Shown: positions 1 to 37,044 of the stretch, one piece after another
Layout: each line of letters begins with the position of its first letter
How positions within the stretch are numbered: position 1 is the stretch's first letter
Assembly (NCBI GenBank): GCA_022703155.1
Contig: JAKLEH010000008.1
Span: 1 to 37,044, forward strand
DNA: 37,044 nt
Direction of reading: 5' to 3'
Origin: Patescibacteria group bacterium
Lineage (GTDB): Bacteria; Patescibacteriota; Patescibacteriia; 2-12-FULL-60-25
Program-made: the position numbers and the translations under genes
Notes under the pieces: generated by a model
Seen by the model: the letters and a program-made list of their open reading frames with translations, nothing else
Told to the model about the DNA's origin: nothing
The model's database searches: none

Positions 1-1560
1 GGACTGTACGCCGAAGGCATCACGCGCAGCGACGAGGAACACGACACCACGCACGTGGCCGCCCTGTTCCGCCAATGGTTTGGCGCGGAGCGCGTGCTGG
101 TACTCGACGGCCACGTGCCGCTCAAGGGCAACAAGGATTCGCCCCATCCGCGGCAAGAGGTCATCGACCGCTGGCGCACGGACCCGGAAGCGCGCGTCCT
201 ATTGCTCTCGGTGCAAGCCTGCCCGGACTCGGTCAACCTTTCGGTCAACGTGGGTCCGGAACACGGGGTGTACAAACTGGCCATCACCGCGCTTTCGTTC
301 GGTTGGAAGCCGTGGAAGCAACCGCTGGGCCGCTTTTGGCGGCAAGGCCTGACCATCCCCATCGAGTACCGCATCCCCGTAATCCAAGGCACGATCGACG
401 AGAACCTGCTGCGCATGAACCAACGCAAGTGGCAGGCGCAGATGCTGTTCCGCGCGCTCGCGCCCATGACCAACGAGGAAATGAAGTACCTGCGCAACGG
501 CGGCGCCGAGTCGCTCAGCGAACTGCTGCGCGATTCGTCGGACTACGTCAACATCCTGCACGCTTCATTGCGCGGCGCGGGCGAGGATTTGGCCACGCGC
601 GCGCTCGGCGAACAGGACGGCGCCACCACCCGCGGACAAGCCCTGGCCCAGCACTTCCTGGACATCCAGGATTATTCGGCCTCGGGCCACATCGCGCGCC
701 TGCTGTGCAAGACCATCCGCACTTGGCAACAAGCCGGATTGCTCTCGCTCGACAATATCCTGGACGCGGGTTGCGGGCCGCTCACCATGGAGCGTTACCT
801 AGACCATCCGATCATCGGGTTGGACTACAACCCGTACATGATCCAACTGGGCAGCGAGGCTTCGCCGCACAAGGGCAAATACTCGGCCACGGGCAAATTG
901 AGCCAGATGCCGGCCACCTGGACCGGACGGTTCGAACTCACCGTGGCGTCGCTCGTGCTCGATATGGCCAGCATCCTCACGCAAAACCACGGCGTGGCCG
1001 AAAGGCTCTGGATCATCCGGGAGCTTGTGCGCGTGACCCACGCGCAAGGCCTGATCGTTTTGGCCTGGAGCGTTGAAAGCCACACGCCCGAAACGTTCGC
1101 ATCCTGGAAGAAGCAGATTACGGGCGCGGGCATGCTGGTGCGCGAGGACCACTCGGGAAAAATCAGCGCCACGGACAACCAGGAGCAGCCCTTCTCGTTC
1201 TGGTGCCTGGTGTTTTCGCCCAACGGCAAGGCGCCCGAATTCACGGACCCGCTGCCGTTCAAGCTGGCGCACGAAATCGTGCGGCGCAAGATGGTGCGCG
1301 GCGGCGGCAAACAGCTGCAACGCCAAGTCATCCGCAAAACCAAGGTCCAGCACCATGAATTCGAGGTGCAGACGGACACGGGCACGGTGGCCGACACCAA
1401 AGCCGCGCACAGCGCCATGGAAGGCGAGATCAAACGCATCTGGAGCATGGGTACGGCCGGCCGCAAGCTGTACCGCACCGATGAGGAAATAGCCGCGATC
1501 CTGGGGTTGGATTGGCGCATGTGGCAACGCGCCAACCGGCGCGGCGTGGCCACGTTGTAG
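1..1560 (+). CDS. SNF2-type helicase C-terminal domain fused to a SAM methyltransferase (5' partial)
   Basis: The frame is open to the left edge, so the N-terminus, probably the ATPase lobe, is missing. Bases about 110-420 read like helicase lobe 2 of SNF2 proteins: a glycine after a hydrophobic strand, an R-x(3)-I-x-R-W segment, a VLLLSVQA strand, then PLGRFWRQG, which fits the motif VI arginine region, and GTIDENL. Bases about 730-1240 carry a class I methyltransferase core: motif I LDAGCGP, an acidic strand end in GLDYN, then SLVLDMAS. The C-terminus (about 1240-1557) is charged and unassigned. SNF2 enzymes move along duplex DNA and the methyltransferase uses S-adenosylmethionine; together they may act on DNA or nucleoprotein, but the substrate is unknown. 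GTG at 55 is only an internal codon. A terminator follows. Confidence 0.6.
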   Translation, partial: GLYAEGITRSDEEHDTTHVAALFRQWFGAERVLVLDGHVPLKGNKDSPHPRQEVIDRWRTDPEARVLLLSVQACPDSVNLSVNVGPEHGVYKLAITALSFGWKPWKQPLGRFWRQGLTIPIEYRIPVIQGTIDENLLRMNQRKWQAQMLFRALAPMTNEEMKYLRNGGAESLSELLRDSSDYVNILHASLRGAGEDLATRALGEQDGATTRGQALAQHFLDIQDYSASGHIARLLCKTIRTWQQAGLLSLDNILDAGCGPLTMERYLDHPIIGLDYNPYMIQLGSEASPHKGKYSATGKLSQMPATWTGRFELTVASLVLDMASILTQNHGVAERLWIIRELVRVTHAQGLIVLAWSVESHTPETFASWKKQITGAGMLVREDHSGKISATDNQEQPFSFWCLVFSPNGKAPEFTDPLPFKLAHEIVRRKMVRGGGKQLQRQVIRKTKVQHHEFEVQTDTGTVADTKAAHSAMEGEIKRIWSMGTAGRKLYRTDEEIAAILGLDWRMWQRANRRGVATL

Positions 1561-1631
1561 AATGTGATGTTTTCGGCGGGACGATGATGCAGAAGCACAT
1601 TAAGTGGCTTGTCATCCCGCCGCTTCTCGAA

Positions 1632-1656
1632 CGGACCCACAAGGGTCTGTTTTTTT
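1632..1656 (+). terminator. Rho-independent terminator after the SNF2/methyltransferase gene
   Basis: A 7-bp stem (CGGACCC with GGGTCTG, one G-U pair) with loop ACAA is followed by seven T, about 70 bases past the stop codon. Confidence 0.8.
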
Positions 1657-1685
1657 GTATACCTTCCTCGATGAGTATGGATGGG

Positions 1686-1714
1686 TTGACCGACAAACAA
1701 AACTACGCTACAAA
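1686..1714 (+). promoter_or_regulatory. Putative sigma-70 promoter of a possible small RNA
   Basis: TTGACC and TACAAA are 17 bases apart. The promoter lies between two terminators and no gene follows before the second, so the product would be an untranslated RNA of about 80 nt. Confidence 0.4.
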
Positions 1715-1777
1715 AACAGCATCGGCTGGATATGCGGACTTTTTCATAACACATTAATTTGGCCGATCGTCGTATTC

Positions 1778-1803
1778 AAACAGACAGCAATGTCTGTTTT
1801 TTT
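1778..1803 (+). terminator. Rho-independent terminator
   Basis: A 9-bp perfect stem (AAACAGACA with TGTCTGTTT), loop GCAA, and a T-run. It would end the short transcript from the promoter at 1686-1714. Confidence 0.8.
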
Positions 1804-1824
1804 CTTTACCCATCCTTGCGTTAG

Positions 1825-1960
1825 TCCGCCGAAGTCCCGACGTGGCATCGGGACGAAGGCGGGATAAGGAGGGGCGGTCCCGACGAAACGTCGGGACGGG
1901 GTGGTTTTTGTAAAATGCAATTGACACCACCCCTATCCCCTCCTCATAAAGGAGGGGGAA
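1825..1960. repeat. Compound intergenic palindromic repeat
   Basis: Several nested palindromes: CCGCC-GAA-GTCCCGA with TCGGGAC-GAA-GGCGG, then GTCCCGACG with CGTCGGGAC (loop AAA), GGGGTGGT with ACCACCCC, and CCCCTCCT with AGGAGGGG. The same building blocks return at 2661-2706, 2890-2924, 4091-4199 and 14782-14876, so they are mobile or multiplying repeats, not gene-specific structures. The 1561-2058 interval holds no convincing gene. Confidence 0.7.
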
Positions 1961-1969
1961 TCGGAACGG

Positions 1970-1997
1970 TTGACATTTCCGCCTTTTCTGCTACGGT
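1970..1997 (+). promoter_or_regulatory. Putative promoter of the glycosylase-like gene
   Basis: TTGACA, 16 bases, then TACGGT preceded by TG, an extended -10. It lies about 60 bases before the ATG at 2059. Confidence 0.45.
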
Positions 1998-2058
1998 GGT
2001 GCCGCAGACAACCGATACCCGCCGGACCGCTCCGGCACTACGAAAGGCACGTTAAAAA

Positions 2059-2652
2059 ATGGGCATCTTCGACCTCACCTTCAAGCCGCTGGGCAAGGAG
2101 CTGATCGGCAAGATAATGGTGGTGGGCCAGCGGCGCGTGACCATCATGGACGCGCAGGGCTACCCCAAAGCCGAGAACGACACGGGCGTGTACAAGCCCG
2201 TGGTGGACATGGCGCCGGGCGAAGTCTTCGTGCCGCGGCACCGCAACGCTTTCCTCTTCCTCGTGGCGTGCAAAGACGGCGAGGAACGCGGCGGCTGCGT
2301 GCTGGTGCGCGAAATCGAAATCGACGGCAAGCTGTACAAGGGGCCGGGCATGGTCACGCAGGCGCTGGGCATCCAGACGCACGGCGCGACCGGCAAGCTC
2401 CACGAACGCGACATCGGCGAGCTCTCGCTCTCCATGGACGGCATCGCGCCGCCCGCCGACCCGCCGCGCGACAAGGCAGCCAAGGCACGCAAGATGAGCG
2501 ACGCGCTGCTCAAAAAACACATGCCCAACATCGTAAAGGCGTGGAAGAAGACGGGGCAAGGCACGCCGTTCCTCGACCTCCTGAACAAGCTGGCCGCCGA
2601 ATGCGCGGACGAAGTGGCGTTGCGCAAGGCGCTCAAGGACATGACGGGCTGA
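2059..2652 (+). CDS. Uncharacterised protein resembling 3-methyladenine DNA glycosylase (MPG/AAG fold)
   Basis: The 197 residues show family-like blocks in the right order: LGKELIGKIMVV near the start (compare the LARDLLGK block), VTIMDAQGY at 28-35 (compare IVETEAY), a VLVREIEI strand at 81-88 (compare VLIRA-EP) and GPGMVTQALGI at 95-105, close to the GPGKL-ALGI signature. MPG enzymes remove alkylated purines from DNA. The residue matching the catalytic glutamate (second E of ETEAY) is Gln33, and the active-site histidine about nine residues on is not seen, so the activity may be lost or changed. Residues about 146-195 form a helical extension that closely resembles the C-terminus of the protein at 3440-3817. 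The ATG at 2059 has no clear Shine-Dalgarno site. The family call is tentative. Confidence 0.45.
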   Translation: MGIFDLTFKPLGKELIGKIMVVGQRRVTIMDAQGYPKAENDTGVYKPVVDMAPGEVFVPRHRNAFLFLVACKDGEERGGCVLVREIEIDGKLYKGPGMVTQALGIQTHGATGKLHERDIGELSLSMDGIAPPADPPRDKAAKARKMSDALLKKHMPNIVKAWKKTGQGTPFLDLLNKLAAECADEVALRKALKDMTG

Positions 2653-2660
2653 TTGCTCGA

Positions 2661-2706
2661 CCTCCCCGTCCCCTCCTACCGTAGGAGGGGAGTCAAAGGG
2701 GTGGTG
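2661..2706. repeat. CCCCTCC/GGAGGGG palindromic repeat
   Basis: CCCCTCCTAC faces GTAGGAGGGG just past the stop codon, followed by AAAGGGGTGGT. It is related to the copies at 1825-1960 and 14782-14876. Confidence 0.65.
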
Positions 2707-2830
2707 AATCTCGCGGTCGGACAATATGTCAGATCATCGTTATCCTGCCATTCGACCGACCGCATTCAGCGCGGACATCGCAATAAGTAGCGCATGCAAT
2801 AAGCGACTCGTTGCGATAACCGCATCCTCC

Positions 2831-2856
2831 AACAGACCAGAATGGTCTGTTTTTTT
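2831..2856 (+). terminator. Rho-independent terminator
   Basis: A 9-bp perfect stem (AACAGACCA with TGGTCTGTT), loop GAA and a T-run. It lies about 180 bases after the glycosylase-like gene. Confidence 0.75.
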
Positions 2857-2889
2857 ATCGCGCCGCATCAATCAAAGCGAGGCGCAATA

Positions 2890-2924
2890 ACCCGCCGAAG
2901 TCGAGCTGAGCTCGACGAAGGCGG
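2890..2924. repeat. CCCGCC-GAA-GTCGAGC palindrome
   Basis: CCCGCC, GAA, GTCGAGC, TGA, GCTCGAC, GAA, GGCGGG: an almost perfect palindrome with the same plan as the one near 1825-1862. Its central GTCGAGC/GCTCGAC part recurs near 12127-12143. Confidence 0.65.
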
Positions 2925-2938
2925 GTGAGTTGGCGCCC

Positions 2939-2966
2939 TTGACTTTCCCCCATTTTATGCTAGCCT
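2939..2966 (+). promoter_or_regulatory. Putative extended -10 promoter
   Basis: TTGACT, 16 bases, then TAGCCT preceded by TG, resembling the promoter at 1970-1997. A 32-codon reading frame starting at the ATG at 3027 follows without a ribosome site; I could not decide whether it is translated. Otherwise 2857-3153 shows no gene. Confidence 0.35.
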
Positions 2967-3153
2967 TTTCCAACTGACGGAAACGTCGGGAACATTCACA
3001 AATCCACAATCTGCGTCGGTAAAAAAATGAAAACATTAGACACTTGGCGGTTTGAACCGGCGCCACTCTCGCCCGCCGCGACATACGGCTTCGGTCAATC
3101 TATACCAGCAGTTGAGCGGCGGTAACTCTTGGCGTTTGGCGATACGTACTGGC

Positions 3154-3342
3154 TCAAACAAGATGTTTGCCGCCGAACGCCACCAATCTTGCGACGTATC
3201 GATAACTGCGGGCTATGATACGCAACTGTTCAATCCGTCGCTCCAACTCCGCGGATGATTCATATTCTGGCTGATTAGTAGATTCTGATTCGAAATCCGC
3301 GCCAATTTGGGACGTGGGCATGCATGATGAATCGATTACCAT
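3154..3342 (-). CDS. Possible small protein of 62 residues
   Basis: The reading frame from the ATG at 3342 begins with an acidic, polar stretch and ends in a helix-forming part (ELERRIEQLRIIARSYRYVA at about 32-51) with protein-like composition. It is the only sensible frame in an otherwise empty, less GC-rich stretch. There is no family match and no good Shine-Dalgarno site, and it lies divergent from the gene starting at 3440. It may be a real orphan or chance. Confidence 0.35.
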   Translation of the reverse strand: MVIDSSCMPTSQIGADFESESTNQPEYESSAELERRIEQLRIIARSYRYVARLVAFGGKHLV

Positions 3343-3439
3343 GTTGTTACCCGCGGCCCGCCAACCTCCCTCTCGCGACAAAAATATCGAAGTAGCCACA
3401 TACTTCTCGGTTAATCGTCGCGAAACTCTTGAGGCCAGC

Positions 3440-3817
3440 ATGAAAAACACCGACTCCGAACGAACGCTCAAAGCCGTTACCGAATTCCACAGCCTGTGGA
3501 ACAAACTGGGACGCGCCGAGCGCGGACGGGGCGGACTCAAGCTGGCCCTGGCCCGCGAACGTCCGGACCTGTTCCGCGCCCTGCGCCGCGACCCCGCGCT
3601 CATGCGCCGCCTGCCCAAAAAAGTTTTGGACGATTGGGCCGGCAAAAAGCCCGGCGGCGTGGGCGATGAGACGCTGCGCGAGCTTATGCCACGCATCGTG
3701 GCCGCGTGGCGACACGCGCCCACGCCGCGCCCCAAGCTCCAAGACTTCGTCAACGCCCTGCTCGCCGCATGCCCAAGCGCCAAAAAACTGTGCGCGCGGC
3801 TCGACGAGTTAGCGTGA
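3440..3817 (+). CDS. Small uncharacterised protein sharing a C-terminal module with the 2059-2652 protein
   Basis: The 125-residue frame is read from the ATG at 3440, which has GAGG five bases upstream; longer in-frame starts lack this. It is basic and helical, with no signal or membrane segment. Residues 78-120 (LRELMPRIVAAW, then a proline-rich turn, then DFVNALLAACPSAKKL) align well with the C-terminus of the glycosylase-like protein upstream (LLKKHMPNIVKAW, then FLDLLNKLAAEC). The two genes therefore share a helical module by duplication or fusion. Its function is unknown; a small DNA-associated partner is only a guess. Confidence 0.55.
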   Translation: MKNTDSERTLKAVTEFHSLWNKLGRAERGRGGLKLALARERPDLFRALRRDPALMRRLPKKVLDDWAGKKPGGVGDETLRELMPRIVAAWRHAPTPRPKLQDFVNALLAACPSAKKLCARLDELA

Positions 3818-4061
3818 CGGTAAACTCACGTGCGGCTGATATGAAGAGCATTAAGATGCCCTCGACCTCCGCCACACCGACCACGAACCCGTCAACGAAA
3901 TATAAAGGAAGGATCGGATAATCTCTCGCTAATTCGCTGACCCATCTCGTGCCGCGACGAATCAAGTGCATCTAACCTACATGTACCGTTAGGCGCGGCG
4001 TACCTTTTTTCCGCGACGATACAGACGACGAAAAATACGATCCGGATCGTTGCGAAATCTT
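3818..4061. other. Intergenic stretch without a supported gene
   Basis: Short frames exist on both strands, including a hydrophobic minus-strand one overlapping the 3' end of the preceding gene, but none has a ribosome site or recognisable content. Confidence 0.5.
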
Positions 4062-4087
4062 AAAACCAGCTCAAAGCTGGTTTTTTT
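4062..4087 (+). terminator. Rho-independent terminator
   Basis: AAAACCAGCT pairs with AGCTGGTTTT around loop CAA, followed by a T-run. It faces the convergent LOG gene. Confidence 0.75.
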
Positions 4088-4090
4088 CAT

Positions 4091-4199
4091 AAACGTTAAC
4101 TCTCCTGGCCGTTGGCCACCCTCCCTTAACGAGGGAGGGATTTGTTAACCAAACACCAAACCCTTTCTCGTTAAGAGAGGGCAGGGTGAGTTAACGTTT
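4091..4199. repeat. 109-bp element with inverted ends and two internal hairpins
   Basis: The ends AAACGTTAACTC (4091-4102) and GAGTTAACGTTT (4188-4199) are perfect 12-bp inverted repeats. Inside are CCCTCCCTT/GAGGGAGGG and CCCTTTCTCGTTAAGAGAGGG hairpins. The element runs into the LOG stop codon. It could be a miniature mobile element or a bidirectional terminator. Confidence 0.6.
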
Positions 4200-5014
4200 T
4201 ACAAATCCCTCTCCTGGGTTTTCTTGATGATTTCAATCGCCTCTTCGGGCGTGTCCACCACGCGTATAATGTTCAGATCCTCTTTATTGACGTAGGCGTT
4301 CTTTTCAAACAGATATTCGCGCACCCAAGCGATGAAAGGCTCCCAAAAATCGCGGCCCATGAAAATACACGGTATGTTCTTGGGCGATTTGCCGGTTTGG
4401 ATGAGCGCGATGATTTCCGTGGCCTCGTCCAAAGTGCCGAAGCCGCCCGGGAAGAAAACGTAGGCTTGGGCCGACGCGGAGAGCATGACTTTGCGCGTGA
4501 AGAAATAGTGGAAACCGATGGCGCGCGTCACGTATTGGTTGCGGCGCTGTTCCATGGGCAACTCGATATCCAAACCCACGGATTCCCCGCCGCCGTCGAA
4601 CGCGCCTTTGTTGCCCGCCTCCATGATTCCCGGCCCGCCCCCAGTGATGACCGAATAGCCGGCTTCGGCGCACAATTTACCCAACTTGTGCGCCAGATGG
4701 TAATACGGGCTGTCGGGCTTGGTGCGCGCGCTGCCGAAGAACGTGACCTCGTTGTGCAGTTTGGACAGGAATTCAAAACCTTCGATGAACTCGGCCATAA
4801 TGCGGAAGATGCGCCAATACACGTTTTCCGTAAACGAAGGTTTTTCGTAAGGCACGCAACCTTTGCCCGGGTCGCAAATCCATGACACGAAACGCTTTTC
4901 GTTGCCTTGAGCCGAGGACTCCGGCTTGCCTATGGAACTCTTATAAAAAGGCCGTTGCGGTTTTTGACGCGGGGTTTGTTTCATATGTGTTTTGGCAAAA
5001 GGATTCGGTTGCAT
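4199..5014 (-). CDS. LOG family protein (TIGR00730-type Rossmann fold)
   Basis: The 271 residues contain both family signatures: GGGPGIMEAGNKGA and PGGFGTLDE, the nucleotide/phosphoribosyl-binding loops of the lysine-decarboxylase-like LOG family. Characterised members hydrolyse cytokinin riboside monophosphate or related nucleoside monophosphates to base plus ribose 5-phosphate. The physiological substrate in bacteria of this kind is unknown, so nucleotide salvage is an inference. Residues 1-50 are a polar N-terminal extension before the core. The ATG at 5014 follows a GAGTGAG ribosome site; a second ATG lies at 4984. The gene starts four bases after the upstream membrane-protein gene, so the two are co-transcribed. 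Confidence 0.85.
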   Translation of the reverse strand: MQPNPFAKTHMKQTPRQKPQRPFYKSSIGKPESSAQGNEKRFVSWICDPGKGCVPYEKPSFTENVYWRIFRIMAEFIEGFEFLSKLHNEVTFFGSARTKPDSPYYHLAHKLGKLCAEAGYSVITGGGPGIMEAGNKGAFDGGGESVGLDIELPMEQRRNQYVTRAIGFHYFFTRKVMLSASAQAYVFFPGGFGTLDEATEIIALIQTGKSPKNIPCIFMGRDFWEPFIAWVREYLFEKNAYVNKEDLNIIRVVDTPEEAIEIIKKTQERDL

Positions 5015-5018
5015 AGAC

Positions 5019-5525
5019 TCACTCTAAAACCTGTCCGAACGATTTTAGGAAACGCAACAAATTGCGTTTGTTCCAACACGGTCCCAAATTTATTTGGATG
5101 GGGCGCAAGCGGTCTTCGACCGTAATATCAAGCAGATACATGCTGCCGCTCAAACTCACGCCCAAATCCGTAAGCTTAAAACCGCGGATGGCCTCGAGCG
5201 GAATTTTGTACCCTCGACCTAAAAACGCACGGAATTCAAAAAAACCGCCCTCCAGCCGCAAACGCTCGGTCGAACAATTCAAAAGATAGCCCCAACACAC
5301 CAAAGACAACATGGCCACGATGACCAGTTGCAGGCCGTCGAGCCGCGGCATGAGTATCGACAGCACCAAGAACAACGTCAACAGAATGGTGATCGCCAAA
5401 ACCACACCTCCACCGGGCGTCACCACTTCGGCGCGCGTATCCGTCAGCGGCTCTTCCATTGTTGGGATCGGCGGCCGTGCCTTTTTTTCCGCCAAAACCG
5501 TTGGCATGGGGACAGTATAACCCAT
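5019..5525 (-). CDS. Small membrane protein with two helices and a PH-like cytoplasmic domain
   Basis: The 168 residues have a polar N-terminus, two closely spaced hydrophobic helices (about 38-57 and 66-84) and a C-terminal domain of alternating strands (RLRLEGGFFEFRAF, then YKIPLEAIRGFKL). That order is typical of bacterial PH-domain (YdbT/YcxB-like) membrane proteins, but the match is only by pattern. An alternative ATG lies at 5507. The LOG gene begins four bases downstream. Function is unknown. Confidence 0.6.
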   Translation of the reverse strand: MGYTVPMPTVLAEKKARPPIPTMEEPLTDTRAEVVTPGGGVVLAITILLTLFLVLSILMPRLDGLQLVIVAMLSLVCWGYLLNCSTERLRLEGGFFEFRAFLGRGYKIPLEAIRGFKLTDLGVSLSGSMYLLDITVEDRLRPIQINLGPCWNKRNLLRFLKSFGQVLE

Positions 5526-5526
5526 A

Positions 5527-5552
5527 TGGGTCGGTCGGGTCCATCAGGTCGG
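5527..5552. repeat. GGTCGGTC simple-word repeat
   Basis: GGTCGGTCGG-type words occur twice around a short spacer just upstream of the membrane-protein gene. The same word recurs at 22826-22838, before the tRNA-Gly gene. Confidence 0.5.
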
Positions 5553-5560
5553 TCGGAAAC

Positions 5561-5583
5561 AAAAAACCTCCCTAGCGGAGGTT
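5561..5583 (-). terminator. Rho-independent terminator of the histidine phosphatase gene
   Basis: On the minus strand AACCTCC pairs with GGAGGTT around a 5-base loop, followed by six T. It lies eight bases past the stop codon. Confidence 0.8.
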
Positions 5584-5591
5584 GAAAGAAA

Positions 5592-6848
5592 TTATCCGTT
5601 GGACGGCCGGTCGCTGTCACGCGGCGGCGGTAACGAATAATGCGATGAGGCAACGGCTTGGCGCGGGCCTTCAACGTTCTCGAAGGTCCAAGCGGCGCGG
5701 CGCGGCTTGTCGGCCGACCGGCCATTACGCTTGGCGCGTCGCAGGCATGAACCGGTGACGCGTTGCGCGTCCGCCAGATCAGGGTCATCGGGGTCCGTGA
5801 TTTCCAACTCGCGCCCATTGACACTAAGCTGTGGCGGCAAGCGGTACGGCTCGCCCTCGCGCTGGAGCATGCCATCCACCACCCGATAGACCGTCATACC
5901 CACATAAGGCGGGAAAGGCGGGCCCTCGGCTTTAAGGATGGCCGCAACCTCCTCGTCGTTCAATCCTTCGATGAGTTGGCGGATCGCGACGCTGATTTTG
6001 CTGTGCGTCACGATCAGGAAGCGGCGCTCGCCGTAAAAATCGGTCCGCGTCATGAGATGGCGCAGGATCAATTCGGCGCGCGTCACCACATTGAGGAAGC
6101 TTTCGCCGTTGAGCGTCTTGCGGCGCTCCTGCTCCCTCAAGGACTCCTCTTCCAAAAAACTGGGCAGAGCTTGGGCCCCGAACTTGCGGGACACGCTGCG
6201 CGAAGCCGCTTCCACGACCCGTCGCCAAGCGCGCTGCTGCTCCTCGCCCTTGAGGCCATAGACGCCATAGCGCTCGGCGTAACGCCGCACCTCTTCGGCC
6301 CAGTTAACATGCATGCCCACCACGAATCCGCGGTTGGCCGCCGCAGTCCCGAACACCGGAGACGGAAACGGCTGGGGTTGGCATTGGACCAATGAGTCCA
6401 GGACGTTGCGGAACAGTTCAGCATGCTGCGGGTCCAAAGTGCCGGAGTTGGCCAAGTCCACACATCGCGCAATCAACGCCGCCAACGCGGGATCGAGATG
6501 CAGACCGTGCGCTTGCTCGTTCAAGTCCTTGGAAATGGCCGTGTAACGCGGATTCAACCTGGCGGCCCGCAGACACCAGTTGGCCGTCTGTTCGGCGCGT
6601 TTGAATTCCGAGTAGGCCAGAGAATCGCAACGGGGTTTTCCGTTGCCCGTCTCGAACAACTGCCGCAAGTACAAGCCGGCCAAGTAAGCCTGAACCCGGC
6701 CAAAAGGTGAAAGGTTGGCGTCCTGTTTGTCCGGAATCCTGGCCGGAACGTTGCGTCCTCGCTTGAGCGCTTGGATGCGCTCTCGCGTCCATTCTGTTTC
6801 GGCGTGGCGCATGAGCACCACGCACGTCCCTTTGGGGAACTTCAACAT
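5592..6848 (-). CDS. Histidine phosphatase (phosphoglycerate mutase superfamily) protein
   Basis: The 418 residues begin with the catalytic VVLMRHAETEW motif (the RHG/RHA signature; nucleophile His15), then LSPFGRVQA and SEFKRAEQTA, and much later FLIVTHSKIS with the second catalytic histidine. Members dephosphorylate small metabolites or proteins through a phosphohistidine. The protein is about twice the usual length: a helical insert of about 150 residues separates the two halves, and a polar tail of about 60 residues ends it. ATG at 6848 is preceded by GGAGAAG. It has its own promoter and terminator, so it is monocistronic. The substrate cannot be told. Confidence 0.75.
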   Translation of the reverse strand: MLKFPKGTCVVLMRHAETEWTRERIQALKRGRNVPARIPDKQDANLSPFGRVQAYLAGLYLRQLFETGNGKPRCDSLAYSEFKRAEQTANWCLRAARLNPRYTAISKDLNEQAHGLHLDPALAALIARCVDLANSGTLDPQHAELFRNVLDSLVQCQPQPFPSPVFGTAAANRGFVVGMHVNWAEEVRRYAERYGVYGLKGEEQQRAWRRVVEAASRSVSRKFGAQALPSFLEEESLREQERRKTLNGESFLNVVTRAELILRHLMTRTDFYGERRFLIVTHSKISVAIRQLIEGLNDEEVAAILKAEGPPFPPYVGMTVYRVVDGMLQREGEPYRLPPQLSVNGRELEITDPDDPDLADAQRVTGSCLRRAKRNGRSADKPRRAAWTFENVEGPRQAVASSHYSLPPPRDSDRPSNG

Positions 6849-6930
6849 GGTGCTTCTCCTGTTGAGGGTTGCGCTGAGCCATTGGTTAGCCTATGAAAGA
6901 GCCTCCAAACACCGGTTTGGTTATGGCCAA

Positions 6931-6959
6931 AATCTAGCTTTTTTTTGGTTAAAAGTCAA
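6931..6959 (-). promoter_or_regulatory. Sigma-70 promoter of the histidine phosphatase gene
   Basis: On the minus strand TTGACT, 17 bases, TAGATT, about 80 bases upstream of the start codon, in an AT-rich patch. Confidence 0.6.
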
Positions 6960-7197
6960 GGCTAGGGAGGATGGCCGAGGATTTCGGCTGTATGCCAATC
7001 GAGCTTCGCTAGAAGGCGCAACGTTTGGGCCAGGAAACAAGCAGTCCAATCCGCGGAGGCGGTTCGCGACCGCCTACTTCCTAGTCATGGTTGATACGCT
7101 GCAAAGGCCTGATCGACCGCCCCACGGGGCAACCGACGCCGGCCTTAATTTACCGAAATTGTCCCGAAACCTCGGTCCATCCTCGGGCATATGTTCA

Positions 7198-7272
7198 CGC
7201 GGCGGGAGGATGGGGTCAAGGGGAGGGAGGGAAAGATGAAGAGGAAGGTGGGAGGATGGAAAGACGGAAGGG
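7198..7272. repeat. Purine-rich GGAAGG/GGTGGGAGG simple-word repeat
   Basis: A run of degenerate GGAGG, GGAAGG and GGTGGGAGG words with nearly all purines on the plus strand. It is of the same type as the repeat that forms the 3' end of nusB at about 10385-10490. Confidence 0.55.
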
Positions 7273-7341
7273 TGTCCCGACGTTAGGTCGGGATCCCAAT
7301 CGCCGTATAATTAGATGGCGCATCGGGAGAAGGGTGTAACT

Positions 7342-7364
7342 AAAAACGGCGCGAAGGGCGCCGT
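7342..7364 (-). terminator. Rho-independent terminator of the 514-residue protein gene
   Basis: ACGGCGC pairs with GCGCCGT around a 5-base loop, followed by TTTTT on the minus strand. The stem touches the stop codon. Confidence 0.75.
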
Positions 7365-8908
7365 CAGACGTGAATTTGGCCTGTGCCGGAAAAGTTATCC
7401 GGACCGGTCCAGATGCGGCCGATTTGGAACTGCCACAGCAAATCGCGGAAGCCCGCGTCCATCCAATCTTTGCCGTACAATTCCTTGGGCCAAATGAACG
7501 GAAACACCGTATCCACGAGAGTGAGGTATTTGTAGATGGGATGCGCCACGCGGGTGCGGCTGACCAACGACTCTACGTAAGTGGTGATGTCCAGGAGCTG
7601 GATTTCGTGGTTGATGCCACCCCAGCGGCATATGTACTTTTCCGCGCGCCGATCCACGGCCGAATGAGGATTGTTGGGGTCCACGGCGCCGGCGCGCGCC
7701 GCATTCGACATCTGCGCCCAAACCTGGCCCGGATTGGTCACGATAGAACGGCGCAAGTTGTCGGCCACGATCTCCACTTCTGGACCCTGGGAAAAAAACA
7801 CCAAGGTGAAACCGCTGTGGTCCGTGATGTGCTCGGGTTCGCGATACAGCTTGCGGAAGAGTTTGGCGAAGACCATCTCTTTGCGCCGCGTGTCGAAGAA
7901 CACGGGCACGGACTTGCCGTTGTTCGAAGCCACGCGCACGTCGAGCGGCAATACCAGGCGCGCACTGGTCGCGGTTTGGTGCGCTTGCGGGTCGGTCTCG
8001 TCGTACACCTGCAGGCACGGCGCGCCGTCCTCCTTGCGCCGCACGCGGTAGGCGCGCTCGGGGTCGAGCTCGGCCACGACCACCAAACGCCGGCTGCTGC
8101 TCGAATCGAACACCTCGTTCTCGAACACCGCGATCAATTCTTCGCGGACCGCGTCCACGCGTTCCGGATTGTAAGCTCCGAGCAAGTACTCGAACTCCAA
8201 TTGGGACAAGACCGCGATGACGCGCGCCTCAAAACCGATGCGGCGCGAAATCACGCCCTTGGCCGACGCCTGTTTGGGATTTTTGCCGTGCACGTAACCG
8301 GCCAGGCCGATGAGCGTGGGGAAGTCCCGCGCCGCGCGCACGCACGCCGCGAACTCCAATTGTTTGCGGTGCGAGATGGGCACGTAAGCCTCTAGCAGTT
8401 GGTCGATGAAGCCTTGGGTGTTCTTGATGGCTTGCCGCGACAAACGGCGGAACTCGTCCACGTCACCGTTCAAGCCGTACTGCTTGGCGTAGGCCGTGAA
8501 CAAGGCGCGTTCCTGCAATTCGACGGCGCGGCGACGGCGCTCGTTGGCGCACAGGCCGGGCGGCAATTCGCGCAACGCTTCGCGCAACAAGCGGCGCAAC
8601 CGCTTAAAACGGCGGCGTTCGCCCGTCAGCAACGAGCTTTGGCGGATTTCGTCCACGACTTGCCGCGGCGGCGTACCCGGCGGAAAGAACTTGAGCCCGG
8701 GAAACGTCCGGTACACTTCGGCCGCGTGTTCGGCCATGTGTTGGCGGATGACGTTGACGCATTCGGCGTCGAACGCGGCCCGTACCCGATTCCGATCCAG
8801 CGTGTCACCGGCGACCTTGTCCAATTCCTCGGAAATCCGGCGCAACACGCCCAGCTCGCGCGAAGAATGGTAAAAAGCCGGCGGACAGGCGGAACCAAAA
8901 AACCTCAT
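7364..8908 (-). CDS. Uncharacterised 514-residue protein, possibly a diverged RelA/SpoT-like nucleotidyltransferase
   Basis: No confident family. Residues 1-210 are arginine-rich and helical. Residues 275-450 alternate strands and helices: a KLFRKLYREPEHITDHSGF segment (349-367) recalls the K-x-x-R ... I-x-D-x-x-G-x-R block of RelA/SpoT synthetases, and NHEIQLLDITTY (433-444) recalls their E-I-Q-I-R-T strand about 70 residues later. The spacing fits, but the expected arginine after the glycine and the Y-x-S-L-H motif are not clear, so this is a weak lead. No signal peptide or membrane segment. ATG at 8908 follows AAGGAGAAG, and a good promoter and terminator bracket the gene, so it is expressed alone. 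Confidence 0.7.
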   Translation of the reverse strand: MRFFGSACPPAFYHSSRELGVLRRISEELDKVAGDTLDRNRVRAAFDAECVNVIRQHMAEHAAEVYRTFPGLKFFPPGTPPRQVVDEIRQSSLLTGERRRFKRLRRLLREALRELPPGLCANERRRRAVELQERALFTAYAKQYGLNGDVDEFRRLSRQAIKNTQGFIDQLLEAYVPISHRKQLEFAACVRAARDFPTLIGLAGYVHGKNPKQASAKGVISRRIGFEARVIAVLSQLEFEYLLGAYNPERVDAVREELIAVFENEVFDSSSSRRLVVVAELDPERAYRVRRKEDGAPCLQVYDETDPQAHQTATSARLVLPLDVRVASNNGKSVPVFFDTRRKEMVFAKLFRKLYREPEHITDHSGFTLVFFSQGPEVEIVADNLRRSIVTNPGQVWAQMSNAARAGAVDPNNPHSAVDRRAEKYICRWGGINHEIQLLDITTYVESLVSRTRVAHPIYKYLTLVDTVFPFIWPKELYGKDWMDAGFRDLLWQFQIGRIWTGPDNFSGTGQIHV

Positions 8909-8941
8909 GCGCTTCTCCTTGGTTCACGGTTCGGAGAAAAC

Positions 8942-8970
8942 AAACTAACTTTTGACGCCGGCCGTGTCAA
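8942..8970 (-). promoter_or_regulatory. Sigma-70 promoter of the 514-residue protein gene
   Basis: TTGACA, 17 bases, TAGTTT on the minus strand, 34 bases before the start codon. Confidence 0.65.
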
Positions 8971-9011
8971 GCCTTTTCAAACGCGCGCACAACTGATACG
9001 CTCGGCGCCGT

Positions 9012-9524
9012 ATGACAAACACCTGCGAAACCATCCAGCGCACGCTGGTCCTGCTCAAGCCCGACGCGGTCAACCGCGGACTCGTGGGCGAAATCCTCCA
9101 CCGCTTCGAGCGCGTGGGCATGAAAATCGTCGGCCTCAAGATGGTTTGGCCCACCGAAGAGACGGCGCTCAAGCATTACACCGAAGACCTGGCCATCCGC
9201 CGTGGCGAACACGTCCGCAAGCTCATGGTCGAGATGTTGGTTTCCGGGCCTATCGTGGCCATCGCCCTCGAAGGCATCGAAGCCATCGAACTGGTGCGCA
9301 AAATGGTAGGCGGCACCGAACCCAAAGCCGCGGCCCCCGGCACCATCCGCGGGGATTACGCGCACGTATCCTTCAAACACGCGGATGCCCGGCAGGTCGG
9401 CGTCTTGAACCTCATCCACGCTTCAAGCAACGAGGACGATGCACGGCAGGAATTGGAAGTATGGTTTGATGCCAGCGAGTTGCTGGAATTCGATCCCCAT
9501 TACGTCAAACAGACCATCGTCTAA
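9012..9524 (+). CDS. ndk: Nucleoside diphosphate kinase
   Basis: Transfers the gamma-phosphate between nucleoside triphosphates and diphosphates through a phosphohistidine, balancing NTP and dNTP pools in the cytoplasm. The 170 residues begin with QRTLVLLKPDAVNRGLVGEI, the family's opening block, and carry the active-site motif NLIHASSNEDDA with nucleophile His136. RGDYAHVS (113-120) precedes a short insertion before the active site, making the protein longer than the usual 130-150 residues. No clear Shine-Dalgarno site precedes the ATG at 9012. A terminator follows directly. Confidence 0.95.
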   Translation: MTNTCETIQRTLVLLKPDAVNRGLVGEILHRFERVGMKIVGLKMVWPTEETALKHYTEDLAIRRGEHVRKLMVEMLVSGPIVAIALEGIEAIELVRKMVGGTEPKAAAPGTIRGDYAHVSFKHADARQVGVLNLIHASSNEDDARQELEVWFDASELLEFDPHYVKQTIV

Positions 9525-9541
9525 CAAAAAAACCGTTCCCC

Positions 9542-9568
9542 AGCCCTGGCCGACCGCCGGGGCTTTTT
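9542..9568 (+). terminator. Rho-independent terminator of ndk
   Basis: AGCCCTGG pairs with CCGGGGCT (one G-U pair) around a 7-base loop, followed by five T. Confidence 0.75.
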
Positions 9569-9612
9569 GTCATTCAGTGATTTTTAGCCAAAAAACGGCT
9601 TTGACCACAGGC

Positions 9613-9641
9613 TTGCAACTCTGGCGCATCTCTGCTATATT
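9613..9641 (+). promoter_or_regulatory. Sigma-70 promoter of rpmF-nusB
   Basis: TTGCAA, 17 bases, TATATT, about 38 bases before the rpmF start. Confidence 0.65.
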
Positions 9642-9678
9642 TGGCCCATAAATTACCAATTTATCCGATCCGAATCGT

Positions 9679-9909
9679 ATGGGATTACCCAGCCATCGTC
9701 GAACCAGCTCGCACAAACGCCGCCGCGCGTCCCATTTTGCGCTTGAAAAACAAGCCGTGGTCAAAGACGCCAAGACCGGCCAAGAGCACCTCCAGCACCG
9801 TGCGGCCCCCGGAGCCACCTCCTACCGCGGACACGCCATACACGTCAAAGGCAAGGAGAAGAAGCTTGAAAAGCTGCTTAAAAAATCCAAAAAGCCGGCT
9901 GCCGAATAG
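9679..9909 (+). CDS. rpmF: 50S ribosomal protein L32
   Basis: A component of the large ribosomal subunit. The 76 residues begin with LPSHRRTSSHKRRRASHFAL, matching the basic family start (VPKRKTSKSRRRKRRSH), and continue with SYRGHAIHV, matching the Y-x-G family end. The four zinc-binding cysteines of the classical form are all absent: this is the cysteine-free type. The lysine-rich tail is longer than usual. A longer in-frame start would run into the promoter, so ATG at 9679 is preferred. It is followed at 37 bases by nusB. Confidence 0.88.
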   Translation: MGLPSHRRTSSHKRRRASHFALEKQAVVKDAKTGQEHLQHRAAPGATSYRGHAIHVKGKEKKLEKLLKKSKKPAAE

Positions 9910-9946
9910 CCGCCCCGCACCTTAATACATTTGCTCTTTTGTCCCT

Positions 9947-10477
9947 ATGTCCAACCGCCATCTTGCGCGTTCCCTGGCCCTGCAATCCTTGTATGAATGG
10001 GATTTCCACCAGGCAGAACCCGAACGCGCGATAGAGAACATGGAACGCAATCTCGCCGAGTTCGCACCGGACTTGGATGAGAAGCCTTTTGCTTTGGCTT
10101 TGGTCAAAGGCGTCATGGACCAACGCGCGGCTATCGACGCGACCATCACCAAATTCGCTCCCGACTGGCCGCTCGAACGCATCACCACGGCCGACCGCAA
10201 CGTTTTGCGCATCGGCACGTACGAATTGATTTTCGACCAGCAGATACCGTCCAAAGTCGCGATCAACGAAGCCATCGAATTGGCCAAAACTTTCGGCGGC
10301 GAATCTTCAGGCAAATTCGTGAACGGCGTGCTGGGCGCGATTTTCCGCGACCAAATCGCCCAAGGTTCGGTCAAAGAAGTGGACAAACCGAAGAAAGAGG
10401 AAGAAGGGAAGGCTGAAGGAAAGGTTGAGGTGGAAGGTGGGAAGGGCGTAAAGGTGGAAGAAGGAAAAGAGGAATGA
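9947..10477 (+). CDS. nusB: Transcription antitermination factor NusB
   Basis: Binds boxA RNA together with ribosomal protein S10 to support antitermination of rRNA transcription. The 176 residues start with SNRHLARSLALQSLYEWDF, the arginine-rich helix 1 that contacts RNA, and include DRNVLRIGTYEL and PSKVAINEAIELAKTFGGESSGKFVNGVLG, the most conserved NusB block. The fold ends near residue 138. The last 40 residues are a Lys/Glu/Gly/Val tail written by a purine-rich simple-word repeat, so the tail is probably acquired and unstructured. Confidence 0.93.
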   Translation: MSNRHLARSLALQSLYEWDFHQAEPERAIENMERNLAEFAPDLDEKPFALALVKGVMDQRAAIDATITKFAPDWPLERITTADRNVLRIGTYELIFDQQIPSKVAINEAIELAKTFGGESSGKFVNGVLGAIFRDQIAQGSVKEVDKPKKEEEGKAEGKVEVEGGKGVKVEEGKEE

Positions 10478-10490
10478 GGAAGGAAAACGT
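10385..10490 (+). repeat. Purine-rich simple-word repeat forming the nusB 3' end
   Basis: Degenerate GGAAGG, GAAGAA and GGTGGAAGG words, all purine-rich on the plus strand, run from inside nusB past its stop codon. Same type as 7198-7272. Confidence 0.6.
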
Positions 10491-10491
10491 T

Positions 10492-10519
10492 TTGAAATAA
10501 ATAAATCCAACTATATTTA
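10492..10519 (+). promoter_or_regulatory. Putative promoter of rnc
   Basis: TTGAAA, 16 bases, TATTTA within a strikingly AT-rich 50-base patch. The leader to rnc would be about 130 bases and includes a CGCGA/TCGCG hairpin near 10618-10634. Confidence 0.45.
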
Positions 10520-10653
10520 ATATTCTTGTAAGTCAAAAGACTAACGCCGAACGAGTTTGGCGAGGCGCACGGAACCCTATCAACGCGGCTTAAAACGCGG
10601 GTAAGGTCCGTCAGCATCGCGAGAATCGTTCGCGTCGACCATCAACGCAACGT

Positions 10654-11397
10654 ATGACAACCGAACCGCAAATGGATTTCCAACCGCTGGAGGCGCGGCT
10701 GGGTTATTCGTTCCACGACAAAAGTCCGCTCGTCTCCTCGCTCACCCACCGCTCGTACCTGAACGAACATCCGGGCTTCCCCTACGAACACAACGAGCGC
10801 TTGGAATTTTTGGGCGACGCGGTGTTGGAATTGATCGTGACCGAACATCTCTACAAAAACTACGGCAACCCCGAAGGCGAACTCACCAACTGGCGCGCGG
10901 CTTTGGTCAACGCGAAAACCCTGGCCGGCATCGCCAGCCAATTGCAGTTCGAGGATTATCTGCTCATGTCCAAAGGCGAAGCCAAAGACAGGGATTCCAA
11001 GGCGCGCATGTACATTTTGGCTAACGCCATCGAAGCCATCATTGGCGCGATTTATCTGGACGGCGGGAACGAAGCGGCCTCAGGCTTCATCCAGCGCCAC
11101 ATCCTTTCGCACCTGCCGTTCATCCTCAAGAACAGGTTGTATATCGACCCCAAGAGTCGCTTCCAGGAAACCGCCCAGGAACTTTTGGGCGTCACGCCCA
11201 ATTACAAAGTGCTCAAGGAAACCGGCCCGGACCACAACAAGGAATTCACAGTCGGCGTGTTTTTGGAAAAAGAACTGATCGCCGTGGGCGTAGGCCTCTC
11301 GAAACAAGAAGCGCAAATCGCGGCCGCGCAAGCCGGGCTCGAAGCCAAAAAGTGGGTGACCGCGGAAAACGGAAAGGAAGAAGCCAAGGAAGCTTAA
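10654..11397 (+). CDS. rnc: Ribonuclease III
   Basis: Cleaves double-stranded RNA, maturing rRNA precursors and trimming structured mRNAs. The 247 residues show the signature NERLEFLGDAVLE (47-59, with catalytic Asp55) and ANAIEAIIGAIYLDGG (123-138, with metal-binding Glu127), followed by a double-stranded-RNA-binding domain at about 152-237 (SRFQETAQELLG, then VGLSKQEAQIAAAQAGLEA). The length is normal. A second ATG six codons in is also possible. It probably has its own promoter downstream of nusB. Confidence 0.95.
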   Translation: MTTEPQMDFQPLEARLGYSFHDKSPLVSSLTHRSYLNEHPGFPYEHNERLEFLGDAVLELIVTEHLYKNYGNPEGELTNWRAALVNAKTLAGIASQLQFEDYLLMSKGEAKDRDSKARMYILANAIEAIIGAIYLDGGNEAASGFIQRHILSHLPFILKNRLYIDPKSRFQETAQELLGVTPNYKVLKETGPDHNKEFTVGVFLEKELIAVGVGLSKQEAQIAAAQAGLEAKKWVTAENGKEEAKEA

Positions 11398-11412
11398 GAA
11401 AAAAATTATGCG

Positions 11413-11440
11413 AAAAAAAATCCCAGTCACGGGATTTTTT
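11413..11440. terminator. Bidirectional terminator between rnc and tRNA-Arg
   Basis: AAAATCCC pairs with GGGATTTT, flanked by A- and T-runs, so it can serve both converging transcripts. Confidence 0.75.
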
Positions 11441-11444
11441 CATA

Positions 11445-11521
11445 TGGTGCGCCCTGAGAGATTCGAACTCCCGACCGTCAGCTTCGAAGGCTGCTGCTCT
11501 ATCCAGCTGAGCTAAGGGCGC
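11445..11521 (-). tRNA. tRNA-Arg (anticodon UCG)
   Basis: A full cloverleaf on the minus strand: acceptor GCGCCCU with AGGGCGC, D-stem GCUC/GAGC, anticodon loop CUUCGAA, T-loop UUCGAAU, and an encoded CCA end. Confidence 0.95.
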
Positions 11522-11540
11522 ATGTCATGTGCGCGGCTCG

Positions 11541-11569
11541 ATGATAGCAAGTCCTTGCTTGAGTGGCAA
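11541..11569 (-). promoter_or_regulatory. Promoter of tRNA-Arg
   Basis: TTGCCA, 17 bases, TATCAT on the minus strand, about 20 bases before the mature tRNA 5' end. Confidence 0.65.
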
Positions 11570-11667
11570 ACCTCAGAAGCATGGACTCCAGCTTTGGATT
11601 GTGCAATCATACAAGTATACCCAAACGGCCGGTTCCCGTGGCCAGCAAAACGGGAAAGGAGGCTCGA

Positions 11668-11871
11668 ATGCACCAGCAGAATTCCGACAAGCCCGCCAAC
11701 CGTTCCTTCACTCCACGCAAGGGGCTGATGCTCAAGACCAGCCATCGTCCCCCGCCCCACGAACCGCGTCCGGACGACGGTACGGATCCGTACCGCTCCG
11801 ATCGTTCGTGCATCATGTACCCGGATGGCGCCGAAATGGCCGGCGTCGAGGTGGCCAAACCCAAGGAATAA
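11668..11871 (+). CDS. Small polar protein of 67 residues
   Basis: ATG at 11668 is preceded by a perfect AGGAGG (11657-11662), itself directly after a 7-bp hairpin (TTCCCGT 11633-11639 with ACGGGAA 11650-11656). The peptide is proline- and charge-rich, with no signal or membrane segment and no recognised family; it contains RPPPHEPRPDDGTDPYRSDR. The strong ribosome site is the main evidence that it is real. Downstream, 11872-12060 is open in two frames: one starts at an ATG at 11876, four bases after this stop, and the other continues in this frame. I could not choose between them. Confidence 0.6.
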   Translation: MHQQNSDKPANRSFTPRKGLMLKTSHRPPPHEPRPDDGTDPYRSDRSCIMYPDGAEMAGVEVAKPKE

Positions 11872-12059
11872 CCCGATGGACCTTCCACAAAACCCTTGCC
11901 GTGGGAAAACGCAGGCGATCCGCCTGAACCGATTCGTCCGTGCGCACGCACATCGTGCCGCGAACGAAAAGAAGACGGAATCAATCGCCGGCTTCTGCGT
12001 TTTCCCAACGCTTCCGAAACCGTCAAACAATTGGCGGCTTGGGATGCGGAAACACCGTA

Positions 12060-12174
12060 CGTCATGCCGAACATGATTCGGCATCCAGATAAATAGTTGA
12101 TTGACTAGATCCTGAACCATCCTTCGTCGAGCTCAGCTCGACTATGGGTGGCGGGCAAGTTCAGGATGACGGAA
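12060..12174. repeat. Cluster of palindromic intergenic repeats
   Basis: It contains ATGCCGAA/TTCGGCAT at about 12063-12084, GATCCTGAAC paired with GTTCAGGAT across the element, and a GTCGAGC/GCTCGAC core at about 12127-12143. Close relatives lie at 25165-25232 and 28117-28197. Confidence 0.65.
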
Positions 12175-12229
12175 ATGCGATTCTCAGTTGTCATGCGAGT
12201 CTAGACAAAATATATAAAACGCAAAAAAT

Positions 12230-12252
12230 AACGCTTAAAACAAGCGTTTTTT
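12230..12252 (+). terminator. Rho-independent terminator
   Basis: AACGCTT pairs with AAGCGTT around AAAAC, followed by a T-run, in an AT-rich stretch. It insulates the promoter at 12338. Confidence 0.7.
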
Positions 12253-12337
12253 GTATTAAAATTTTTAGCTAAAATTAGCCATTCTTTTAATTTTGGCTCA
12301 ACTTAGACGAATGATCTTTAAGATGTACTTGCCACTC

Positions 12338-12376
12338 TTGACAAAACCTCAATTTTGTGATATATTAACGCGTTAA
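12338..12376 (+). promoter_or_regulatory. Consensus sigma-70 promoter with a palindromic operator-like site
   Basis: TTGACA (12338-12343), 17 bases, TATATT (12361-12366): the best promoter in the window. The perfect 12-bp palindrome TTAACGCGTTAA (12365-12376) overlaps the -10 and the expected start site, a classic repressor position. Confidence 0.75.
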
Positions 12377-12381
12377 CAAAA

Positions 12382-12740
12382 TCCGTAAATCAACGGACCT
12401 CGACAATTTGTCGCCAAAAACCCGCACAAGCCGAACCCCTTAAAACAGGGTTTCCGTCCATAAAAGACGGAATTAATGCGGGTCTTCGGCGAGGACACGA
12501 GAACGCGCATTGCGCATCGCAAAACGCGCAACGTCGGATTCCGGCGTTTCGCGCTACACGTTGCGCGTTACACGTCCCTCGTGTCCCACAGATTTCGGAT
12601 GTCCGGAGACCACAACTGGAATGACGTGCCTCAGCGGCCGTATCGCCTTTTGGGTCAAAAGACATGGTCCGCGAAATGCGGCCTTTGCGCATGCTCATCC
12701 ATGCGCCTACCACTCCACCTTCAACTGCCGGATGAGCGGC
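12382..12740 (+). ncRNA. Highly structured 5' leader, candidate cis-regulatory RNA
   Basis: Between the promoter and the ATG at 12769 lie many exact stems: TCCGT/ACGGA (12382-12397), CGACA/TGTCG (12401-12413), ACCCGCA (12420-12426) with TGCGGGT (12477-12483) enclosing AACCC/GGGTT (12434-12452) and TTCCGTC/GACGGAA (12452-12472), a three-way junction; GGACACGAG (12493-12501) with CTCGTGTCC (12578-12586) enclosing a perfect 12-bp stem AACGCGCAACGT (12523-12534) with ACGTTGCGCGTT (12558-12569); GCGCATG/CATGCGC (12687-12706); and GCCG/CGGC (12727-12740). It does not show the hallmarks of RNase P RNA, tmRNA or SRP RNA. No T-run follows, so it appears to be part of the mRNA. Confidence 0.55.
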
Positions 12741-12768
12741 AAGACATTGTTCCCGGGAGATAAACAAC

Positions 12769-13734
12769 ATGTCGAACAACACCAGCGTCGTCGTCACCGT
12801 CAGCACCGTGGTCGCCAACACCTGCGACAAGTGCGGCGCGAGCGTCAAGAACCCTCAGCACAAGCTGTGTGCCGAGTGCTTCAAGAAGCTTCCCAAGAAG
12901 GCGCCGGCGCCCAAGCCGGCTGCGGTCGCCCCGACTGCTCCGGCGCCCGTCGCCGTCACCGTGACCCCGGTCGCAACGCCCGCCCCGGCCGTAGAAGCCC
13001 CCAAGGCCGAGACCAAGCCGGTCGTGGCGCCCGCGCCCGTCGCCGCCCCGGCTGCCCGCCCCGCGCCCGAGCGTCCCGCGCACATCACGGTCAAGAAGTG
13101 CGCCTGCGGCAACTCCTTCGTGCCCCGCGATCCGCGCCACGAGAAGTGCCCGACCTGCCACAAGAAGGTCATGGACGCACGCCGGGCCGAGGACGCGAAG
13201 CGCGACGCCGAGCGCAAGGCCGAGGACGAGCGCCGCGCTTCGCAGAAGACGCTCCTCACGGCGTACCGCAACGGCACGCTGCCCAAGGACGCCAAGGTCC
13301 GCGAGAACGGCGCGCAGATCGTGATCTGCATCAACGGCGTGTCCACCACGCTGTACGACCACGAGGGCTTCAACGCCCGTCGCGAAGCCGCCCGGTACGC
13401 CGAGACCCTCAAGGCCAAGGCCGCCGCGGACAAGGCGCGCGTCGATGCGGAGAAGGCTGCGGCCGCCAAGGTTCACCACGACCGCGCGGCCAAGGCGCTG
13501 TTCCAGGCCTTGCAGTCCGGCAAGGCGCTCCCCCCGACCATCACGGTCAAGCGCAGCGGCGTGAACGTCCTGTTCACGGTCAGCGTGGTCGGCAAGGCTC
13601 CGGTCACCTACACCGCGGTCGACCCCGATCTCGCGGCTGCCGAAGACGCGGCACGCAAGGCGGCCGAATCCGCGGCCAAGGCAGCGCGCAAGCAGTCCGA
13701 GAAGAAGGGCGGCAAGAAGGGCAAGGCCGCCTAG
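12769..13734 (+). CDS. Zinc-ribbon protein with Ala/Pro linker and charged coiled-coil
   Basis: The 321 residues contain two four-cysteine knuckles: CDKCGASVKNPQHKLCAEC (19-37) and KKCACGNSF followed by KCPTC. An Ala/Pro/Val linker (about 47-105) separates them, and a long Lys/Ala/Arg/Glu helical region follows, holding two similar segments: TLLTAYRNGTLPKDAKV ... GAQIVICINGVSTTLYD and ALFQALQSGKALPPTITV ... GVNVLFTVSVVGKAPVTYT. These two repeats, about 45 residues each, look like an internal duplication. No signal peptide. The codons are very GC-rich (AAG over AAA, GCC, GTC), unlike neighbouring genes. Zinc ribbons usually bind nucleic acid or protein; the function is unknown. Confidence 0.7.
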   Translation: MSNNTSVVVTVSTVVANTCDKCGASVKNPQHKLCAECFKKLPKKAPAPKPAAVAPTAPAPVAVTVTPVATPAPAVEAPKAETKPVVAPAPVAAPAARPAPERPAHITVKKCACGNSFVPRDPRHEKCPTCHKKVMDARRAEDAKRDAERKAEDERRASQKTLLTAYRNGTLPKDAKVRENGAQIVICINGVSTTLYDHEGFNARREAARYAETLKAKAAADKARVDAEKAAAAKVHHDRAAKALFQALQSGKALPPTITVKRSGVNVLFTVSVVGKAPVTYTAVDPDLAAAEDAARKAAESAAKAARKQSEKKGGKKGKAA

Positions 13735-13764
13735 CCCTCATCCCTCGGATCGTTCATTTCAACT

Positions 13765-13803
13765 AGGTCTTTCTCGGCACATCACTCTCGATGTGCCGGA
13801 CCT
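13765..13803 (+). other. Strong hairpin after the zinc-ribbon gene
   Basis: AGGTC and CGGCACATC (13765-13783) pair with GATGTGCCG and GACCT (13790-13803) around loop ACTCTC. There is no T-run, so it may stabilise or process the transcript and not terminate it. Confidence 0.55.
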
Positions 13804-13807
13804 AAAT

Positions 13808-13855
13808 GCGTACCGGTACCGACATGCCGTCGGCACGGGTCCGCTCAAGGATCAA
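13808..13855 (+). repeat. 48-nt leader element, copy 1
   Basis: Identical to 14139-14186 except for two bases. It folds: ACCGGTACCGAC (13812-13823) pairs with GTCGGCACGGGT (13829-13840) around loop ATGCC with two mismatches. The ribosome site GAGGTG and the ATG of the 67-residue membrane protein follow within 16 bases. Confidence 0.8.
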
Positions 13856-13870
13856 AACCAGAGGTGTTCC

Positions 13871-14074
13871 ATGGAAGCTCTTGCTATCGTCAGCTTGATC
13901 GGTTGTCTCTTCGTCCTGGCCGCCGTCGCCGGTTATGCAAACTTCTGCCGCGCGGCCGCGAACGTCGGATGCCGCATGGTCTCGATTCCGGCGCTTCCGC
14001 CCATCGCGGCCGTGGCCGACGAGTTCGACCTGTTCGAGGCCTCGCCCTCGCTCATCGACCGCCTCGCCGCGTAA
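13871..14074 (+). CDS. Small membrane protein of 67 residues
   Basis: ATG at 13871 follows GAGGTG. The N-terminal half is one hydrophobic helix (LAIVSLIGCLFVLAAVAGYA at 4-23), then a short alanine-rich, polar C-terminus ending in EFDLFEASPSLIDRLAA. No family is recognised. It is preceded by the 48-nt hairpin element, as is the next gene, which suggests shared control at the RNA level. Confidence 0.65.
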   Translation: MEALAIVSLIGCLFVLAAVAGYANFCRAAANVGCRMVSIPALPPIAAVADEFDLFEASPSLIDRLAA

Positions 14075-14138
14075 CCACACCCTACCTTCGAACATTCAAA
14101 GGTTCGGCGCGCCGGTCCTCGACGCGCCCATCCCCACT

Positions 14139-14186
14139 GCGCACCGGTACCGACATGCCGTCGGCACGGGTCCGCTGAAGGATCAA
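14139..14186 (+). repeat. 48-nt leader element, copy 2
   Basis: 46 of 48 bases match copy 1 at 13808-13855. The same hairpin is kept (14143-14154 with 14160-14171). GAGGTG and the ATG of a 26-residue peptide follow, as for copy 1. The differences (T/C at the fourth base, C/G in the 3' part) fall outside the stem. Confidence 0.8.
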
Positions 14187-14197
14187 CGAGGTGACAC

Positions 14198-14278
14198 ATG
14201 GCCAAAATTTCCGGAGGACTCATCATCGTAATTGTGGTGGTTGCGGCAATCCTGCACCACTGCGGTGCATTCAACTGA
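14198..14278 (+). CDS. 26-residue single-helix membrane peptide
   Basis: ATG at 14198 has GAGGTG upstream. The peptide is a short polar start, a run GGLIIVIVVVAAIL, then HHCGAFN. This is a typical one-pass small membrane protein. It ends 11 bases before the DUF1232 gene, so both are probably translated from one message. It could alternatively be a leader peptide. Confidence 0.55.
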   Translation: MAKISGGLIIVIVVVAAILHHCGAFN

Positions 14279-14289
14279 CGGAGGACGAG

Positions 14290-14712
14290 ATGGACAACAA
14301 GCAAGCGATGGTACGACGGCGCCTCGGCGCCTTGCCGCTCGTCGCCGCGCGGCTCGAATCGATTTGGGCCGTGCTCAGGGACAGGAAACGCGGATGGGTC
14401 TACTGGACCGTCCTGACGCTGGCGGTGTTGTACATCGTCTCGCCGTTGGACTTCATCCCAGACCCGGTCTTGATCCTGGGCCAACTCGACGACCTGCTCG
14501 TCACGCTGGCGACCGCGGTCCTGGTGATCCGCAGGGCGGAGAACTTCTATGCCTCCATTCGCGAGCGCAAGGAAGTCGAAGCCGAACTCGAGGCCCACGT
14601 GCCCAAGCTCGGCGAGCCGTCCGCGGTGCCAGGCCTCGGAACCAAGGGCGACGAAGTGCCGCCGCTGGTCACGGACATCAAGTCCGGAGCCGGTTCGGCC
14701 AACGTCCCCTAG
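14290..14712 (+). CDS. DUF1232 (YkvA-like) membrane protein
   Basis: The 140 residues contain the family signature LYIVSPLDFIPDPVLILGQLDDLLV (given here from about residue 47 in two parts: LYIVSPLDFIPD and LGQLDDLLV), a hydrophobic hairpin of two helices. The rest is a basic N-terminus and a polar tail of about 55 residues. DUF1232 proteins are small, widespread and of unknown function. ATG at 14290 is set by GGAGGA five bases upstream. It ends the small-protein operon. Confidence 0.8.
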   Translation: MDNKQAMVRRRLGALPLVAARLESIWAVLRDRKRGWVYWTVLTLAVLYIVSPLDFIPDPVLILGQLDDLLVTLATAVLVIRRAENFYASIRERKEVEAELEAHVPKLGEPSAVPGLGTKGDEVPPLVTDIKSGAGSANVP

Positions 14713-14746
14713 TCCGCGCCCGATTCCTCGGGTCCGGACACTCAAG

Positions 14747-14773
14747 AACGCGCCATACTCCACGGCGCGTTTT
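14747..14773 (+). terminator. Terminator of the small-protein operon
   Basis: AACGCGCC pairs with GGCGCGTT around a 9-base loop, followed by TTTT. Confidence 0.7.
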
Positions 14774-14781
14774 GAAGTTAA

Positions 14782-14876
14782 AAAAATCCCCTCCTTGATA
14801 AGGAGGGGTTAGGGGCGGTTTCAATTTACAACGACACACCTCTCCCAACCTCCCCTCATAAAGGGGAGGAGAAAAC
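14782..14876. repeat. Paired CCCCTCC palindromic repeats
   Basis: CCCCTCCTT/AGGAGGGG with loop GATA (14788-14808) and CCTCCCCT/AGGGGAGG (14849-14869) flank a GGGGCGGTTT-type spacer. It lies between two converging genes and may also stop transcription. Related to 1825-1960 and 2661-2706. Confidence 0.65.
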
Positions 14877-14879
14877 ACT

Positions 14880-16778
14880 TCATTTCACATCCTTCCGAAC
14901 AACGCCTTTGCCTTTGGCCGTTTCGTCGTTCTGCAGATCCGTGGTCAAGGCTTTGGAACTTTGCATGAGCGGCTCGTTGATGTCCTCGTCTTGGGCTTGG
15001 AACGTGGCCTCGCCCAGCAGTTGCGCAAAGCGTCCGTCGTCAGCCAATGTGGGCGTGAGTTCCACGTCGAATTCCACTTCAGCGCCGTTCACGTTCGCGG
15101 GCAAACGGTTGAGCGCCCATTTGACTTCGCGCTTGTCCGCGTCGTAGGCCAAAGCCCCGGCCGTGCTCGTGGCCAAAGACACGAACCTGGCGTTGCGCGG
15201 CAGCACGGCCACGGCTTCCATGTCTTTGAGCGCATGGATTTTTTTGTCCACGGACCAGACGATGCGATACGTCGTCGGTTCCCCGACTTTTGGCGGCAGA
15301 GGTCCGGAGCCGATAGGCGCGCCTTCCTCCGTATAAAATCTGGCCTGCGACGAGAAACGCGCGTCCGAACGCAACTTGAACACCATGGGCGCCATTTGCA
15401 CCGAGCGTTTTATTTTTCCGACCTCCATGTCCGCAATCACGGTCAACCGTACGGCCATGGGACGCGTGCCCGTGGCGTTCGGCGATATGGCCAGAAGCGT
15501 TTCCAATTCGCCTAGGCCGTGCGGCGCAATTTCCTTAAACTCGCTTTTAGCCTTGGCGTCCCACACCAAACGCCTGCCTTCCAACGTCGAGGACGAGGCT
15601 TTGGCGGCCGCGGCCAAATCCACCAGCTGGAATTTGTCCAAGACCTCCTGGCCTTGGTCCAGTGCGACGGTTTCCACGGCCAATTGGATTTTTACGTTCT
15701 TGAGCGGTTCGTCGGCCGTATTTTCGAAACCAATGGCCGTTTGCAATTGGTCGCCAAAACCCAAACTGCGTGTCGCCTGGTCCGAACCGTTGACCACGAG
15801 CTTGAGCGAAAGGTCACCGGCCAGCACCGGAAAGGCGGCTTCGGATTTTTGCATCATGGAAAAATTCCCGTCTTGTCCGAGAATGCCTGTCTGGCCAACG
15901 ACTTTGGCGTCGCCGCCAAAACCAGAGGCGAACACTCCCACTACGCTGATTTCAGTGGAGCTCGCGGCCGCGAGCGGCGCCAAAGGCAACTTGTAGGTCC
16001 GGCCTTCCAGTTTGGCTTGGCCCAAATTCTTGTCGTCGGGCGTGAATCCGTCAGGCAATCCCACGCGCGCCTCCAATCCTTCCATCGTATCGCGGCCCGT
16101 GTTCTTCACGTGGTACAGTAGCGCGATGTGGTCGCCGGGCACGGCCTTTTCCGGAACTTGGATCCAACCTTCGAGCACGGATTGCGAATAGGTTACGTTC
16201 TTGGCCGCTATGGCTTGCATGTCTTTGGCTGCGCCGGACGAGCGGTACGCGGCCATGGCCTGCACCGCGGAGAGCGTGCCGAGCGCGCCCGTGAATTTTC
16301 CGCGGACCGTGACCGTGCCCGATTGTTCCGCGGCCAAAGCGCCCAAGCGCCACAAGCCAGCGCCAGACGGTTCGGGCAAATTCTTGGTGGCCGAAAAATC
16401 ATTCGGAAAATTGATGCGCAATTCCACGTTGGACAAAGGCTCGTTGAGCGGGTTGCGGTAATTTATGAAATACGTGACCTCTTGGCCCACGGTTATCTGT
16501 TCCGGACCTTCGATGGCCAAGTCCAGTTTTTCGTTGACAAAACCGCTCAAACCCTGAAAATACAAAAAACCCGTCCAAGCCGCGGCGGCCAAAACCAAAA
16601 AAACCGCGGACACGCCCAAAGTCAACCAAATCCAACGGTGGCTGCGTTTGCGTTCCAATTTGGTCAAATCCGGCAAATCGCCGTTCTCCACCTGGTAAAT
16701 GGCGCGCAAGCTCTGTTCGACTTCATCGTCGCGGCGATCTTCGTCGCGGCGTTTTTTTGGTTCATCGCGACGTTTCAT
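14880..16778 (-). CDS. Membrane-anchored surface protein with DUF11/Ig-like repeats
   Basis: The 632 residues have a charged cytoplasmic N-terminus (Arg/Asp/Glu-rich to about 48), one membrane helix (about 49-73) and a large extracellular part of repeated beta-domains. Each repeat has the pattern of DUF11 modules: V-G-x-x-V-T-Y-x-I-x-Y-x-N-P-x-N-E-P-L near 98, then YHVKNTGRD and IGFENTADEPLKNV. Such domains form elongated stalks or surface lattices. The start codon overlaps the end of the DUF4012 gene by 17 bases, so translation is coupled. It is the last gene of the envelope operon. Confidence 0.75.
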   Translation of the reverse strand: MKRRDEPKKRRDEDRRDDEVEQSLRAIYQVENGDLPDLTKLERKRSHRWIWLTLGVSAVFLVLAAAAWTGFLYFQGLSGFVNEKLDLAIEGPEQITVGQEVTYFINYRNPLNEPLSNVELRINFPNDFSATKNLPEPSGAGLWRLGALAAEQSGTVTVRGKFTGALGTLSAVQAMAAYRSSGAAKDMQAIAAKNVTYSQSVLEGWIQVPEKAVPGDHIALLYHVKNTGRDTMEGLEARVGLPDGFTPDDKNLGQAKLEGRTYKLPLAPLAAASSTEISVVGVFASGFGGDAKVVGQTGILGQDGNFSMMQKSEAAFPVLAGDLSLKLVVNGSDQATRSLGFGDQLQTAIGFENTADEPLKNVKIQLAVETVALDQGQEVLDKFQLVDLAAAAKASSSTLEGRRLVWDAKAKSEFKEIAPHGLGELETLLAISPNATGTRPMAVRLTVIADMEVGKIKRSVQMAPMVFKLRSDARFSSQARFYTEEGAPIGSGPLPPKVGEPTTYRIVWSVDKKIHALKDMEAVAVLPRNARFVSLATSTAGALAYDADKREVKWALNRLPANVNGAEVEFDVELTPTLADDGRFAQLLGEATFQAQDEDINEPLMQSSKALTTDLQNDETAKGKGVVRKDVK

Positions 16779-19449
16779 GGGTCGGTTGGCTTAAGGCGTA
16801 AAGCGACGCGCTCACGCGGTCGCGGTCCCAGACCCCCTCCCAGGCCCCGGTTTGTTTTTGGTTTTGCGCTTCGTCAACCGCGGCCGTGACTTGGCCGCGT
16901 GCCCAGACCGCGCTCCATGGCGCCGCGGCGCTGACTTCATGGTGCATTTCGCGCGCTTTGCCCGATTGGCTGGTGGCCAAAAGGAGATACGCGCCGCGCG
17001 GCGCGCCGTCTTGCGCGGCCGCGGCTTGAGGCGTGGCGTCCAAAGCGGCCAAAATGTCGCCGGCACCCATGGGTAAGCGGTACGTCAGAGTCACGTCCTG
17101 CGTCCTGCCCGGGTCAAGCTGCAACCAACCTCCGAACACCGTGCGGTCGCCTTCGGTCGCTTGCCAGATCGTGCCAGTGGCCTGGACCGCGGTCTTTTCG
17201 ATATCGGCCAAATCCGGATCCTTGCCGTCGGTTTCCAATGTTTTTTTGAATAAAGAAGCGGGCGGCGCCTCGAAGCCGCTGGCCGAAATCAGTTCGGCGC
17301 CCTTGGGTACGTATACGCGCAAATATTGGACGTTGCGCACGCCGCGGAACAATTCGCCTTTGCCGCCCGTATGTTCGCGGCGGATGCGTAGCGTATCCAC
17401 GATACTGCCGTCGGATCTGATGTCCGCGCGGTGGTACACCGTTTCTTTGATCGCGCCGTCGGTTTTTTGCCCCGCGATGTTGGCGCCCACGATGGCCAAA
17501 GAATCGCCGATGGTGCTCTTCAGCCTGCCGTTCCAACCGAATTTTTCGATTAACGCTTCTTCGTCCGGACGCGTCATGGCGATTTGGATGTCTTTAGTGT
17601 CCAAGGCGTCGCTGGCCGCGGCCGCCAACTTCAACCACTCTTCGCGCGACAGGTTCTTGGTCCGATCCATCAAGGCTTGGAACAAGTCACCAATGAATTT
17701 TTTAGGCGCGTTCTCCTGTTTGTCGTATTCCAGCTCCACGGCCTTTTGGGTTTCCAACAAAAAATTGTCCGCGTCGATGCGCTTGCCGTATTGCGGCATG
17801 TCGATGGGTCCGGTGATCTTTAGCACGCGCGGCATGAACGAAGAATTGATGGCGATGACGCCGTCCACGCTCGGCTGTCCCGACTTGCCCCAGAACCACT
17901 GCAGTTTTTTGGCCGTGGTCGGAAAATCCGCGAACCAATTGGCGTCCTGCAACTGCCACACCGGATTGATGAGCTGCAAAGGCTTGGGCGATTGAAGGCG
18001 CGCGGTGAGCTGACTTTTTAGGTCATACGGTCCGCCTTTGGGCACGTAAATCGAAGCGATGCGCCCGCGGTCAATTTCCAATTCGGCCAACGAACCGATG
18101 AAACCGCCCGAAGGGCGCAGCTCCGTGTCGTTTTGGAAAACCAACAAATACGTCCGATTGCGGTCTTTGCCCAAAACGTTGACCATGAGGTCGGACAGGG
18201 CTTCGAACTCGCGCACGGCTTGGGCCGCGGCATGCACTTGGTTGGCCAAGTCTTTAACCTGGTCGCGTTTGTCCGCGGGCACGGCGTCCGGATCCACGGT
18301 CGCGGCCGCTTTTTCCGCATCGGCCAACAACGGGCCGGCGCCGCGCGCGTACGCCCCCAAAGCTTCGACGCGTTCCACCAAATCGCGCCCCGGATCTTCG
18401 AAGATTTTATTCAAGCCGGTCATCAGCAATCCCGCGGCCGCGCTGGTCTTGTCGCCCACTTCGATCAAAGCGCGCGCGCTGCGGTAACCCGAAGGCGTCA
18501 CGGCCGCGGCCGCCACGGCCAAACCGTGCGAAGCGTCCAACAAACCGTCGGCCTCGCGGAACATGCCCGAAGCGCGGTCCAATTGCGCGGCCAACGCGCC
18601 CATGTCCTGCGTCTTGTCCAACCCGCTCAAAGCCTCCACGGCCTGTCGGCTTTGGCTTTCGACGTTGTCGCGGTCCTGCCCGATAAGCTTGTAAGCCACC
18701 AAGGCTTGGGCGGGCAAAGTCATGACCACGGCCACTAAGACGAAACCGATGGCCGCCCGGCCCATCGACACGGGCTTGGCCTGGGCCACTTCGGCCGCTT
18801 CCTCCAGTTCGCTTTCGACCAAGCGTTCGATGCGCCGTTCGGCTTTCTCGGCTTTGACCACGGCCGGTTTGATGGCGTCCCGCGCCCACATCTGAAATTT
18901 GCGCCACGCCAACTTCAAACTCAACACCGTCGGATTGGCACCGCGGTCTTCGGCCTTTGAAAACAATTTCGGTTCATGGGCGCTGCGCAGCGTGGCGTCG
19001 ACCAAAGCCGCGTAACCGGGAGCGGGCAAGGCCAAAGACTGGCTATAGGCCAATTGGGCGGCCACCGGCGCTTTGTGTTCGGGCCGGTCGTGCGCCACCA
19101 TGACCTCGCGCAAAGAAACCACGAACGGACTGCGGGTCACGGCCTTTTGTTGCACGGCAATGGTGTGAATTTTTGCCGGTTCGTGACGGCGTATCAGGCA
19201 CGAAACGACTTGGTTGTCCAAGGATTCCGCCTCTTCTTCCGTCGCTTGCGTCACGATGCTGCTTTTGAAATCAAAAACCGGCCGCTTGATCACCTTTTCC
19301 CGGCGTGATGTGGCCTTTTTAATGCCGGCCGGAGTGCACAAAATCACCCCGTCCTGCTCTATGACTTTGGATAAACACGCTTCAAAAAACCCGGTCCCTT
19401 CCGGCACGCTGTTCAAGTTATTCGAAGGCTGCGTTTCCCCCTTGGACAT
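16762..19449 (-). CDS. DUF4012 domain membrane protein
   Basis: The 895 residues have a long cytoplasmic N-terminus (1-230), one membrane helix (about 232-254) and a large outer part. The DUF4012 block starts near residue 430: YLLVFQNDTELRPSGGFIGS, then DANWFADFPTTAKKLQWFW, and VDGVIAINSSFMPRVLKITGPI. Members are common in CPR and Gram-positive bacteria beside polysaccharide genes and resemble LytR-CpsA-Psr-type proteins in context; the function is not settled. The gene starts three bases after the glycosyltransferase stop codon and overlaps the next gene, so it is in the middle of an operon that probably builds a surface polymer and its anchor. Confidence 0.88.
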   Translation of the reverse strand: MSKGETQPSNNLNSVPEGTGFFEACLSKVIEQDGVILCTPAGIKKATSRREKVIKRPVFDFKSSIVTQATEEEAESLDNQVVSCLIRRHEPAKIHTIAVQQKAVTRSPFVVSLREVMVAHDRPEHKAPVAAQLAYSQSLALPAPGYAALVDATLRSAHEPKLFSKAEDRGANPTVLSLKLAWRKFQMWARDAIKPAVVKAEKAERRIERLVESELEEAAEVAQAKPVSMGRAAIGFVLVAVVMTLPAQALVAYKLIGQDRDNVESQSRQAVEALSGLDKTQDMGALAAQLDRASGMFREADGLLDASHGLAVAAAAVTPSGYRSARALIEVGDKTSAAAGLLMTGLNKIFEDPGRDLVERVEALGAYARGAGPLLADAEKAAATVDPDAVPADKRDQVKDLANQVHAAAQAVREFEALSDLMVNVLGKDRNRTYLLVFQNDTELRPSGGFIGSLAELEIDRGRIASIYVPKGGPYDLKSQLTARLQSPKPLQLINPVWQLQDANWFADFPTTAKKLQWFWGKSGQPSVDGVIAINSSFMPRVLKITGPIDMPQYGKRIDADNFLLETQKAVELEYDKQENAPKKFIGDLFQALMDRTKNLSREEWLKLAAAASDALDTKDIQIAMTRPDEEALIEKFGWNGRLKSTIGDSLAIVGANIAGQKTDGAIKETVYHRADIRSDGSIVDTLRIRREHTGGKGELFRGVRNVQYLRVYVPKGAELISASGFEAPPASLFKKTLETDGKDPDLADIEKTAVQATGTIWQATEGDRTVFGGWLQLDPGRTQDVTLTYRLPMGAGDILAALDATPQAAAAQDGAPRGAYLLLATSQSGKAREMHHEVSAAAPWSAVWARGQVTAAVDEAQNQKQTGAWEGVWDRDRVSASLYALSQPTHETSR

Positions 19450-19451
19450 CG

Positions 19452-20618
19452 TTACTTTAAATGTGTGGCCGACTCACCTTGCCCCAACGCTTGGCCATAG
19501 GCGGCCAAAGTCCTTGCGGCGGCCTTGTTCCAATCGTGAACGTCCAGCAAATCGTCAACCGCGGACAAGGCTTGGGACCGATAAACCGATTGGTTATCCA
19601 CCACTTCATTTATGGCTTCAATCATACCATCCACGGAGCCGGTTTTGAAGTACGCAACGCCTTTTTTCCCCAACACCTCTGGCATGGGCCGCACGTCCGA
19701 ACTGATGACCGGGCAACCTGTGGACAACGCCTCCACTGGACCCAGGCCAAAACCCTCAAAACTGGACGGCCAAACGAAAGCCGAAGCCCCTGAAAACAAA
19801 GCCGACAATTCCGCATCCGTTACCCGGCCCAAAAAACTGACTCGCGGCAATTTCCGTTCTTCGCTTATGGCTTTTTGCCTTTGCATAAAAGCGTCCATCT
19901 CCCCGGCCACTACCAATTCCAAATCCGGACGTTTGGCCGAAACAGTTTCCCAAGCCTTCAACAGCAAATCCACGCGCTTGTGCGGATACGCGCTGCCGAC
20001 GTAGAGCAGATAGGACCGACTTCGGTCCTTGGCCCTCGGTCCTTGGTCCTGTGTTACTCGAAACTCGTTACTCGAAACTCGAAACCGAGTCACCCCCTCC
20101 CCCGTCACCACGATCTTGTTTTGGGCCGCGGGAAAAAAATTCAAGAGGTCGTCCTTTACGAACTCGGTGGGTACGCAAATGCGCTGGGCGGCGGAAACGG
20201 CGTGGCGCAGAGTCAACCTGAAACCCAGGCGCTTGAACAGGCGCACGGGCCAAACGCGGGTGCTGGCGTTGGCGCTCGCGGGTTGGTGGAGCAGCAACAA
20301 ATCATGGACGGTCACGACGAGCGGACCGGAGTAAGCGAGCGGCACGTTCCAATGCGGCACATGGACGACGTCGGCTTTGAGGTCGCGAAAAATCCGCGGC
20401 ATCTTGATTTGTTCGTCCAGACCGTACCATGGGATGTCCGCGACCACGGTCTTGATGTGCGGCAACGCGGCCAAAGCATGGTCGGCGCGGCGCGTGACCA
20501 AAACGTATTCATTGTCCGGGGCCATGGCGGCCATGGCCGCCACCAACTCTTGGATATACCGACCCAAACCGCGCGTGTTTTCCGCGCCCATCATCCTAGC
20601 CTCGATGCCTATACGCAT
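19452..20618 (-). CDS. GT4-family glycosyltransferase
   Basis: A GT-B retaining glycosyltransferase of 388 residues that would add a sugar from a nucleotide donor to a cell-surface glycan. Seen: MRIGIEARMM and RGLGRYIQELV at the start, HDLLLLHQP, YVGSAYPHKRVDLLLKAW opening the donor domain (206-223), SFLGRVTDAELSALFSGASAFVWPS, and the E-x(7)-E motif EGFGLGPVE (288-296). Residues about 178-202, between the two domains, are encoded by a simple-word repeat (ACTCGAA and GGTCCTTGG words) and look like an acquired linker. The gene lies between DedA (three bases) and DUF4012 (two bases). Confidence 0.9.
   Translation of the reverse strand: MRIGIEARMMGAENTRGLGRYIQELVAAMAAMAPDNEYVLVTRRADHALAALPHIKTVVADIPWYGLDEQIKMPRIFRDLKADVVHVPHWNVPLAYSGPLVVTVHDLLLLHQPASANASTRVWPVRLFKRLGFRLTLRHAVSAAQRICVPTEFVKDDLLNFFPAAQNKIVVTGEGVTRFRVSSNEFRVTQDQGPRAKDRSRSYLLYVGSAYPHKRVDLLLKAWETVSAKRPDLELVVAGEMDAFMQRQKAISEERKLPRVSFLGRVTDAELSALFSGASAFVWPSSFEGFGLGPVEALSTGCPVISSDVRPMPEVLGKKGVAYFKTGSVDGMIEAINEVVDNQSVYRSQALSAVDDLLDVHDWNKAAARTLAAYGQALGQGESATHLK
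20012..20096. repeat. Simple-word repeats inside the glycosyltransferase gene
   Basis: Words GGTCCTTGG and ACTCGAAACTCG, each repeated two to four times with small changes. They are in frame and fall at the boundary of the two enzyme domains. Confidence 0.65.
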
Positions 20619-20621
20619 ATT

Positions 20622-21260
20622 TTATGTGGACGAACCGGTGTCGTCACGGACAAGTTGCTTCTCGATTTTATGTTTTAACCGGCGGCTCAACACCACCAAG
20701 CCCACGGCCAAGCACACGACGAGCATGGCGCCCATCCTGCCGTACCACGCCCCAATCGACTTCCAAGCGTAGCCGAAGTAATAACCGACGTTAACGAAAG
20801 TCACTGACCAAACGACGGCACTCAAGACGTTCCAAAAATAAAAAACCGCGGGCCGCATACGCAAGGCTCCGGCCACGAACGGCACCAAGGGGCGCAAGGG
20901 GCCGATGAACCTGCCGACGAACACGCTCTTGTTGCCATGTCGCTCAAAAAAATTCTTGCCGATTTCCAAATTTGCGGCGGAGAGCAACTCGCGGCCGCAC
21001 CAAACGAAATTCTTTCCCGTACGCCCCAACAGATAACTCAAACCGTCGCCGATGACCGCGCCCAATGCGCACACCAGTATCAAGATCGGGACGTTAAAAT
21101 CGCCGTCCGCGGCCATCAAGCCGGCAATGACCGTCAGCGTCGTTCCCGGAACCAGCAAGCCGATGAGCGCCAAAGACTCAAAAACGGACACCAAAAACAT
21201 GATGGCGTATCCCCATTGCTGGTAATTAACGATGAAATTCAGATATCCGTCGAAGAACAT
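20622..21260 (-). CDS. DedA (VTT-domain) family membrane protein
   Basis: The 212 residues carry about five hydrophobic segments and the DedA pattern: FESLALIGLLVPGTTLTVIAG, then LGAVIGDGLSYLLGR, and VFVGRFIGPLRPLVPFVAGALRM, including the conserved glycine-arginine-phenylalanine and proline-rich turn. DedA proteins flip or recycle lipid carriers such as undecaprenyl phosphate or phospholipids; that fits the glycosyltransferase next to it. The gene is first in the operon DedA, GT4, DUF4012, DUF11. The start at 21260 has a weak ribosome site. Confidence 0.9.
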   Translation of the reverse strand: MFFDGYLNFIVNYQQWGYAIMFLVSVFESLALIGLLVPGTTLTVIAGLMAADGDFNVPILILVCALGAVIGDGLSYLLGRTGKNFVWCGRELLSAANLEIGKNFFERHGNKSVFVGRFIGPLRPLVPFVAGALRMRPAVFYFWNVLSAVVWSVTFVNVGYYFGYAWKSIGAWYGRMGAMLVVCLAVGLVVLSRRLKHKIEKQLVRDDTGSST

Positions 21261-21334
21261 AGGCCATTTTCCAGAATGTCAGATTAACCCGAGATACGTC
21301 TCGTGGCAACAATATGGAACCGCGGAATACACCC

Positions 21335-21361
21335 AAAAAAAAGACCTTGCGGTCTTTTTTT
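21335..21361. terminator. Bidirectional terminator next to tRNA-Pro
   Basis: AAAAAGACC pairs with GGTCTTTTT around TTGC, with A- and T-runs on both sides. It lies seven bases past the tRNA-Pro trailer motif. Confidence 0.8.
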
Positions 21362-21367
21362 GGATGG

Positions 21368-21382
21368 TCGCGTTTAACGCGA
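21368..21382 (-). promoter_or_regulatory. tRNA trailer palindrome directly after tRNA-Pro CCA
   Basis: TCGCGTTAAACGCGA on the minus strand, touching the CCA end. The same motif follows tRNA-Phe and tRNA-Ile(GAU). Confidence 0.7.
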
Positions 21383-21459
21383 TGGTCGGGCCAGTGAGAC
21401 TTGAACTCACGACCTCCTGCTCCCAAAGCAGGCGCGCTAGCCAACTGCGCCATGGCCCG
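21383..21459 (-). tRNA. tRNA-Pro (anticodon UGG)
   Basis: Minus-strand cloverleaf: acceptor CGGGCCA with UGGCCCG, D-stem GCGC/GCGC, anticodon stem CCUGC/GCAGG with loop UUUGGGA, T-loop UUCAAGU, and encoded CCA. Confidence 0.95.
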
Positions 21460-21485
21460 ATGTGAATCCCCTTCGATGTCCGGAG

Positions 21486-21514
21486 ATAATACCCGCTTGC
21501 CGATAAACTGTCGA
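21486..21514 (-). promoter_or_regulatory. Promoter of tRNA-Pro
   Basis: TCGACA, 17 bases, TATTAT on the minus strand, about 27 bases before the mature tRNA. Confidence 0.65.
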
Positions 21515-21520
21515 ATGCCT

Positions 21521-22387
21521 TTATTTCTCACGATTATCCTTGTAAATCTGGACGGCTTTTTTGCCGACCATCATAGCCAACCCGCCGCCCGGAACGAAGT
21601 TGGCCACCTCTTTGCCGAACTCGAACAACTCGTCGTTGGTGAAGGATTTGCGGAGCTTATCCGCGATTTTGCTGGCCTGCTGGCGCTGCAAACCCGTAGC
21701 GCCGTCGAGCGCGATGATGGCGCGTTTGTCTTTCGACTTCCAAAGGAACTCGAAGGTGTAGACGGGAACGAAATACAAAGCCAATTCCGTGATGGCGATT
21801 TTCTCGTCCAAAATCTGATCCGCTTGGATGGGTTTGATGAGCGCGTTCACGGTCTTGCGCACCAAAAACGCAGGTTTTGCTTCGAGCGCCACTATAGGCG
21901 TGCCGTCGGATGTCAGTTCGTCCGTGGACGCGATTTGCTTGTTGGGCAAAACCAAATATTTCGCGAAGTCTCCGGGTTCGCCGTTTTGGGCGTTGACGAT
22001 CGATTCTTCGCGATACTCTTCGACGCATCGCTCCACGCCTTCAAGCTCAAACGATTTGTGCGCGGCCGCGTTCAATACCGAACCCAAAACTTCCACGTCC
22101 TGCACCACGCCTTCCACGGGCACGTTGTAGCGTTTGCGGCGCTTGTATTCGAAACGCGACGAACCGACCACGCGCCAAAAAGCCTCAAAACGCTTTTCTT
22201 CGTAAACGATTTCGATGTCTTCGGCCTTGGGGCGGCTGAGCAGGTTGGTCAGCATGCCGAACGACTTGACCTTGAGGTCAGAGGCCATGGCCCGCGCCTT
22301 TTCCATGCCCAAAACGTCCTCCACCTTGAGGAGTTTTTCACCGTCTATTTGGATGTTGCTCAAACCTTCGCCTGGCATATCGCGCAA
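21521..22387 (-). CDS. Uncharacterised 288-residue cytoplasmic protein
   Basis: There is no recognised family, signal peptide or clear membrane helix. A segment ALYFVPVYTFEFLWKSKDKR followed by AIIALDGATGL (about 202-233) resembles small beta-hairpin modules in which a strand ends with a D-x-x-T-G turn, and an earlier EAFWRVVGSSRFEYKRRKRY may be its partner. The C-terminus has a short hydrophobic, glycine-rich part (NFVPGGGLAMMVGKKAV). The gene stands alone between tRNA-Pro and the divergent small lipoprotein-like gene. Confidence 0.6.
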   Translation of the reverse strand: MRDMPGEGLSNIQIDGEKLLKVEDVLGMEKARAMASDLKVKSFGMLTNLLSRPKAEDIEIVYEEKRFEAFWRVVGSSRFEYKRRKRYNVPVEGVVQDVEVLGSVLNAAAHKSFELEGVERCVEEYREESIVNAQNGEPGDFAKYLVLPNKQIASTDELTSDGTPIVALEAKPAFLVRKTVNALIKPIQADQILDEKIAITELALYFVPVYTFEFLWKSKDKRAIIALDGATGLQRQQASKIADKLRKSFTNDELFEFGKEVANFVPGGGLAMMVGKKAVQIYKDNREK

Positions 22388-22482
22388 ACCATCTTACGAC
22401 AAACAAACCGCTAAAGCAACCGCCGGCCTTGCCCCTCGGCCCAAGGCCTGATAACCTCCTTTTGCCCAACACGGAGGGAGAA

Positions 22483-22734
22483 ATGCGACATCTGGTCCGA
22501 CGCGGCGTTGCCGTTCTTTGGTTCATTAGCATAAGCGGGCTGCTGCGGTGCGCACCGATGGACGTCCGGCCATCCGTACGTCCCGGCGAAGAACCGGCCA
22601 ACGGGCCGGATAATCCGTATTCTTCCACCCCGCGCGCGCAATCCGTGGTGGCCGTCCCGTACGAACCCGCTCCACCGCGTTCGCCTAAACCCCCGGCGTC
22701 CAACAGCGCGTCGGCCAATCCCCCGCACCTTTAG
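22483..22734 (+). CDS. Small secreted, proline-rich protein (possible lipoprotein)
   Basis: ATG at 22483 follows a strong GGAGGGAG site. The 83 residues begin with basic MRHLVRRG, then a hydrophobic stretch VAVLWFISISGLL and a cysteine at 23; Arg before the cysteine makes it a poor lipobox, so it may be cut by ordinary signal peptidase or stay anchored. The rest is proline/serine-rich and disordered. A terminator follows at once. Function unknown. Confidence 0.55.
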   Translation: MRHLVRRGVAVLWFISISGLLRCAPMDVRPSVRPGEEPANGPDNPYSSTPRAQSVVAVPYEPAPPRSPKPPASNSASANPPHL

Positions 22735-22740
22735 GCCACC

Positions 22741-22771
22741 CCCGACTCTTCGACCCTCACTCGGGTTTTTT
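22741..22771 (+). terminator. Terminator of the small secreted protein gene
   Basis: CCCGA pairs with TCGGG around a 15-base loop, followed by a T-run. Confidence 0.6.
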
Positions 22772-22780
22772 ATTTTTGCC

Positions 22781-22809
22781 TTGCGCGCTCCGCGGGGTTT
22801 TGATATTCT
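22781..22809 (+). promoter_or_regulatory. Promoter of tRNA-Gly
   Basis: TTGCGC, 17 bases, TATTCT, about 65 bases before the tRNA. The leader contains the simple-word repeat. Confidence 0.6.
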
Positions 22810-22825
22810 CTTTTCGCGTTGGATG

Positions 22826-22868
22826 GGTCGGTCGGTCGTTTCGACTTCCGACATCCGACTTCCGACTA
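22826..22868. repeat. GGTCGGTC and CTTCCGACATCCGA simple-word repeats
   Basis: GGTCGGTCGGTC followed by three degenerate TTCCGAC words. The second word recurs at 34679-34708. Confidence 0.6.
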
Positions 22869-22874
22869 AAATCC

Positions 22875-22949
22875 GCGGGTATCGTATAGTGGCTATTATG
22901 CGACCCTTCCAAGGTTGAGAGGCGGGTTCGATTCCCGCTACCCGCTCCA
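22875..22949 (+). tRNA. tRNA-Gly (anticodon UCC)
   Basis: Acceptor GCGGGUA with UACCCGC, anticodon stem CGACC/GGUUG with loop CUUCCAA, T-stem CGGG/CCCG with loop UUCGAUU, and encoded CCA. Confidence 0.95.
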
Positions 22950-22950
22950 A

Positions 22951-22987
22951 AAAGAACCGCTCCGATAACATCGGGGCGGTTCTTTTT
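22951..22987 (+). terminator. Terminator of tRNA-Gly
   Basis: AAAGAACCGC and CCGAT pair with ATCGG and GCGGTTCTTT, followed by a T-run; it begins two bases after the CCA. Confidence 0.8.
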
Positions 22988-23018
22988 ATTGGATGGGCGG
23001 GAATCGAACGGGTTTTGG

Positions 23019-23498
23019 TTAGCGGCACGCGTGGACCTTCACCCAGAATTCGACCTTGCCGTTTTCCGTATCGCATTCACCGGCGACCGAGCCTTTCCAG
23101 CTTTGGACGATCCTGAAGTTGCGTCGCAGGCTAAAATACGCCAACGACAAATCCGTGACCGGCAGGTGACATTTGCCGCTACCCAATAGTTCGTCTTTTT
23201 TGCCCGCGTTCATCAAAACGGCCACGGCCGAACCCTGATTCGTATTTTCAAAAACCATACCGCGGCCCTGATCGTTGTATACGGCCAGCTGTTTGTTTCC
23301 GGAGATATTCTCGGTCATCCTGCATTGCGTGAAATCCACGGTTGACGTGGAACCGTCGGGATAACGCATGGTCATGTAGCCATCCACGCTCTTTAAAATC
23401 ACGACATCTAAAATCCGATAAGCGAAATACAACGCCATGACCAAAACCAATGGGAACACGACCAAGTTGACGAGTTTGTTTTGGAGTTTTCGATTCAT
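23019..23498 (-). CDS. Uncharacterised membrane-anchored protein
   Basis: The 159-residue frame is read from the ATG at 23498; a TTG start 18 bases upstream is less likely. One N-terminal membrane helix (about 11-34, LVNLVVFPLVLVMALYFAYRI) is followed by an outer domain of beta-strands with three cysteines (QCRM, GKCH, GECD). The terminal HACR adds a fourth, so disulfides are possible outside the cell. No family is recognised. It stands alone between two tRNAs. Confidence 0.6.
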   Translation of the reverse strand: MNRKLQNKLVNLVVFPLVLVMALYFAYRILDVVILKSVDGYMTMRYPDGSTSTVDFTQCRMTENISGNKQLAVYNDQGRGMVFENTNQGSAVAVLMNAGKKDELLGSGKCHLPVTDLSLAYFSLRRNFRIVQSWKGSVAGECDTENGKVEFWVKVHACR

Positions 23499-23545
23499 AA
23501 ATCGATGATAAACCAATAACCTCTGGCATGCAAAAATTCACTAAA

Positions 23546-23564
23546 ACAAAAACCCCTTGCGGGG
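23546..23564 (-). terminator. Terminator of tRNA-Phe
   Basis: On the minus strand CCCC pairs with GGGG around GCAA, followed by TTTTTG. The stem is short. Confidence 0.55.
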
Positions 23565-23573
23565 CTTTGCGGT

Positions 23574-23588
23574 TCGCGCTGAACGCGA
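23574..23588 (-). promoter_or_regulatory. tRNA trailer palindrome directly after tRNA-Phe CCA
   Basis: TCGCGTTCAGCGCGA on the minus strand, touching the CCA end, as after tRNA-Pro and tRNA-Ile(GAU). Confidence 0.7.
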
Positions 23589-23663
23589 TGGTGCCGAGGG
23601 CGAGGATTGAACTCGCGACGCAAGGATTTTCAGTCCTTCGCTCTACCACTGAGCTACCTCGGC
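23589..23663 (-). tRNA. tRNA-Phe (anticodon GAA)
   Basis: Acceptor GCCGAGG with CCUCGGC, D-stem GCUC/GAGC, anticodon stem AAGGA/UCCUU with loop CUGAAAA, T-loop UUCAAUC, encoded CCA. Confidence 0.95.
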
Positions 23664-23717
23664 GCGTTTAGTCGATTGTCGATGGTCTAAAGTCCGGCAG
23701 GACCCAAACGCCGGTCT

Positions 23718-24215
23718 CTATTTTTTCTTGAGTTTGGTTTTGGTGGCGCTGATGGCCAACTTCACCAAACCTTCTTGCTCGTGTTCTTCGTGGCCCATGA
23801 GCTTTGCGTCGACCGGACCGAAAATGGCCAAGAGCACGAATACGATGGCCGTCACCACGCCCGCAGCCAGGTAGAACCCGAGGCCGCAGGCGATGCCTAT
23901 GCCGGCCACGACCCACATGGTGGCCGCCGTGGTCAAACCGCGGACGGCGCCGGACGATTGGATGATGGCGCCCGCGCCCAGAAAACCGATGCCCTGTACC
24001 ACGATGGACGCGATACGGCCCGGATCGGTTACGCCGCCCCATTGTGCAGTGACGTACAGGCCGCACATGGTCATCAATGACGCGCCTAAACCTATCAGGG
24101 CGTTGGTGCGCACCCCGGCAGGTTTTTTGCGGATTTCGCGCTCGATGCCGATGATTCCGGAAAGCAAGACAGCGAGGGAAAGGCGCGTTATGATTTCAAG
24201 CTCTGACAAGCCCAT
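23718..24215 (-). CDS. MgtC/SapB family membrane protein
   Basis: The 165 residues have about four membrane helices and the family's conserved blocks: LLSGIIGIEREIRKKPAGVRTNALIGLGASL near the N-terminus (key residues G20, E25, R35) and GIGFLGAGAII followed by VRGLTTAATMWVVAGIGIACG. Family members act in magnesium adaptation, acid stress or membrane potential control. The soluble C-terminal domain of classical MgtC is missing; only a short charged tail remains, so this is the short SapB/YhiD-like form. The gene is followed by tRNA-Phe on the same strand. Confidence 0.88.
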   Translation of the reverse strand: MGLSELEIITRLSLAVLLSGIIGIEREIRKKPAGVRTNALIGLGASLMTMCGLYVTAQWGGVTDPGRIASIVVQGIGFLGAGAIIQSSGAVRGLTTAATMWVVAGIGIACGLGFYLAAGVVTAIVFVLLAIFGPVDAKLMGHEEHEQEGLVKLAISATKTKLKKK

Positions 24216-24370
24216 GTGTAGGCCTAATATTAATGCCGCAAATACCCCTTGTCAAATCCCAAGCCTCGGGCTAATATAGGCTCCGTTGGATTTGTTGGAC
24301 TTTACCGTTTTTGTTTTTTGTCGTTTCCGCCAAAGGCGGACGTATGTTGTTTGAAATTTGACGAATGTTT

Positions 24371-24447
24371 GGGCGTGTAGCTCAGATGGTTAGAGCGTTA
24401 CACTGATAATGTAAAGGTCCCTGGTTCGATTCCAGGCACGCCCACCA
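24371..24447 (+). tRNA. tRNA-Ile (anticodon GAU)
   Basis: Acceptor GGGCGUG with CACGCCC, D-stem GCUC/GAGC, anticodon loop CUGAUAA, T-loop UUCGAUU, discriminator A and encoded CCA. Confidence 0.95.
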
Positions 24448-24462
24448 TCGCGTTGAACGCGA
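24448..24462 (+). promoter_or_regulatory. tRNA trailer palindrome directly after tRNA-Ile(GAU) CCA
   Basis: TCGCGTTGAACGCGA begins at the base after CCA. Same motif as at 21368-21382 and 23574-23588. Confidence 0.7.
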
Positions 24463-24467
24463 TTTAC

Positions 24468-24493
24468 AAAAATCCGGCACCAGCCGGATTTTT
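24468..24493 (+). terminator. Bidirectional terminator after tRNA-Ile(GAU)
   Basis: AAAATCCGGC pairs with GCCGGATTTT around ACCA, followed by T. It can also serve the converging lipoprotein gene. Confidence 0.8.
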
Positions 24494-24527
24494 GAATTCC
24501 CGAATTCAAATGACCGATCAAAACCCC

Positions 24528-25154
24528 TTACTCCGTAGCTTCCTCACCGGCCGTGGTATCGCTGGCGTCTGAACCCGAATCGTCAGAGGTCGCGTCGGCT
24601 TTCTTCTCTTCGGTCCAGGTGACGATGAGGGTCGTTTTGCCGGCTTCCTCGTTTTCGCCCGGCGTGGCGCTCAAACCGAGTTTTTCGCCGTCCTTGCTCC
24701 AAGAGACCAAGGCGCTGCCGCCGAGGTTCATGTTGGAATCCTCCGTCCAACCCTTGCTCTTGGTTTCCGAAGCATACCAATCCGCCACTTTCTTAACGTC
24801 ATCGGCCGTCTCCTGCATGACCCATACGGCCACATTGTCCTTGGTGTTCATGGTCACGCCCTTATTTTTGGCGCCCGGGTACAGGATGGCGCTCGACGGG
24901 AAACCGTCCGGCAACTTCACGTCTTCGCCGAACGAGGCCGTGCCGCCGTTCTTGTTGTCCGTGAAAGTCACGTCCTCGCCTCCGTTGTTGAGATCGATAT
25001 CGGCGCCCGTGGCCTTGCCCAAAATGCCTTCAGCCACCTTTTCGCCAATCTTCTCGTTCACTTTGTCCTGGGCCGCCTGGAAAGGGTTACAACCCCAACC
25101 GAACAGGGCGAGCGACAGCCCGCCGACGACCAATGCTACGCGCGATGTTTTCAT
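24528..25154 (-). CDS. Predicted lipoprotein with a soluble outer domain
   Basis: A signal peptide with lipobox-like LALFGWGC (lipidated Cys22) is followed by a 185-residue polar domain. A central unit LPDGFPSSAILYPGAKNKG, then a VADWYASETKSKGW helix, is a pattern I have seen in secreted CPR and firmicute lipoproteins; the function is unknown. The last 25 residues are Asp/Ser/Glu/Thr-rich and disordered. The gene is monocistronic. Confidence 0.75.
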   Translation of the reverse strand: MKTSRVALVVGGLSLALFGWGCNPFQAAQDKVNEKIGEKVAEGILGKATGADIDLNNGGEDVTFTDNKNGGTASFGEDVKLPDGFPSSAILYPGAKNKGVTMNTKDNVAVWVMQETADDVKKVADWYASETKSKGWTEDSNMNLGGSALVSWSKDGEKLGLSATPGENEEAGKTTLIVTWTEEKKADATSDDSGSDASDTTAGEEATE

Positions 25155-25164
25155 ACTTCAGTCG

Positions 25165-25232
25165 ATGTCATGCTGAACTCGTTTCAGCATCTTGAACAGT
25201 GTGTTTAGATCCCGAAACGAGTTCGGGATGAC
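25165..25232. repeat. GTCATGCTGAA/CCCGAACTC palindromic repeats
   Basis: ATGCTGAA/TTCAGCAT (about 25168-25191) and ATCCCGAAAC/GTTCGGGAT (about 25211-25230), the second followed by GAC. Related to 12060-12174 and 28117-28197. Confidence 0.65.
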
Positions 25233-25255
25233 GTTAATGATGAGTAAAGGTTAAT

Positions 25256-25960
25256 TCAATACCTCTCCGTATGCAAGAGCTTAACGTCCGCACCCAATTC
25301 GACCATGGCGCCTTTGACCGTGTCCATGAACTCCTGCGGACCGCAGATCATGGCCTGCCGTTCGGCCGCGTCAACCAAATGCCGCTTAAGGGTCGCGATG
25401 CCCAAACGCCCGCATTCGCCCATGAAACCCTCGGGACATTCGCGGGTCAAAACCGGAACGTACTTTAAGCCCGGATGTTTTTCCGCCAGCGCCACGTATT
25501 CCTGGTGGTACATCAAATCGTCCAACGTACGGCCCGAATAGAACAAAACCACCGAAGCGTCCGGGTTTTTATGCAAACGTTCACGCGCCATGGAGCGGAT
25601 GGGCGTGGCGCCCACGCCGCCCGCGAACAGCGCCAGGGGCTGGTCGCCTTCGGGCAAAACGAATACGCCGTACGGCCCCTGTACGCCAAACACGTCGCCC
25701 ACCTTGGCCGCGTACAGCATGCCCGACATTTTTCCTTGCGACTTGACGCCTAACTCGATGTGGCCCGTGGATTCGTACGGCGCGGACGCGATGGAATAAC
25801 TGCGCTTGTTCACGGACACGTCCTCGTCGTCCAATTCGTGGACCATGACGAACTGCCCGGCTTTGAATTCGAACATGGGCTCACTGTCCGCAGGCTCAAG
25901 CCACAGCCGGCACAATTCGGGAGTGACGCAGGTTTTTTTGGTGAGTTTGAAGAGTCTCAT
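25256..25960 (-). CDS. Ferredoxin-NADP reductase-type flavoprotein
   Basis: The 234-residue start at ATG 25960 is preferred because the longer frame upstream only translates an inverted repeat. Domains in order: FAD-binding barrel with KRSYSIAS (52-59, the R-x-Y-S motif) and GVQGPYGVF (92-100), then the nucleotide-binding half with LFAGGVGATPIRSM (111-124), a VVLFYSGR strand and MICGPQEFM. The family transfers electrons between NAD(P)H and a partner such as ferredoxin or a cytochrome. No iron-sulfur cysteine cluster is present, so it needs a separate partner. None is visible nearby. Confidence 0.85.
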   Translation of the reverse strand: MRLFKLTKKTCVTPELCRLWLEPADSEPMFEFKAGQFVMVHELDDEDVSVNKRSYSIASAPYESTGHIELGVKSQGKMSGMLYAAKVGDVFGVQGPYGVFVLPEGDQPLALFAGGVGATPIRSMARERLHKNPDASVVLFYSGRTLDDLMYHQEYVALAEKHPGLKYVPVLTRECPEGFMGECGRLGIATLKRHLVDAAERQAMICGPQEFMDTVKGAMVELGADVKLLHTERY

Positions 25961-25965
25961 AATTA

Positions 25966-26083
25966 TTTGGAATGACCAATAACCAATTACCAATATCCAA
26001 AGCCGAAAGCGGTACCGTCTAATCCCGAAAGCCGAAGGCAACTATTTTGGTGATTGGTCATTGGTAATTGGTTATTCGTTTGG
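25966..26083. repeat. CCAATNACCAAT inverted simple-word repeat
   Basis: AATAACCAATTACCAAT (about 25979-25995) faces ATTGGTAATTGGTTATT (about 26060-26076), giving a 17-bp perfect stem with smaller copies around it. It separates the reductase and peptidase genes and explains a false N-terminal extension of the reductase frame. Confidence 0.75.
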
Positions 26084-26094
26084 TATTGGGAATA

Positions 26095-26502
26095 TTAAAT
26101 TCTAAAATACACCTTCAACATTTCATCTTCCTCCAGCTTTTTAACGTTGCGCCGGTATTGCGTCCAAAACGGCGGATGGTGAATCATGCGCACCAATTTG
26201 AACCAATGGCGGTACAAACGCGGCGGTTTTTGGTGGTGCGCGAGCTCGTGGCACACGACGCGCAGGATGGCGTCCAATTTGCGCGGTTTGCAGGTGCGCG
26301 GCGTGTACAGGTCGATGGTCACGCTCTTTTCCCCGATGCGGGTATAACCGTACGCGAACGACCGCAATTTGCCCACTCCCCTGACCCGCCGCCTGAGCGG
26401 ACGCAACTCAAAGCCAGGCATGTCCAAAACCACGAGCACGCGTTGGAACAAGTGCTCGACCAACGCCTCGTGGCGCGGATCGAGGATATCGGACACGGCC
26501 AT
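26095..26502 (-). CDS. Zinc metallopeptidase, HExxH type (YgjP/SprT-like)
   Basis: The 135 residues carry VVCHELAHH with zinc-binding His85, Glu86 and His89, and about 20 residues later MIHHPPFW, whose histidine is the likely third ligand; this spacing fits the DUF45/YgjP (WLM-clan) type, in which H-x-x-x-F-W follows. The N-terminus is a short strand-rich domain. Such small peptidases have poorly known substrates. No signal peptide, so cytoplasmic. It lies between the repeat at 25966 and the small membrane gene. Confidence 0.75.
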   Translation of the reverse strand: MAVSDILDPRHEALVEHLFQRVLVVLDMPGFELRPLRRRVRGVGKLRSFAYGYTRIGEKSVTIDLYTPRTCKPRKLDAILRVVCHELAHHQKPPRLYRHWFKLVRMIHHPPFWTQYRRNVKKLEEDEMLKVYFRI

Positions 26503-26626
26503 AGTTTAAACGACGGTCCGCGGATTGACAAAAAACGCCGTTTAGATCGACGCATCGCGCAAGAAACTATAAAAACGCCGCGTTTACGCGCAGCGCCGCC
26601 CTAAACTGTCATGTGTGGATTTTTTA

Positions 26627-26980
26627 TTAGATGATCCCAAGGGCCACGGCCAAACCCGCGCTCGAAACCATAAGCACCATCAAGAGCACGATGGTCGCTT
26701 TCATGGCCTGTTCCTGTTTTTGGCTGGGTGAACCTCGTTTGACCACATACGCGAACATCATGGACATCACGGCGATCCATACCGGAATCATCATGGCCGT
26801 GCCGCCCACTCCGCCAAAACCCAAATCCGTTTCGTTAATGGATTGGTACGCGATCATCCATAGCAATTCCACGATGCCCACCACCAAAGCCGCGGTCACC
26901 CAGAACAAACGGCTCCGACGCTGTTCCGGAGTCCAAGGAATTTTCTTGGATGGCGTTTCTGATTGCGTTTCGATTTCCAT
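26627..26980 (-). CDS. Small membrane protein with three helices
   Basis: The 117 residues have a polar N-terminus, then helices at about 26-46, 54-80 and 94-116 with a glycine-rich first loop (LGFGGVGGT). The C-terminus ends inside the last helix. No family is recognised. It may be expressed with the kinase gene upstream. Confidence 0.6.
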   Translation of the reverse strand: MEIETQSETPSKKIPWTPEQRRSRLFWVTAALVVGIVELLWMIAYQSINETDLGFGGVGGTAMMIPVWIAVMSMMFAYVVKRGSPSQKQEQAMKATIVLLMVLMVSSAGLAVALGII

Positions 26981-27094
26981 ATGCAGACATTTTACTTTTT
27001 TCCGTAGGTTTCAGCAAACCCAAGCAGCTTGTGCCGTTTTTTTAAAAAAACCGCCAACACAAACGGCGTCCGCCAAACGCGCCCCGACCCATAT

Positions 27095-27802
27095 TCACGA
27101 GTTCGTTTGCATCGTTTGAAAAATGGCCGCTTCGTCGATCGCGAAATATTTATTGAAATATCGTGCCATGTTCCCCACGTCGCGGCGCAGCAAAGACTCC
27201 GCATCCGGATGGGTCCGACGATCCACGGCCTGCGGGAAATCGATAATCACTGGTTTGTCGCGCCACCACAGAACGTTGAACGCCGACAGGTCGGCGTGCA
27301 CGACGCCCTCGTCCCAAAACAACTTCACGCTTCGCACGATGTCGCGCCACGCCCGTTCGGCTTCCGCTTTTGTCAGCTCAACCTCGGTCAGCGAAGGCGC
27401 GGCGCGCTGTTCATCGCCTATGAACTCCATGAGAATCGAGGGACCGATGAGCGCTACCGGCTCCGGAATCGCGGCGCCACGTTCGTGTAGCTTTTCCAAA
27501 AGATAGAATTCGCGCTTGATCCAATTTTGGTGACGCAACTTTTGGCCGAATTTGCCGCCTTTGGCCACGGCGCGCGCATGGCTCCGGGTTTTATAAAAAC
27601 GGTTCTGCAGGTACGCGCCGGCGTTATCGAAGGCGCGCCGTTCGGGATCGGCATACACCTTCATGGCCAACCCGCGTCCGTCAAACACGACACGGTAAAC
27701 CGTGGCCTCCTTGCCGGATTTGATGCGTTCAACCAAGCGCAAATCATGGCCTTCGTCCGCGGCTTCCTGGATGATGTCCGACAAAGTCTTTTCGTTTTCC
27801 AT
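27095..27802 (-). CDS. RIO1-family serine kinase
   Basis: The 235 residues show the RIO1 layout: KSGKEATVYRVV (28-39, the ATP-binding loop with S/T-G-K-E-A), LAMKVY (45-50, catalytic lysine 48), NWIKREFYLLEKL (93-105), ILMEFIGDEQRAAPSL, the catalytic loop VVHADLSAFNVLWW (167-180, Asp171, Asn176) and VIIDFPQAV (185-193, metal-binding Asp188). RIO kinases act in late ribosome assembly in archaea and eukaryotes; in bacteria they are sporadic and their role is not clear. The fold is complete, so it should be active. Confidence 0.92.
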   Translation of the reverse strand: MENEKTLSDIIQEAADEGHDLRLVERIKSGKEATVYRVVFDGRGLAMKVYADPERRAFDNAGAYLQNRFYKTRSHARAVAKGGKFGQKLRHQNWIKREFYLLEKLHERGAAIPEPVALIGPSILMEFIGDEQRAAPSLTEVELTKAEAERAWRDIVRSVKLFWDEGVVHADLSAFNVLWWRDKPVIIDFPQAVDRRTHPDAESLLRRDVGNMARYFNKYFAIDEAAIFQTMQTNS

Positions 27803-27813
27803 GGGTCCCGGTT

Positions 27814-28110
27814 TTAGACCTTGGTCAAATCCCCGTTCACCATCTTATACACGCGGTTCTTGTTGATTTCCATTTTGTTGACGATTTCTTTTTCCAAGTC
27901 GATGTTCAATAACTGCGCCAAACCCAACAGGTAGATGGCCACGTCGGCCAGCTCCTCGCCCAAATCCGGCAACTTCTTGCGGTACGCGCGATAGGCTTCC
28001 GACGTCTCTTCGTGGATAAAACAGAACTCCTGCTCGATGTTGGTCGTATTGAAACCCTTGGCGACCTTGTTGTCGTAAATCTCTTTTTGGAGTTTGGGCA
28101 GGTCGAGCAT
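27814..28110 (-). CDS. MazG-like nucleotide pyrophosphohydrolase
   Basis: The 98 residues, read from ATG 28110, contain EETSEAYRAYRKK (about 35-47) and ELAD near 53-56: the E-E-x-x-E ... E-x-x-D metal site of all-alpha MazG enzymes, which hydrolyse (d)NTPs to monophosphates and remove faulty nucleotides. The frame is open upstream, but that part (PNQVRHDE) is written by the palindromic repeat at 28117-28197, so the shorter start is preferred. Eleven bases separate its stop codon from the RIO1 start. Confidence 0.75.
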   Translation of the reverse strand: MLDLPKLQKEIYDNKVAKGFNTTNIEQEFCFIHEETSEAYRAYRKKLPDLGEELADVAIYLLGLAQLLNIDLEKEIVNKMEINKNRVYKMVNGDLTKV

Positions 28111-28116
28111 AACCGT

Positions 28117-28197
28117 TTCGTCATGCCGAACTTGATTCGGCATCTCGATGGTTTGTAAGCAATTAACATGGATCCTGAATCTAGTTCAGGATGACGG
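28117..28197. repeat. ATGCCGAA/TTCGGCAT and CCTGAA/TTCAGG palindromic repeats
   Basis: ATGCCGAA/TTCGGCAT (about 28123-28144) and ATCCTGAA/TTCAGGAT (about 28171-28193), the second followed by GACGG. It overlaps the 3' end of the RmlD-like gene and the false N-terminus of MazG. Related to 12060-12174 and 25165-25232. Confidence 0.7.
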
Positions 28198-29037
28198 ATT
28201 GGCATCTAACGACAATTTGTATTTCACCAACGCCTCTTTGACCGCGACTTCGGTCGGCCGCATATGGATGCCGAATTCGGCCAGACGCGTGTTGGCGAGG
28301 ACGGTGCTGGAGCGTTGTTTTTGGATCGCGCCTTGCGCCATAAGCGATTCTTCGGACACGAATTCGCAAGTGTGCGACGGATCCACTATCTCCTCATACC
28401 AGCGCATCAGATCGCGCCAGGCCAAAGGTTCGGGATGCACGGCGTGGAAGATGCCTTGGGCGCGCTTGTCCGCGACCGCGCGGAAAACGTCCAACAGGTC
28501 GTCCATGACCGTGACCGAATTCACGACTTCCACGACTTTGGGGTAACCCGCGAGTTTTGTGACCGTGTTCTTCTTGGACGGGATGCGGTCGATGGGCAGC
28601 TTGAGGCGCACCACGGCTACGTTTTCCATGCCGCCCAAAACCAAGTCGGCCGCGTATTTTGTCTTGGAATAATAAGCCACGGGATTGGCGTAGTCGTATT
28701 CCTTCCAACCCTCGGGCTGGGGCGGCGTGCCGTAAAAGATGCAACCGCTGCCCAAATGCGTCAGGTGCGTGCCGCGTTCGGCGCACGCCTGGGCCAGCAT
28801 GACCGGGAACTGCGCATTGCCCACGGCCGTTTCGACTTGGTGCGTCTCGCACCAATCCACGTTGGGAGAGCCCGTGACGCCGGCGCAATTGATGACCGCG
28901 TCCGGTTCTTCGCGCTCCAACATGGCCCCAATCTGCTTGGTGGTCTCGAAAATCTCGGTGGACATGCGCATGTCCGGGAACTTGTCGAGCAAACGGTTGC
29001 CGATCCAACCGTTGCCGATTATTAAAACACCCGCCAT
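28186..29037 (-). CDS. RmlD-like NAD(P)-dependent sugar-nucleotide reductase
   Basis: The 283 residues begin with VLIIGNGWIGNRLL, the glycine-rich NAD(P)-binding loop of extended short-chain dehydrogenases, then EEPDAVINCAGVTG, and HLGSGCIFYG, followed by AYYSKTKYAADL with the catalytic Y-x-x-x-K. This is the RmlD substrate-binding type that reduces dTDP-4-keto-sugars. It could feed surface glycan synthesis, in line with the envelope operon, but dTDP-rhamnose genes are not seen near it. ATG at 29037 is better than the upstream TTG. The last codons overlap the repeat at 28117-28197. Confidence 0.78.
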   Translation of the reverse strand: MAGVLIIGNGWIGNRLLDKFPDMRMSTEIFETTKQIGAMLEREEPDAVINCAGVTGSPNVDWCETHQVETAVGNAQFPVMLAQACAERGTHLTHLGSGCIFYGTPPQPEGWKEYDYANPVAYYSKTKYAADLVLGGMENVAVVRLKLPIDRIPSKKNTVTKLAGYPKVVEVVNSVTVMDDLLDVFRAVADKRAQGIFHAVHPEPLAWRDLMRWYEEIVDPSHTCEFVSEESLMAQGAIQKQRSSTVLANTRLAEFGIHMRPTEVAVKEALVKYKLSLDANPSS

Positions 29038-29079
29038 ATGCGGCGAGTGTAACAAGCCAAGCGGCGGACGGCAAACGGT

Positions 29080-30294
29080 TCACTCGCGCGCCGCGGCTTC
29101 TGCGTAAATTCTCACGTATTTGTCGCGCAAGGACCTTTCCACCGTTTCCTTGGCTTGCCGATACGCATCGCGTTCGCTTTGGTCGGCCTTAGCCAAATCC
29201 TTGCCCACCAATTCCGGATGGTTGGCGGCCATATATTCCTTGAACGCTTCCGGAAAATCTCCGTCCACGCCGTCCATGACAAAACCTTCGCGCCTGCCAG
29301 CGATCATGCGCCTGACCACGGTCAAATCCGGTTTTCCGCCTTTGGGCACGGAACCCAAAATGTCCAACGCGGCCATGGCGGTCGACAAACGCACCTCGAC
29401 GTCCGAATAACCTTTGTAGTTGTCGCGGAACAGTTCGCCGCACGCGCGCTCTTCGGACTTCTTGTACGACCCGTCCTTGTTGCGGCCGCGCTTGTCCTCA
29501 ACGGTCAAATCGCTAAAGGCGTTAAGCGGCGTCACGTGGTCCTCGGCCAATTTTGACAACAGGGTCTTGAGGTCGTCGGGGATGTCCATCTGGCGGATCA
29601 TGTCGGCAGACGCCTTTTCGTGCAAATGGAAACCGGCGCCCAAACCGTAACGTTCGTTGATGGCCTTGCTGCCCATGCCCGATGCCAGCAAATCGTCGTA
29701 CAGTTTGCGCGTGGCCATGGCGATTTCGTTCTTTTTGCTTTCGATGTCCGCGGCCAAAGCTTCGCGCTCGGCCTTAAGCGGCGCCAATTTTTGCGGATCT
29801 TTTTTGGCCGCCTTTTCTTGCGTCTGCAATTCCTTGCGCTTAACTTCCATGGCCGCGATTTCCGCCTCGATTGCTTGGCGGCGCGCCGCATACCTGCCGG
29901 CGAGCGATCCCGAATCTTCGCCTTCGGGCAAGGTGAACAGTTTTGGATTGATCGTTAAGCTTTCCGGTTGTTTGGCGATGTCGTGCGTCATGACGATGTA
30001 ACGCATCAAAGTCGGGAATTCCTTAACGGTGCGTTTAACCGACGGATCCAAATCGCGCAACGCATCTTTGTACTCAACCGGTAACAGTTTAAGTTCTTGC
30101 GGATTTCTATCGAGTATTATAGAAGTCAAAACGTAGTAAACAAACCGGTAATGGTCAGCCACCTTTTCGCCTTCGGTGTGGTAAGACGAATACTGTTCCG
30201 TGTGCATCGCCCGACCGAAACCGGCTTTACGCACTTCAGCCGCCATCTTCCTTTTCTGTTCGGATTGGCCAATCAAGGATTCGAATGGATTCAT
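29080..30294 (-). CDS. HD-domain-like protein with coiled-coil insertion
   Basis: The 404 residues contain possible HD-phosphohydrolase metal ligands in order: SYHTEGEKVADH (38-48), VMTHDIAKQ (101-109, the H-D pair), GFHLHEKASAD (221-231) and EDHV (251-254). Between the H-D pair and the third block, residues 135-200 form a charged coiled-coil rich in K/E/A. HD proteins hydrolyse phosphoesters of nucleotides or cyclic dinucleotides; this one could sense or clear such a signal. The family is not recognised and the HD reading is from motifs only. There is no signal peptide. Confidence 0.55.
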   Translation of the reverse strand: MNPFESLIGQSEQKRKMAAEVRKAGFGRAMHTEQYSSYHTEGEKVADHYRFVYYVLTSIILDRNPQELKLLPVEYKDALRDLDPSVKRTVKEFPTLMRYIVMTHDIAKQPESLTINPKLFTLPEGEDSGSLAGRYAARRQAIEAEIAAMEVKRKELQTQEKAAKKDPQKLAPLKAEREALAADIESKKNEIAMATRKLYDDLLASGMGSKAINERYGLGAGFHLHEKASADMIRQMDIPDDLKTLLSKLAEDHVTPLNAFSDLTVEDKRGRNKDGSYKKSEERACGELFRDNYKGYSDVEVRLSTAMAALDILGSVPKGGKPDLTVVRRMIAGRREGFVMDGVDGDFPEAFKEYMAANHPELVGKDLAKADQSERDAYRQAKETVERSLRDKYVRIYAEAAARE

Positions 30295-30418
30295 ACGGCT
30301 GAAAGCATAACACGACCGCGCGCCCCAAGCTCGGGGACAGGCTATTGACGTTTGGGGATTTTGGGTTTCCGGGGTTTTACGGCCTGTGATACATTGGAAG
30401 CGATAACCTCATCCATAT

Positions 30419-31219
30419 ATGCGCAATCCCACAGCCATTCTGGCCATCGTCATGGCCTTTCCGTTCGCCACGGCCGCCAACGCCGCGCTGCCTTCGCCTT
30501 CCGACAGCCTAAACAAAACCTACGACAACAGCAAAGCGGCCATCGAAACCGTCGTTGACCAGGGCGATGCGCAAGACATCGCGCCCATTGCCCCCAAGTT
30601 CCCCAAGGTGCCGTTGGCCACCAGCACGCCCAGCGACCCCGGCGCGTTCAAGCCCCTGCCCTTCAACCCTCCGGCCATATCCCCGGACCTCATCAAAGGC
30701 CCGAACATTACGGACATCAGGCTCGCCATCAACGACGGCCGCCTGAAAATCAATTGGAAAACCGATCGGCCCGCCACCGCAAAAGTGGCTTACGGACCTA
30801 CGGACCAATACGGCACCACGCTCGAAAACGCGACGGCCTCCACGACCCATGAACTTACTTTGCCGGTCAATCCCGGAAGGCTGCACTTCAAGTTAAGTTC
30901 CACGGACGCCAAAAAAACCGAGTCCACGACCCCGGATATGACGGTACAAATTCCGGACTACGCCAACGACGACGTGACGGTGGCCGCCACCAGCACGCCG
31001 CCACAACCTGCGACCGACGGACAACGCCAGGCTTTGACCGACGACGACAAAACAAACCTTACAGCCGAGGCCCAGAAAGAAGAAAAAGCTCCGACAAAAC
31101 CAGAAACTTCGGACAACGCGGGCATTACGGCCATGGACGCGGCCTTGGGCGGCGCCGCGGTCTTGCTGCTCGGCGTCTTGGTGGGAATCTTTCTGCCTAA
31201 AAGGCCCAAAGCCGAATAG
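30419..31219 (+). CDS. Secreted surface protein with FN3-like domain and C-terminal membrane anchor
   Basis: The 266 residues start with a signal peptide (MRNPTAILAIVMAFPFATAANA, cut near residue 22 or 23; I give only its first part here: MRNPTAILAIVMAFP), followed by a disordered linker. Residues 97-175 (ITDIRLAINDGRLKINWKTD, then ATAKVAYGP, then TTHELTLPV) are a fibronectin-III-like sandwich of the type that ends many CPR and firmicute surface proteins. A Thr/Pro/Glu-rich stalk and a C-terminal helix (about 240-259) with basic tail follow. ATG is at 30419. No ribosome site is clear. Confidence 0.7.
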   Translation: MRNPTAILAIVMAFPFATAANAALPSPSDSLNKTYDNSKAAIETVVDQGDAQDIAPIAPKFPKVPLATSTPSDPGAFKPLPFNPPAISPDLIKGPNITDIRLAINDGRLKINWKTDRPATAKVAYGPTDQYGTTLENATASTTHELTLPVNPGRLHFKLSSTDAKKTESTTPDMTVQIPDYANDDVTVAATSTPPQPATDGQRQALTDDDKTNLTAEAQKEEKAPTKPETSDNAGITAMDAALGGAAVLLLGVLVGIFLPKRPKAE

Positions 31220-31252
31220 AACGCCCGGTGACCCATCGCGTGGTTTTGGCTT

Positions 31253-31978
31253 ATGCGGAAAAAAACCAAAAGAATCCTGCCTCCCCGCAAACAGCCATCG
31301 GCTGACGATTTTCGTTACGTGGGCGTTGACGAGGCCGGACGCGGTCCCGTGCTCGGACCTTTGGTAATCGGCATTTGCGCGCTTACGGACCGCGACCGAC
31401 GGTGGTGCGCGGTCCATAACGTCACGGACAGCAAACTGATCCCGCCGGAAAAACGCGACAAATTGGCGCAAGCGCTCAAAGAGAGATGCTGGCACGCGCT
31501 GGCCGTCGTACATCCGCCGGAAATCGACGAAGCCGTCCGCAACCGTTCCGTGACGCTTAACGGCTTGGAAACAAAATACATGGCCGAACTCATCCGCCAG
31601 TTCCACGCGGCTTTTCCGAACGCGCCGGCCGAAATCATGGTGGACGCGCCCGTGCGCAAAACCGCGCCCTTCCGCAGCCTCCTGCAATACCTATCGGGTT
31701 GGCCGGATTTGAATTCGCTCAAGGCGGAAAACGAAGCCGACTTATGGCACCGGCACGTGGGCGCGGCCAGCATCATCGCCAAAGCCGAGCGCGAACGCCT
31801 GATGCGCGAAATAAAAGAGACGACGGGACGCGACATCGGTTGTGGTTACGCGCACGACGAGGTTTCGCGCGCCTATGTGCAAAACGCCCAACCCGGCGAT
31901 GCCATCGTGCGCTGGACCTGGATGACGGCCGGCGGCATCAACCACGATCCCAACGATTCCATTGAGCCGATGTTGTAA
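31253..31978 (+). CDS. rnhB: Ribonuclease HII, archaeal-like
   Basis: Cleaves RNA in RNA-DNA hybrids, starting removal of misincorporated ribonucleotides. The 241 residues show VGVDEAGRGPVLGPLVIG (23-40), with catalytic Asp26 and Glu27, then NVTDSKLIPPEKR, and ADLWHRHVGAASIIAKAERE. GPVLGPLVI resembles the archaeal (GPVIGP) and not the usual bacterial (GPLAGPV) form. The length is a little above the bacterial norm. It follows the surface-protein gene by 33 bases and may share its message. Confidence 0.92.
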   Translation: MRKKTKRILPPRKQPSADDFRYVGVDEAGRGPVLGPLVIGICALTDRDRRWCAVHNVTDSKLIPPEKRDKLAQALKERCWHALAVVHPPEIDEAVRNRSVTLNGLETKYMAELIRQFHAAFPNAPAEIMVDAPVRKTAPFRSLLQYLSGWPDLNSLKAENEADLWHRHVGAASIIAKAERERLMREIKETTGRDIGCGYAHDEVSRAYVQNAQPGDAIVRWTWMTAGGINHDPNDSIEPML

Positions 31979-31992
31979 TTTTATAACCTTCC

Positions 31993-32021
31993 GTAGAGAC
32001 GCCATCCGATGGCGTCTCTAC
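31993..32021. terminator. 13-bp GTAGAGACGCC palindrome between converging genes
   Basis: GTAGAGACGCCAT pairs perfectly with ATGGCGTCTCTAC around CCG. The stem overlaps the nfo stop codon. The GTAGAGACGC unit is a known kind of repeated intergenic palindrome in other bacteria, so this may be a repeat doubling as a terminator. Confidence 0.6.
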
Positions 32022-32857
32022 ATTTGTTTATTTTTTCGCATCTTCTTCAACGTCTCCAAATCCTGCGCCACGCCGTCAGGTTCCGTCTCCAGGTAAAAAT
32101 TCACGTTTTTCAATTTGGGGTGTCCGACCAAGGCCCCAAAACCCTTTTTGCCGATGAAGCCTTGCCCGATGTGTTCGTGACGGTCTTTGCGAGCACCAAG
32201 TTCGACTTTGGAGTCGTTGGCATGCACAACCTTGAGGCGCTTAAAACCGATAACGCGGTCGAACTCCTTTAACGTTTTTTCGACGGCAGCCGCGTCGCGC
32301 AAATCGTAACCGCTGGCGAACGCGTGTGCCGTGTCAAAGCAGATGCCTACTTCGGGGTGTCCCAAACCGTCCAAGACGGCCGCGTTTTCTTCGAACGAAT
32401 CGCCGACGATCATGCCGGCTCCGGCCGAAATCTCAACCAGCAGCTTGGTCGTGCCCGCATAGCCGTCCATGACCTTTTTCAAACCTTGGACCACCAATCT
32501 GACGCCCTCGGCTTCGCCCACGTCTTTGGCGCTGCCCGGATGGAACATGACGAAAGCCGCTCCGAGCGAACTGGCGCGCTCAAGCTCCTCGCGGATGATA
32601 CGCGCCGAATTGCCGCGCAATTTAGCGTCGGCCGAACACAGGTTGATGTAATACGGCGTATGCACGACCCACTCCTTAAACTGACCCGCACGACAATTTT
32701 CGGCGAATGCCGTCAGAATCTCCGATGTCAGCTTAGGCGCCGGGCCGCCTTGCGGCGAACGCGTGAACATCTGGAAAACTTCGCAACCGATTTTGGCCGC
32801 GTTCAAAGGGGCGTTATGCACTCCCCCGGCAATGGATACGTGGGCGCCGAAAAGCAT
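32018..32857 (-). CDS. nfo: Endonuclease IV (AP endonuclease)
   Basis: Cleaves DNA 5' of abasic sites in base-excision repair, with three zinc ions. The 279 residues carry GAHVSIAGG at the start, FTRSPQGGP, HTPYYINLCS, VMFHPGSAKD, VEISAGAGMIVGDSFE, VGICFDTAHAFASGYD and HANDSKVELGARKDRHEHIGQG, together the full set of metal and DNA-binding blocks. The length is normal. Transcription converges with rnhB. Confidence 0.96.
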   Translation of the reverse strand: MLFGAHVSIAGGVHNAPLNAAKIGCEVFQMFTRSPQGGPAPKLTSEILTAFAENCRAGQFKEWVVHTPYYINLCSADAKLRGNSARIIREELERASSLGAAFVMFHPGSAKDVGEAEGVRLVVQGLKKVMDGYAGTTKLLVEISAGAGMIVGDSFEENAAVLDGLGHPEVGICFDTAHAFASGYDLRDAAAVEKTLKEFDRVIGFKRLKVVHANDSKVELGARKDRHEHIGQGFIGKKGFGALVGHPKLKNVNFYLETEPDGVAQDLETLKKMRKNKQM

Positions 32858-32920
32858 AATTACATCAAAAACAATCCTACATGTTCAGACGCGCCACGTG
32901 AAGCCGCGATGAAAACTGGC

Positions 32921-32958
32921 ACGTAAAAAACCGCCAATAAGGGAGCGGTTTTTTACGT
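32921..32958. terminator. Bidirectional terminator directly after tRNA-Ile(UAU)
   Basis: ACGTAAAAAACCGC pairs with GCGGTTTTTTACGT (14 bp, perfect) around a 10-base loop. The stem meets the CCA end of the tRNA. Confidence 0.8.
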
Positions 32959-33032
32959 GGTGGGCGCTGTAGGATTCGAACCTACGGCCCGATGTGTATA
33001 AGACATCTGCTCTACCGCTGAGCTAAGCGCCC
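32958..33032 (-). tRNA. tRNA-Ile (anticodon UAU)
   Basis: Acceptor GGGCGCU with AGCGCCC, D-stem GCUC/GAGC, anticodon stem GAUGU/ACAUC with loop CUUAUAC, T-stem GUAGG/CCUAC, encoded CCA. Position 34-36 is UAU, which reads AUA. Most bacteria read AUA with a lysidine-modified CAU tRNA instead. Confidence 0.9.
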
Positions 33033-33045
33033 GTAAAGCGACACC

Positions 33046-33074
33046 ATAATACATTCATGCCCGTAGTGCGGCAA
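33046..33074 (-). promoter_or_regulatory. Promoter of tRNA-Ile(UAU)
   Basis: TTGCCG, 17 bases, TATTAT on the minus strand, 14 bases before the tRNA 5' end. Confidence 0.65.
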
Positions 33075-33182
33075 GTCGCGAATGTAAAGCGACCGCCTGA
33101 CATCCGGCCCTTGACGCGTCGCGCTGGCCATGCTAGGGTCAGATATTTTTTCAGACCACACCTTTTACCCACTGTCACGTTA

Positions 33183-33211
33183 TTGACACGTTGTCCTGAC
33201 GACTGTATTCT
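33183..33211 (+). promoter_or_regulatory. Promoter of the 63-residue protein gene
   Basis: TTGACA, 17 bases, TATTCT, about 54 bases before the ATG at 33265. A GGAAC/GTTCC hairpin lies in the leader (about 33225-33243). Confidence 0.65.
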
Positions 33212-33264
33212 CGAAATCACCCCAGGAACGGGTTAGCAGTTCCCCACCACGCCAGGAGGCAGGA

Positions 33265-33456
33265 ATGGCACACGGCAGGAAGTCTCGTACGCATTGGGAG
33301 GGCATGGGATCGCAGAGCGCCATCGACGCGGCTGCCATCAGAGACCATGGCGAGGACGCCAAGTACGACCGCATCAGCAATCCGCCGAGCAAGCCTGCGG
33401 CCGCAATCCAGTTAGACAAGGCCCAGGTCCAGGAGACGGACCAGACGCGATCCTGA
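33265..33456 (+). CDS. Small polar protein of 63 residues
   Basis: ATG at 33265 has a perfect AGGAGG six bases upstream, a good promoter and a terminator. The peptide is basic at the start (MAHGRKSRTHWEG), then acidic and helical, with no cysteine, signal or membrane segment. No family is recognised. Like the small genes at 11668 and 13871-14290, it has a hairpin leader and a strong ribosome site. Confidence 0.65.
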   Translation: MAHGRKSRTHWEGMGSQSAIDAAAIRDHGEDAKYDRISNPPSKPAAAIQLDKAQVQETDQTRS

Positions 33457-33533
33457 CCACCCTTCCGGAACGCCGGGAGGGTGGGCCCCAGCCACCTGCT
33501 TGGCTTACGCACCTTTCTTTTTACTCTGTTCGC

Positions 33534-33557
33534 GCCCCAAAGTGGGGCTTTTTCTTT
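33534..33557 (+). terminator. Terminator of the 63-residue protein gene
   Basis: GCCCC pairs with GGGGC around AAAGT, followed by TTTTTCTTTT. Confidence 0.75.
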
Positions 33558-33586
33558 TGACGGGCCTAAGGTAACATTGACGTGAT

Positions 33587-34591
33587 ATGGAAAACGTTTG
33601 GATAGTGGGGTTTGACGACGCCAAGAAACGCTTGGACGTTTTTTTGACCGAAAAAATCCCGCACGCGACGCGCAGTGCCATCGCCAAGGAACTCAAAAAC
33701 GGCGCGGGCTCGATCAACGGCAAAACGGCGTCGGTCCATACTTTTTTGAAAGAAGGCGATTCGGTGTCTTTTGAGCCTATGGCTAGGGCGTCGGTCCGAA
33801 AGTCCGACACCGGGTCCGACAGTCCGAAACGCACCCAAAACACCCGTCACCTCGGACTAACGGACCGCAATGCAATCGGACCATCGGACCATGTCCCCGC
33901 GGCTCCCAAAATCATCAAAGAAACCCCGGATTGGATCGTGCTCGACAAACCAGCCGGCATGTTGGTCCACCCTACGGCCAACGAAGAAACCGACACGCTG
34001 GTCGATTGGCTGGTGGCGCACCATCCGCCGCTGGCCAAAGTCGGCGAAGACCCCACGCGCCCGGGCATCATGCACCGCTTGGACCGCGAAGTTTCGGGCC
34101 TGATGGTCGTGGCCAAGACCCAAGACGCTTTCGACGCGCTCAAACGGCAGTTCGCCACGCATTCCACGGGCAAGACCTACGTGGCTTTGGTTTACGGCCA
34201 TCCGCCCAAAGACCAAGGCGACATCAAATTCAAAATCGCGCGCTCAAGCCGCGGCGGACGCATGGCCGCCCGCCCGGAGTCGGACGAGGGCGGCAAAGCG
34301 GCTTGGACGCATTATTCGACCGTGCGCAATTTCAAAACCGCAACGCTCCTGGAATTGAACATCCTTTCGGGACGCACACATCAAATCCGCGCCCACCTGT
34401 TCGCGCTCGGCTGCCCCGTGGTCGGCGACAACCTGTACTTGCGCAAAGACATCAAGCCCATCAAGACCGACCGCATGCTGCTCCAAGCGGTCAAACTGGA
34501 GTTCGACGATCCGACAACCGGAGAAAGGCAATATTTTGAACTGCCGACCGACAAGGAATTCGATAGGGTGACGGCCAAATTGACCGAATGA
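33587..34591 (+). CDS. RluA-family pseudouridine synthase (RluD-like)
   Basis: Isomerises uridine to pseudouridine in rRNA or tRNA. The 334 residues have an S4 RNA-binding domain (about 14-63: KRLDVFLTEKIPHATRSAIA, then INGKTASVHTFLKEGD) and the catalytic domain from about 108, with IMHRLDREVSGL (catalytic Asp166), SGRTHQIRAHLFALGCPVVGD and LLQAVKLEF. Residues about 66-104, between the two domains, are encoded by a simple-word repeat of GGTCCGAAAGTCCGAC type. That gives a longer, probably unstructured linker than usual. Confidence 0.92.
   Translation: MENVWIVGFDDAKKRLDVFLTEKIPHATRSAIAKELKNGAGSINGKTASVHTFLKEGDSVSFEPMARASVRKSDTGSDSPKRTQNTRHLGLTDRNAIGPSDHVPAAPKIIKETPDWIVLDKPAGMLVHPTANEETDTLVDWLVAHHPPLAKVGEDPTRPGIMHRLDREVSGLMVVAKTQDAFDALKRQFATHSTGKTYVALVYGHPPKDQGDIKFKIARSSRGGRMAARPESDEGGKAAWTHYSTVRNFKTATLLELNILSGRTHQIRAHLFALGCPVVGDNLYLRKDIKPIKTDRMLLQAVKLEFDDPTTGERQYFELPTDKEFDRVTAKLTE
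33782..33898. repeat. Simple-word repeats inside the RluA-family gene
   Basis: Degenerate words of GTCGGTCCGAAAGTCCGAC and TCGGACTAACGGACC type, repeated about eight times, translated in frame as a Ser/Asp/Arg-rich linker. Confidence 0.65.
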
Positions 34592-34712
34592 CCAATCGCC
34601 GAAAGGTGACGGCCGGGCATGCGAATGACCAATCGCCAATGACCAATGACCAAACAGGAAGAGTGCTCCCTTTTGTACTTCCGACCTCCGACTTCCGACT
34701 TCCGACTATCTC
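34587..34712. repeat. AATGACCAATGACC and CTTCCGACTTCCGAC simple-word repeats
   Basis: Two different words in tandem: GAATGACCAATCGCC types (34587-34648) and ACTTCCGACCTCCGAC types (34676-34708). They fill the gap between the RluA-family and cmk genes and give a false N-terminal extension to the cmk frame. Confidence 0.7.
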
Positions 34713-34717
34713 CCCCT

Positions 34718-35311
34718 ATGATAATTTCCATCTCCGGCGTGCCCGGTTCGGGCAAGACGACCCTGGCCAAGCTCCTGGCCGAGCGGCTCAACGTGCCGTT
34801 CTATTCGGTCGGTGGGCTACGCGGCAAAATGGCCATGGAACGCGGCCTGACCATCGACCAGCTGAACGCGCTCGGCGAACAGGATAAGACCACGGACACG
34901 AGCGTTGACGATTATCAGCGCGAATTGGGACGGAAGGAAAAGGATTTCGTGATCGAAGGCCGCCTCTCGTGGCACTTCATCCCCCATTCGTTCAAAGTCT
35001 TTCTGTATTGCGACCCCAAGGAAGCCGCGCGGCGCATCCTCGAATCCAAACATGAGCGCCCGGACGAGGCGTTGCCGGACGACTTGGACCAAGCCGCGGA
35101 AATCGTCAAGAACCGCATGGCCTCGGACGCGCGCCGCTACCAGACTATTTACGGCCTGGATTATCTGGACAAAGCCCATTACGACCTGTATCTAGACGTG
35201 ACCCGGACGGAAAAACCCGAACACTCGGCCGAAAAAGTCTTTAAAGCGCTAAACGAACGGTTGGCCGCTGAAACGTCATCAGACGGCGCCCCTACGACGG
35301 AACGACCTTGA
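34718..35311 (+). CDS. cmk: Cytidylate kinase, archaeal-like
   Basis: Phosphorylates CMP or dCMP to the diphosphate for nucleic acid synthesis. The 197 residues begin with MIISISGVPGSGKTTLAKLL, a P-loop of the short archaeal type (GxPGSGKTT, 7-15), followed by FYSVGGLRGKMAMERGLTID, DTSVDDYQRELG and FVIEGRLSWHF, the CMP-binding and lid features of archaeal Cmk. Bacterial Cmk is longer, with an inserted domain, and this one lacks it. ATG at 34718 is chosen because residues before it come from the repeat. The C-terminus ends in a short polar tail. Confidence 0.82.
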   Translation: MIISISGVPGSGKTTLAKLLAERLNVPFYSVGGLRGKMAMERGLTIDQLNALGEQDKTTDTSVDDYQRELGRKEKDFVIEGRLSWHFIPHSFKVFLYCDPKEAARRILESKHERPDEALPDDLDQAAEIVKNRMASDARRYQTIYGLDYLDKAHYDLYLDVTRTEKPEHSAEKVFKALNERLAAETSSDGAPTTERP

Positions 35312-35336
35312 CGGACCGCGCTGTTTCCGCTAACCT
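35308..35336 (+). promoter_or_regulatory. Promoter of rplS
   Basis: TTGACG, 17 bases, TAACCT, 15 bases before the ATG at 35351. The start site would leave a leader of under ten bases, so rplS may be translated leaderless or nearly so. Confidence 0.5.
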
Positions 35337-35350
35337 ACCGCCATCTTCAT

Positions 35351-35710
35351 ATGTCCAGCCAGACCTACCAAACCCTAAACCCCGCGGACGTCCGCACGGG
35401 CATGACCGTGCGCATCCACCAGAAAATCCGCGAAAAGAACCCCAAAGGCGAGGAAAAGGAGCGCGTCCAAGTCTTTGAAGGCATCGTTTTGAACGTGCGC
35501 GGCGCCGGCAACCAAAAGACCATGACCGTGCGCAAAGTCTCGGAAGGCGTGGGCGTGGAAAAAATCTTCCCGCTCGCCCTGCCCACCCTGACCAAAGTCG
35601 AATTCGTGAACCAATTCAAGGCGCGCCGCAAGAACATCGGCTTCATCCGCCACTCCAAAAAGCGCCTCAAGGAAATCAAGCCCAAACTCAAAGCCGAGGC
35701 CAAAGCCTAA
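35351..35710 (+). CDS. rplS: 50S ribosomal protein L19
   Basis: A large-subunit protein at the subunit interface. The 119 residues show LNPADVRTGMTVRIHQKIRE, then KERVQVFEGIVLNVRGAGNQKTMTVRKVSEGVGVEKIFPL (key V-x-V-F-E-G, T-V-R-K and G-V-G-V-E-K-I-F-P blocks) and ARRKN near 92-96, the family pattern. The C-terminal extension is Lys-rich and longer than usual. A strong terminator follows directly. Confidence 0.95.
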   Translation: MSSQTYQTLNPADVRTGMTVRIHQKIREKNPKGEEKERVQVFEGIVLNVRGAGNQKTMTVRKVSEGVGVEKIFPLALPTLTKVEFVNQFKARRKNIGFIRHSKKRLKEIKPKLKAEAKA

Positions 35711-35738
35711 AAAAATCCCGACTTTCGTCGGGATTTTT
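35711..35738 (+). terminator. Terminator of rplS
   Basis: AAAAATCCCGAC pairs with GTCGGGATTTTT around TTTC; the stem starts one base after the stop codon. Confidence 0.85.
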
Positions 35739-35739
35739 C

Positions 35740-35779
35740 GTACCCCGTACCAGGTCCCCCGTACCTCATCGTACGTGGG
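35740..35779. repeat. CGTACCCCGTACC simple-word repeat
   Basis: Degenerate CGTACC words (four copies) between rplS and the Big_1 surface gene. Confidence 0.5.
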
Positions 35780-35787
35780 ACGACCGC

Positions 35788-36654
35788 TCACTGGCCGATG
35801 CCCTTGTCTATCTCGATGGTCGAGTATTTGTCGTAAATGGTCTTGGCCATGAAATCAGACGCTCCGCCGATGGGCGTGCCAAAACGGTAATTCACGTAAA
35901 AAGCTTCGTTGATGTCGTCCACTTTGGAGGCCCAACTGTCGCCGTAAATGCCACGCGCCACGTCTTCGGTCTTGAGCCACTGCAGTTCCCCGCCCTTGTA
36001 CACCGCATATACCTTGTCGTCGGTTTGGAATTTGACGGGTTTGGAACCGGGCCGGTAAGTGACGTTGCCGCCAATGGGAATTTTGGTCATTTCATCGACG
36101 GAGATGACGCGCACGTTGTCGAACGAGGGATACCAAGTGAAGTACACTTTGTCGTTGGGGAACACGTAACGGCGTCCGTTCGAGGCGAAATAGTAAACGG
36201 CCGTATCCGAAAAAGTATTGGGATCGTTGTCGCTCGGGATTTTGATCAGGCTGCCCGGGGCCAAACCGATGTCCAGGCCGTTTTGGAACGTCAGGGTATA
36301 GGTGGCGGCCACGCGTTGGCCGTTCACCTCGGCCGTGATGGTGGCTTGGCCGTTCTTGAGCGAGCGCACCATGAATTCGGCTTTGCCGTAGGCGTTGGTG
36401 GACACGCTGCCCGCGGGCGTCATCTCGTCCGTGATTCCGCGCGAAGAGTAGATTTTGACAGCGGCGCCCGAAGCCGGGAGGCCGTTATCGTTAGACACGC
36501 GGACCCTGACCATGGCTTGGTCGATGCCGTCGGCCGTGACCGTGTCTTTGGAGCTGGTGATGGAGACGGTGTTGATATTGATGGCGGCCCAGGACGGCGT
36601 TGACCCCAAGGCCAAACCCAAAACCGTTAAGCCAGCGATGATGCGGAATTTCAT
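35788..36654 (-). CDS. Secreted protein with a Big_1 (Ig-like) domain
   Basis: The 288-residue frame is read from ATG 36654, giving a clean signal peptide (MKFRIIAGLTVLGLALGSTP, cut near SWA). Residues about 30-125 are a bacterial Ig-like domain of the Big_1/invasin kind (VTADGIDQAMVRVRVSNDNG, then STNAYGKAEFMVRSLKNGQA). Residues 135-260 form a second domain (RRYVFPNDKVYFTWYPSF, then MTKIPIGGNVTYRPGSKPVK) that I associate with secreted CPR proteins; its function is unknown. No membrane anchor is seen at the C-terminus. It converges with rplS. Confidence 0.75.
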   Translation of the reverse strand: MKFRIIAGLTVLGLALGSTPSWAAININTVSITSSKDTVTADGIDQAMVRVRVSNDNGLPASGAAVKIYSSRGITDEMTPAGSVSTNAYGKAEFMVRSLKNGQATITAEVNGQRVAATYTLTFQNGLDIGLAPGSLIKIPSDNDPNTFSDTAVYYFASNGRRYVFPNDKVYFTWYPSFDNVRVISVDEMTKIPIGGNVTYRPGSKPVKFQTDDKVYAVYKGGELQWLKTEDVARGIYGDSWASKVDDINEAFYVNYRFGTPIGGASDFMAKTIYDKYSTIEIDKGIGQ

Positions 36655-36756
36655 ACCGCAATAGAATAACATACCGCGGCGCTAAACGAAACACGGCGCC
36701 CGATTTCCGGGACCCGGTTACTGGACGCGACGCAAGAATGATAACGGTAACGAGAA

Positions 36757-36789
36757 CAAAAAATCCCGACTCGCGTCGGGATTTTTTTT
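36757..36789. terminator. Bidirectional terminator after uvrA
   Basis: AAATCCCGAC pairs with GTCGGGATTT around TCGC, with A- and T-runs on either side. On the minus strand it ends uvrA; its core equals that of the rplS terminator at 35711-35738. Confidence 0.8.
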
Positions 36790-37044
36790 AACCCATGGCC
36801 TCTTTAAGGTATTTGGCCGTGGTGCTCTTTTTGTTCTTGGCCACTTCTTCGGGCGTACCTTCGCAAACCAACTCGCCGCCCTTGGCGCCGCCTTCCGGAC
36901 CCATGTCAATGATCCAATCCGCGTAACGCGCCACGTCCATGTTGTGTTCGATGACCAAAACCGTATTGCCCTTGTCCACCAAAGCGTTCAGCACCTGGAG
37001 CAAACGGTTGATGTCGTCAAAGTGCAGGCCGGTGGTGGGCTCGT
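36788..37044 (-). CDS. uvrA: UvrABC excinuclease subunit A (3' end only)
   Basis: Only the last 85 codons lie in the window; the gene continues past the right edge. Seen are [20 protein letters not shown] (the end of the second ABC Walker B, D-E-P-T-T-G-L-H, whose D is beyond the edge), [13 protein letters not shown] (the switch histidine), [15 protein letters not shown] and [10 protein letters not shown]. UvrA recognises DNA damage and loads UvrB in nucleotide excision repair. The C-terminus is short and ordinary. Confidence 0.95.

Follow-up and report, generated by a model that had tools for sequence, protein, structure and literature searches.

A candidate RNA control element of a fast-evolving rnc-DUF11 operon in one genus of Patescibacteria

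RNAs that sequester the Shine-Dalgarno (SD) sequence, such as riboswitch expression platforms, ROSE and fourU thermometers, and ribosomal-protein leaders, have a structured fold immediately upstream of the start codon. Intercistronic stem-loops form another general class, which stabilise or process polycistronic mRNA. At a much larger scale are ornate RNAs, i.e., GOLLD, ROOL, and OLE (PMC12286853). Few cis-acting RNAs have been described in Patescibacteria, and in a brief and limited literature search, we found none at this level.

Here, we consider a 37,044-nucleotide stretch of patescibacterial DNA (referred to below as the window), in which a near-identical hairpin stands ahead of two short genes. 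An earlier note on this DNA took the hairpin for a control element (riboswitch, thermosensor, or protein site) of a small-protein family. Because a similar and better-supported element stands before other genes of this operon in related genomes, we propose instead that the hairpins probably mark an RNA control element of the operon. Our best explanation, which we favor with some reserve, ties this element to a single fast-evolving operon, located between rnc and a DUF11 gene in one genus of Patescibacteria; the window hairpins would be its local version, and the element would act on the mRNA. The RNA element of this operon is probably previously undescribed.

The duplicated hairpin and its operon

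The operon occupies the stretch from rnc to the DUF11 gene, which varies from genome to genome. Apart from cases where a contig breaks off, both flanks are shared across the genus, and what they enclose differs and changes fast; in other genomes of the family, similar segments are short. In the window, the operon lies on the forward strand and likely starts from a promoter at 12338 to 12366 (TTGACA-17-TATATT with a TG before the second hexamer, 11/12 in a consensus scan), and in relatives a similar TTGACA...TGTGCTATATTA or TGTGATATATTA precedes this operon. There follows a long structured leader (12367 to 12768), with fold z-scores of -3.8 and -3.4 in its first two thirds and -0.7 in its last third, and then the operon's first gene (12769 to 13734), which encodes a zinc-ribbon protein with CxC/CxxC motifs and a K/G-rich tail. 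This protein has weak DZR matches in Pfam, under the cut-off, and counterparts at the same locus in six relatives; a profile of its family, run against a sample of the class, matched essentially only within the genus. Zinc-ribbon-like ORF segments with 40 to 44% identity over part of the window protein occur in G010 (L035 and L039), and the one in L035 stands, by reading, outside the present operon context.

The remaining genes are short. The ORF list places a 67-aa ORF with an N-terminal hydrophobic segment at 13871 to 14074 and a 26-aa hydrophobic ORF at 14198 to 14278, and the last gene (14290 to 14712) encodes a DUF1232 (YkvA-like) protein (PF06803, E 7e-10), with GGAGGA in front and no hairpin element. 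The 67-aa ORF has no Pfam match and shares 16 to 25% identity with small ORFs in the operons of G004, G007, and G008, to which it is possibly, on weak support, orthologous. By reading of the sequences, DUF1232-like genes terminate the operons of G007 and G008, and short hydrophobic ORFs end those of G001 to G003 and G005; eight operon proteins of relatives gave no Pfam match. Two further observations concern the surroundings of the operon. CCCCTCC-type inverted repeats, one of them terminator-like on the minus strand, follow it in the window (14786 to 14870), and translations of G002 (L027, ~2931 to 5325) reveal, between rnc and the operon, one ORF resembling pyrF and two resembling pyrE, which are not seen in the window.

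The 48-nt repeat lies directly ahead of the two hydrophobic ORFs, and its copies (copy a, 13808 to 13855; copy b, 14139 to 14186; both on the forward strand) are, exactly as first noticed, identical at 46 of 48 bases. A 29-nt core pattern allowing up to 3 mismatches matched these two copies alone in the 1.23-Mb genome, and when the window was shuffled 100 times with dinucleotides preserved, a 22-nt core had no match. Each 51-nt copy folds into an identical hairpin with a loop of AUGCC at -19.8 kcal/mol; the shared hairpin had been noticed earlier as 12 bp with two mismatches, a slight underestimate of the 13 pairs and three 1x1 mismatches computed here. The sequence GAGGTG-N4-ATG follows in both cases, as previously observed, with the ATG 15 nt (copy a) and 11 nt (copy b) after the element. 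These SD-like hexamers (13861 to 13866 and 14188 to 14193) lie 1 to 5 nt past the repeat, outside P0 and P1 (the two helices described below), and are unsequestered.

The claim that the DNA around the copies does not align was only partly right. A repeat of 69 nt at 86% identity is present, and the upstream flanks align weakly, at a score reached in 2 of 1,000 shuffles and in 6 of 1,000 random window segments. Weak alignment runs through the intergenic regions as wholes and takes in an upstream hairpin that in copy a has a 9-bp stem in the minimum free energy (MFE) structure (13775 to 13798) and in copy b is likewise present in the MFE structure (14106 to 14128). From copy a to copy b, A-U pairs of this upstream hairpin are replaced by G-C pairs at two positions, two compensating changes read from the alignment. 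Between the upstream hairpin and the SD, the MFE structure of 13772 to 13857 has an outer helix, P0 (GACCU / AGG-A-UC), an internal loop (AAAU/UCA), and the P1 hairpin, together spanning 13799 to 13853 in copy a; in copy b, the MFE structure of the whole intergenic region has P0 (AUCC/GGAU), a 5/4-nt internal loop, and P1 at 14130 to 14183. The fold z-scores are modest for the 51-nt copies (-1.9 and -1.6) and amount to -4.6 (copy a) and -2.3 (copy b) for the intergenic regions and to -5.2 (copy a) and -0.9 (copy b) for the two-hairpin module. Folding beyond that of shuffled sequences is thus clear for the region of copy a and weak for that of copy b.

Searches for the window hairpin itself returned little. 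The route that had been proposed, a covariance model built from both window copies (R1), led nowhere, with no match outside the hairpin's own genome among 41 genomes of the family. Exact or near-exact patterns of the repeat were absent from 96 relatives and from viral contigs, and a phage, plasmid, or viral origin was rejected for want of a match. At gathering thresholds, Rfam recognized only tRNAs in the window; at E<=1, the segment from 12300 to 14850 gave only sub-threshold matches to microRNA models and no riboswitch, thermometer, or leader family.

A structured, covarying element in related operons

We compared eight relatives of the genus (G001 to G008), of which the named ones are Patescibacteria metagenome-assembled genomes. 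Five of the eight carry, at this locus only, a structured element composed of P0, an asymmetric internal loop, and P1, which is absent from G004, G007, and G008. A model (R2) was built from eight copies, the intergenic repeats of G001, G002, G003, and G005, without the window or G006. RNAalifold gives these copies a P0 of 3 bp and a P1 of 11 bp, with 5 of the 14 pairs changed on both sides, and 99% of the cells in the alignment are paired, against 34 to 61% in slid controls. None of 500 shuffles reached the covariation score, which also greatly exceeded that of the slid controls; since the shuffle control ignores relatedness, more weight falls on the slid controls and on a copy that the model newly found. 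That ninth copy lies at the same locus in G006 (E 3e-7 over 141 kb; 3e-6 in the G006 genome), and counts over nine copies, in an alignment fitted to the model, are the same in kind as those over eight.

Searched over 381 genomes of the class, R2 matched in the five relatives alone and nowhere outside the genus. All nine copies lie at this locus on the coding strand, and an ATG follows 4 to 14 nt downstream of the element in seven of them. The expectations that had been attached to the window hairpin, i.e., start codons just downstream and compensating changes in the stem, are therefore borne out by the relatives' model. Downstream of the copies, the ORFs range from 36 to 220 aa and mostly show no relation to one another, so that a small-protein family is not supported, and no convincing ORF stands behind the copies G001b and G006. 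In sum, the structure, the compensatory changes, the position before ATGs, and the restriction to this locus are all established for the relatives.

The predicted structures also point to alternative folds. P0 and P1, with an SD-like GGGAG in P0, form the MFE structure of G003a, G003b, G005, G002a, and G002b, and the longer SD-like AAGGGAG lies inside P0 in several copies. In several copies, P1 faces competition for its 3' arm from a second hairpin, P2; P2 is missing in G001b and G006 and takes the place of P0 and P1 in the MFE structures of G001a and G003c. Separately, in the same operon of G007 (L032), three hairpins with differing stems stand, by reading, directly before AAGGAG (5498 to 5533, 6931 to 6967, and 7886 to 7921), which suggests that the operon tolerates different hairpins just before the SD.

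Do the window copies belong to this element?

An alignment (A3) places the window copies in register with the relatives' element, with AAAUG or CACUG before the stem and U[CG]AAGG after it. Combined with the MFE structures, it gives both window copies the same fold of P0 and P1 on either side of an asymmetric internal loop, with U[CG]AAGG following. A structural descriptor, written after both sets had been seen, matches only the two copies in the window, against 0.075 matches expected in shuffles. The placement also agrees, i.e., in the rnc-DUF11 operon, on the sense strand, and closely before an ATG. Score is another matter. Within 12200 to 15000 (2.8 kb), copy b is the best match to R2 (10.9 bits, E 0.057) but copy a comes only fifth (5.3 bits, E 1.7), and at genome scale the model does not find the window copies. 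Because the architecture is shared but the match to R2 is weak, the window copies are likely, though unproven, divergent members of the relatives' element. The earlier idea of a structured RNA before start codons is accordingly supported in the relatives, whereas the window copies fit it by architecture and position and only weakly by score.

Could the window repeat instead be an unrelated, species-specific duplication of two hairpins and a ribosome-binding region, alike through recent origin or gene conversion and without a regulatory role? There are only two copies, confined to one genome; they match the relatives' model weakly, and their weak homology spans the whole intergenic region, all of which speak for a duplication. 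Against it, identity is concentrated in the hairpin and the adjacent ORFs are dissimilar, in agreement with the earlier remark that the genes differ; moreover, the upstream hairpin has its two compensating changes, four other species have structured elements before ORFs at the same locus, and both the register and the internal loop agree with those elements. We consider such a duplication fairly unlikely.

The wider locus raises a different issue. The leaders of G001, G002, G003, G005, and G006 all contain GAGGAGAGA, rare in shuffled leaders (<=5/2000), with GAGGAG predicted in a hairpin loop. RNAalifold returns a slightly unfavorable covariation term for the leader, so its structure is supported by folding and a few pairs only. 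At the other end, strong folding is seen in the 3' region of the three relatives tested (z -7.8, -7.8, and -4.1), and in the sense-orientation 3'-module folds examined, UCUCUCCUC is unpaired; no pair count is claimed for this module, where MAFFT places G003 out of register and aligns G001 and G006 wrongly at their 3' ends. In L026, L027, L028, L029, and L031, the leader's GAGGAGAGA is perfectly complementary to UCUCUCCUC. Since neither side varies, long-range pairing between the two is no more than a possibility, and the window contains neither motif. G006 (L031) offers a remnant of the operon (minus strand, ~10820 to 10010), with a promoter, the leader, a truncated zinc-ribbon ORF, one element, and the strongly folded 3' module, and by reading there is no other clear ORF; judged by its sequence, this operon has lost its ORFs and kept the leader, the element, and the 3' module. 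In G008 (L030), a segment upstream of the zinc-ribbon gene (8439 to 8526) is predicted to fold like a cloverleaf, closed by an 8-bp stem and with a T-arm-like hairpin, and neither ARAGORN nor Rfam calls it.

One could read the intergenic elements as parts of a single long structured RNA or RNP with embedded, replaceable ORFs, in which the leader's GAGGAG loop could pair with a CUCUCUCCUC bulge of the 3' module. The composition of the G006 remnant, the loop predicted in five of five leaders, the unpaired UCUCUCCUC, the strong 3' folds, and an Rfam search of G001 and G002 that returned nothing relevant at E<=1 are all consistent with this idea. However, the 5'-3' pairing is invariant and hence gains nothing from covariation, the window operon contains neither motif, the ORFs are intact in most relatives, and G006 may simply be decaying; we regard the long RNA as improbable. 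We hold as doubtful, and offer only as speculation, a genus-specific RNA platform in which a 5' module with a GAGGAG loop, repeated intercistronic modules, and a 3' module with a complementary CUCUCUCCUC bulge carry small ORFs that change fast and can be outlived by the RNA parts.

That the repeats are DNA sites, either an operator recognized by a DNA-binding protein or recombination sites through which gene cassettes are shuffled, is very improbable: the gene content of the relatives' operons varies while the intergenic elements persist, and the copies within the window genome are near-identical, but one P1 pair is U-G in nine of nine relatives' copies and other pairs switch between C-G, U-A, and U-G, as expected of an RNA and not of a DNA palindrome, and orientation and distance to the ATG are fixed, with no recombinase noticed in the operon.

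Proposed role and comparison with known systems

The preferred reading, an operon-specific element that acts on the mRNA, suggests the following mechanism. In the transcript, each copy would form a long stem, followed across an asymmetric internal loop by a short outer helix that closes it just upstream of the next cistron's ribosome-binding site. We posit that the element would set the timing and strength of translation of that cistron and/or mark a protected or processed 5' end of the mRNA. The most likely role, in our model, would thus be control of translation start or mRNA processing of the next cistron. In several relatives, the AAGGGAG in the outer helix, together with the competition between P1 and another hairpin, looks like an open/closed switch. 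Direct masking of the SD would fit some relatives, in which AAGGGAG is paired in P0, but not the window, where the SD is not base-paired within the element; because the SD there lies outside the helix, insulation or processing is more likely than masking.

An element that stands before different genes of one operon, covaries, and possibly masks the SD would be a compact system in which to study how bacteria with tiny genomes adjust per-cistron output. Such a system would also address why the operon swaps genes yet retains RNA structures.

The likeness to large ornate RNAs such as GOLLD, ROOL, and OLE extends only to the wider locus, where relatives have large, strongly folded RNA segments; unlike in those RNAs, ORFs are embedded here, and neither the window nor G001 or G002 has an Rfam match to these families. 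The resemblance to SD-sequestering RNAs is closer, in that several relatives have the SD in a helix and a competing helix that overlaps one arm. Unlike those RNAs, however, this element is repeated in one operon before unrelated genes, is restricted to a genus, has no Rfam match, and in the window leaves the SD outside the helix. With regard to a riboswitch, no gene related to a ligand was identified. With the intercistronic stem-loops that stabilise or process mRNA, it has in common that stable hairpins lie between the cistrons of an operon, but here one and the same element recurs before several cistrons, at the ribosome-binding site.
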